NCBI GenBank assembly: GCA_026984515.1
Contig: JALSRZ010000118.1
Span: 1 to 44,801 of the forward strand
From: Thiohalobacter sp.
GTDB taxonomy: Bacteria > Pseudomonadota > Gammaproteobacteria > DSM-19610
Direction: 5' to 3'
DNA length: 44,801 nt
This document shows, one piece after another, positions 1 through 44,801 of the stretch. Under the pieces are notes generated by a model. The model searched no databases. It was given only the letters and a program-made list of their open reading frames with translations, and had not been told where the DNA came from. Position 1 is the stretch's first letter. Each line of letters begins with the position of its first letter. Position numbers and translations under genes: made by a program.

Positions 1-89
1 CTGGTCGAACCTTTAGGTTCAAATCCTGCCACCTGGAAACGTCACCGGTCTAAATCCGGTCCCGTGCTAACGTAACCATTAACCAACTT

Positions 90-164
90 TGGCTGGGGCG
101 GCAGGATTCGAACCTGCGTATGCTGAGATCAAAACCCAGTGCCTTACCGCTTGGCGACGCCCCA
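90..164 (-). tRNA. tRNA-Gln (anticodon TTG)
   Basis: Read on the minus strand, the 75 bases fold as a complete cloverleaf. There is a 7-bp acceptor stem starting TGGGGCG, a D arm closed by GCC/GGC, an anticodon stem CTGGG/CTCAG around the loop TTTTGAT (anticodon TTG), a T arm GCAGG-TTCGAAT-CCTGC, and an encoded 3' CCA. The weak U1-A72 first pair is typical of tRNA-Gln. It lies 13 bp downstream of ispE on the same strand. The order ispE-tRNA-Gln is known from Pseudomonas-like genomes, where prs follows; prs would lie beyond the left edge. Confidence 0.97.
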
Positions 165-177
165 GGAGAAAACGCCT

Positions 178-1035
178 TTATACCTGCTCCAGCCGTTGTA
201 ACAACGGTGAGCGGTTGCAGCCTCGCGCCACGAATCCGCTCCAGGGCACCGGTATCTGTCGCAGTATGGACTCTGCCTGCAGTCGATCCGTGCAGGCGGC
301 AAATACGCAGGCGCCACTCCCCGTCATCTGCGCAGGCTGGAACTTATTCAACCAATTCAGTGCCTTGCCAACCTCCGGGTAGCGCCGCACAACCACCTGC
401 TGCAGATGATTACCGCCCTCACCCGAGACAAAGGCGGGTATTTTGAGCGGGGGCGCGTTGCGTGTCAATCCGGGATCGGAGAATACCACGGCAGTGGAGA
501 CCTCAACGGCCGGATTCAGCACCAGGTACCAGGGCTCCGGCAGGTCAGTCAGGGGGGTCAGCCGTTCGCCCACGCCCTCTGCCCAGGCGGCATGACCGTG
601 CACGAATACAGGTACATCGGCGCCCAGTTGCAGGCCGATGCCGGCCAGCTGGTCGACGGTGAGACCCAGCTTCCACAGCGCATTCAGCGCCACCAGCGTG
701 GTCGCGGCATCGGAACTGCCGCCGCCCAGACCGCCACCTGCCGGCAAGCGCTTGTCGAGACGAATACGCACGCCCGGGTCCCGGCCGGTATGCGCTAACA
801 GGGCGCGTGCTGCACGAACGACCAGGTCCTGCCCGGGAGGCACCCCGGGTAACCCGCCCTGCAGGTCAATCGTGCCGTCGTCCGAGGTTTCAAACCACAG
901 GCGGTCACCGCTGTCGAGAAACTGGAATACCGTCTGCAATTCATGGTAGCCGTCAGCGCGCCGACCGGTGATGCGCAGCAACAGGTTCAGTTTGGCAGGG
1001 GCCGGCCAGTACCGTTCCTTACCCGACCCGTTCAT
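178..1035 (-). CDS. ispE: 4-diphosphocytidyl-2-C-methyl-D-erythritol kinase
   Basis: IspE phosphorylates CDP-methylerythritol with ATP in the MEP pathway of isoprenoid synthesis, in the cytoplasm. The 285-residue protein has the family length. It carries the N-terminal PAPAKLNL motif with catalytic Lys15, the GHMP-kinase ATP loop PAGGGLGGGSSDA (residues 98-110) and a catalytic Asp at about 140 in the GADVPVF motif. Its ATG overlaps the stop of lolB in an ATGA junction, so the two genes are translationally coupled. tRNA-Gln follows directly. Confidence 0.97.
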   Translation of the reverse strand: MNGSGKERYWPAPAKLNLLLRITGRRADGYHELQTVFQFLDSGDRLWFETSDDGTIDLQGGLPGVPPGQDLVVRAARALLAHTGRDPGVRIRLDKRLPAGGGLGGGSSDAATTLVALNALWKLGLTVDQLAGIGLQLGADVPVFVHGHAAWAEGVGERLTPLTDLPEPWYLVLNPAVEVSTAVVFSDPGLTRNAPPLKIPAFVSGEGGNHLQQVVVRRYPEVGKALNWLNKFQPAQMTGSGACVFAACTDRLQAESILRQIPVPWSGFVARGCNRSPLLQRLEQV

Positions 1036-1826
1036 GGTATCTGCCAGTCATCGATGACGAACCGGACCTGGATGGCATCGCGCTGCAGCCGCAATTTCTT
1101 TGGCAGTGACAACCCGGCACTGTCCATGTAGCGCTGGTAGTCAATCGACCAGCCGTCCTGCCCGATGTGCAGCAAACGTCCCTGCGCGTCCCACTGCAGA
1201 ACCGGTGCCGGATCCCGCACCGGCAAACCACGCAACCAGGCCGCCAGGCCGGTGACCGGCAGACGCCAGCCGGTCTGCTGTTGCAGCAGGTCTTCCGGGT
1301 TCAGGGCAAAAACCGCGGGCTGATCGGCTCGCCGCAGCCACACACCCTGCGCATTACCGTGCAGTTCCACCGCGCCCCGGCCAAAAGGGCCACGCAGGCG
1401 GATACGATAGTTTTCGCCACGCTGCTGCCAGTCGAACCCGGCACTCCAGCCTTCTTCCCCGGTCCGTAACGCGACACGACCTTTCGCCTGCCAGTCATGC
1501 AGCGCGGCCAGGGTTGCCTGGCGGTCGAGCCAGACAGACTCTGCTGCGGGTTCGGGTATTTTCGGGCGAGTGGCGCAGGCGCTCATCAGCAGCGCCGCCA
1601 GCAGCAACAGGCTGGTGATACCGGAGCGTCGGCCTGCGACGCAATCGTTACGGCCTGCCGTCGCGGTCAGGAGACCGCTCCCGGGGGGTAAAACCTGTCG
1701 CCTGCAGTACCATGAAGGAAGCGAGGCTGTTTCAGCAGATCCTGCATGGCCGATCAGGGAGACAGGCGCCGTACCGTTTCTTCCAGCACCGGGTCGCCGG
1801 GGGCATCCTTGCGCGCCTTGTCCCAC
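1032..1826 (-). CDS. lolB: Outer-membrane lipoprotein receptor LolB (start uncertain)
   Basis: LolB takes lipoproteins from periplasmic LolA and inserts them into the outer membrane. The assignment rests on the lipoprotein signal (hydrophobic LLLLAALLMSAC with lipobox Cys at residue 84 of the longest frame), a mature domain of about 180 residues beginning near the LolB-like 'LHDWQAKGRVALRTGEEGW', and the position beside ispE. The start is a problem. The longest frame begins with GTG at 1826 and overlaps the upstream TPR gene by 73 bp. The only other ordinary start before the lipobox is a TTG at 1607, inside the signal peptide, which would leave no positive n-region. A CTG at 1668-1670 preceded by GGGAG would give a normal signal peptide with an Arg pair. 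The 3' end and function are secure; the first ~50 residues probably are not translated. Confidence 0.85.
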   Translation of the reverse strand: MGQGAQGCPRRPGAGRNGTAPVSLIGHAGSAETASLPSWYCRRQVLPPGSGLLTATAGRNDCVAGRRSGITSLLLLAALLMSACATRPKIPEPAAESVWLDRQATLAALHDWQAKGRVALRTGEEGWSAGFDWQQRGENYRIRLRGPFGRGAVELHGNAQGVWLRRADQPAVFALNPEDLLQQQTGWRLPVTGLAAWLRGLPVRDPAPVLQWDAQGRLLHIGQDGWSIDYQRYMDSAGLSLPKKLRLQRDAIQVRFVIDDWQIP

Positions 1827-3520
1827 AATGCACGCGCGGCATCCCGGTCACCCATGGCCCACATCACTTCCCCCAGGTGTGCAGCAATCTCTGCATCCCC
1901 GGTCATAGCGTAGGCTTTCTGCAGGTGGTCGCGCGCTTCCTGCAGGCGTCCGAGGCGATACAACACCCAACCCATACTGTCGATAACGGCCGGGTCCTCC
2001 GGGGTCTGCGCAAAGGCCTTCTGCACGTACACCAGGGCTTCTTTATAACGATCCGTGCGGTCCGCCAGCGTGTAACCCAGTGCATTGAGCGCCCGGGCGT
2101 TATTCGGTTCGACTTTCAGCACTGCGCGCAGGTCCTTTTCCGCCTGGTTGAGCCGGTCCAGGTGCTCCGCCACCAGCGAACGGGCATACAGGATTTCCAG
2201 ATCGTCCGGGCGTGTTTCCAGGTAATCGCTGTACAGCTTGTAGGCTTCCTCGTACCAGTCGATACCGGACAGGATTTCCCCTTCCACCAGGAACAGGCGC
2301 TGGGCCTGTCCGGGTTTTGCCGCACGCAGGGTGCGCAGGCGCTCACGTGCCGCTGCCACATCGCCCTGCTGCGCTTCCAGCCGGGCGATACGAATCTGCA
2401 CCTCGATCCATTGATCGCTTTCCCGATCCACCTTGTTGTACCACTTCATGGCGCGTTTGGTGTTTTTCTGCTCTTCCGCGATCGCGCCCAGGTAGTAGTA
2501 GGCCTGCTGGGTCTGGAAATCCAGCTCCACCAGTTTCCTGAAACGGGTGCGCGCCTCTTTCAGGTCACCGGCTTCCAGCGCCAGCAAGGCCAGCGAGTAG
2601 GTCACCTGCCCGTTGTCCGGCTGCCGCCTCAGCAGACTGCGGTACTGCTTGCGCGCAGCCTCGAAATCCTCCAGGTCCACCAGCAGGCGCGCATACGCGA
2701 GTTGTAACCCGGGGTTGTCCGGGTCGTTGTGCAGCGCGGTTTCCATGCGGGTACGTGCTGCCTCACCCCGGTCCTGCTTGAGGTCGATCTGCACCTGCAG
2801 GATAAGGGCATCCGCCCAGCCGGGCTTCAACTCCAGGCAGCGCGCGACTTCCTGCTCGGCCAGTGGCCAGTTTTCGGCGTGTACCGCCAGGCGTGCGTAG
2901 GCGAAGTGTGCATCGGGATCCTGCGGGCGCAGTGCCACCAGTTGCGCCATGATCCGCAATGCGCGTTCCCGGTCGGGTTCCCTGGCCAGCAGGGCCAGCA
3001 TGGACTGGTACGGTTTGCCGTCCGCATGGTTCTGCAGCAGGTACTCGAACTGTTCCAGCGCCTCCTGCTGCTGGTCCAGTCGCAGTGCCAGGATCGCCAG
3101 CGTCTGGCGGGCTTCGGTACTGTCGGGTGCCAGTTCCACCCAGCGCTGCGCGGCGCGGTACGCAATGGCCGGCTGTTTGGCGAAGACCGCGATCTTCAGC
3201 GCGCGTTCGGCAATCCGCGGGTCATTGCTCTGTTTGGCGGCCTGCAGATAGCTGGCACCGGAGACATCCAGGCGACCGCGCTGGCCGGCAATCTCACCCA
3301 GCAAAACGCCGTACAGCAGGGGCGCAGTCAATTCCTCCTGCGCAGCCGCACTGGCCGGTGGCTGGCCGGCTTGCCCTTTTTCCGCTCCGGCCGGGCTGGT
3401 AGTCGCCACCGGTTCCGCCTCAGGTCTGGTCGGGGACTGGCTACAGGCGCTGAGCAGTAAACCTGCCAACAGCATCCATGCGCAACGCAGATTCACACTT
3501 TTACATCTAAAAACAATCAT
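1754..3520 (-). CDS. TPR-repeat outer-membrane lipoprotein (PA4667-like)
   Basis: A 588-residue exported protein with a lipoprotein signal peptide (LLAGLLLSAC, Cys26), a short Pro/Ala/Gly-rich linker and then tandem tetratricopeptide repeats to the C terminus. Helix pairs of the type 'A.LALEAGDLKEAR..FRKLVELD' recur about every 34 residues. TPR domains bind proteins; the partner is unknown. The same kind of gene sits between hemA and lolB in Pseudomonas, which supports orthology by position. It diverges from hemA. The ATG at 3520 has a weak purine stretch upstream. A GTG at residue 9 would also give a good signal peptide. Confidence 0.88.
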   Translation of the reverse strand: MIVFRCKSVNLRCAWMLLAGLLLSACSQSPTRPEAEPVATTSPAGAEKGQAGQPPASAAAQEELTAPLLYGVLLGEIAGQRGRLDVSGASYLQAAKQSNDPRIAERALKIAVFAKQPAIAYRAAQRWVELAPDSTEARQTLAILALRLDQQQEALEQFEYLLQNHADGKPYQSMLALLAREPDRERALRIMAQLVALRPQDPDAHFAYARLAVHAENWPLAEQEVARCLELKPGWADALILQVQIDLKQDRGEAARTRMETALHNDPDNPGLQLAYARLLVDLEDFEAARKQYRSLLRRQPDNGQVTYSLALLALEAGDLKEARTRFRKLVELDFQTQQAYYYLGAIAEEQKNTKRAMKWYNKVDRESDQWIEVQIRIARLEAQQGDVAAARERLRTLRAAKPGQAQRLFLVEGEILSGIDWYEEAYKLYSDYLETRPDDLEILYARSLVAEHLDRLNQAEKDLRAVLKVEPNNARALNALGYTLADRTDRYKEALVYVQKAFAQTPEDPAVIDSMGWVLYRLGRLQEARDHLQKAYAMTGDAEIAAHLGEVMWAMGDRDAARALWDKARKDAPGDPVLEETVRRLSP

Positions 3521-3645
3521 CTTGTCCGTTAATCGGTTACCCTTTCAGTCTTCGCGCCACTATACGGCAAACGATTCAGAAGCTACAGTCATCCACACTG
3601 GCTTGTATTCACCCGGGGCATCCCGCAGAATTTCCCGTTTGTATT

Positions 3646-3651
3646 TATAAT
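3646..3651 (+). promoter_or_regulatory. Candidate -10 element of hemA, very close to its ATG
   Basis: A perfect TATAAT lies 10 nt before the hemA ATG at 3662. Transcription starting the usual 6-8 nt downstream of it would leave a leader of only a few bases. No good -35 hexamer is visible at 16-18 nt spacing, so this is a candidate only. Confidence 0.4.
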
Positions 3652-3661
3652 ACGTGTACTT

Positions 3662-4918
3662 ATGTCCCTGATCGCGCTCGGCATCAACCACCGCACCGCA
3701 CCGGTCGAACTGCGGGAGCAGGTTGCCATTACCGGCGATCGCATCACCGATGCGTTGCACGACCTGGTAGCCCTGCCCGCGGTCGATGAAGCCGCGATCC
3801 TGTCTACCTGTAACCGCACCGAACTCTATTGCGGCGTGCAGGAAGACCCGACAGACACACTGACGGACTGGCTGGCGCGCTACCACCAACTGGAACCCGA
3901 CGCCATCCGCCCGCACCTGTATCGCTACCCGAACGACAATGCGGTGCGCCATCTGCTGCGCGTGGCAGGCGGCCTGGACTCGATGATCCTCGGCGAACCG
4001 CAGATCCTCGGCCAGATGAAAGAGGCCTGGCAGACCGCCAACGACGCCGGTACGCTTGACATCACGCTGGGCCGTTTGTTCCAGCATACCTTCTCGGTAG
4101 CCAAACAAATCCGCACGGACACGGCGATCGGCGAAAGCCCGGTGTCGATTGCCTTCGCCGCGGTCAGCCTGGCTCGCCAGATTTTCAGCAACTTCAAGCA
4201 CCACACGGCGCTGCTGATCGGCGCTGGTGAAACCATCGAACTGACCGCCCGTCACCTGCACGACCAGCAACTGGGCAAGCTGATCATTGCCAACCGGACC
4301 CTGGAAAACGCCCACACGCTGGCGGCAACGTTCAACGGCTATGGCATCGGCCTGGACGAAATCCCGGCCCATCTTCCGGAAGCCGATATCGTCATTTCCG
4401 CGACCGCCAGCGACAGTGCCATACTGGATAAAGCCATGGTGAAAGCTGCGCTCAAGGGGCGCAAACACCGGCCGGTGTTCATGGTCGACATTGCCGTGCC
4501 CCGGGATATCGACCCGGCCGTTGCCGAACTTGAAGACATCTATCTGTATACCGTCGATGACCTGCAGGAGGTGATCCAGGAAAACCTCAAGTCCCGGCAA
4601 CAGGCAGCGCTTCAGGCCGAGGATATCATTGATGTGCAGGTGGACCGCTTCATGGCCTGGCTGCGCGGCCAGAATGCGGTGGCCTCGATCCGCAGTTACC
4701 GCCTGCAGGCTGAACAGCAACGCGATACCGTACTGGACAAGGCCCGACAGATGCTGGGCAACGGCAAGGACCCACAGGAAACCCTGGATTTTCTTGCCCG
4801 GACCCTGACCAACAAGCTGACCCACGGCCCCAGCGTGCGCATCCGGCAGGCTGCGGAAAGCGGGGACGACGCGTTATTGCAGGCGATCCTGAAACTGTAC
4901 GACCTGGACCGGGAATGA
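3662..4918 (+). CDS. hemA: Glutamyl-tRNA reductase
   Basis: HemA reduces glutamyl-tRNA to glutamate-1-semialdehyde with NADPH, the first committed step of tetrapyrrole (haem) synthesis by the C5 route. The 418 residues match the family. The N terminus [15 protein letters not shown] is canonical, the nucleophile is Cys50 in STCNRTE, and an NADPH-binding region lies around '[16 protein letters not shown]'. The C-terminal dimerization region follows. The conserved N terminus fixes the ATG at 3662, yet there is no Shine-Dalgarno sequence, and a TATAAT sits just upstream, so the mRNA may be leaderless. prfA follows after one base and prmC comes next, as in many gammaproteobacteria. Confidence 0.97.
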
Positions 4919-4919
4919 C

Positions 4920-6008
4920 GTGAACCCTTCGCTGGAAAGAAAACTCGAAACCATCGTGGAACGCGCCCAGGAGGTCAGCGCACTGCTGGCCGACCCGGAC
5001 GTCATTGCCGATAACCGTCGCTTCCGCGAACTGTCGGTGGAATATGCACAGATCAACCCGGTCGTCAGCTGCTTCGATGCCCTGCAGAAAACCCGCGAGG
5101 ACGAACAGGCGGCACAGGACATGCTGCAGGACCCTGACCCCGAACTGAAAGCCATGGCCGACGAGGAACTGGCTGCCGTCCGCGTACGCCGCGAACAGCT
5201 GGAACTGGAGCTGCAAACGCATCTGCTACCGAAAGACCCGAACGACGACAAGAACGTCTACCTGGAGATCCGCGCCGGTACCGGTGGTGACGAAGCGGCC
5301 ATATTCGCCGGGGACCTGTTCCGCATGTACTCCCGCTTTGCAGAAAACCAGGGATGGACGGTCGAGATTCTCAGTGAAAGCAGCGGGGAACACGGCGGCT
5401 ACAAGGAAATCATTGCACGCATCAGCGGCCGCGACGTTTACGCACAACTCAAATTCGAGTCCGGCGCACACCGTGTACAACGGGTTCCCGAAACCGAATC
5501 ACAGGGCCGCATTCACACCTCGGCCGCCACCGTTGCCGTACTGCCGGAAGCCGAGCAACAGGATGCGGTCGATCTCAATCCCGCGGACCTGAAGATAGAC
5601 ACCTACCGCGCGTCCGGTGCGGGTGGCCAGCACGTGAACAAGACCGATTCGGCAGTACGCATTACCCATACGCCGACCGGCATCGTGGTGGAATGCCAGG
5701 ACGAACGCTCCCAGCACAAAAACCGGGCGCGCGCCCTGTCGCTGCTGGCAGCGCGCATCCAGGCGGTGGAAGATGAGAAACGCCACTCTGAAGAAACCGA
5801 GACACGCCGCAGCCTGGTGGGCAGCGGAGACCGTTCCGAACGCATCCGCACCTACAATTTCCCCCAGGGACGCATGACCGACCACCGCATCAACCTGACG
5901 CTCTACAAGCTGGATGAAATCATGCAGGGTCATCTCGAATACGTGATCGCGCCCCTGCAGAGCGAGGACCAGGCCGACCGGCTGGCCGAACTCAGCTCCG
6001 CGGACTAG
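4920..6008 (+). CDS. prfA: Peptide chain release factor 1
   Basis: RF1 recognises UAA and UAG stop codons and triggers peptide release on the ribosome. The 362-residue length is typical. The GGQ hydrolysis motif is at about residue 234 ([14 protein letters not shown]). The stop-codon-reading PxT tripeptide appears as P-E-T in [10 protein letters not shown], where PAT or PVT is more usual. The GTG start is one base after the hemA stop, with GGGA upstream, so it is probably coupled to hemA. Its Gln is the methylation target of the downstream PrmC. A fragment of a dispersed repeat lies just after its TAG stop. Confidence 0.96.
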
Positions 6009-6021
6009 CGGACCATGCCCG

Positions 6022-6062
6022 GGAACCTGTCGGGTTTGGGAACCATCTACTGCGCTGGCGAG
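6022..6062. repeat. Family B repeat, end fragment
   Basis: These 41 bp match the right end of the 168-bp palindromic element at 35545-35712, read in reverse complement, with 4 differences. Shared words include CCTGTCGGGTTT and ATCTACTGCGCTGGCG. Only one arm is present, so this is a truncated or solo end. It lies between prfA and prmC and includes the region just before the prmC ribosome-binding site. Confidence 0.7.
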
Positions 6063-6073
6063 GGAAAAGCGGC

Positions 6074-6916
6074 TTGAAGCCATCCATCAAGGAAGTGCTC
6101 GACCGGGCGGCCACCGCCCTGCGTAACCGTGACAACGCACGCCTGGACAGCGAGGTATTGCTGGCCTTTGTGCTGGACAAACCCCGCAGTCACCTGCACG
6201 CCTGGCCCGAAGCCGGGCTCGATGCCGTTCAGCTGCAGCGTTTCGAGCAACTGATCGCCGAACGTGCCAGGGGACGACCCGTCGCCTACCTGACCGGGCG
6301 GCGCGAATTCTGGTCGCTGGACCTTGAAGTCACGACCGACACCCTGATCCCGCGACCCGAGACCGAGCTGCTGGTGGAACAGGCACTGGCGCTGTTGCCT
6401 GCACAGCGGAACCTGCGGATCGCGGATCTCGGCACCGGCAGCGGTGCGATCGCCATCGCGCTGGCAAAGGAGCGCAAGACCTGGTCACTCTGTGCGCTGG
6501 ACCGTTCCCTTGCCTGCTGCCGGGTTGCCCAACGCAATGCCCGGCGACTGGGCCTGGACAATATGGATGTGATCAACGCTGACTGGTGTGACGCGCTGGC
6601 TACATCCGGCGTGGATGCCATCCTGTGCAACCCTCCCTACATAGCCGGGCAGGACCCGCACCTGCAACAGGGAGACCTGCGTTACGAACCGCGCTCGGCG
6701 CTGGTTTCCGGCACGCAGGGGCTGGACGCCATCAGGCGCCTGGCTGCCGACACCGCACGGGTCCTGAAAAAGGGCGCCTGGTTGTTTCTGGAGCACGCTT
6801 ACGACCAGTCGGACAATGTTCTCAACCTACTGAATGATAAAGGCTTTACAGACATCCACTGCATTCGGGACCTGGCCGGGATGGAACGCGTCACGCGCGC
6901 CCGCAAACCAGCCTGA
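6074..6916 (+). CDS. prmC: Release factor glutamine methyltransferase
   Basis: PrmC (HemK) N5-methylates the Gln of the GGQ motif in RF1 and RF2, using SAM. The 280-residue protein has a helical N-terminal RF-binding domain and then a Rossmann-fold methyltransferase. The SAM motif ADLGTGSGAIA is at 117-127 and the glutamine-binding NPPY is at 186-189. The segment LIPRPETELLVE (91-102) is also diagnostic. The start is TTG at 6074, preceded by an AGGGAAAA stretch; no ATG or GTG is available nearby. A repeat fragment fills much of the 65-bp gap from prfA. Confidence 0.96.
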   Translation: MKPSIKEVLDRAATALRNRDNARLDSEVLLAFVLDKPRSHLHAWPEAGLDAVQLQRFEQLIAERARGRPVAYLTGRREFWSLDLEVTTDTLIPRPETELLVEQALALLPAQRNLRIADLGTGSGAIAIALAKERKTWSLCALDRSLACCRVAQRNARRLGLDNMDVINADWCDALATSGVDAILCNPPYIAGQDPHLQQGDLRYEPRSALVSGTQGLDAIRRLAADTARVLKKGAWLFLEHAYDQSDNVLNLLNDKGFTDIHCIRDLAGMERVTRARKPA

Positions 6917-6959
6917 CAGCGCTCTCGCTTCGACCCTGCATTTCCTATAGGATTTAGCC

Positions 6960-7376
6960 ATGGATCAGGCATCCCCGGACCCTGTCAAATACCGGGAAAT
7001 AGGGTTTTGCAGTCCACACCCGGACCCGCAGCAGGCACTCAGCGCCATGCTGGTGCTCGCCGATCTGGAGGGCGTATTGCACGTCACGGTTCCGGATCGC
7101 TCGCGCAATACGCTGCAGGTCCGCTATGACCTGAACCGGATTTCACTGAACGTCATCGAAGACCTGTTATCCGAACTCGGATTCCACCTGGACAACAGCC
7201 TGCTGGCCAAACTGAAACGCGCACTCTACTACTACACCGAAGAGAACGAACTGCAGGCCCTGGGACAACCCACCGGCCAGGATCACAGCACCCGCGATAT
7301 TTTCATGCGCTGCTACCGCTGCCATACGCACGGCTGCCGTGACGAACGTCCGCAGCACTGGCGCAAATATCTTTAA
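6960..7376 (+). CDS. Small conserved-looking protein with a C-terminal Cys/His cluster, function unknown
   Basis: This 138-residue cytoplasmic protein is not one I can name. Residues 25-95 have the beta-alpha-beta pattern of a ferredoxin-like or HMA-like fold (hydrophobic strand 'VLHVTVP', 'TLQVRYDL', helix 'NVIEDLLSELGF') but lack the CxxC of metallochaperones. The last 25 residues hold C118, C121, H122, H124 and C126 (CYRCHTHGC), which looks like a metal or cofactor site. A TATAGGA stretch and a short AT-rich leader precede the ATG. It follows prmC by 43 bp and precedes moeB in the same direction. A metal-related regulatory or delivery role is possible but unproven. Confidence 0.8.
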   Translation: MDQASPDPVKYREIGFCSPHPDPQQALSAMLVLADLEGVLHVTVPDRSRNTLQVRYDLNRISLNVIEDLLSELGFHLDNSLLAKLKRALYYYTEENELQALGQPTGQDHSTRDIFMRCYRCHTHGCRDERPQHWRKYL

Positions 7377-7383
7377 CAGGCTG

Positions 7384-7567
7384 TTAACCCGCATTTCTCA
7401 CCGGGTTCCGTAACGAGGCGGTGGCAGGTCGTGTGATCAGCGGCGTTCGCGACCGAGGGCTGCGCAGGCATAGTCGACACCATGTCGAGCAGCCCGACCG
7501 AGTGAACGCCGCTTAGCGCGCGGCATGACGCCGCCGCAGCAGGAAGTCGGTGAGAAATGCGGGTTAA
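7384..7567. repeat. Family A palindromic repeat, complete copy (MITE-like)
   Basis: A 184-bp imperfect palindrome that occupies most of the gap 7377-7695. Its ends are inverted copies: TTAACCCGCATTTCTCACCG begins at 7384, and the reverse complement of the same 20 bases ends at 7567. The match extends to 26 bp with two mismatches. Inner segments are also partly inverted (AGCGGCGTTC, GGGCTGC), so the RNA or single strand could fold into a long hairpin. It has no coding capacity. Related copies lie at 23746, 37795 and 44708. The remaining 7568-7695 is the moeB upstream region, in which I see no clear promoter. Confidence 0.85.
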
Positions 7568-7695
7568 ACTTCCGGGAAATCGCCTGATTGTCCTGAACGC
7601 CACGAAGACCCCGAGCGGTCGCCACGCCGGTACAGGCCGGCACAGGCGTCCGTCACCAACTGTTTTTTTGCGCCTGCGGCCGGTATCGTCTGCGT

Positions 7696-8448
7696 ATGGA
7701 TGACCAGCAATTACTTCGCTACAGCCGGCAGATCATGCTGCCGCAGGTCGATGTGCAGGGCCAGCAAAAACTGCTGGCCGCACACGTGCTGGTCATCGGT
7801 GCCGGCGGCCTGGGCTCCCCGGCCGCCATGTACCTGGCCGGCGCCGGCATCGGCCGGATCACCATCGTGGACAATGATGCAGTGGACCTGTCCAACCTGC
7901 AGCGCCAGATCCTGCACCGCAACGCCGACCTGGGGCGCCCCAAGGTCGAATCCGCCAGGGATACACTGACCGGGTTGAACCCGGACATCCAGGTCATCGC
8001 CCTGCCCCGTTTTGCCGACCGGCAAACGCTTGCAGACCTGGTCGCGCAGGCCGACCTGGTGATCGATGCCAGCGATAATTTCGCCACCCGCTTTGCCATC
8101 AACAGCGCCTGCGTGGCAACCGGTACGGACCTGGTATCGGGGGCCGCTATCCGCATGGAAGGCCAGCTTTCGGTGTTCCTGCCCCGGCGCGAAGACAGCC
8201 CCTGCTACCGCTGCCTGTACCCGGAAGGCGATGAACCCGAGCAGACCTGTAGCGAAAACGGTGTACTGTCACCGATCGTGGGCGTGATCGGCAGCCTGCA
8301 GGCACTGGAAGCCATCAAGGTGCTGCTCGCTATCGGGGAATCCCTGTGTGGACGCCTGCTGGTATTCGACGGCCTGTACCACGAATGGCGCAGCATCCAG
8401 CTTCGCAAGGACCCGAATTGCCCGGTGTGCGGCACTGAAGTACATTAG
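7696..8448 (+). CDS. moeB: MoeB/ThiF-type adenylyltransferase (E1-like sulfur-carrier activating enzyme)
   Basis: It adenylates the C-terminal Gly-Gly of a ubiquitin-like sulfur carrier (MoaD or ThiS). The 250 residues carry the nucleotide motif VLVIGAGGLGS (31-41), the R-x-x-x-R segment of 'LQRQILHR', and four zinc cysteines C170, C173, C242 and C245. C185 is in the TCSENGVLSPIVG loop. It could be MoeB or ThiF by sequence. The position two genes after prmC, as in Pseudomonas, favours MoeB. There is no clear Shine-Dalgarno. A JAMM peptidase gene follows after 9 bp, so the pair probably acts on the same carrier. Confidence 0.92.
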   Translation: MDDQQLLRYSRQIMLPQVDVQGQQKLLAAHVLVIGAGGLGSPAAMYLAGAGIGRITIVDNDAVDLSNLQRQILHRNADLGRPKVESARDTLTGLNPDIQVIALPRFADRQTLADLVAQADLVIDASDNFATRFAINSACVATGTDLVSGAAIRMEGQLSVFLPRREDSPCYRCLYPEGDEPEQTCSENGVLSPIVGVIGSLQALEAIKVLLAIGESLCGRLLVFDGLYHEWRSIQLRKDPNCPVCGTEVH

Positions 8449-8457
8449 CAAACTGCC

Positions 8458-8871
8458 ATGGAACGCATTATTCTGCCACGACAGCTCGTCAACCGGATCC
8501 TGTACCAGGCCCAGTCGTCACCCGATGCGGAAATCTGCGGCCTGATTGTCGCCTGCAAGGGACGACCGCAACGCTGTATCCAGGTACCCAACGTCTCGGA
8601 TCACCCCCAACAGCTGTTTGCCATGGACCCTGAACGCCAGATTGATGCACTGCGCAAAATACGTGAGCAGGGAGAAGAACTGTTTGGCATCTATCACTCA
8701 CACCCGCACAGTCCGGCCGAACCCTCCGACACCGACCTGCAGCAGGTCGGGTATCCCGATGCGCTCTATATCATCGTATCCCTGAACACGCGCGGGGTAC
8801 TGGAAATGCGCGGATACCGTTTGCAGAACGGCAAGGCCGCACAGGTACAGCTGGAAATCCAGGCCGGCTGA
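8458..8871 (+). CDS. JAMM/MPN+ metalloprotease (Mec/CysO-peptidase-like)
   Basis: A 137-residue single-domain Mov34/MPN protease. The zinc site is intact: H80-S-H82, seven residues, S90, then D93 (HSHPHSPAEPSDTD), with the general-base Glu25 in AEICGL. Bacterial members next to ThiF/MoeB genes are known to trim C-terminal extensions or amino-acid adducts from sulfur-carrier proteins, as Mec does for CysO. Here it lies 9 bp behind moeB in the same direction, which supports such a role. No carrier protein gene is seen in the window. Confidence 0.9.
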   Translation: MERIILPRQLVNRILYQAQSSPDAEICGLIVACKGRPQRCIQVPNVSDHPQQLFAMDPERQIDALRKIREQGEELFGIYHSHPHSPAEPSDTDLQQVGYPDALYIIVSLNTRGVLEMRGYRLQNGKAAQVQLEIQAG

Positions 8872-8892
8872 ACATCCCGCAGGCAGCGACCC

Positions 8893-9756
8893 TCAACCGG
8901 CGCACGACGATTTAACCGACATGATCTGTACCGGCCCGATACACCCCTGTTCTATATTTTCCAGCGTGTTACTGAACTTTTCCCGGGCTGTGCGTCCCAT
9001 AACAGGATGCACAGGCCTCTCCTGCCCACTGCTGTCAGCACGCGACAGGTTTTTCCTGAAAAAATCGATCGCAAATTTCGTTCGGTCCTCGACTCCGGTC
9101 ACTTCGAACCCGGCTGCGTGGAGCAGTGCCGACATTTCCTCCGGCGTCGTCAGGTAGCTGGTCCGGGGAGACGATGCCCAGGGAACCGGGTAGAGCAGGT
9201 CCACCTCGTTTTTTTTCATCACGTCGTAGACACACAGTCTCCCGCCCGGCTTCAACACCCGGGCGATCTCCCGGTAGAGTGCATCCCGGTCTGCGATGTT
9301 CATGGCGGCATGCAGCGTGATCACCACATCGAAACACGCGTCCGGGTAGGGCATCGACAAGGCACTGCCAATATGAAACCGCGTCTTGCCGGACAAGCCC
9401 ACGTATCCCGTCAATATCTTCGCCGTAGCGATAAACTCCGGGGTCAGGTCGATGCCGGTCACCCGGCAACCAATCGTGTCAGCGATATATCGGACTGCCC
9501 CACCTATCCCACAGCCAACATCGAGCACCTGCTGGTCTGCTGTCAGCGCCAGCTGACTGACGATATACTCGGTTGCCTCGCGACCACCGATATGAAACTC
9601 CTCCAGCGAGGCAAGATCACCCGGCTGCAGGCTGTTCCTGTCCACCCCGCAAGCGTCAAGACCGGCCAGCAACCGGTTCAGCAGACCTGCATCACCGTAG
9701 TATTTTGCAACGTCACGTTCTATACCTGTCGCATAACTGTCCAGTGGGGATTTCAT
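8893..9756 (-). CDS. SAM-dependent class I methyltransferase
   Basis: A 287-residue Rossmann-fold methyltransferase with SAM motif VLDVGCGIGG (77-86), acidic strand end 'VTGIDLTPEFI' and post-motif 'ARVLKPGGRLCVYDVM'. The N-terminal pattern 'VAKYYGDAGLLNRLL' and 'FHIGGREAT' resembles the sarcosine/dimethylglycine and UbiE/tocopherol methyltransferase group. The substrate cannot be assigned; N-, O- or C-methylation are all possible. Its ATG overlaps the stop of the upstream reductase gene by one base (TAATG), so the two are co-translated. It is the last gene of a minus-strand operon whose divergent neighbour is LysR-1. Confidence 0.88.
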   Translation of the reverse strand: MKSPLDSYATGIERDVAKYYGDAGLLNRLLAGLDACGVDRNSLQPGDLASLEEFHIGGREATEYIVSQLALTADQQVLDVGCGIGGAVRYIADTIGCRVTGIDLTPEFIATAKILTGYVGLSGKTRFHIGSALSMPYPDACFDVVITLHAAMNIADRDALYREIARVLKPGGRLCVYDVMKKNEVDLLYPVPWASSPRTSYLTTPEEMSALLHAAGFEVTGVEDRTKFAIDFFRKNLSRADSSGQERPVHPVMGRTAREKFSNTLENIEQGCIGPVQIMSVKSSCAG

Positions 9757-10799
9757 TACACCAGCGCCCCGAGCAGTGATTCTTCATAAGCGGCCAGGCT
9801 TGCACCGGACCTGATTTTTCCGACCAGGTCCGGGTTGGCGATGAAGCTGCGCCCGAAAGCCACGAGGTTCATTTGCCAGTCTGCCAGCGCGGACTCTGCT
9901 GCTTCCGGGCTGAAACCGCCGCAACCCACGACCGTGCCTTTATAGCGCCGGCGAACATAATCAACGGGTCTGCCACCCAGGTACTCATAGCTGAGATCCG
10001 CATCGAACGAGGCCACATGAACATAGGCCAGCAGACGCTCGTTCAGGGCCTGGAGGAGAACGTCAAACGTCGCTTCATCGCCTTCCGTGTATTCCAGGTT
10101 GACATAGGCCTGTGGCGACAGCCGGATTGCCGTCCTGTGCGGTCGGGTAACCGCTGCCACGGCGTCAACCACCTGGAGAGCGAAGCGGCTGCGATTCTCC
10201 GCATCAGCGCCATATTCGTCGCTGCGTTGATTGGTCTGCTGGTGCAGAAACTGGTCGATCAGGTAGCCGTTGGCAGCGTGAATCTCCACACCGTCAAAAC
10301 CGGCTTCGATCGCATGGCTTGCTGCCCGTGCGTACAACTCGACCAGCTCAGCAATCTCTTCCCGGTCCAGCGCTCGCGGCACCTCATAGTGCAGGCCCGG
10401 TGCACGAGGCAACGGGCCTTCCAGGCCGATATCGCTGGGCGCTACCGGCTGGCTGCCGGTATAACTGCTATGCGCCATGCGCCCGGTGTGCCACAGCTGG
10501 CAAAAGATGTGGCCGCCATTGTCGTGCACGGCGGCCGTCACTTTTTTCCATGCATCGATCTGCTTGCGGGAATAGATCCCCGGCGTATGGGGATATCCCT
10601 GTCCCTGTGGATCGATCAGCGTGGCCTCGGTAATGATCAGCCCCGCACCCGCTCGACCCGCATAGTACTTCGCCATATCCCCGGTGGGCGCAAGGTCGTC
10701 ATCGGAAAAGCACCGGGTCATGGGCGCCATCACGATCCGGTTTTTGAGCACCAGGCTGTTGGACAGGGAGAATCCGGAAAGCAGTTCTCGGTACTTCAT
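9756..10799 (-). CDS. Old Yellow Enzyme family ene-reductase (NADH:flavin oxidoreductase)
   Basis: An FMN-dependent TIM-barrel reductase of 347 residues, in the NemA/xenobiotic-reductase class that reduces activated C=C bonds or nitro groups. Visible features are the N-terminal 'LKNRIVMAPMTRCFS', the substrate-binding pair H174 and N177 with Tyr179 in VEIHAANGYLIDQFL, and 'QLWHTGR' near 101-107. The ATG has a strong GGAGGAG upstream. It lies 26 bp after a small membrane-protein gene and overlaps the methyltransferase gene. With LysR-1 diverging upstream, it is probably inducible by a small electrophile or aromatic compound. Confidence 0.93.
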   Translation of the reverse strand: MKYRELLSGFSLSNSLVLKNRIVMAPMTRCFSDDDLAPTGDMAKYYAGRAGAGLIITEATLIDPQGQGYPHTPGIYSRKQIDAWKKVTAAVHDNGGHIFCQLWHTGRMAHSSYTGSQPVAPSDIGLEGPLPRAPGLHYEVPRALDREEIAELVELYARAASHAIEAGFDGVEIHAANGYLIDQFLHQQTNQRSDEYGADAENRSRFALQVVDAVAAVTRPHRTAIRLSPQAYVNLEYTEGDEATFDVLLQALNERLLAYVHVASFDADLSYEYLGGRPVDYVRRRYKGTVVGCGGFSPEAAESALADWQMNLVAFGRSFIANPDLVGKIRSGASLAAYEESLLGALV

Positions 10800-10825
10800 C
10801 GCGTACTCCTCCAGTCGTCGGTCAC

Positions 10826-11020
10826 CTAGTCCTTGCCAAAAATCTTCTGCGCCATGATCAGGCCGGGGCAGATCCCGACCGCTGCGGCAAACAGGAAAAA
10901 AACGGGCACGGCGTACAGAAACCAGTGCACCTTGTCGAAACCGGTCAGCCAGATACCGATCAGGATGATCGTGGCCGCATTGAAAAAGAAAAATCGCATT
11001 GCCTTGCTTGCTTTGGTCAT
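10826..11020 (-). CDS. Small DUF2892-like inner-membrane protein
   Basis: A 64-residue protein with two predicted membrane helices ('FFFFNAATIILIGIWLTGF' and 'WFLYAVPVFFLFAAAVGICP') followed by a short charged tail. The C-terminal GxCPG...KxxG pattern resembles DUF2892 proteins, whose function is unknown. The ATG has GGGGA upstream. It is the first gene of the operon with the ene-reductase and methyltransferase, and it faces LysR-1 across 155 bp that contain a palindrome. Confidence 0.75.
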   Translation of the reverse strand: MTKASKAMRFFFFNAATIILIGIWLTGFDKVHWFLYAVPVFFLFAAAVGICPGLIMAQKIFGKD

Positions 11021-11111
11021 GTTGGATTCCCCGCTCAGAAGCGTAATTCAGTGTGAAATTGCAATCAGCTGCTTGCGTTGTACGGGGAGAAATTGTAGAA
11101 ACGTCTTATTA

Positions 11112-11149
11112 CGATAACAATATGTAAAATCAATACATCTTTGTTATCG
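11112..11149. promoter_or_regulatory. 38-bp nested palindrome, candidate LysR-1 operator
   Basis: The outer arms CGATAACAA and TTGTTATCG are perfect inverted repeats. Inside them ATGTA and TACAT form a second perfect pair around a 7-base AT-rich centre. It lies 26 bp before the lysR-1 ATG and 91 bp before the divergent operon. This is where LysR proteins usually bind to control both themselves and a divergent target. Confidence 0.6.
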
Positions 11150-11175
11150 ATTTTGTTACCAATTGGCGGCATTCT

Positions 11176-12063
11176 ATGGATAGCCTCAAACGCATGGTCA
11201 TTTTCTCGCACGTGGCAGAAACCAGGAGTTTTTCCGCGGCCGCGCGCAAACTGGGTATTGCACGGTCGGCGGTCAGTCGCCACATCGCGCTGCTCGAACA
11301 AAGTGTCGGCGTCCGGCTGCTGAACCGCTCGACCCGCAGCGTAAGCCTGACTGAAGCCGGGCAAACCTACTACCGGAGCTGCGCGCTCATTGTCGCCGAG
11401 GCGGAAACCGCCAGCCGCCGTATCAGTCAGCTGCGCGATGAGCCGGCGGGCACCCTGAAAGTGGCCGGCCCCACCAGCTTCGGCAGCCAGCTGGCCACCC
11501 TGGCCGGCAGGTTCATGCAACAATACCCGGCGTTGCACATTGAACTGCTGCTGGACGACCGGGTTGTGGACATGGTGCGGGACAGCATCGATGTGAGCAT
11601 CCGGGTTGGCTGGTTGAGCGACACCACCCTGGTTGCACGCCAGTTGTGTGAGTCACCGCGACTGCTCTGCGCATCGCCGGGTTATCTCGAACGCCACGGA
11701 CGGCCCGAATCACCATCCCGGCTGGCCGACCACGAGTGCATCATATTCAGCCTGCTGCCCACGCCCCATCAATGGACGTTTTCGAAAAACGGCCGCCAGG
11801 AAAATATCCACGTCAAGGGACGGATGAAAACCAACAGTGCAACGGCGGTACGCGCCCTCATCCTGGATGGCAGCGGCATTGCGCCGCTTTCGAATTTCCT
11901 GGTTGGTGACGACATCCGGGCAGGCCGCCTGGTGCACCTGCTGCCCGATCACGACTGCGGCAGCGCCGGTATCTACGCCGTCTACCAGGACCGGCGCTAC
12001 CAGCAAGCCAGGGTTCGATTGTTCATCGACTTTATCCAGGAGCGCATGCAGGCACTGATATGA
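11176..12063 (+). CDS. LysR-family transcriptional regulator (LysR-1)
   Basis: A 295-residue LTTR. The winged helix-turn-helix covers about residues 18-37 (SFSAAARKLGIARSAVSRHI), followed by a linker helix and a periplasmic-binding-protein-like effector domain. It is of the AaeR/DmlR-like subtype with the conserved 'ESPRLLCASPGYLERHG' segment. It is strikingly similar over its whole length to LysR-2 at 22849. Shared stretches include SAVSRHIALLE, GVRLLNR, IIFSLLPTP and DCGSAGIYAV/NCGSAGIYAV. It diverges from the reductase/methyltransferase operon and converges on the end of the six-gene ubiD operon. The effector is unknown. Confidence 0.94.
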   Translation: MDSLKRMVIFSHVAETRSFSAAARKLGIARSAVSRHIALLEQSVGVRLLNRSTRSVSLTEAGQTYYRSCALIVAEAETASRRISQLRDEPAGTLKVAGPTSFGSQLATLAGRFMQQYPALHIELLLDDRVVDMVRDSIDVSIRVGWLSDTTLVARQLCESPRLLCASPGYLERHGRPESPSRLADHECIIFSLLPTPHQWTFSKNGRQENIHVKGRMKTNSATAVRALILDGSGIAPLSNFLVGDDIRAGRLVHLLPDHDCGSAGIYAVYQDRRYQQARVRLFIDFIQERMQALI

Positions 12064-12069
12064 ACCTCG

Positions 12070-12113
12070 GCCCGGCGTGCCGGGCGCCCGGATCCCCTCA
12101 CCACCGCTGAGGG
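12070..12113. terminator. Two GC-rich hairpins between converging genes
   Basis: GCCCGGC-GT-GCCGGGC (12070-12085) and CCCTCA...TGAGGG (12095-12113) lie in the 50-bp gap between the converging lysR-1 and the exported-protein gene. There is no T-run, so intrinsic termination is only likely, in either direction. Confidence 0.4.
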
Positions 12114-12929
12114 TCAGTGGTCGATCTCAATTTCCACCTTTTCAAAAACAAGGTGGTAGAAAAATGAGTTGGTCGGCGGAAAATTTGTGTTCGGCGACAG
12201 GTCCAGCCCATCCATAAAGAACAGGTCGGCCTCCAGGTCATGGTGATCCACCAGCCCCCGGGAAGGATCCGCCATCGAGAATACGCTGCCATCCAGATTG
12301 CGCACACTGTTGTCCGCGTCGTTACGAACACCCTCCCTGACCACCAGGCGACCACTCCACAGGGGTGCCGGACCATCAAAAGGGTTATCGAAAGGCCGGC
12401 CGTTAAGGCTGACCCTGGCCGGTCCCCAGGCAGCCAGCAGGGTGAACACGGTCGGTGTGAACGGTGGACCTGCCTGCGTGTCGCCCTGCTTGTAGACATT
12501 GATCACCACGGGGTCCACCGGACCGATCAGTTCCGTCTGTACCGCTGAAGGTCCGATACGCAATCCGGTCGGGAACGGCAGGTTGACAAACACGTCCTGG
12601 TGGTAATGCCAGGTCCCGTGCCGGTCTTTCCACCTGGCATCGATGTGGCCGGTGTTACTGACCGGATCCAGCCTCGCTCTCAGTCGTCCCCGGATACGCT
12701 CGACCCCGGCACCGTCAAAGACCAGCGAATCGACCGGTTCGGCGGGCACACCCTGTACTTCGGAAATCACTGTGCCGGTCACGTTGCGTATCAGGCGTGC
12801 GTGGGCCGCACTGACTTCGTACTTCAGGCCTGCTGCAGCCTGGCTCCCGGGCCACACCAGCATCCCTGCCAGAACGAGTACCGCTGGGAACAAACTGGTA
12901 ACACCTGCATTTACTCTTCGTACAGCCAT
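12114..12929 (-). CDS. Exported protein of unknown function, last gene of the ubiD operon
   Basis: I do not recognise this family. The start at 12929 is chosen because GGAGG sits 5 bases upstream and the product then begins with a typical Sec signal peptide (MAVRRVNAG... to ...GSQAAA, cleavage near residue 33). The mature ~238 residues are rich in beta-strand-like segments, Pro, Gly, Asp and His, with no cysteine. 'WHYHQDVFVNLPFPTG' and 'GLVDHHDLEADLFFMDGLDL' are possible metal-site regions. It follows the third FG-GAP gene by 44 bp on the same strand, so it is probably made with the propeller proteins and acts in the periplasm or outside. Confidence 0.75.
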   Translation of the reverse strand: MAVRRVNAGVTSLFPAVLVLAGMLVWPGSQAAAGLKYEVSAAHARLIRNVTGTVISEVQGVPAEPVDSLVFDGAGVERIRGRLRARLDPVSNTGHIDARWKDRHGTWHYHQDVFVNLPFPTGLRIGPSAVQTELIGPVDPVVINVYKQGDTQAGPPFTPTVFTLLAAWGPARVSLNGRPFDNPFDGPAPLWSGRLVVREGVRNDADNSVRNLDGSVFSMADPSRGLVDHHDLEADLFFMDGLDLSPNTNFPPTNSFFYHLVFEKVEIEIDH

Positions 12930-12973
12930 GGTTTCCTCCGTTGATTTCAAATGAATGGGTATGGGTAGCGATA

Positions 12974-15157
12974 TCAGGCGCCGTGCCGCGCTTGACGTAC
13001 GTACCGGCGCCTGGATTTCCCGGCATCGGAACTGTCATCATCCCGCCTGCCGTGTGACCTGGTTTCATGGAAAGCACGCATGGCACTCCTCATCAGGCGT
13101 CTTTTCAGACCCTTTTGCAGTTTTCCGGCCTGTGACAGTTCTTTCAGTACCCGCGCTACACAGTGACGGTAATCATGGGCGCTGTCCCAGTCATCCAGGT
13201 AACTGCAGGGGATTTCGGGGATCACCAGTCGCTCCGAAGCACGCAAGCCATACAGGCGGTTATGCACCCCTCCTGGCCACAGCACATCGACCACGCCCTT
13301 GCGGGCTCGCCCCATGCCCAGGTGGACGGTGAGGCTGTCCTGCGATGCGTAGCTGGCACCACCGAGCACCGGATGCATGACCGTAGTCCCTCCCTGCGGG
13401 GTAAAACGGACCACCGCACCAATGCCGTCGCGGTTGACCACGCCGCGCGTCGCGAGACCTGCCGTGCCCATCAGCCTGACGCTGGCCCAGTGGTTGCCGT
13501 TATCAGCGCTGTTGATCTCCACCGCCAGCTCGCCGTCGGCCGGATCCATTCCATTCCACGAAAATCCGGTCTGACTGACCGGAGTGAAGGAAGGAAAAAA
13601 GAACGCAGTCGCATCCGCGTCACTTCCCCAGTGGGTGGCATACGGAACCAGGGGGAGCGGTGGCGGCAGGGCAAGATTGGCTACCGATACGATATCGACA
13701 AAGCCGTCCTGGTTGAGGTCACCGCTGGCCAGTCCCTGCACGTTACGGCGCGAATGATCGATCGACCCGTCCAGCGCATCGAGATCATAGCGAAAGCCTC
13801 CCGCACCGTCATTGTTCAGGTACATCCCCGGGTTGGAAACCTCGATAAGCGGCCCGCCATCGCCACCACCGTAGTAGATGATGTCCGTGTCACCATCATT
13901 GTCATAGTCTTCCATAACGGTTCCCCAGCCAAACACGGAAGACACCAGCCCGCCCGGTCCGGGATCACTGAAGGAGCCGTCCGGCTGACCAAGAAACCAC
14001 CTGGATGCGTAGCTGCCCAGTTCATACGGCAAGGGCCTGGGGAAAACTGTCAATACATAGTCACCCACATTGGTGGCAAACAGGTCCATGTAGCCATCCC
14101 CGTTAATGTCACCAAACGAAAGACCCTTCCAGTCACCAAAACGATTGGTCCCGGCCTGGACGGTCACATCACTGAACCTGCCGTTACCGTCGTTGTTCAT
14201 GATGTGAATGAATCCCCTGTCGACACCGCCCTGGTTTGCAGGAAGAACACCGCCACCCTGATCATCGACCCATACCATATCGGCATCCCCGTCGAGGTCG
14301 TAATCCACCAGCGCAATCGCCCAGGTCACACTGGCCGCATCCGCGGGTGCCTGGTCGGGAAAACCGGCCAGCTCCCGTATACCGGATGCCTCACTGCTGT
14401 CGACAAAAGTCCTGTCACCTGTGTTGGTGAAGAGCTGGTTGTGATCGTTAAAGCCAAATGCGTTGAAGATCGCAAGGCGGTTGTCCCAGGTATCCGAAGT
14501 GTTCGCAATGACGATATCCAGTAAACCGTCGCCATTGACATCCCCCATGGAACAGGAAGCGGAATAATGACTGCCGGCCCCCATACCGCTGCTGGCGGTG
14601 ATATCGGCAAAAGTACCATTACCCAGGTTTTCAAACAGCCGGTTCGGCTCGCCACTGCCAAGCACGTACAGGTCCTGGTCGCCGTCATTGTCGATATCGC
14701 CATAACAGACACCGCTGGCATCCATATCGGTGGCGGCAACACCGGCATCAAACGATCGGTCGATAAATTCGAGCGCACCGCGCTCCGACCACTGGTTGGC
14801 GTACAGGGTATTGGCCGCACCCGGGCCGTTGGTCACGTACAGGTCAGGATCGCCGTCCCCGTCGTAGTCAAATATCGCCACGCCCGGGGCACCGCGGGAT
14901 TTCAGCGGTACCATGCCGAGTTGGGAGGCACTGAGAACCGGCTGTGCCTTCAGCGCATCCCAGATCCGGTCACGCACGGATTCGACACGCCGGTAACTGA
15001 TCCCCGCCCCGTCGTTTGCCGCAATATCGTGGAAACTGACGCTGTTGATGATACTCCCGGCGTCACACTGCACCGCGGTCAAATACAGTACGACGGCACT
15101 TGCCCGGATCTTCAGTCGCGTGGCCGCCATGGCCTCCTTCCTCTTGCTGTACAACAT
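12974..15157 (-). CDS. Exported FG-GAP/ASPIC-UnbV beta-propeller protein 1
   Basis: A 727-residue exported protein of the CRTAC1/ASPIC type. After a signal peptide come seven calcium-loop motifs of the form DxDxDGDxD, at about 97, 154, 206, 285, 350, 417 and 480. They fit a seven-bladed propeller like that of integrin alpha chains. An ASPIC/UnbV domain follows at about 572-640 (NRDGIGAVVRF...GGASYASQ...VLWPGG). The last 80 residues have Cys651 and Cys666, a helical region and an acidic DDDSSD motif followed by a basic tail. ATG 15157 has AAGGAG 7 bases upstream. A second ATG at residue 10 also has AAGGAGG. It is the third of three tandem paralogues in transcription order. Binding partner and activity are unknown. 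Confidence 0.88.
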   Translation of the reverse strand: MLYSKRKEAMAATRLKIRASAVVLYLTAVQCDAGSIINSVSFHDIAANDGAGISYRRVESVRDRIWDALKAQPVLSASQLGMVPLKSRGAPGVAIFDYDGDGDPDLYVTNGPGAANTLYANQWSERGALEFIDRSFDAGVAATDMDASGVCYGDIDNDGDQDLYVLGSGEPNRLFENLGNGTFADITASSGMGAGSHYSASCSMGDVNGDGLLDIVIANTSDTWDNRLAIFNAFGFNDHNQLFTNTGDRTFVDSSEASGIRELAGFPDQAPADAASVTWAIALVDYDLDGDADMVWVDDQGGGVLPANQGGVDRGFIHIMNNDGNGRFSDVTVQAGTNRFGDWKGLSFGDINGDGYMDLFATNVGDYVLTVFPRPLPYELGSYASRWFLGQPDGSFSDPGPGGLVSSVFGWGTVMEDYDNDGDTDIIYYGGGDGGPLIEVSNPGMYLNNDGAGGFRYDLDALDGSIDHSRRNVQGLASGDLNQDGFVDIVSVANLALPPPLPLVPYATHWGSDADATAFFFPSFTPVSQTGFSWNGMDPADGELAVEINSADNGNHWASVRLMGTAGLATRGVVNRDGIGAVVRFTPQGGTTVMHPVLGGASYASQDSLTVHLGMGRARKGVVDVLWPGGVHNRLYGLRASERLVIPEIPCSYLDDWDSAHDYRHCVARVLKELSQAGKLQKGLKRRLMRSAMRAFHETRSHGRRDDDSSDAGKSRRRYVRQARHGA

Positions 15158-15266
15158 CACTTTTCTCCTTGTTGAATCCTGCTATCGTTAACAGGCACCA
15201 AACCTCACTACGGGTTCAAATGACAGCAACAGGAACCCGTTCCGGCATCCTTCAGCCTGATCCCCG

Positions 15267-17408
15267 CTACTCATGCCGCCGGCCGTGCGCACCGCTTCTC
15301 CCTGGCCGGGAAACATCACTGGAATCATCATCCCTGTTCCGGGCTTCGCGGTAGGCGCGCATGGCACTGGCCAGCAGGCGATGCCTCAGCCTGTGATCCA
15401 GCCTGTCTGCAGCGGCAAGTTCCCTGAGCGCGGTCACAACACAGCGTCGGTAATCCCGCCGGCTTTTCCAGTCCGCGTCGTAGCTGCAGGGTATTTCCGG
15501 CACTACCAGCCGTTCAGATGCCCGCAGGCCGTAGAACCGGTTGTGCACACCACCAGGCCACAGCACCTCCAGTACACCCTTGTGCGAGTGCCCCATCCCG
15601 AGGTTCAGCGTAAGACTGTCCTGCGACCCGTAGCTGGCACCGCCGCTTACCGGGTACATTACCGGCTTCCCGCCGTGTGGCGTAAAACGGACCACGGCGC
15701 CTATGCCGTCGCGGTTGGACCGTCCCCCGGAGACCAGGCCGGATGTCCCCATCAGGTCGACACTGGCCCAGTGGTTACCATTGTCCGCGCTGTTGATTTC
15801 CACCGTGATGGTTCCGTCAACCGCCTTCAGGCCACTGGGGACAAATTCACCCGGTCCGACCGGTGTGAAAGACGGGAAGTAGTAAGCCGTCGCGTCCATG
15901 GCACTTCCAAACAGGATCGGGTACTGCAGCAGGGGAAAGGAATCCGGCAAATCGAAGTTGGACACCGTAACCACATCGATAAAGCCGTCTGCATCAAGAT
16001 CCCCGGCAGCCACTCCCTGCGGATTACGTCGTGAATGGTTGGTGGAATTCGCCAGCGCAGCCAGATCATAGGAAAAGCCGGCGTGACCATCGTTCCGCAA
16101 CACCACCCCGGGATTGGACTTGTCTACATAAGGACCGGTATCCAGCCCGCCGTAATACATGATGTCTGCATCGCCGTCGTTGTCGTAATCTTGCGCAATG
16201 ACTCCCCAGCCGAAGACGCTGGAGACCAGGCCGCCGACACCCGGATCGGAAAACGAGCCATCCGCCTGCCCGAGGAACCAGCGCGATGCTGCCGCGCCCA
16301 GCTCCATGGGCAGCGGAAACAGCTGCAGGGTATAATCTCCCCCGTTGGTTGCGAACAGGTCCAGGTGGCCATCGGCGTTGAAATCGGCAAAGGCAAAACC
16401 CATCCACGCTCCCGGATGGTTGGTGCCCGCCTCGATACTGACATCCGTAAACTGACCGCTACCGTCATTCTGCAACAGGTGAATAATGCCGCGGTCCACA
16501 CCACCGGACGCCGCGTCCGGCACCGCACCCTGGTCGTCTCCAAACAGAATATCGACGTCACCATCCAGGTCGTAGTCCAGCATGGCGGTTGCCCAGGTTC
16601 GGCCGCTTTCTCCGGGAGGCAGGCCTGCCAGGATCTGCACACCGGAAGTCGCGCTCACATCGATAAAGGTATTGCTGCCGGCATTGAGGAACAGCTGGTT
16701 GGGCGCATTGTGGCCAAATGGCTGGAAAACCGAGAGGCGGTGGTCCCAGGTTGCCGAATTGTTTGCGACCACGATATCCAGCAGACCATCCCCGTTTACG
16801 TCGCCCATGGAACAGCCTGCGGGGTAGCGGTCCCCTGCGCCCATCGCACTGGCCACGGTAATATCCGTGAAGGTGCCGTCACCCTGGTTTTCAAACAGGC
16901 GGTTGGGCTCACCGGCACCGGTTACATACAGGTCCTGGTCACCATCGTTATCGATGTCGCCATAGCAGAGGCTGTTGCTGTCCATGTCGGTTGCGGCAAC
17001 GCCGGCGGCGACGGCTACATCGACAAAACGCAGCTCCCCGGTCTGCACCAGCTGGCTGGAGTAGAGAGAATTGGCAGTCCCCGGGCCATTGGTGACGTAC
17101 AAATCCAGGTCACCATCCCCGTCAAAGTCGAATATCGCCACACCGGGAGCACCACGGGCCTTTTCCGGAGTTCGCGGAACGTCGGCAAAAGTGAACTTCG
17201 GTTGTGCTCGTATTGCGTCAAACAGGGCGTCCCTGTGTGGAGAACCGGTGCGTCGATAACTGATGCCAGCACCGTTGTTGGCGGCGATATCATGGAAAGA
17301 AACGCTTTGTGTCTGTTTTGACGCACCCGCACCCGTGCTAAACAGCACCAGCGTCAGTACGGTGCCAGTCAGAACCGCAGCGTAGTTTATACTTCTGGTC
17401 GTTTTCAT
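15267..17408 (-). CDS. Exported FG-GAP/ASPIC-UnbV beta-propeller protein 2
   Basis: A 713-residue paralogue of its two neighbours. ATG 17408 is chosen because AAAGGAG lies 8 bases before it and a clean signal peptide follows (MKTTRSINYAAVLTG... to ...STGAGA). The mature N terminus 'SVSFHDIAANNGAGISYRR' is nearly the same as in protein 1. Seven DxDxDGDxD calcium loops (DFDGDGDLD, DIDNDGDQD, DVNGDGLLD, DYDLDGDVD, DFNADGHLD, DYDNDGDAD, DLDADGFID) are followed by the ASPIC domain and the conserved C-terminal module (EIPCSYDADW, YRRCV, DDDSSD). It is the middle copy. The 109-bp gap to protein 1 has no promoter that I can see. Confidence 0.88.
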   Translation of the reverse strand: MKTTRSINYAAVLTGTVLTLVLFSTGAGASKQTQSVSFHDIAANNGAGISYRRTGSPHRDALFDAIRAQPKFTFADVPRTPEKARGAPGVAIFDFDGDGDLDLYVTNGPGTANSLYSSQLVQTGELRFVDVAVAAGVAATDMDSNSLCYGDIDNDGDQDLYVTGAGEPNRLFENQGDGTFTDITVASAMGAGDRYPAGCSMGDVNGDGLLDIVVANNSATWDHRLSVFQPFGHNAPNQLFLNAGSNTFIDVSATSGVQILAGLPPGESGRTWATAMLDYDLDGDVDILFGDDQGAVPDAASGGVDRGIIHLLQNDGSGQFTDVSIEAGTNHPGAWMGFAFADFNADGHLDLFATNGGDYTLQLFPLPMELGAAASRWFLGQADGSFSDPGVGGLVSSVFGWGVIAQDYDNDGDADIMYYGGLDTGPYVDKSNPGVVLRNDGHAGFSYDLAALANSTNHSRRNPQGVAAGDLDADGFIDVVTVSNFDLPDSFPLLQYPILFGSAMDATAYYFPSFTPVGPGEFVPSGLKAVDGTITVEINSADNGNHWASVDLMGTSGLVSGGRSNRDGIGAVVRFTPHGGKPVMYPVSGGASYGSQDSLTLNLGMGHSHKGVLEVLWPGGVHNRFYGLRASERLVVPEIPCSYDADWKSRRDYRRCVVTALRELAAADRLDHRLRHRLLASAMRAYREARNRDDDSSDVSRPGRSGAHGRRHE

Positions 17409-17503
17409 CCCGGAAACTCCTTTCTGGTTAGTTATGGTTTCAACTGTCGCGTGCATCCCTTGCGCCCCGCAATCATGCGGAGTGCAAGGGATGTTCAGCA
17501 ACT

Positions 17504-19684
17504 TCAGCTGCGATGGTGTTTTTTACTGCGGTGATGCCGGTCACGCCGGGATAATCCGGGACGCCCGGCATCGTCACTGGAATCATCGTCTGCGTCAGGC
17601 CTGCGCGCCTCGGCAAAGGCCCGCATGGCACTTTTCATCAGGCGTTTTCGGAGTCCGTACCCCAACTTGCCGGCGCGGCTCAATTCCTTCAGCGCCCTGG
17701 TGACACAATGTCGGTAACTGTGCCTGCTATTCCAGTCGGCATCGTAGCTGCAGGGAATTTCGGGCAATACCAGCTGTTCCGAAGCATGCAGTCCGTAAAA
17801 CCGGTTTCGCACCCCTCCCGGCCACAGCACATCCAGCGTGCCCTTGTGCGCGTCCGCCAGTCCCAGGTTGACCACGAGGCTGTCCTGCGAGGCATAGCTT
17901 GCACCACCCAGCACCGGTCGCATCACCGCTTTGCCACCCTCCGGGGTAAAGCGAACCACCGCACCGATCGCATCCCGGTTGACCCGACCCCGGGAGGTCA
18001 AACCCACGGTACCCATCAGGCGCACACTGGCCCAGTGGTTGCCATTGCCGGCACTGCTGATCTCTACCGACAGGCTGCCATCCACCGGCTCCATGCCGTT
18101 CCAGACAAACTCGCTTGCACTGACCGGTGTGAATGACGGGAAGAAGAAGGCCGAGGCGTCATTGGCACTACCGTAGTCAACATTGTAGGGAACCAGTGGC
18201 AGAGGTTCCGGCATATCAAAGCTGGAGACCGATACGATATCGACAAAGCCGTCGTTGTTCAGGTCACCACCGGCTACACCCTGCACATTGCGGCGCGAAT
18301 GGTTGGTCGATCCCGCCAGAGCATCCAGATCGTACTCGAATCCGGCAGCACCATTGTTTCTGAGGACAACGCCCGGGTTGGACGCCTCCACGAACGGGCC
18401 TACATCAAGACCACCCTGGTAGATAATGTCGGTATCCCCGTCATTGTCATAGTCCGTCATGATGCCTCCCCAGCCAAAGGGCGTGGCCAGCAGCGTACCC
18501 ACACCCGGGTCCGAGAAGCTGCCGTCGGACCGCCCCAGGAACCAGCGGGAAGCAAAACTGCCCAGCGTGTACGGGAATGGCCTCGGAACCAGCGTAAACA
18601 TGTAGTCGCCCAGGTTGGTGACGAACATATCCATGTTTCCGTCGGCATCCAGGTCGCCGAAGGACAGGCTCATCCACGCCCCGACCCGGTTCAGTCCAGC
18701 CTCTACATTGACGTCTGTGAAAGTGCCCGTACCATCGTTCTGCATCAGATGAATCATGCCGCGGTCAAAACCGCCGTGTGCGGGATCCAGTACTTCCCCC
18801 TGGTCATCCACCATGACGATATCGGCGTCACCATCCTGGTCGTAATCCACCATGGCGATGGCCCAGGTGATGCCGGCAGAACCCTTGAGTTCGGGCGGGA
18901 AACCGGACAGATCACGAATACCCGAGGTCGCGCTGCGATCCACAAATACATTGTTTCCCTCATTGACGAACAGCTGGTTGTGTTCGATATCCCCGAAGGC
19001 GTCAAAGATCTCGAAGCGGTCGTTCCAGCTGCTCCAGGTATTGGCCACCACGATATCCAGCAGGCCGTCGCCATTCACATCGCCCATGGAACAACCTGAT
19101 GGATTCAGATCACCGCCACCGGTGCCACTACCGGCACTGATTTCGATAAATGCTCCGGCGCCGTCATTTTCAAACAACCGGTTCGGCATACCGGTGCCCA
19201 GCACGTAAAGATCCTCGTCACCGTCGTTATCGATATCACCAAAACAGGCGCCGGTACCGTCCAGGTCAACGGCTGCCACGCCTGCACTGCCGGCAACATC
19301 AATGAAGGCCAGCGTGCCGGATTCCTGCAACTGGTTGGCAAACAGCGCGTTGGGTGCACCGGGACCATTGGTGACGTACATATCCTGATCGCCGTCACCG
19401 TCGTAATCAAAGATCACCACTCCGGGGGCCCCGTGTGATTTCATCGGGATCATCGGCGCTTCTGAAAACAGCAAAACGGGCTGCGCCTTCAGCGCATCGA
19501 ACAGGGCATCCCGGGGGGATTCCTGCCGTGCATAGTCAAGACCGCTTCCCGCATCCGTGGCGATATCCCGGAAAGTCACCCCGTCGGTAGCGCCTGCCTT
19601 CGCGGCCGATGAACAGACCGCGACCGCAAGCACGGATGCAAACAGTCTGCCGACAGCACAATTACGTACAGCATTATATTTCAT
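17504..19684 (-). CDS. Exported FG-GAP/ASPIC-UnbV beta-propeller protein 3
   Basis: A 726-residue paralogue and the first of the three in transcription order. ATG 19684 is chosen for its AAGGAGG Shine-Dalgarno 5 bases upstream and a signal peptide ending near 'CSSAAKAGA'. It has the same layout: seven calcium loops (DYDGDGDQD to DLNNDGFVD), ASPIC domain, then EIPCSYDADW, YRHCV and DDDSSD with a His/Arg/Lys-rich end. Four cysteines are shared by all three copies: one before loop 2, one before loop 3, and two in the C-terminal module. That suggests two disulfides in an exported protein. The TIM-barrel gene lies 45 bp upstream. Confidence 0.88.
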   Translation of the reverse strand: MKYNAVRNCAVGRLFASVLAVAVCSSAAKAGATDGVTFRDIATDAGSGLDYARQESPRDALFDALKAQPVLLFSEAPMIPMKSHGAPGVVIFDYDGDGDQDMYVTNGPGAPNALFANQLQESGTLAFIDVAGSAGVAAVDLDGTGACFGDIDNDGDEDLYVLGTGMPNRLFENDGAGAFIEISAGSGTGGGDLNPSGCSMGDVNGDGLLDIVVANTWSSWNDRFEIFDAFGDIEHNQLFVNEGNNVFVDRSATSGIRDLSGFPPELKGSAGITWAIAMVDYDQDGDADIVMVDDQGEVLDPAHGGFDRGMIHLMQNDGTGTFTDVNVEAGLNRVGAWMSLSFGDLDADGNMDMFVTNLGDYMFTLVPRPFPYTLGSFASRWFLGRSDGSFSDPGVGTLLATPFGWGGIMTDYDNDGDTDIIYQGGLDVGPFVEASNPGVVLRNNGAAGFEYDLDALAGSTNHSRRNVQGVAGGDLNNDGFVDIVSVSSFDMPEPLPLVPYNVDYGSANDASAFFFPSFTPVSASEFVWNGMEPVDGSLSVEISSAGNGNHWASVRLMGTVGLTSRGRVNRDAIGAVVRFTPEGGKAVMRPVLGGASYASQDSLVVNLGLADAHKGTLDVLWPGGVRNRFYGLHASEQLVLPEIPCSYDADWNSRHSYRHCVTRALKELSRAGKLGYGLRKRLMKSAMRAFAEARRPDADDDSSDDAGRPGLSRRDRHHRSKKHHRS

Positions 19685-19729
19685 ACCCACCTCCTTCATG
19701 TATTTTTGTAGGTTCGTGTCAAAACATCC

Positions 19730-20635
19730 TCAAATGGTAGCCAGCATCTCCGCCGGCGCCGTATACCTCCCTGCATCAAACAGCTTGTTGCGTTTGCACA
19801 TGCCCTCATAGACCACGCGTATATCGCGTACATGCCGGATCGCACTGTCCACGCTGTCGCAGGGCACGCGAAAATCCTCTATGGAACAGTCTCCTGTGTA
19901 GCCGCTCTTTCGGATCAGAAAGATCAGGTAGGGCCAGTCGAGCATGCCCTGTTGCATGGCGGACCACTCCCAGGTCCACCCTTCGTCAGAAACCTTCCAG
20001 CTCACATTTTTTACATGCACGTTGGCGATGTAGTCACGGATCAGTGACAGGCCGTATTCCCAGTCTTCCTTCCCCTCAACCATCATGTTGGCCGGATCAA
20101 AGGTAATACCCACATAGCGCGGATCCAGTTCCCGCACCAGCATGAAAGCACTGCTGAAGCTGCTCATCACCGTGCCCCAGTGCAGTTCAAGGAGTACCCG
20201 GATTCCGGCATTCCCTGCTTTCTGCTCCAGCCTCAACAGGGAGAGCTTGAGGGCGTTGATCAACTCGTGGGGAGCAAGATGGCTTTGATAAGAGGGTATT
20301 GCTTCGCTGATGTTGGCCTGGCTGGCTACAGCAGCCCTGGCCGCCCGCGGCAGCACCACCCGAACCTGCGGAACCTGCATGCGCTGTGCTGCTTCGATCA
20401 GGGCATCCACTGCCGTCTCATCCTCGATTGGTATATACGAATTGAGGACCGCAAGCTTCAGGCCGCGGTCGGCAACGGCACGCGCTACCCGCGAACCGTT
20501 GACGGTAAGCTCACCCAGGCTCTGGTGGTAACTGTCTGCCACGCGCAGCTCTATACCGCTGCATCCTGATGCAGCCGCGATACCCAGGGATTGGCGAAAA
20601 TCAAAACCGGGAAGAGTCGATGTGCACAAGTTCAT
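19730..20635 (-). CDS. Xylose-isomerase-like TIM-barrel protein (sugar phosphate isomerase/epimerase family)
   Basis: A 301-residue AP-endonuclease-2/xylose-isomerase-like barrel. Likely metal ligands are E150 (LLELHWG), D180 (ITFDPANM), H207 (NVHVKN) and E253 (SIEDF). Where many relatives have D-x-x-H after strand 6, this one has D-P-A-N. ATG 20635 has GGAGG 6 bases upstream. The family includes isomerases, epimerases and 3-dehydroshikimate dehydratases. Since the next gene upstream encodes a UbiD-type decarboxylase, a dehydratase or isomerase step feeding or following a decarboxylation is a reasonable guess, not a demonstration. It lacks a signal peptide, so it should act in the cytoplasm. 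Confidence 0.85.
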   Translation of the reverse strand: MNLCTSTLPGFDFRQSLGIAAASGCSGIELRVADSYHQSLGELTVNGSRVARAVADRGLKLAVLNSYIPIEDETAVDALIEAAQRMQVPQVRVVLPRAARAAVASQANISEAIPSYQSHLAPHELINALKLSLLRLEQKAGNAGIRVLLELHWGTVMSSFSSAFMLVRELDPRYVGITFDPANMMVEGKEDWEYGLSLIRDYIANVHVKNVSWKVSDEGWTWEWSAMQQGMLDWPYLIFLIRKSGYTGDCSIEDFRVPCDSVDSAIRHVRDIRVVYEGMCKRNKLFDAGRYTAPAEMLATI

Positions 20636-20697
20636 TTGCAACCTCCATTGATTTACTACAACAGTCCATGGTCAACACCAGCCTTGCTGGCATTACT

Positions 20698-22203
20698 TCA
20701 ACTCAATCCGCCCGCGCTCCGACTCACCCGGTCGCCTGGAATGAACCGGCTTATGTCCACTTCCTCGAACTTCGCCCGCTGAAATCGATCACGCATACGA
20801 TAGGGAACCGTACAGTCGAATATGGTTTTGCAGGACACTCCCTCCGCCGCGATCGATGCACTGAAATCCGGGGATTGGGAAGGATCGAGGGGGTGGCAGC
20901 GCACGCCGGGGATAAACACGGTGCTTGCATCCCCCTGGTAACGCGTGGTCATGGCCCACAACACATCATTACTATCGAAAATATTCACATCTTCATCCAC
21001 CAGGATGACGTGTTTTAGTTCGGAAAAGGCTGCAAATGCAGTCAGTGCAGCCTGTCGCTGACGCCCTTCATCGGCTTCCGAACGCTTGTGGAACTGCATA
21101 ATCGCCAGGTATTTCCCCCCACCGGCCGAATGTGCGTACACATTGAGCAGGCGACCGGGCATGCTGTTCTCGACCAGGCGCAGAATACTTGCCTCGGTTG
21201 GAATCCCGGCGAGGTTAACGTGTTCTTCACCGGGGCCAATGATGGTTTGCAGTATCGGGTCAAGGCGGTGTGTTACGGCCGTAACGCGTATGACCGGAAG
21301 CTCGGCCTGTGCTGTGCCCAGATAACCCGGGAACTCGGGCATGGCATACCCCGTACCGGTATTGATATCCTCGCGGATTCTTTCCCCGGGGAGTATTTCG
21401 CCCTCGATAACGATCTCGGCACGGGCGATGGCTTTTGCATGCACCGATACGCAATCCACCAGCTCCACAGGGCGCTTGCGCAAACCGCCGGCGATGGTGA
21501 GTTCATCGAAACCCAGGGGGGTGGTTGGTGGCTCGAAACACGCGCTGAGATAGATAGCCGGGTCCAGCCCCATATTGATGGAAACCGGCAGGGGTTTCCC
21601 GGCCTGTTCCGCCTTGATCCTGAACTGGTCAATATGACGTCCGGGTACAAAAAATACGCTCAGGCGGTCCGGACCCTGCACACAGAGGCGGTGGATGGTT
21701 ACGTCAGCCTCACCGGTTTCCGGGTCTTCCGCGCGGATCAGCCCCATGTTGAAATACGGCCCCGCATCCTGACGGGTGTTCGTGGGGGCGGGGATCAGTT
21801 TCCTGATATCGAATGGTGCCCGGTGCACACACTGCTGACAGGGCGCCTGTCCTGCCTGGACGGTAACGGGTGCAACGGTGTGCTCAAGCGCTCGCAACAG
21901 GTCAAATGGCAGGCGCTCCACACTGGAGTCGAGCAGTATGGCCGTGCGCTCCCGACTGGCCAGCATACCGGTCAGTACACGCATATCGAAGCCCCTGACC
22001 CGCTCAAACAACATCGCTGGTCCGATACGGGTTGGTGGTGCTACCGGCGTACCCGCCCCGATCCGCCGGTACACGCCCGCAAGCTCGGCGTTGGCATCAA
22101 CGGGCTCCCGGGTCGACAGGAGCTGCCCAGGCCGCAACGCTAGCCGCTGCAAGGCCGACCTGAGATCACAAACCGTGGTTGAAATCTCAGGAAGGCAGCT
22201 CAT
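20698..22203 (-). CDS. UbiD-family prenylated-FMN decarboxylase
   Basis: A 501-residue member of the UbiD family, enzymes that (de)carboxylate aromatic or alpha,beta-unsaturated acids with prenylated FMN. Visible family features are 'DPETGEADVTIHR' with the expected active-site Arg172, the Glu-rich 'AEIVIEGEILPGE' (262-274) and 'MPEFPGYLG' (288-296). The paired cysteines at 122 and 125 (PCQQC) are unusual. ATG 22203 fits the family N terminus best; a TTG at 22251 would add 16 residues. It is the first gene of the six-gene operon and diverges from LysR-2. No ubiX flavin prenyltransferase gene is in the window, so the cofactor must come from elsewhere in the genome. Substrate unknown. Confidence 0.88.
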   Translation of the reverse strand: MSCLPEISTTVCDLRSALQRLALRPGQLLSTREPVDANAELAGVYRRIGAGTPVAPPTRIGPAMLFERVRGFDMRVLTGMLASRERTAILLDSSVERLPFDLLRALEHTVAPVTVQAGQAPCQQCVHRAPFDIRKLIPAPTNTRQDAGPYFNMGLIRAEDPETGEADVTIHRLCVQGPDRLSVFFVPGRHIDQFRIKAEQAGKPLPVSINMGLDPAIYLSACFEPPTTPLGFDELTIAGGLRKRPVELVDCVSVHAKAIARAEIVIEGEILPGERIREDINTGTGYAMPEFPGYLGTAQAELPVIRVTAVTHRLDPILQTIIGPGEEHVNLAGIPTEASILRLVENSMPGRLLNVYAHSAGGGKYLAIMQFHKRSEADEGRQRQAALTAFAAFSELKHVILVDEDVNIFDSNDVLWAMTTRYQGDASTVFIPGVRCHPLDPSQSPDFSASIAAEGVSCKTIFDCTVPYRMRDRFQRAKFEEVDISRFIPGDRVSRSAGGLS

Positions 22204-22213
22204 TCCACACCCA

Positions 22214-22230
22214 CATGTACTGTATACATG
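22214..22230. promoter_or_regulatory. Dyad CATGTA-N5-TACATG just upstream of ubiD
   Basis: A perfect 6-bp inverted repeat with a 5-base centre, 11 bp before the ubiD ATG. Its half-site ATGTA/TACAT also forms the inner pair of the lysR-1 palindrome at 11112-11149. A regulatory role is inferred from that match. Confidence 0.4.
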
Positions 22231-22329
22231 CGGGAGCCGCAACAAGCGCAACCCCCTGCATAGTCATCATCCATGACCTGCTTCATCCCATGAACATGCC
22301 TGTCGGATTTTCCGTAAGTAAGCTGCCGG

Positions 22330-22342
22330 TTGCACAAGTGCA
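22330..22342. promoter_or_regulatory. Candidate LysR box (T-N11-A) upstream of ubiD
   Basis: T at 22330 and A at 22342 frame the dyad TGCAC-AA-GTGCA, the classic LTTR T-N11-A pattern. It lies 127-139 bp upstream of the ubiD start. The motif is short, so chance cannot be excluded. Confidence 0.4.
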
Positions 22343-22764
22343 TGAACAACGCTTACAGCTGTCTGCCATTGACGACAGGCTGCATGCAGCCGGGATTTTG
22401 TGTAACTTTGCAGCACAGCCCTGCCACTCTTCACTGAATCTCCCCCTGACCTTCACATAAGGTATGCCTGCGCCACCGGGTGGCCGGACCGTTTCCCGCA
22501 CCTGCAACCAACGGACAAGTAGAACAGGAGTGGCAAACTGCATGCACGCTACAGGAACCGTTCCATCTTATTACCCGCAAGAACCTGACCTGACGCTGAT
22601 AAAGAAAAAGCAGCGCACAGTACTGACTGTCCAGGCCCGGTTATTCACACGCAACACAAGGTTTCATTCACCTCTATACAACGTTCTATCTGGCATCCTG
22701 CCTGGCCGGCACCACGTTACCCGGCACCGGTTGATTCTAACCGAGCTGCATTCTAGAATCACGA

Positions 22765-22800
22765 ACATATAACAACAATGCGCATAGTTGATAAATATGT
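22765..22800. promoter_or_regulatory. 36-bp interrupted palindrome, candidate LysR-2 operator
   Basis: Outer arms ACATAT/ATATGT, middle arms CAAC/GTTG and a palindromic centre TGCGCA. It begins 84 bp and ends 48 bp before the lysR-2 ATG. ATAACAA occurs both here and in the lysR-1 palindrome, which fits the very similar DNA-binding domains of the two regulators. Confidence 0.5.
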
Positions 22801-22848
22801 GTTCTGGTAATTGGAACAATTCAGAAAAGGGAGGGAGAAGGCGGTATC

Positions 22849-23745
22849 ATGGATGACCTGAGACGGATGGTAATCTTCTCTCACGTGGTAGAAGCAAAGA
22901 GCTTCTCGGCGGCGGCGCAACGATTGGGCATTGCAAAGTCGGCGGTCAGTCGCCACATCGCCCTGCTGGAGAAAAGTGTTGGTGTGCGTTTACTGAACCG
23001 CACCACGCGCAGCCTCAACCTGACCGAGATCGGTGAAACCTATTATCAGGGTTGCGCCCGCATTGTTGCAGAAGCGGAAGAAGTGACCCGGCGCATCAGC
23101 ACGCTGCAGGACCAGATGTCCGGCACACTGCGGGTAGCCAGCCCCATCGTTCTTGGCAAACGTTATATCGCACCGCTGCTGGCTGACTTCGTTCAACAGC
23201 ACCAGTCCCTGCACGTCGAACTGGTCCTGGAAGACCAGATGGTAGATATGGTGGAATCGGGTATCGATGTCGGGGTTCGCGTTGGCTGGCTCAAGGACTC
23301 CATGCTGCTGGCACGAAAAATTGCAGAGTCACCGCGCCTGTTATGCGCTTCCCCCGCCTACATTGAACGCATGGGAAAACCGGAATGCCCCGAACAACTG
23401 GCCAAACACGACTGGATTATTTTTTCGCTGCTGCCCACCCCGTACCACTGGACGTTTGTTAAAAACCGGTCAGAGAAGCGTATCCAGGTCAAGGGCAAGG
23501 TAAAAACCAACAACGCAGACGCTGTACGATCCTTCCTGTTGAACGGTACGGGACTGGCGGCATTATCCAGCTTTCTGGTTGCCGACGACATAAAGAACGG
23601 GCGCCTGGTACAACTCCTGCCGGACTACAATTGTGGCAGCGCCGGTATCTATGCGGTTTTTCAGGACCGTCGTTACCAGCAGGCCAAGGTACGGCTGTTC
23701 ATCGACTACATTAACGATCAGTTTGCGGACCTGCTGCCGGGATAG
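22849..23745 (+). CDS. LysR-family transcriptional regulator (LysR-2)
   Basis: A 298-residue LTTR, close paralogue of LysR-1. The helix-turn-helix SFSAAAQRLGIAKSAVSRHI is almost identical to that of LysR-1. The effector domain shares long stretches with it (ESPRLLCASPAYIERMG, IIFSLLPTP, NCGSAGIYAVFQDRRYQQA). GGGAGGGAGAAGG lies just before the ATG. It diverges from the ubiD operon, which is the most likely target. Differences between the two effector domains suggest related but distinct inducers, or steps of one pathway. It converges with hslO. Confidence 0.94.
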   Translation: MDDLRRMVIFSHVVEAKSFSAAAQRLGIAKSAVSRHIALLEKSVGVRLLNRTTRSLNLTEIGETYYQGCARIVAEAEEVTRRISTLQDQMSGTLRVASPIVLGKRYIAPLLADFVQQHQSLHVELVLEDQMVDMVESGIDVGVRVGWLKDSMLLARKIAESPRLLCASPAYIERMGKPECPEQLAKHDWIIFSLLPTPYHWTFVKNRSEKRIQVKGKVKTNNADAVRSFLLNGTGLAALSSFLVADDIKNGRLVQLLPDYNCGSAGIYAVFQDRRYQQAKVRLFIDYINDQFADLLPG

Positions 23746-23769
23746 AAGTCCGGTGAGAAATCCGGCTTA
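23746..23769. repeat. Family A repeat, short end remnant
   Basis: These 24 bp between converging lysR-2 and hslO read GAAGTCCGGTGAGAAATCCG followed by GCTT. They match the right end of the 7384-7567 element with three or so differences. The hslO stop codon overlaps it. It is short, so it is a weaker call than the other copies. Confidence 0.5.
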
Positions 23770-24645
23770 GTGGCGTGTGTGCGGAACTTCGGGCTGATCC
23801 GCGGCCGCGAACAGGCGCTCTACATCGACCCGGTCAAAGCTGTACAGCTGCGCACAGAACTCGCAGTTCACACTGACGTTGCCCTGCTCCTCCAGGATAT
23901 CCTGTACTTCATCGTATCCCAGCCCACGCAACATGGTTGCAATGCGTTCGCTGGAACAGGAGCAGCGGAAACTGACCGGCTCCGCTTCAAACAGGCGGAC
24001 ATCCTGCTCGTGGTACAGTCGCCGCAACAGTTCACGCGTGGGCAGGTGCAGCAACTCGTCTGCTGAAATCGTATCGCCTAGACAGACGTCATGCTCCCAG
24101 TCCGCAGCGTCGACATCCCTGCCGGGCAGACGCTGCAGCAACATACCGCAGGCACGTTCAGCGTCTGCAGCCAGCCACAGTCGCGTGTCCAGCTGCTCGG
24201 ACTGCCGGAAGTAGTTTTCCAGCGTGGCGGTAAGACTGGCCTCCTCGATTGCGACCAGTCCCTGGTAACGCTCTCCGCCCGTCCCGGGATCAATAGTAAG
24301 CATCAGGCGTGCCTTACCGACCTGTTCGGGAAGAGGCGCGACCGGCACCTCACCGCCCCAGTGTGCCAGCGCACGCAAGGTGCGTTGCGCCGTCACTTCG
24401 ACCAGCAGCAGGCTGAGCGGCCCTTCGCCCCGCAGTTGCAGCTGCAGGAAACCGTCTATCTTGATGGTTGCGGATAGCAGGGTGGCGGCCACCAGGGCCT
24501 GGCCGAGCAGTTCGCGCACTGGTGCGGGGTAGTCCTTGCGTTCGAGCACCGCCTGCCAGCTGGCATCCAGGTGCACCAGCTCCCCGCGCACGTCGCTGCG
24601 CTCGAACACGAAACGGTGCAGGCAATCGTTATCACGTGATGACAT
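23767..24645 (-). CDS. hslO: Redox-regulated chaperone Hsp33
   Basis: Hsp33 is a cytoplasmic holdase switched on by oxidative unfolding. The 292-residue length is normal. The C-terminal zinc switch is intact: C228-x-C230 (FRCSCSSER) and C261-x2-C264 (VNCEFCAQLYSF). The N-terminal domain includes 'LVAATLLSATIKIDGFLQLQLRGEGPL' type segments seen in the family. It is 50 bp behind gatB on the same strand and may be read through from the gat operon. Confidence 0.96.
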   Translation of the reverse strand: MSSRDNDCLHRFVFERSDVRGELVHLDASWQAVLERKDYPAPVRELLGQALVAATLLSATIKIDGFLQLQLRGEGPLSLLLVEVTAQRTLRALAHWGGEVPVAPLPEQVGKARLMLTIDPGTGGERYQGLVAIEEASLTATLENYFRQSEQLDTRLWLAADAERACGMLLQRLPGRDVDAADWEHDVCLGDTISADELLHLPTRELLRRLYHEQDVRLFEAEPVSFRCSCSSERIATMLRGLGYDEVQDILEEQGNVSVNCEFCAQLYSFDRVDVERLFAAADQPEVPHTRH

Positions 24646-24695
24646 ATCGGGGCAGCAGGCGTGGTCCGTCGCTATTCATCGAGCCGCGTTGACGG

Positions 24696-26132
24696 TCAAT
24701 CGGCGAGCATCTTCTTCAGCAGCTTGTTGACCTCCCCGGGATTCGCCTTGCCCTGGGTGGCTTTCATCACCTGGCCGACGAAGAAGCCCAGCAGTTTTTC
24801 CTGCCCGGCCCGGTACTGCTCGATCTGTTTGGGGCTGGCGTCCAGCACTTCGCGAATGATTTTTTCGATGGCACCGCTGTCGGTAATCTGGCGCAGTCCT
24901 TTTTTCTCGATGATGTCATCGGCACTGCCTTCGCCATTCCACATAGCCTCGAACACCTGTTTGGCGATCTTGCCCGAGATAGTGCCGTCGTTGATACGCT
25001 GCAGCATACCGCCCAGCAATTCGGGACTGACCGGGCTTGCGCTGATCTCCCTGCCCTCTTTATTAAGTACGCCGGCCACCTCACCCATCACCCAGTTGGC
25101 ACACAGCTTCCCTTCACCACCTGCGGCTGCAACGGTCTGCTCGAAATAGTCTGCCAGCTCCCGGCTGCCCGTCAGTGCCGTCGCATCCGACCGCGACAGC
25201 CCGAAGTCCTGCATGAAACGCTCGCGCTTTGCATCCGGCAACTCCGGCAACTCTTTTTCAACCTCGTCGATAAAGGCCTGGTCCAGCTCTACCGGCAACA
25301 GGTCCGGGTCGGGGAAGTAACGGTAGTCGTTCGCTTCTTCCTTGCTGCGCATGGAACGGGTTTCATCGCGGTCCGCGTCGTACAGGCGGGTTTCCTGCAC
25401 CACTTCTCCACCACCTTCGATCACCTCGATCTGGCGCTCCACTTCGTAATTGATGGCGCGCTCCACGAACCGGAACGAGTTGATGTTCTTGATCTCCGCC
25501 CGGGTACCGAAGGCTTCCTGCCCTTTGGGCCGGACCGAAACGTTGGCGTCACAACGGAAGGAGCCTTCCTGCATATTGCCGTCACAGATTTCCAGGTAAC
25601 GCACCAGCGCGTGAATTTTCTTCATGTAGGCGACCGCTTCGGCAGCCGAGCGCATATCCGGTTCAGAGACGATTTCCAGCAGCGGGGTTCCGGCGCGGTT
25701 GAGATCGATGCCGGTTTCACCCTGGAAATCCTCGTGCAGGGACTTGCCGGCGTCTTCTTCCAGGTGCGCGCGGGTAATCCCGATGCGCCGGGTTTCGCCG
25801 TCGGGCATGTCGATATCCAGGTACCCGTCGTGCACGATCGGCAACTCGAACTGGCTGATCTGGTAACCTTTGGGCAGGTCCGGGTAAAAATAGTTCTTGC
25901 GGGCAAACACCGAACGCCGCGCCACGCTGGAGTGGGTCGCGAGCCCGAATTTTGCCGCCATACGGACCACGCGGCCGTTCAGTACCGGCAGCACCCCGGG
26001 CAGCCCCAGGTCCACGGCGCAGGCCTGGGTGTTGGGCTCGGCACCGTACGCAGTGGAGGCCGCGGAGAAAATCTTGCTGCGCGTGGCCAGCTGTGCGTGT
26101 ATTTCCAGCCCGATGACGACTTCCCATTCCAT
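24696..26132 (-). CDS. gatB: Aspartyl/glutamyl-tRNA amidotransferase subunit B
   Basis: GatB activates the acyl group on mischarged Glu-tRNA(Gln) or Asp-tRNA(Asn) and accepts ammonia from GatA. The 478 residues show the canonical N terminus '[13 protein letters not shown]', the core '[16 protein letters not shown]', '[20 protein letters not shown]' and a C-terminal helical tRNA-binding (YqeY-like) domain ending '[13 protein letters not shown]'. GGAGAG precedes the ATG. Unlike gatC-gatA, there is a 130-bp gap from gatA, holding a strong inverted repeat. Confidence 0.97.
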
Positions 26133-26202
26133 CTCTGTTTACTCTCCGCTTGTTCTGCTGTCTGGTCCGGCCGGGGTTTTAACGCCTGCCCTGCCGGGTT
26201 GC

Positions 26203-26250
26203 GCCCGCGAACCGCCCCGGCATGCAAAACCGGTTCGCGGGCAAGCCCGC
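26203..26250. repeat. REP-like inverted repeat between gatA and gatB
   Basis: GCCCGCGAACCG (26203-26214) and CGGTTCGCGGGC (26231-26242) are perfect inverted repeats around a 16-base loop. The right arm runs into a second hairpin, GCGGGC-AA-GCCCGC (26237-26250), followed by TCCTGCGGGG. The second hairpin closely resembles the REP sequences known from Pseudomonas putida. Competing hairpins inside an operon could stabilise the gatCA mRNA or attenuate gatB. Confidence 0.7.
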
Positions 26251-26262
26251 TCCTGCGGGGTG

Positions 26263-27717
26263 TTATTCAAAACCGGGCGGCAGGCGCGTGTGCCAGTCGG
26301 TGACCTGCTGGTAGCGGTGCGCGGCATTCAGCAGGCGGCCTTCCGCAAAGTAATCACCGATCAGCTGCAAGCCGACCGGCAGCCCGTCCACCATGCCGGC
26401 GGGTATCGACATACCGGGCAAACCGGCGAGGTTGACCGCGATGGTGTAGATATCCGACAGGTACATGGTCACCGGGTCATCGCAGCGCTCACCCAGCCGG
26501 AAGGCGGGACCCGGTGTGGTCGGCCCCATGATGATATCGACCTCCCTGAAGGCCTGTACAAAATCATCCCGGATCAGACGCCGCACCTGCTGCGCCTTCA
26601 GGTAGTAGGCGTCGTAGTATCCGGCCGACAGCGCGTAGGTGCCCACCAGGATACGGCGTTTTACCTCGTCGCCGAAGCCTTCACCACGCGAGCGCACGTA
26701 CAGGTCTTCCAGGTCTTTCGGCTCTTCGCAGCGGTAGCCGAAACGCACGCCATCCATGCGCGACAGGTTGGAGGAGCACTCCGCCGGCGCCACCACATAG
26801 TAGGCAGGCACCGCCAGCGAGGTGTTGGGCAGGCTGATCTCCTTCACCTGCGCCCCCAGTTTTTTATACGCTTCGATAGCAGCCTGCACGGCTGCACCCA
26901 CGCCGGCATCCAGCCCTGCGCCGAAGTATTCCTTCGGCAGGCCGATGGTGAGCCCGGAAAGATCCGCGTCCAGCATCCCGGCATAGGCGTCGACCGGCTG
27001 GTCGATGCTGGTGGAATCGCGCGGATCGAAGCCGGCCATCACCTCCAGCATGCAGGCCGCGTCCTGCGCCGATGCGGCAAACGGCCCGGCCTGGTCGAGA
27101 CTGGAAGCGAAGGCGATCATGCCATAGCGTGACACCCGCCCGTAGGTCGGCTTGATCCCGGTGACGCCGCACAGGGCCGCGGGCTGGCGAATGGAACCGC
27201 CGGTATCCGTACCGGTCGCCAGCGGCGCCAGGCGCGCGGCCACGGCGGCCGCAGAACCACCGGAGGACCCCCCCGGCACGCACTGCAGATCCCAGGGGTT
27301 TTTCACCGGGCCATAGAAACTGGTCTCGTTGGAAGAGCCCATGGCGAACTCGTCCATGTTGGTCTTGCCCAGCATGACGGCGCCGGCGTCCTGCAGCCGG
27401 ACGGTCACAGTGGCATCGTAGGGCGCTGCAAAATTGTCCAGCATGCGTGACCCGCAACTGGTCCGCACGCCGTCGGTACAGAAAATATCCTTGTGCAGGA
27501 ACGGGATGCCGGTCAGCAGGGTCGCATCGCCGTTTTTCAGGCGTGCGTCGGCAACACGCGCTGCCTCCAGCGCCGCGCTGTCGGTCAGGGTGATCACGCA
27601 GTTCAGCTTTTCGTCAAAACGCCCGATGCGATCAAGAAAGCCCCGGGTCAGCTCCTCGCTGGAAAATTCTCCCTCGCGCAGGCCCCTGGCCAGTTCGGGT
27701 ATCGATTTCTGGAACAT
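26263..27717 (-). CDS. gatA: Aspartyl/glutamyl-tRNA amidotransferase subunit A
   Basis: GatA is the glutaminase of GatCAB. This 484-residue amidase-signature protein has the Ser-cisSer-Lys triad: K76 (LHKDIF), S151 (in the GGSSGGS motif) and S175 ([12 protein letters not shown]). The ending '[19 protein letters not shown]' is typical. It starts 12 bp after the gatC stop, so the genes form one operon. No asparaginyl- or glutaminyl-tRNA synthetase is in the window to say which amide is made. Confidence 0.97.
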
Positions 27718-27729
27718 GATGGTCAGGTC

Positions 27730-28017
27730 TCAGTCGATGACTTTGGGCACCAGGTACAGGCCCGCCGCGGTGCGCGGCGCGATGCGCTGGAACCTGTCAC
27801 GCTGGTTGGTCTCGGTGACCTCGTCCGGGCGCAGGCGCTGGCTGGCATCCAGCGGGTGCGCCATGGGCTCGACGCCCCGGGTGTCCACGCTGTTCAGTTG
27901 CTCGATAAATGTCAAAATATCGGACAAATTGCGCGCATAGGTCTCATACTCGCTCTGCTCCACACCCAAACGCGCGAGGTGGGCTATTTTGCTTACGGCC
28001 TCTGAATCCAGTGACAT
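27730..28017 (-). CDS. gatC: Aspartyl/glutamyl-tRNA amidotransferase subunit C
   Basis: GatC is the small stabilising subunit of GatCAB. The start at 28017 gives 95 residues, the family size, beginning MSLDSEAVSKIAHLARLGV. The C-terminal 'RPDEVTETNQRDRFQRIAP' and 'GLYLVPKVID' are diagnostic. An in-frame extension upstream to 28155 has no family similarity and would overlap the mreB promoter region. It is first in gatC-gatA-gatB(-hslO) and diverges from mreB across 182 bp. Confidence 0.95.
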   Translation of the reverse strand: MSLDSEAVSKIAHLARLGVEQSEYETYARNLSDILTFIEQLNSVDTRGVEPMAHPLDASQRLRPDEVTETNQRDRFQRIAPRTAAGLYLVPKVID

Positions 28018-28025
28018 GCTGCTGA

Positions 28026-29246
<1,221 letters not shown>

Positions 29247-29264
29247 GGTTCGCGAGGTAGGCTC

Positions 29265-30203
29265 ATCAAGCAGATCTTCACAGCCGGCCCGCCGCTGTTT
29301 GCCCGCCTGGTGGGCCTTGTCGCACTATCCATCGCGTTAATGACCATCGATCACCGCCAGCACCACCTGGACAGCGTGCGCTCCGCCCTGTCGGTGCTGG
29401 TATACCCGCTGCAGTGGGTGGTGGACCTGCCACACACCAGCAGCGAATGGTTCCGGGAATCACTGTCCACGCGGCGTGCACTGCAGGAAGAAAACGCCAG
29501 CCTGCGCACCCAGCAACTGGTTCTGAATACCCAGCTGCAGAAACTGGAAGCGCTGGAAGCCGAAAACCGGCGCCTGCGGGCCCTGCTGGACTCTTCTTTC
29601 CAGGTGGAAGAACGCCCCATGCTGATTGCCACCCTGCTGTCGGTGGACATGGATCCGTACCGCCACCAGATCGAGCTCAATAAGGGTTCCCTGGACCACC
29701 TGTTCGAGGGCCAGCCACTGCTGGACAGCCAGGGCGTGATGGGCCAGCTGATTCATGTTGGCCCGTTTACCTCGACCGCGATGCTGATTACCGACCCGGC
29801 GCACGCCATCCCGGTCCAGGTCAACCGCACCGGCCTGCGCACCATCGCGCTGGGCACCGGTTCGATCGACCGGCTGGAACTGCCGCATATCCCCAACAAT
29901 GCCGATATCCGCAGCGGTGACCTGCTGGTCACTTCAGGACTCGGTGGACGCTTTCCGCCCGGTTACCCGGTGGCCGAGGTGATCGATGTGCAACAGGACC
30001 CGGGGCGCACCTTTTCGCACGTCACGGCGCGCCCGCGCGCGCTGCTGGATCGCAGCCGCGAAGTACTGCTGGTCTGGCCGCCAGGCGCGCAGAACCCGCT
30101 CACTCCGGGTACGACAGGCAAGGCCCGGGCGGTAGTCGATACCCCGGCTGAAGCCGGTAGCGGTAGCGGGACCGACGCCGAGCCAGAACCCGGTACACCA
30201 TGA
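29265..30203 (+). CDS. mreC: Rod shape-determining protein MreC (non-AUG start likely)
   Basis: MreC is a bitopic protein whose periplasmic beta domain activates PBP2. Visible parts are one N-terminal membrane helix ('LVGLVALSIALMTID'), a coiled coil ('LQEENASLRTQQLVLNTQLQKLEALEAENRRLRAL'-like heptads) and the two beta-barrel lobes to 'SREVLLVWPP', then a Gly/Ser/Pro-rich tail. The conserved N terminus 'KQIFTAGPPLFARL' lies upstream of the first normal start codon (GTG 29310). In frame between the mreB stop and that GTG, the only plausible initiator is ATC at 29265, with AGGTAGG 4 bases upstream. I therefore place the start there, with GTG 29310 as the conservative alternative. Its stop overlaps mreD (ATGA). 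Confidence 0.85.
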   Translation: MKQIFTAGPPLFARLVGLVALSIALMTIDHRQHHLDSVRSALSVLVYPLQWVVDLPHTSSEWFRESLSTRRALQEENASLRTQQLVLNTQLQKLEALEAENRRLRALLDSSFQVEERPMLIATLLSVDMDPYRHQIELNKGSLDHLFEGQPLLDSQGVMGQLIHVGPFTSTAMLITDPAHAIPVQVNRTGLRTIALGTGSIDRLELPHIPNNADIRSGDLLVTSGLGGRFPPGYPVAEVIDVQQDPGRTFSHVTARPRALLDRSREVLLVWPPGAQNPLTPGTTGKARAVVDTPAEAGSGSGTDAEPEPGTP

Positions 30204-30688
30204 CCCTGACCCGACACCACGGCGGTATCATCATACTACTGAGCTTTACCGTCGCCATGCTGCTCACCATCATGCCGCTGTCCGATGGCTTGCGCAGCTG
30301 GCGACCGGACTGGGTTACGCTGACGCTGATTTTCTGGTGCCTGGCATTACCCTACCGGGTCAGCGTTGTCTCCGGGTTTATGGTCGGCCTGCTGCTGGAT
30401 GTGCTCACCGGCACCCTGCTCGGGCAGCACGCGCTGGCACTGAGTATCATCGCCTATGTCTGCGTACGCCTGCACCAGCGCATCCGTATCTACCCCATGT
30501 GGCAACAGGCGCTCACGGTACTGGTAATGCTGGTTCTGCACCAGTTACTGACCCTGTGGATCGACAGCACCATCGGCCGTCCTGCCCGTCCACTCGCCTA
30601 CTGGTTGCCGTCGCTGGTCGGCGCGCTGCTGTGGCCATTCGTGTACCGTTTCCTGACCAGCGTCCGCATCAACTTCCAGGTACAGTGA
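30200..30688 (+). CDS. mreD: Rod shape-determining membrane protein MreD
   Basis: MreD is a polytopic inner-membrane partner of MreC in the Rod complex. The 162 residues contain about five hydrophobic helices, including 'IIILLSFTVAMLLTIMPL' and 'VSGFMVGLLLDVLTGTLLGQ', the latter holding the family's G-x-x-x-D pattern. The ATG overlaps the mreC stop, so the genes are coupled, and mrdA begins 3 bp after its stop. Confidence 0.93.
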   Translation: MTLTRHHGGIIILLSFTVAMLLTIMPLSDGLRSWRPDWVTLTLIFWCLALPYRVSVVSGFMVGLLLDVLTGTLLGQHALALSIIAYVCVRLHQRIRIYPMWQQALTVLVMLVLHQLLTLWIDSTIGRPARPLAYWLPSLVGALLWPFVYRFLTSVRINFQVQ

Positions 30689-30691
30689 CCC

Positions 30692-32542
30692 ATGCCTGCG
30701 CGGGTTACCATCAAGGATTACCTCTTCGAGAGCCGCCTGTTCATGCAGCGTTCGGTGCAGGCGCTGGTGTTTGCAGGCATCCTGATTGCCATCCTGGTGG
30801 GACGGCTCATCTACCTGCAGGTGCTGGCGCATGAGCACTACATTACGCTGTCTGACGACAACCGGATAAAGATACTGCCGCTGCCACCCAACCGTGGGCT
30901 GATATTCGACCGTAACGGCCTGATCCTGGCGGATAACCTGCCTTCCTACCGGCTGGAGATTACGCCCGAACAGGTACACGACATGGAAGCCACGCTGGAC
31001 GGGCTGGCAAAGCTGGTCAATATCCGCGATGTCGACCGGAAACGTTTTGACCAGTTGCGCGCACGCACACCGGTATTCAAACCGGTACCGCTGCGCTTTC
31101 GCCTCAGTGACGAGGAGGTGGCGCGCTTCGCCGTCGACCGGCACCGCTATCCCGGTGTCGATATCGTCGCCGGCCTCTCACGTCACTACCCGCATGGCCC
31201 GCTGACCGCACACGCGGTGGGTTATGTCGGTCGCATCGACGAGCGCGACCTGCAGCGCATCGACACGTCCACCTACAGCGGCACCACCCATATCGGCAAG
31301 GTCGGACTCGAAAAAACCTATGAGAAAACGCTGCACGGCTCGGTTGGCTACCGCCAGGTCGAAACCAACGCCGAAGGCCGTATCCTGCGCACCCTGGTAC
31401 GCACCCCTCCGGTGCCGGGCAACAACCTGTACCTGACCCTGGATGCCGAACTGCAGAACGTCGCCGACCAGGCACTGGGGGATAAAGCGGGCGCAATCGT
31501 GGCCATCGACCCGAACAACGGGGACGTACTGGCCTTTGTCAGCAAACCCGCCTACGACCCCAACCTGTTCGTCAACGGTATCGATACCAAAACCTACAAG
31601 GCATTGCGCGAAGACGACAAGCAGCCCCTGTTCAACCGCGCACTGCGCGGCCAGTACCCGCCCGGCTCTACCCTGAAGCCCTTTGTCGGTCTCGGCGGCC
31701 TCGAACAGGGCATTACCAGTGAACACGCACACACCTACTGCCCGGGCTTCTACCAGTTACCCGGCAAGGCCCGCAAATACCGGGACTGGAAACGCAGCGG
31801 TCACGGGACTGTCGACCTGGTCACCGCCATTGCGCAGTCCTGTGACGTCTACTTCTACGACCTGGCCCTGTCGATGGGCATCGACCGCCTGCACGAGTTT
31901 CTGGCAAAATTCGGTTTTGGCGAACGCACCGGCATTGACATCAGTGGCGAGTTAGCAGGACTGCTGCCGTCGCGGCAATGGAAGCGCGCGACTCGCAACC
32001 TGCCCTGGTTCCCCGGGGAAACCCTGATTGCCGGTATCGGCCAGGGCTTCGTCCTGACCACCCCCCTGCAACTGGCGAGCGCCACCGCAACCCTGGCCCG
32101 CTACGGCAATCGCAAAAAACCGCACGTGGTTGCTTCCACCCAGATTTACGGGGATATAGAACTGACTCCCCTGCAGGTAGAGCCGGTTCCCGATATTGTG
32201 ATCGAGGACCGCCATAACTGGGACACCGTGATCCATGGTATGCACGAAGTCGTGCAGGGCCGGCATGGTACCGCGCGCAAGGTCGGCAGGGGTGCCAAAT
32301 ACCCGTTCGCGGGCAAAACCGGGACCGCCCAGGTATTCGGCCTCAAGGAAGAAGAGAAGTATGATGCCAAAAAACTGGCCGAGAAACTGCGCGACCACTC
32401 GCTGTTCATCGCCTTCGCGCCACTGGATAAACCGCGCATCGCAGTGGCAGTGGTAGTCGAAAACGGTGGCAGCGGCAGCGCGGTGGCCGCACCGATTGCC
32501 CGTATCGTCATGGACCAGTATCTGCTAAAACCAGAATCATGA
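30692..32542 (+). CDS. mrdA: Penicillin-binding protein 2 (elongasome transpeptidase)
   Basis: PBP2 cross-links lateral peptidoglycan together with RodA. The 616-residue class B PBP has one N-terminal membrane helix (about 23-43), a pedestal domain with 'PNRGLIFDRNG', and a transpeptidase domain with S326-x-x-K329 (PPGSTLKPF), S383-C-D385 and K542-T-G544. The SCD in place of the commoner SxN is typical of PBP2. It starts 3 bp after mreD and overlaps rodA by ATGA. Confidence 0.97.
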   Translation: MPARVTIKDYLFESRLFMQRSVQALVFAGILIAILVGRLIYLQVLAHEHYITLSDDNRIKILPLPPNRGLIFDRNGLILADNLPSYRLEITPEQVHDMEATLDGLAKLVNIRDVDRKRFDQLRARTPVFKPVPLRFRLSDEEVARFAVDRHRYPGVDIVAGLSRHYPHGPLTAHAVGYVGRIDERDLQRIDTSTYSGTTHIGKVGLEKTYEKTLHGSVGYRQVETNAEGRILRTLVRTPPVPGNNLYLTLDAELQNVADQALGDKAGAIVAIDPNNGDVLAFVSKPAYDPNLFVNGIDTKTYKALREDDKQPLFNRALRGQYPPGSTLKPFVGLGGLEQGITSEHAHTYCPGFYQLPGKARKYRDWKRSGHGTVDLVTAIAQSCDVYFYDLALSMGIDRLHEFLAKFGFGERTGIDISGELAGLLPSRQWKRATRNLPWFPGETLIAGIGQGFVLTTPLQLASATATLARYGNRKKPHVVASTQIYGDIELTPLQVEPVPDIVIEDRHNWDTVIHGMHEVVQGRHGTARKVGRGAKYPFAGKTGTAQVFGLKEEEKYDAKKLAEKLRDHSLFIAFAPLDKPRIAVAVVVENGGSGSAVAAPIARIVMDQYLLKPES

Positions 32543-33663
32543 GTACCCTGCTCGACAGCCACCGTGAAGATGCCAGCCGCCGCGACTGGCAACATATCCT
32601 GCATCTCGACGCAGCGCTGCTGTTCGGGCTGGTGGCACTGTCCACACTGGGCCTGTTCGTGCTGTACAGCTCGGCCGGTGGTGACGAAAACCTGCTGATA
32701 CGCCAGATTATCCGGCTGGGACTCGCTTTTGGAACCATGTCGATCATAGCCCAGCTGCGTCCGCAGTGGCTGCAACGCTGGACCCCCTGGCTGTACAGTA
32801 TCGGGCTGGCGCTGCTGGTAGCCGTACTGGCGGTGGGCGACATCGGTAAAGGTGCGCAGCGCTGGCTGGACCTGGGCTTTGTGCGTTTCCAGCCCTCTGA
32901 AATGATGAAACTGGCGGTACCCATGATGGTCGCCTGGTACCTGTCCGACAAACGCCTGCCGCCAACCGGCCGGCGGCTGCTGATTGCCGGTGCGCTGATT
33001 ATCGTGCCGGTCATGCTCATCGCCAGGCAGCCTGACCTCGGTACCTCGCTGCTGATTGGCAGCGCCGGTTTCTTTGCCCTGTTCCTGGCCGGCCTGTCGT
33101 GGCGCCTGCTGGGCGGGCTGACCCTGCTGGCAGCCGCCGGTGCGCCGCTGCTCTGGCATTTCATGCACGACTACCAGCGCCAGCGCGTCATCACGTTCCT
33201 CGACCCGGAGCAGGATCCGCTCGGGGCCGGCTACCACATCATCCAGTCCAAGATCGCCATCGGTTCCGGCGGACTGTTCGGCAAAGGCTGGCTGAACGGT
33301 ACCCAGGCGCACCTGGAATTCCTGCCGGAACGCTCCACCGATTTTATTTTTGCCGTACTGGGTGAGGAATTCGGCCTGGTCGGCATCGGGGTCCTGTTGC
33401 TGATCTACAGTTTCATCATTTTCCGCAGCCTGTATATCGCCACGCAGGCGCAGGACACTTTCGGCCGCCTGCTCGGTGGCAGCCTCGCCATGACCTTTTT
33501 CATCTATATCATTGTCAATACCGGCATGGTCACGGGATTGCTGCCGGTGGTCGGCCTGCCCCTGCCCATGGTCAGTTACGGCGGCACATCGATGGTGACG
33601 CTGATGGCCGGTTTCGGTATCCTGATGTCCATACACACGCACAGGAAACTGTTGCCCACATAA
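32539..33663 (+). CDS. rodA: Peptidoglycan glycosyltransferase RodA
   Basis: RodA is the SEDS-family polymerase of the elongasome, embedded in the inner membrane. The 374 residues form about ten helices. Diagnostic segments are 'GAQRWLDLGFVRFQPSEMMKL', 'RQPDLGTSLLI', 'FLDPEQDPLGAGYHIIQSKIAIGSGG' and 'LPERSTDFIFAVLGEEFG'. The start codon overlaps the mrdA stop, which keeps polymerase and transpeptidase in step. Confidence 0.97.
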   Translation: MSTLLDSHREDASRRDWQHILHLDAALLFGLVALSTLGLFVLYSSAGGDENLLIRQIIRLGLAFGTMSIIAQLRPQWLQRWTPWLYSIGLALLVAVLAVGDIGKGAQRWLDLGFVRFQPSEMMKLAVPMMVAWYLSDKRLPPTGRRLLIAGALIIVPVMLIARQPDLGTSLLIGSAGFFALFLAGLSWRLLGGLTLLAAAGAPLLWHFMHDYQRQRVITFLDPEQDPLGAGYHIIQSKIAIGSGGLFGKGWLNGTQAHLEFLPERSTDFIFAVLGEEFGLVGIGVLLLIYSFIIFRSLYIATQAQDTFGRLLGGSLAMTFFIYIIVNTGMVTGLLPVVGLPLPMVSYGGTSMVTLMAGFGILMSIHTHRKLLPT

Positions 33664-33672
33664 GGAAATACG

Positions 33673-34680
33673 GTGTTAACACAAAAGAATCTTGGTGCAT
33701 GGCTGATCAGCCTGCTGGGCGCACTGGCCGCGGGACCGGGCTGCGCAGGTGATTTTCAGGATGACCCGCAGGTGCAGGTTTTTATCGACAACATGGTCAA
33801 ACAGCACCAGTTTGACCGTAAACAGCTGGAAACCCTGTTCGCCAGCGCGGAAAAACGCGAAGATATTCTTGAAGCCATCTCCAGACCGGCGGAAAAAACC
33901 AAGCCCTGGTACGAATACCGCGAGATTTTCCTGACCCCCAACCGTATCGAGGGCGGGGTTGGATTCTGGAAAGAAAACGAGGACATCCTGAAACGGGCCA
34001 GCAGCAAATTTGGCGTCGACCCGGCCATTATTGTTGCCATTATCGGCGTGGAAACCCGTTATGGCGCCCATACCGGCTCCTACCGCGTAATCGATTCGCT
34101 TTCCACCCTGGCCTTTGCCTATCCGCCACGCAGCAAATTCTTTCGTTCGGAACTGGAGCAGTTCCTGATCCTCGCCCGTGAAGAAGACGTGGATCCGGGC
34201 AGCGCCAAAGGCTCCTACGCCGGCGCCATGGGCTACGGGCAGTTCATTCCGTCCAGCTACCGGAGTTATGCCATCGATTTCAATGACGACGGGAAACGTG
34301 ACCTGTGGGACAGTCTCGACGACATCATCGGCAGTGTCGCCAACTATTTCCACCGTCACGGCTGGCATGCCGGTGAACCCGTCGCCGCGAAAGTGGATGA
34401 CACGGCCTCTGTCCGGGAATCGCAGGTTTCCAGAAAGCTCAAACCCGGCGAAAAGACCGCCGGCGACTTTGCGCGTGAAGGCATTACCAGCACACCACCG
34501 TTCCCGGACGGGCAACCGGTTGCCCTGCTGAGACTCGAACAGGAAAACGGGCCCGAATACTGGCTGACCGGCAATAACTTTTATGTCATTACACGTTATA
34601 ATCGCAGTCCTCTGTACTCCATGGCGGTATACCAGCTGAGTGAGGCCATCCGGGATGCATACCGGCAGCAACAGCACTGA
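33673..34680 (+). CDS. mltB: Lytic murein transglycosylase B
   Basis: MltB cleaves glycan strands with formation of 1,6-anhydro-MurNAc. The 335-residue protein has an N-terminal export signal ending near 'GPGCAG'. The residues before Cys24 do not form a perfect lipobox, so it may be a lipoprotein or a soluble periplasmic form. The catalytic Glu127 is in AIIGVETRYGAHTG. 'GAMGYGQFIPSSYRSYAIDF' is the family's peptidoglycan-binding signature. GTG start with AAGGAA upstream. It lies 9 bp after rodA and overlaps the start of rlpA. Confidence 0.95.
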   Translation: MLTQKNLGAWLISLLGALAAGPGCAGDFQDDPQVQVFIDNMVKQHQFDRKQLETLFASAEKREDILEAISRPAEKTKPWYEYREIFLTPNRIEGGVGFWKENEDILKRASSKFGVDPAIIVAIIGVETRYGAHTGSYRVIDSLSTLAFAYPPRSKFFRSELEQFLILAREEDVDPGSAKGSYAGAMGYGQFIPSSYRSYAIDFNDDGKRDLWDSLDDIIGSVANYFHRHGWHAGEPVAAKVDDTASVRESQVSRKLKPGEKTAGDFAREGITSTPPFPDGQPVALLRLEQENGPEYWLTGNNFYVITRYNRSPLYSMAVYQLSEAIRDAYRQQQH

Positions 34681-35548
34681 TACCCGCAGCGCGCACCTGA
34701 ACCGACTCGCCGTCCTGTATGCAGGCGCCCTGTGTGCGCTACTGACCGCCTGTTCGTCCGGTGAGCGCAACACCAGCCGCTATGCCCAGGCCCGGGACAG
34801 TGCGCCCTTCCAGTCAGTGGACCTGTCCACGGTCAGGGATGCCGTCCCGCGCGTAGAGCCCAAAAGCCGGTACGGCAACCCCGCTTCCTACATGGTGCGT
34901 GGCAAGCGCTACACCACACTGGCCTCCAGCAAGGGCTACAGGCAACGCGGCATTGCCTCCTGGTATGGCACCAAGTTCCACGGGCACCGTACCTCCAGCG
35001 GCGAACCCTACGACATGTACCGGATGTCGGCCGCACACAAAACCCTGCCGCTGCCCACCTACGCCCGCGTCCGCAACCTGCGCAACGGCCGATCGGTCAT
35101 CGTCAAGATCAATGACCGCGGTCCCTTCCACGAAAACCGGCTCATCGACCTGTCCTATGCCGCTGCTGCACGGCTGGGCATTCTGGGCAAGGGCACCGGC
35201 CTGGTGGAAGTCGAAGCCATTGACCCGCGGGTCTATGCAGCCGGCAAGACAGACCACAAGGTCGCTGCCAGCAAACCCAAAACCGCGCAGCCACCCGCGA
35301 CCACCAGACAGCCATCGCTGTACCTGCAGCTGGGCGCGTTCAGCGAACGCAGTAATGCCGAACGCCTGAAAGCCCGCCTGAGTGATACCGACCTGCCGGG
35401 TGAACTGCGTATCACCCGCAAGGGCGCCAGCCCGAAGCCGGTTTTCCGTGTGCGTATCGGTCCGCTGGCCAACGTGGAAACTGCTGACCGCCTCACCCGT
35501 CTGCTGGCCGACAAGGGTATCCGCTCCCCACAGGTAGTCATCGACTAG
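34655..35548 (+). CDS. rlpA: Septal ring lytic transglycosylase-type lipoprotein RlpA
   Basis: RlpA removes denuded glycan strands at the septum in Pseudomonas. After a lipoprotein signal (LCALLTAC, Cys33) come the double-psi beta-barrel domain ('GIASWYGTKFHGHRTSSGEPYD' to 'VKINDRGPF', with the catalytic-type Asp in NDRGPF) and a C-terminal SPOR domain ('YLQLGAFSERSNAERLKARL') that binds septal glycan. ATG 34655 is preferred because GAGG lies 8-11 bases upstream; a GTG at 34640 is the alternative. It overlaps the end of mltB by 26 bp. Its TAG stop lies inside the terminal repeat of the next element. Confidence 0.93.
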   Translation: MHTGSNSTDTRSAHLNRLAVLYAGALCALLTACSSGERNTSRYAQARDSAPFQSVDLSTVRDAVPRVEPKSRYGNPASYMVRGKRYTTLASSKGYRQRGIASWYGTKFHGHRTSSGEPYDMYRMSAAHKTLPLPTYARVRNLRNGRSVIVKINDRGPFHENRLIDLSYAAAARLGILGKGTGLVEVEAIDPRVYAAGKTDHKVAASKPKTAQPPATTRQPSLYLQLGAFSERSNAERLKARLSDTDLPGELRITRKGASPKPVFRVRIGPLANVETADRLTRLLADKGIRSPQVVID

Positions 35549-35712
35549 GAGCCTGTCGGGTTTAGGCAATCGTAGCGAGCATGGTGGGAGAGCGAGTCCG
35601 GATGTTCGCAATTTTGAGGCGCATAGTGGACCTACGCAACGAAAAATTGCGGGAATCCGGGCCGCTCTCCCGCCAGCGCAGTAGATTGTTCCTAAACCCG
35701 ACAGGCTCCTAG
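35545..35712. repeat. Family B palindromic repeat, complete copy
   Basis: A 168-bp element with perfect 22-bp terminal inverted repeats (outer end CTAGGAGCCTGTCGGG, positions 35545-35566 and 35691-35712). Inner blocks are inverted too: GGGAGAGCG at about 35592 against CGCTCTCCC at about 35673, and CGCAATTTT against AAAAATTGCG. It could fold into one long hairpin. It has no coding capacity. It lies between rlpA and dacC and contributes the rlpA stop codon. A solo end lies at 6022-6062. Confidence 0.85.
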
Positions 35713-35775
35713 TCCATTGAAAAATACCCGGCAAGCGCAGACAATGTGGCGCTTGTTCGCAACCTGATCAGGCTC

Positions 35776-36918
35776 ATGAAAAAATTATCGCTGTATCCCC
35801 TGTTTTTCCTCCTCAGTCTCCTGTTCGGCAGCTGGAGCCAGGCGACCACACCCGTGCCGAAGGCACCTTCGGTGGGCGCCAGGGGCTACCTGGTGGAGGA
35901 TTTCCTCAGCGGCCAGGCAATCGCCGAGAAAAATGCCGACCAGCCGCTGGAACCCGCCAGCATCACCAAGCTGATGAGCGCCTACGTGATCTTCAGCGAA
36001 ATCCGCAAGGGTTCGCTGTCACTGTCGGACAAGGTGCGCATCAGCGAAAAGGCCTGGCGTACCCAGGGTTCGCGCATGTTCGTGGAAGTGAACACCCAGG
36101 TCAGCGTTGCCGACCTGATAAAGGGCATGATCATCCAGTCCGGCAACGACGCCACGGTTGCACTGGCGGAACAGATCGCCGGCACCGAAGGCAGCTTCGC
36201 AGCCCTGATGAACACCTACGCGCAGCAGCTGGGACTGACACACAGCCATTTTGCCAACAGCACCGGGCTGCCGGACAAGGAACACTACACCACGGCACGC
36301 GATATCGTGCGCGTCGCGCGCGCCCTGATCCGGGAATTCCCCGAGTACTACCAGTGGTACTCTCAAAAACAGTTCACCTACAACGACATCACCCAGTACA
36401 ACCGCAACAAATTACTGTGGCGGGACGAGTCTGTGGACGGACTGAAAACCGGTCATACCGATTCCGCCGGTTATTGCCTGGTCACCTCGGCCAAGCGGGA
36501 CGGCATGCGCCTGATCAGCGTGGTGCTGGGCACCAGGAGCGAGGAAGCGCGGGCGGATGCCAGCCAGTCACTGCTGAATTATGGTTTCCGCTTTTTTGAA
36601 ACCCACAAACTGTACGACGGCAACACCAAGCTGACCAGCGCCCGGGTGTGGAAAGGCGCGACCGAACAGGTTGACCTGGGCCTGGCCGAGCCCCTATACA
36701 TCACCATTCCGCGCGGTGAATACAATAATCTCGATGCCTCCATGCAACTCCAGGAGCAGATCATGGCACCGGTCGCCCAGGGCCAGACACTGGGGCACGT
36801 GGTCATCAAGCTCGGCGATAAAACCATTACCGAGCGCGACCTGGTGGCACTACAGGCGGTTGACGAAGGCAGCTTCTGGCAACGCATCGTGGACGAAGGC
36901 CTGCTGTATTTCGAATAG
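35776..36918 (+). CDS. dacC: D-alanyl-D-alanine carboxypeptidase (PBP5/6 type)
   Basis: It trims the terminal D-Ala of pentapeptide stems and thereby limits cross-linking. ATG 35776 gives 380 residues starting with a signal peptide (MKKLSLYPLFFLLSLLFG, cleavage near SQA-T). Catalytic motifs are S62-x-x-K65 (SITKLM), S122-G-N124 and K224-T-G226 (GLKTGHT). The C-terminal PBP5_C beta domain and an amphipathic anchor ('GSFWQRIVDEGLLYF') are present. It is the dacA/dacC-type enzyme found beside rlpA in many gammaproteobacteria. Confidence 0.95.
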   Translation: MKKLSLYPLFFLLSLLFGSWSQATTPVPKAPSVGARGYLVEDFLSGQAIAEKNADQPLEPASITKLMSAYVIFSEIRKGSLSLSDKVRISEKAWRTQGSRMFVEVNTQVSVADLIKGMIIQSGNDATVALAEQIAGTEGSFAALMNTYAQQLGLTHSHFANSTGLPDKEHYTTARDIVRVARALIREFPEYYQWYSQKQFTYNDITQYNRNKLLWRDESVDGLKTGHTDSAGYCLVTSAKRDGMRLISVVLGTRSEEARADASQSLLNYGFRFFETHKLYDGNTKLTSARVWKGATEQVDLGLAEPLYITIPRGEYNNLDASMQLQEQIMAPVAQGQTLGHVVIKLGDKTITERDLVALQAVDEGSFWQRIVDEGLLYFE

Positions 36919-36919
36919 C

Positions 36920-37798
36920 ATGCCGACCGTCTACCTGAACGGCCATTACCTCCCCGCGGAGCAAGCCTGCGTATCCGTCATGGATCGCGGTTTCCTGTTT
37001 GGCGATGGTGTCTACGAAGTCATTCCGGCCTATGGTGGCAGACTGTTCCGGCTGGCTCACCACCTGCAGCGACTGCAGAACAGCCTGGATGGCATCCGGC
37101 TCGGCAACCCGCTGAGTGACCATGCCTGGCAGGAAATCCTTGACGAGGTGCTGAAACGCAACCGGGACCGGGCCGGCAGTGACAACGATCAGTCCGTCTA
37201 CCTGCAGGTCACGCGCGGCAGCGCTGCCAAACGTGACCACCTCTTTCCTGAAGAGCCTGTACCTGCAGTTTTTGTGTTCAGCAACCCCATCGCAAAACCT
37301 GACCCGCAACTGGCAACCAGGGGCATCAGCGCCATTACGCTGGATGACATCCGCTGGCAGTATTGCAACATCAAGGCCATCACCCTGCTGCCCAATGTAT
37401 TACTGCGCCAGCAGGCGGCGGATCACGGCGCGGCAGAAGCCCTGCTGGTGCGTAATGGCAAGGTGATCGAGGGCTCGGCCAGCAATGTATTCGTCGTCAG
37501 GGAAGGTGTCATTATGACGCCACCCAGGGGCGAACAGATGCTGCCGGGCATTACCCGGGACCTGGTGCTGGAACTGGCGGAACGGCATGCGCTGCCGTAT
37601 GACGAAACCGATATCGAAGCAGACAGCTTGCACCAGGCAGACGAAATCTGGGTGACCAGTTCCACCCGGGAGATTGTACCGGTTACAAAACTGAACGACC
37701 TGGCCATCGGCGACGGCCGGCCCGGCCCGGTCTGGAAATCAATGATCGAACTCTACCGGGACTACAAGGAAGCCGTACGCAACGGTATACGAAGCTAG
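36920..37798 (+). CDS. dat: Class IV aminotransferase, probably D-amino acid aminotransferase
   Basis: A 292-residue PLP enzyme that starts one base after dacC. The Schiff-base lysine is K152 (NIKAITLLPNVL). 'MDRGFLFGDGVYEV' and 'EGSASNVFVVREG' are fold-IV signatures. 'VTRGSAAKRDH' resembles the D-amino-acid aminotransferase segment that binds the substrate carboxylate, favouring Dat over branched-chain aminotransferase or aminodeoxychorismate lyase. Position next to a D,D-carboxypeptidase suggests interconversion of D-Ala and D-Glu for the cell wall. The start at 36920 replaces a much longer open frame that overlaps dacC. Its TAG stop abuts a Family A repeat. Confidence 0.9.
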   Translation: MPTVYLNGHYLPAEQACVSVMDRGFLFGDGVYEVIPAYGGRLFRLAHHLQRLQNSLDGIRLGNPLSDHAWQEILDEVLKRNRDRAGSDNDQSVYLQVTRGSAAKRDHLFPEEPVPAVFVFSNPIAKPDPQLATRGISAITLDDIRWQYCNIKAITLLPNVLLRQQAADHGAAEALLVRNGKVIEGSASNVFVVREGVIMTPPRGEQMLPGITRDLVLELAERHALPYDETDIEADSLHQADEIWVTSSTREIVPVTKLNDLAIGDGRPGPVWKSMIELYRDYKEAVRNGIRS

Positions 37799-37863
37799 CC
37801 CGCATTTCTCACCGGGTTCCTGCTGCGGCGGCGTCATGCCGCGCGCCAGGAGGCGTTCACTCG
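37795..37863. repeat. Family A repeat, partial copy
   Basis: Starting at the CTAG that includes the dat stop codon, this 69-bp copy reads CCCGCATTTCTCACCG, GGTTCC and then TGCTGCGGCGGCGTCATGCC. It matches one end and inner arm of the 7384-7567 element and diverges after GCGCGC. The imuB stop codon (on the other strand) overlaps its inner edge. It fills the gap between converging dat and imuB. Confidence 0.8.
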
Positions 37864-39287
37864 AATACCCCCTGCAGGTACCAGCGCCGTTCGCCAGTCA
37901 GCTCCCGGTAGATCCAGTAGCGCGACCCCGACGGACTGGTTGCCACAAAGTAATCCCGCGCTACATCCCGGCCATCCCACCAGCCGGATTCAATCCGCTC
38001 ACGGCCGGCCTGCAGCTTGAGGGGACCGCGCCAGTACGGCCGGCCCTCCCGGGTTTCGAGCTGTCTTGGCACCGCCAGCAGCCACAGGGGCCTGACCTGT
38101 TCCCGGCTGTCGCTTCGACTGCGGCCGGGCTCGCTGTAGGACCAGGCGTATTCAGGACGATGTTCGGCGATGGCGCTGATACCCTGTACGGCCTCCTCGC
38201 CCAGGCGTGCGCGCAGACAGTCGAGCAAATCGATACGTTCCCGTGCATCCGCCGACCTGAACAGGTCCATCGACCGGGCATCGAGCCTGACCGGCTGCAC
38301 TGCCTGCAGTTCGACCGCGATGACAGGCTTTTCCAACACCAGGCGCTGCAGATGCTCCCGCAACAGCACCGTAAACTGTCCGGCGTCACGACCGGCCCGA
38401 CGCATGCCGATGCGCAGCCGGGTATCGCGTCGTTCGTGGTGCAACAGGCGCACAGTGAAGCTTTGCACACCGGCACCCCGCCCCTGCAGCCAGCCACACA
38501 ATTCCAGCACCAGGCGCTGCAGAACAAACAGCAGGGCCTGGGCCTGTTCGACTTCCGCGACCAGCGGCAGACGCCGCCGAAAGACAGCCGCAGGCTGATA
38601 CAGCACCAGCGGGTCCGGGCAACGGCCCAGCATGCGGTCCAGGTACAACAGGCTCTGTTGACCCAGCCGGCGTGCCAGCCCGTCACGTGGCAAGCGCAAC
38701 AGGTCACCCAGCCGGCGCACGCCCATACCCTCCAGGCGCTCCAGCAGGGCCGGTTCCCAGTCCAGCACCGGGATCGGCAGGGGCGCCAGCGCAGCCACCA
38801 GTTCATGCCGTGCTTCCACCATGCGGCCACCGCCACAGCGTGCCAGAATCAATGCCGCCAGCGGTGTCGGCGCAGCCGCGAGCCGTGCCTCATAACCCAG
38901 CGCAACAAGCCCGCTGCGCAGTCTCTTCAACAGTGCTGTCCGCCCCCCGAACAGGCTCAAACTGCCCTGCACTTCCAGCAACAGGGCATACGGCGGACAC
39001 AGGCTGACCCGGGAACTGAACTGGTATGCCCAGTCAGCAAGACCGCACAGGGCCTCCTGCGCCGCCTTGCTATCCAGGCCATGTACCAGCAGCCCGCCGG
39101 CCAGCACCCGGGCGGCCGCCAGCGGCATGCCGGTACGGATACCGCACTGTTCCGCACCGGCATTACAGAACAACACCCGGGCGCGTCGCCCGTCACCACG
39201 GATCACCAGTGGTCGTGGTTCATTGCCAGTGCGGCTGAGTATATCCAGGGGCAGTCGGGGCAGGTGAATGCAGAGCCAGTGATCCAT
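37857..39287 (-). CDS. imuB: ImuB, catalytically inactive Y-family polymerase-like protein
   Basis: ImuB is the hub of the ImuA-ImuB-DnaE2 translesion mutasome and binds the beta clamp. ATG 39287 gives 476 residues starting [17 protein letters not shown]. The polymerase fold is kept, but the carboxylates of active Y-family enzymes are replaced: the N-terminal D is not seen in 'LCIHLPRL', and the usual D-E pair region reads 'LEVQGSLSLFGG'. The C terminus 'WYLQGVFE' is typical of ImuB. It overlaps imuA by 68 bp. No dnaE2 follows; a repeat and the converging dat gene are there instead. Confidence 0.93.
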   Translation of the reverse strand: MDHWLCIHLPRLPLDILSRTGNEPRPLVIRGDGRRARVLFCNAGAEQCGIRTGMPLAAARVLAGGLLVHGLDSKAAQEALCGLADWAYQFSSRVSLCPPYALLLEVQGSLSLFGGRTALLKRLRSGLVALGYEARLAAAPTPLAALILARCGGGRMVEARHELVAALAPLPIPVLDWEPALLERLEGMGVRRLGDLLRLPRDGLARRLGQQSLLYLDRMLGRCPDPLVLYQPAAVFRRRLPLVAEVEQAQALLFVLQRLVLELCGWLQGRGAGVQSFTVRLLHHERRDTRLRIGMRRAGRDAGQFTVLLREHLQRLVLEKPVIAVELQAVQPVRLDARSMDLFRSADARERIDLLDCLRARLGEEAVQGISAIAEHRPEYAWSYSEPGRSRSDSREQVRPLWLLAVPRQLETREGRPYWRGPLKLQAGRERIESGWWDGRDVARDYFVATSPSGSRYWIYRELTGERRWYLQGVFE

Positions 39288-39900
39288 GTTGCAGGGAGGT
39301 GTCGACCTGTACCGTTCCGGCGGCCCGGCCACCACGGCGTTTGAGAATGGATACCGACAGCCTGCCATCGGTCCCGGATTCCAGCTGCAGCCGTAATGCG
39401 GCCGGCGACGGACGCCGCACACAGCGTTGGGAGCGGAACAGGAAACCGATGGCATCGCCGACTTCGGCAGCCAGTTGCAGCCGCCGCAGGATGACACTGT
39501 CCTCCAGGGTCGGCCAGGCCAGCACTGCACCACAGTTCCCGGAGCGCAGGCTTTGCTCCACCGCCCATAAACCGTCCTGCCGTGCTTTCGGGTGTACCAG
39601 CAGCACCCGTGACAGATCGACACCGGCGCTGGCCAGTGCCGGCGCATAGGGAATGTGCGGTGGCGCCACCCAGCAGATCCAGCGCTGCTCGCAGCTGAGT
39701 CGCGCCAGCGCCGGTGTCAGCAGGCGCAGGCCACCGATCCCCTGGCGCGGCATAATCAATTCGGTGAGCGCACCCTGTGGCCAGCCTCCCGCCAGCAGCG
39801 CATCCAGTTCGTCGAAACCGCTGGAAACTGTTGCGGTGGCGGCACTGACCCGGCCACCACGCCAGACATCCGGACGCTGTAACAGGCTATCGAGATTCAT
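39220..39900 (-). CDS. imuA: ImuA, RecA-like SOS mutagenesis protein
   Basis: ImuA (SulA/RecA-like) is the small partner in the ImuAB-DnaE2 damage-tolerance system and can affect RecA. The 226-residue protein has '[37 protein letters not shown]', a RecA-like core with a degenerate Walker A, and '[21 protein letters not shown]'. Its ATG overlaps the lexA stop (ATGA), so both are controlled from the LexA box. The long 3' overlap with imuB is unusual but both frames are clearly coding. Confidence 0.92.
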
Positions 39901-40505
39901 AATGCCTGGTTGCGCAGAATCCCGACCCCCAGCCCCTCAATTGTCATGGGCTGTTTGCGCAGGTCGACGCGAATGGGTTCGAAATCCTCGTTTTCAGGCA
40001 ACAGGTAAACAATGGAGCCCCGGCGCCGGAAACGCTTGACGGTCACCTCGTCGTCCAGGCGCGCCACGACGATCTGGCCGTTCTGTGCCTGACGGGTACG
40101 GTGTACGGCCAGCAGGTCACCGTCCATGATGCCGACATCACGCATACTCATGCCGCGCACCCGCAACAGGTAGTGCGCCCGCGGGTGGAACAGCGCCGGG
40201 TCGACGGGATAATGATCCTCGATATGTTCCTCGGCCAGGATCGGCTCACCGGCAGCCACCTGCCCCACGACCGGGATGCCTTCCTCCTCCACGCTTTCCA
40301 GCAAACGGATGCCACGTGATGAACCCTGCAACAACTCGATCGCCCCCTTGCGCTCCAGCGCCCGCAGGTGCTCTTCGGCTGCATTGGGCGAACGGAAGCC
40401 GAAGGCCTCGGCAATTTCCACCCGCGTGGGCGGATAACCTTCGTCATAAATGTACTCGCGTATCAGCGCCAGGATCTCCGCCTGTCGTGTCGTCAGTTCT
40501 TCCAT
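39897..40505 (-). CDS. lexA: SOS repressor LexA
   Basis: The start at 40505 (AGGTGG 5 bases upstream) gives 202 residues, the same length as E. coli LexA. The winged helix '[21 protein letters not shown]' matches the E. coli recognition region, the self-cleavage bond is A85-G86 (VAAGEP), and the dyad is S120 (RGMSMRD) and K157 (VTVKRF). A longer frame upstream lacks similarity. It heads a lexA-imuA-imuB operon. Whether a second lexA exists elsewhere cannot be seen here. Confidence 0.96.
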
Positions 40506-40534
40506 TGCGCCACCTGCTGTGATTTCATCCAGTG

Positions 40535-40555
40535 TACTGGGATTATATACAGGTA
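40535..40555 (-). promoter_or_regulatory. LexA operator (SOS box)
   Basis: The site reads TACCTGTATATAATCCCAG on the minus strand and continues to TA. It keeps CTG-N10-CAG with the AT-rich core of the E. coli-type box (CTGT-N8-ACAG, one mismatch). It overlaps the -10 of the lexA promoter, as expected for autorepression, and matches the E. coli-like recognition helix. Confidence 0.85.
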
Positions 40556-40569
40556 TTCGGGGAATGCAA
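40542..40569 (-). promoter_or_regulatory. lexA promoter
   Basis: On the minus strand TTGCAT (40564-40569) and a perfect TATAAT (40542-40547) are spaced by 16 bp. The -10 lies inside the LexA box. Upstream of it, 40570-40688 holds only a short GC dyad (40647-40661) that might end the epimerase transcript. Confidence 0.7.
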
Positions 40570-40688
40570 ACCGGCGCCCTGTGTAAAGTCGCCAGACCCG
40601 TGGGCAGATGCATAAGACAGGGGGAAGGGATCGGCACAACAGCCTTACCCGCCAGGCGGGTGGCCGGCATTCAAAACACGGGATTCTG

Positions 40689-41666
40689 TCAGGAAGTGCG
40701 CGAGGCAGGCAACGCGTCGCTGCCGGTCATTGTATCGCGATAAAATTCGACCGTCCTGGATAAACCGGCGTACAGCTTCACACGGGGCTTCCAGCCAAGC
40801 AAACGGGCCGCCTCGCGGTTATCGGAAAAATAATTCATGGTTTCACCGGGTCGGTATGCCAGCTCCCCCACACCGAGCAGTTCCCTTGCGCCTGCACCGA
40901 CCAGGTCCGCTATAGTACTGGCCAGGTCAAGAATCCTCACCGGCTCGAAACTGCTTACGTTAATCACCCGGCCAACCGTGTCCGGACAGGTTGCTGCCAG
41001 CATGATCGCTTCCACAAGATCGTCTATGTAGACAAAATCCCTGGTCTGTTCACCGCCTGACATCGCAAATCTTCTGTCGGCCAGCAGGCTTTTGATCAGG
41101 GACGGGATAAACATACTGTTATCCTGGCCCGGCCCGTAGGCAAGAGACGGACGAACGATAATGACAGGGAAACGATGCACGTGATGAAACGTCTGCAACA
41201 GGTGTGAAACGGCGACCTTTGAACAGGAGTAGGCACTCACCGGCGCTTCCCGCATCGATTCGGAAAAAGGCGCATGCGCGCCATATTCCTCGCAGGTTCC
41301 GACGGAAATGAACTTCACCTGCGGGACCGCACTCATGCAGGCCTCCACCAGGTTCAGCGTGCCCATCAGGTTGGTTTCCAGGCAGTGGCGGAAATCCGCA
41401 ATGGATGCATACCTGGACTTGTCAGCCGCGAGGTGAAACACGTAAGCCGGTTTTACCGTGCTGATCACATCCAGCAGCAGCTCCCGGTTCGTAATATCAC
41501 CGATAATGCTCTTGTCCGTGGCCAGTTCGCCTGCACGCCTGCGCGAAAAACCAAAAACCCGTGCACCGGACGCCTTGCACGCACGAACCAGGTGCCCCCC
41601 GATAAATCCGCTTGCGCCGGTAATCAATACCGGGGCATCCACGAATGGCCCCGCCGACTCAGACAT
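40689..41666 (-). CDS. NAD-dependent nucleotide-sugar epimerase/dehydratase (extended SDR)
   Basis: A 325-residue extended short-chain dehydrogenase. The Rossmann motif is GASGFIGG (17-24) and the catalytic YxxxK is YSCSK; the usual Ser/Thr appears in 'FISVGTCEEYG'. The C-terminal half ('ETMNYFSDNREAARLLGWKPRVKL') is typical of GDP/UDP/dTDP-sugar 4-epimerases and 4,6-dehydratases. The exact sugar cannot be told. It diverges from a second SDR and a flippase, so a role in O-antigen or exopolysaccharide precursor synthesis is likely. Confidence 0.88.
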   Translation of the reverse strand: MSESAGPFVDAPVLITGASGFIGGHLVRACKASGARVFGFSRRRAGELATDKSIIGDITNRELLLDVISTVKPAYVFHLAADKSRYASIADFRHCLETNLMGTLNLVEACMSAVPQVKFISVGTCEEYGAHAPFSESMREAPVSAYSCSKVAVSHLLQTFHHVHRFPVIIVRPSLAYGPGQDNSMFIPSLIKSLLADRRFAMSGGEQTRDFVYIDDLVEAIMLAATCPDTVGRVINVSSFEPVRILDLASTIADLVGAGARELLGVGELAYRPGETMNYFSDNREAARLLGWKPRVKLYAGLSRTVEFYRDTMTGSDALPASRTS

Positions 41667-42185
41667 GACCCGGGTTACATACCAAATAACGGATGAAATA
41701 CCTTGCGCAGACTGGCATCAGAAATGTACAACCGGGTTAATAGTCAACTTGCCACCCCCTTCCTTATCGTTTTATACGGGTTACGCCAGGCCCCTGTAGC
41801 CGGGGAGGATCCTGTTCGCGAATGGCAGCACTGACAGGAATACAGCCTGGCTTTTCCACGCTGCACATGTGCCAGCCAGACCCGGCGCGGCTGAATACAA
41901 CAGGGGGCTGAAGTTTTGCCTGTTAACCAACATTTGTGCAAACAGAACCATACCTGCCGGTTTGCATTTCTTATTTATATATCGCCAGCGAACTGCTAGC
42001 ATTCCCGTACCCACCTGTCATGAGAATGCTTTCTCGCACCGACTTTATGCCTGCCTGGGCAGGCATGGGTTACGAATACCCGGTAACACAGGGCAAGCAT
42101 AGCTGAAAACGGCACACCGCGCAAAGACAGCATGCCAAATACAATAAAAAACCTTTTAATAAATAACAAGATATAAGGATGAGAA
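41667..42185. other. 519-bp divergent intergenic region between two sugar epimerases
   Basis: No convincing gene. It is noticeably AT-richer near both ends (41930-41990 and 42130-42185) than the surrounding genes, as expected of promoter DNA. It contains a small GC hairpin CCCCTGTAGCCGGGG at about 41790 and an 18-bp palindrome at 42048. I cannot pick a convincing -35/-10 pair. Confidence 0.6.
42048..42065. repeat. Perfect 8-bp dyad TGCCTGCC-TG-GGCAGGCA
   Basis: An isolated perfect inverted repeat with a 2-base centre, in the leader region about 120 bp before the second epimerase gene. Without a T-run it is more likely a protein-binding site or chance palindrome than a terminator. Confidence 0.4.
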
Positions 42186-43196
42186 ATGAGCACATATAAC
42201 ATTCTGGTCACCGGTGGCGCAGGCATGATTGGCTCCAACCTGGTCAAGCGGCTGGTGCAACAGGGTCATAACGTCAGCGTGGTGGATAACCTGTGGCGCG
42301 GAAAAACAGAATATTTACTGGATAACGATGGCAACCCGGTTATTGACCTGGACCGGAATTTCCACAACATCGATTTATCACTGGCCGACACCCTTGACCC
42401 GCTACTGGATGATATCGACTACATCTATCACCTGGCCGATATCGTTGCCGGTGTCGAATACGTATTCAGGAACCAGGGGAGCGTATTCCGGCAAAACTTC
42501 CTGATCAATTCCAACGTGATCAATTCGGTACGCAAACATCCGCACCCCGTAAAGGGCTTCATTTACGTAGGCACTGCATGCAGCTTCCCCGCCTCCCTGC
42601 AGACCGGCGTGGATGCCGCACCACTCAGGGAAGAAGACCAGTACCCCGCTGAACCCGAATCAGGATACGGGTGGAGCAAACTGATGGGGGAATACGAGGC
42701 ATTTCTCATGGAGTCGGAAACCGGGATCCCGGTATCGGTACTCAGCCTGCACAATGTGTACGGCACCCCCAGCGACTACGACGAGCTGAGCGGGCAGGTA
42801 ATCCCGTCACTGGCGAGAAAAGCGATACGTTATCCTGACGAGCCGTTCAGCGTGTGGGGCAGCGGCTCCCAGGGACGCGCTTTCGTACACGTGGATGACA
42901 TCGTGGATGCCCTGGTCGCAGCCCGGGACAAGGGTCTTGGCCAGGGTGTAATCCAGATAGGGCCCGATATCTGCACCTCCATTCGCGAAATAGCTGAGAC
43001 CATCGTGGAAATATCCGGGAAAAATATCGACATCCAGTATGACACCAGCAAGCCGGAAGGCGACCCGGGGCGTTGCGCGGATTACTCAAAAGCACAAAAG
43101 GTGCTGGGCTGGCAGCCGCGCGTGGACCTGAGAGACGGACTGGCGCGCCTCTATGACTGGATAAGCGATTCGATTGACCGGGAGCAACAGAAATAA
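42186..43196 (+). CDS. NAD-dependent nucleotide-sugar epimerase (GDP-mannose 3,5-epimerase-like)
   Basis: A 336-residue extended SDR with Rossmann motif GGAGMIGS (10-17) and catalytic YGWSK. 'YVGTACSFPASLQTG' and 'YGTPSDYDELSGQVIPSLARKAI' resemble the GDP-mannose 3,5-epimerase and related bacterial polysaccharide epimerases. 'LGWQPRVDLRDGLARLYDWI' is the usual C terminus. AAGGATGAGAA precedes the ATG. It probably makes a sugar nucleotide for the glycan moved by the flippase downstream; the precise reaction is open. Confidence 0.87.
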   Translation: MSTYNILVTGGAGMIGSNLVKRLVQQGHNVSVVDNLWRGKTEYLLDNDGNPVIDLDRNFHNIDLSLADTLDPLLDDIDYIYHLADIVAGVEYVFRNQGSVFRQNFLINSNVINSVRKHPHPVKGFIYVGTACSFPASLQTGVDAAPLREEDQYPAEPESGYGWSKLMGEYEAFLMESETGIPVSVLSLHNVYGTPSDYDELSGQVIPSLARKAIRYPDEPFSVWGSGSQGRAFVHVDDIVDALVAARDKGLGQGVIQIGPDICTSIREIAETIVEISGKNIDIQYDTSKPEGDPGRCADYSKAQKVLGWQPRVDLRDGLARLYDWISDSIDREQQK

Positions 43197-43349
43197 TCTG
43201 TTGCAGGGTTCTTCGCACCGGCAGCTGGAGCAATCCAGGCATACAGTAAGATTTATGGCTGGTATAATCATCACCAGCTGCCGCTATACGCCCGGATCAC
43301 GCAAGCCTGATTATGCTTACCAGTTCCCGCCACTGTTGCAAGCAAAGCC

Positions 43350-44600
43350 TTGTTTAACCAGACCCTCGTAGTTTATGCAGGTATCGGCGCGCGCGCGGCG
43401 CTGGCCGTGGGGCTGAATATTCTTATTGCCCGCTGGTTTGGCCCGGAACAGTTTGGTGTATACCAGTTCTTTCTCTCCGTAGTGATTTTTTTCCAGGCCC
43501 TGTTTGGAGAATCCTTCGATGTCAGCGTAGTCAAGTTTTTCGCCGAAGATCATGCCAGAGGGGAGAAAGGAGAGTACAGCGTGGTGGGTAACGCTATACT
43601 GATACGCCTCTTCCTGGCAATTCCGATCACCCTGATCGGCCTGCTCGGCGCTGCGGATATCAGCGAACTGTTTTTCGACTCTGCGGATTATGCACTGGTA
43701 ATCCGGCTGGGACTCATTGCCGCATTCCTGGTTGCATTCAACAGCCTGTTTCTGTCCCTTCTGCAGGCACGTATGAAATTCATTATGCGCTCCATGCTGT
43801 TTCCTCTGGCCAATTTCATTCGCGTGGTCACCATACCGCTCCTGGTTGTTTCCGGTCTGCTCAATATTGAATCACTGATGTGGCAGTACGTTGCCGCCAC
43901 CCTGGCAAGCGCGATGGTGGGTTTCTGGTTTGTCCGCAAGGATATTGCAAAAGCCCGCATCGACCTTCCCCGCCTGCGTGAACTTGTGGATTTCAGCAAG
44001 TGGAGCGCGGGGTCCTATTTTGTTTTCATTGTTTCAACCAGTCTTGCAGTTCCTGCGCTTGCCTACTATCACAACACAGAATTGTCCGGCTACTACGGAG
44101 CGGCCGTCTCGATTGTGCTCGTTGTTGAAATGCTGATCGGTGCTGTGATGGTAGTACAGCTGCCCAGGTTGAGCAGCGACCCGGAGCCTGACAAACTGCG
44201 CCGGCACGTACTGCGCTCGGTACGGATACTCGCTGTGATTGTCCTGCTGTTGTTGCCTGTGCTGCTTGTTGCCAGACCACTGGTTGTTTTTATCTATGGT
44301 GCAGAGTTTGCCGCAATCGACACTGTCTTCCGCCTGCTGTTTCTGGGCGTGCTGGTCAGCCTGCTGAGTCACCCCCTGTCACAGGTGTTTTATGCACTGA
44401 ATCTGCCCCACCTGACTTTTTATACCGCGCTGTCCGCGACCGTGATCTGGGGTCTGTGCATGTGGCTGCTGGTGCCTGGATACGGGCTTGTTGGCGCCGG
44501 CATTGCCATGCTGGTCTCACGGATCAGTACTGCCCTCGTCATCGCCTGGCTGATCTGGCGCAAACTGTGGTCTGCACCTGCACAGGTACAAAGCGGTTAG
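43350..44600 (+). CDS. Wzx-like polysaccharide flippase (MATE/MOP superfamily)
   Basis: A 416-residue inner-membrane protein with about 12 hydrophobic helices. It belongs to the polysaccharide-transport type: N-terminal 'ALAVGLNILIARWFGPEQFGVYQFFLSVVIFFQALF', later 'YYHNTELSGYYGAAVSIVLVVEML' and 'LVPGYGLVGAGIAMLVSRI'. It would flip undecaprenyl-linked glycan units to the periplasm. The start is TTG at 43350, without a clear Shine-Dalgarno, 153 bp after the epimerase. No membrane helix is missing from the start, so the length is plausible. Specificity is unknown. Confidence 0.88.
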   Translation: MFNQTLVVYAGIGARAALAVGLNILIARWFGPEQFGVYQFFLSVVIFFQALFGESFDVSVVKFFAEDHARGEKGEYSVVGNAILIRLFLAIPITLIGLLGAADISELFFDSADYALVIRLGLIAAFLVAFNSLFLSLLQARMKFIMRSMLFPLANFIRVVTIPLLVVSGLLNIESLMWQYVAATLASAMVGFWFVRKDIAKARIDLPRLRELVDFSKWSAGSYFVFIVSTSLAVPALAYYHNTELSGYYGAAVSIVLVVEMLIGAVMVVQLPRLSSDPEPDKLRRHVLRSVRILAVIVLLLLPVLLVARPLVVFIYGAEFAAIDTVFRLLFLGVLVSLLSHPLSQVFYALNLPHLTFYTALSATVIWGLCMWLLVPGYGLVGAGIAMLVSRISTALVIAWLIWRKLWSAPAQVQSG

Positions 44601-44674
44601 TGCATCACAGGAACAACAGCATAAGCCGGGCGGCGGCGAGGGAACAGGTGACCGGGTAACCAGATCTGCGATCA

Positions 44675-44696
44675 CCCCGCATGACTCACCGCGGGG
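44675..44696 (+). terminator. GC-rich hairpin after the flippase gene
   Basis: CCCCGC and GCGGGG are 10 bases apart, about 75 bp downstream of the flippase stop. There is no T-run, so termination is only possible. Confidence 0.35.
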
Positions 44697-44707
44697 CCGG
44701 GTGCGGG

Positions 44708-44801
44708 CTAGCCCGCATTTCTCACCGACTTCCTGCTGCGGCGGCGTCATGCCGCGCGCTAAGCGGCGTTCACTCGGTCGGGCTGCTCGACATAGTGTCG
44801 A
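44708..44801. repeat. Family A palindromic repeat, copy cut by the window edge
   Basis: From CTAG at 44708 the sequence follows the inverted right arm of the 7384-7567 element for about 90 bp with a single internal difference (CATAGTGTCGA against CATGGTGTCGA), apart from the outer CTAG/TTAA. The edge is embedded in a 16-bp perfect palindrome TGCGGGCTAGCCCGCA (44702-44717). The rest of the copy lies beyond the window. Such near-identity over 37 kb suggests recent spread or gene conversion. Confidence 0.85.

Follow-up and report, generated by a model that had tools for sequence, protein, structure and literature searches.

The palindromic repeat between rlpA and dacC in the window, by which we mean the whole 44,801-nucleotide stretch of DNA analysed here, is a real element, mobile on an evolutionary scale and MITE in kind, because it has near-identical copies, empty sites and a duplicated target and contains no gene. 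The reading that we favor, with a probability of roughly 0.8, is that this element, called family B here, is a MITE-like non-autonomous DNA transposon that depends on a transposase supplied in trans, inserts at CTAG with a 4- or 5-bp duplication and carries a foldable core under selection, common to two further families, A and C. What is unusual in family B is this core, which covaries, is strand-specific and is held in common between families with different ends.

Structure of the family B element

The window is contig C118 of the source genome G000 (3.37 Mb, 189 contigs), and its positions 35545-35712 read CTAG, 160 nt, CTAG, a palindrome without coding. The original prediction was of a palindromic repeat of about 170 bp with CTAG at both edges and perfect 22-bp inverted ends. 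Direct reading confirms the ends: the 22 nt CTAGGAGCCTGTCGGGTTTAGG recur inverted and without mismatch at the far side, and amount to 18 bp without CTAG. The CTAG edges also stand, but the size does not, because CTAG is the duplicated target and the element proper is 160 bp (35549-35708; plus strand in the orientation of the alignment A1 described below; 171.3 bits with the family B covariance model R1). Its short length, absence of coding and 18-bp terminal inverted repeats are those of a MITE. As read from the sequence, the left terminal inverted repeat, GAGCCTGTCGGGTTTAGG, lies at 35549-35566 (plus strand) and the right one, its exact inverse, at 35691-35708 (minus strand); the start of the family is GAGCCTGTC and the arm-to-arm inverted pair covers 27 nt at 96%. 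Alignment A1 and the core pattern given below place a conserved internal loop at 35571-35579 (left side, CGTAGCGAG) and 35677-35684 (right side, CGCAGTAG), and A1 places a conserved apical part, TTTTGAGGCGCATAGTGG to CTACGCAACGAAAA, at 35612-35645, all on the plus strand. The two copies of the target, to which no strand applies, occupy 35545-35548, where the TAG is the stop codon of rlpA (ORF 34640-35548), and 35709-35712; both are identified from the empty site of a close relative, G007, which has a single CTAG.

The 18-mer end of family B occurs three times in the window with up to 3 mismatches, against 0.03 expected. A solo end had been proposed between prfA and prmC (gene names assigned by NCBIfam), and it is real: 44 nt at 6022-6065 on the minus strand complement the right arm at 89% of positions. 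This end is a decayed relic whose covariance model match is not significant (E 0.7). Elsewhere in the window, three adjacent frames of 728, 744 and 731 aa (12974-19699, minus strand), with repeated stretches at about 2.27-kb spacing, represent a gene for a repetitive protein that has been triplicated in tandem, and frames of 295 and 298 aa at 11176-12063 and 22849-23745 (plus strand) have in common a 298-nt stretch at 73% identity.

Copies and distribution

G000 holds 8 complete copies of family B, the window copy included, that are 97-100% identical, as expected of a MITE. Nine further places are cut by contig ends, two of which (L016 and L013) belong to a single insertion, one on each side of it. 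Other places hold fragments. Across the whole genome the 18-mer end, with at most 3 mismatches, is found at 41 places versus 1 for the reversed pattern. Matches at E <= 0.001 occur in 14 of 56 genomes (G000 included): the genus accounts for 11 (of 17), the rest of the taxonomic family for 2 (of 3) and the rest of the class for 1 (of 36). A search of the named genome collection with the exact 18-mer end gave 58 stretches. Most come from MAGs whose titles name gammaproteobacterial groups, among them Sedimenticola, Candidatus Tenderia and Wenzhouxiangella; a small number bear the names Bacteroidetes, Flavobacteriaceae, Nitrospirae, Nitrospirales or Geobacteraceae, for which mis-binning is possible. 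The whole element had no match in plasmids or phages at E 0.01, and the exact 18-mer was not found in viral contigs.

Empty sites and target duplication

The dacC gene of G007 is 97% identical to that of the window. The rlpA-dacC gap of this relative reads ATCGACTAGTCCATTG, and that of the window ATCGACTAG, 160 nt, CTAGTCCATTG; since the former has one CTAG and lacks 164 bp, 164 bp have been added and CTAG doubled in the window. The original prediction named fixation of the element in all relatives, with no other copies, as the outcome that would speak against it. That outcome did not arise at rlpA-dacC, the locus compared: the B model has no match in any of 13 readable relatives (15 have dacC; the contigs of G010 and G015 begin too close to it for the gap to be read), and there are many other copies. 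The gap of G004 (L145) is longer and begins CTAGGAGCCTG after the rlpA stop, likewise without a B model match. A second family B empty site also has a single CTAG.

Because CTAG is its own reverse complement, targets other than CTAG are needed as proof of a direct repeat. B-type elements of other genomes provide them (CTGG on both sides, CCAG on both sides and, twice, CTTAG on both sides), and these together with the empty sites document the target duplication of a MITE. In family A the 4-mers at the two edges are identical in 28 of the 40 copies with both edges readable (CTAG 21, TTAG 3, and ATAG, CTGG, CTAA and TTAA 1 each) and differ in 12, among them a copy flanked by CTTAG at either edge; one A copy inside a B end duplicates CTAA of known B sequence. 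The target repeat is 4 bp, sometimes 5, because non-CTAG 4-mers and CTTAG recur on both sides. At three loci of G000 (L003, L010 and L048), A and B elements adjoin or nest and have target sites in common.

Edges do not always agree, and this counts against our best explanation. They are unequal in 3 of the 8 complete B copies of G000, in the 12 of 40 A copies just given and, over 4 bp, in 11 of 20 copies of G010, more often than would be expected if young copies carried a plain target duplication. Edge bases deviate from CTAG at 4.7% (B) and 9.9% (A) of positions, and mean internal divergence is 1.2% (B) and 1.8% (A). Part of the deviating edges in family A are true alternative targets. We considered very-short-patch repair as the source of CTAG-to-CCAG edges and dropped it, as G010 shows CCAG on right edges too. 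Nor did we retain the idea that an old target is carried into the new site, as three sites reading CTAG in G007 fit plain mutation equally well. The copies of G010 (L338-L359) belong to a high-copy B-like subfamily with a different inner terminal sequence, in which CTAG at one edge is often paired with CCAG at the opposite edge.

Location at gene ends

The element had been noted to sit at a gene end, and it does, with the TAG of its target serving as the rlpA stop. Among 41 element matches examined in context, 17 coincide with a C-TAG stop, 23 lie in gaps and a single one lies within a called gene, and the background CTAG sites of the same 581 kb divide into 28 on a C-TAG stop, 45 in gaps and 51 inside genes; these gene calls are crude longest-ORF calls, which missed the rlpA stop at the window copy, and one insertion (L241, L244) is taken twice. 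Outside coding interiors the share on C-TAG stops is alike for elements (17/40) and background (28/73), so gene-end location needs no special cause: CTAG targeting and the loss of gene-breaking insertions suffice. As a check for replication-strand bias, GC skew was taken at 38 context loci and in the window, and its sign varied.

Fold and covariation

Folded as DNA, the 168 nt form a single long hairpin of -61.6 kcal/mol versus -24.9 +/- 2.8 in 200 shuffles, none of which was as low (z -13 as DNA, z -14 as RNA). We aligned 32 divergent copies out of 47 complete elements (alignment A1), leaving out by hand 6 more G000 copies and 9 others that nearly duplicated another element or had an unusual length. 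Of the 60 predicted pairs in the consensus fold, 39 show double changes that preserve the pair. Of the cells of the alignment, 96.4% are paired, compared with 84.5% in shuffles, which lose the relatedness of the copies, and 32-48% when partners are slid, which keeps it; double changes fill 209 cells versus 57.8 in shuffles, and none of 500 shuffles reached the observed value in any of the five measures. Paired cells include 145 G-U and 27 A-C, or 86 to 27 without the three pairs where wobble is commonest, an excess somewhat inflated by a structure program that permits G-U. On double-stranded DNA, G-U and A-C are one thing viewed from opposite strands. The predominance of G-U over A-C therefore suggests that the fold of one strand matters, and this strand, as RNA or as single-stranded DNA, appears to be under selection for its fold.

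Two other accounts of these data have to be weighed. Arm-onto-arm copying is known in long palindromic DNA, and family B is a long palindrome in which such correction during replication would produce double changes with no selection on the fold. We consider this unlikely: although the stems of the A1 copies vary widely, their internal loop keeps its asymmetry and remains unpaired, and copying offers no reason for one strand to favor G-U over A-C. Much less probable still is that the sequence is no selfish element but a structured RNA that serves the host, for instance at 3' ends or as a terminator. The strand-specific fold, the RNA z-score and the position at gene ends would suit such an RNA, but the elements lie 8 times in sense and 9 times in antisense relative to the stopped gene (hand count), among readable genomes presence at rlpA-dacC is confined to G000, and no Rfam family corresponds: the best match in the element region was mir-363 at E 0.55, far below its cut-off, and the sole match in the whole window was a tRNA elsewhere.

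One core under several ends

The window also holds a complete family A element of 176 bp, flanked by TTAA, at 7388-7563 (plus strand; B model E 1.5e-9). Partial A copies lie at 37800-37865 and 44713-44801, the latter running past the contig end. Families A and B had been thought unrelated, a view that does not hold up, given their common loop motif, their kind of target and the finding of A by a model made from B alone. About 20 nt inward of the B ends the internal loop has CGTAGCGAG as its left side and CGCAGYAG as its right side, and family A has the same motif at about equal depth although its terminal repeats differ; in some A copies the GTAG of the loop is GTAA. The pattern CGTARCGAGN{90,120}CGCAGYAG has 99 matches versus 1 when reversed, is present in 12 of 17 genus genomes and occurs 58 times in G000, where 9 matches are of B type and the remainder look A-like by eye, and 24 times in G010; one of the 99 matches, in G015, is unlike an element. 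The expectation of an organism rich in such elements is supported by these 58 matches.

A covariance model built from family B alone found all 13 of the A copies on which it was run, out of 42, at 42.7-58.8 bits and on one strand, with at most 25.4 bits for the opposite strand among the matches listed. Scoring the opposite strand of each palindrome controls fairly for palindromy by itself, and the A matches owe part of their score to being palindromes. A third family, C, with ends CCTGGACTATTCATGAA, was found in G002 at 42.9 bits versus 18.5 on the opposite strand. From these comparisons of sequence we infer that families A and B are related. Ends and core would be separable modules, because the same core lies under A, B and C ends; at C90 and C174 of G000 a B left end is joined to an A interior. 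In two plasmids of Persicobacter sp. JZB09 (L365, L366), palindromes of about 190 bp start CTAG-GAGCCTGTCGG, a B-like end, and the B model found no core match in them.

Transposase and origin of the ends

In Sedimenticola HyVt-446, two IS1380-family gene starts (L361, L363) have left ends in which CCCGCATTTCTCACC follows TTAA and CTAG, respectively, and the end of family A matches these at 15 of 15 nt, a comparison confined to left ends, as contig ends cut the genes. A third IS1380 gene start in that genome lacks an A-type end. Family A, whose ends thus match an IS1380 element, is most likely an IS1380-derived MITE. Five plasmid IS1380 copies were read: three are flanked by CTAG at either side and have CCCG ends, and the remaining two have no clear ends. 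IS1380 elements resemble A and B in their CTAG (or TTAA) target and 4-bp repeat, and one report gives a 5-bp repeat for the family member IS1247 (PMC3281130); they differ from B in encoding a transposase, at about 1.6 kb, and in their ends.

For the parent of family B we viewed by eye the open frames beside 24 single B ends, and none was found to qualify. Searches for DDE_Tnp_1 and DUF4096 gave no G000 match and no locus with B ends, and those for DDE_Tnp_1_4 and Y1 likewise no locus with B ends. In G000 the IS1380 family is represented by a single fragment, located at a contig edge. Since MAGs often lack high-copy elements, a missing transposase in G000 is weak evidence. A B-like end lies beside a transposase gene of G011 (L166), which we take to be of IS1182 type.

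The common target and 4/5-bp repeat favor IS1380 for family B, and the look of the end favors IS5. On the former account, B is an IS1380-derived MITE like A whose ends have diverged along with another IS1380 transposase. This is plausible, if short of even odds: B duplicates 4 or 5 bp (CTTAG) at CTAG-like sites as A and IS1380 do, CTAG accompanies CCCG ends in the three plasmid copies, and the core is in common with A. However, all IS1380 ends read here begin CC, unlike GAGCCTGTC, and PF13701 had no match in the B-rich genomes G010, G018 and G019. Alternatively, B may be an IS5-family (IS427-like) MITE, with A and B moved by different transposase families and only the core in common, and this too we regard as a credible minority view. 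The GAG..TGT style is typical of IS5-type ends, and the end of B presumably suits IS5; here the style was observed in ISPsy19 only. An IS427-type gene of Sedimenticola has CTAG immediately before its putative end, and MITEPsy1, marked 'IS5?' by its describers, duplicates CTAG or YTAA (PMC3189936). Yet the end beside the Sedimenticola gene is GGGGTGTTC rather than that of B, and PF13340 (IS427-type) genes occur in 3 of 20 genomes searched but are absent from G000, with no B end beside the four loci read. A MITE of IS630/Tc1-mariner type, with TA duplicated inside CTAG, is hardly to be expected. IS630 prefers the TA of CTAG, but whole 4-mers (TTAG, ATAG, CTGG, CCAG) stand on both sides of these elements where a 2-bp TA duplication would be required, and DDE_3, searched in G000 only, had no match. 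Scarcely less improbable is that B is REPIN-like and that a RAYT mobilizes it in single-stranded form, using its hairpin as substrate. REPINs are themselves mobile hairpins with compensatory changes (PMC3116915), the unpaired GTAG beside the inner stem resembles that of GTAG-tagged REPs (PMC3733652), and G000 has one RAYT gene; but that gene is flanked by other repeats (GGGGACAGATTTATTTG) with no B end within about 1.5 kb, target duplications exist, and the ends of B are long CTAG-flanked inverted repeats, not GTAG-tagged units. The RAYT-type gene (L205; contig C15 of G000, about 1400-2230) lies among its GGGGACAGATTTATTTG repeats, with two weak A-like ends about 1.3 kb upstream.

Discussion

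ERIC and other gammaproteobacterial intergenic palindromes are imperfect and similar to family B in size. We found no description of the present sequences among the open-licence PubMed Central papers that our searches listed. On the parts of the literature available to us, the closest described element is MITEPsy1 of Pseudomonas syringae pv. phaseolicola, a gene-less element with 18-nt inverted ends that was caught in transposition (PMC3189936). It is like B in being short and gene-less, in the length of its ends and in its 4-nt CTAG duplication; it differs in its length (100 nt) and its ends (GGAAGGTC...), and the portion of the paper at hand makes no mention of a covarying core common to families. 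REPINs are the precedent for between-arm compensatory changes in a mobile hairpin (PMC3116915), but their REP units are tied to RAYT, whereas long inverted ends and a duplicated target characterize B. For GTAG-tagged REPs and TIR families, G-T stem pairs are noted along with an unpaired GTAG beside the stem, as in B; those units are 20-40 bp, whereas the GTAG of B sits in an internal loop inside long ends (PMC3733652).

We envision a scenario in which a transposase encoded elsewhere recognizes the 18-bp inverted ends of family B and directs insertion into CTAG or a closely similar site, where 4 bp, or on occasion 5, are duplicated. This would be a DDE transposase acting in trans, IS1380-like or IS5-like. 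The harmless CTAG sites would mostly be TAG stops and gaps, which would leave the element at gene ends. Covariation and the G-U excess suggest that the core is kept because one strand must fold, as single-stranded DNA or RNA, and the same core, with its two-sided internal loop, would be carried by A and C under other ends. More speculatively, and with the odds in our estimation clearly against it, the hairpin core could be a selfish module selected to fold as one strand, whose ends have changed at least twice (A, B, C) as it switched transposases, in effect a hyperparasite of insertion sequences; C90 and C174 would then be intermediates.

MITEs are usually viewed as transposon ends that enclose arbitrary sequence. 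In the present elements it is the enclosed sequence that looks conserved, as a strand-specific covarying hairpin under at least three sets of ends. If this is true, such elements could be tracked by their folded core rather than by their ends, and the role of the core, whether in single-strand transfer, in binding of a host factor or as an RNA, would be directly testable.
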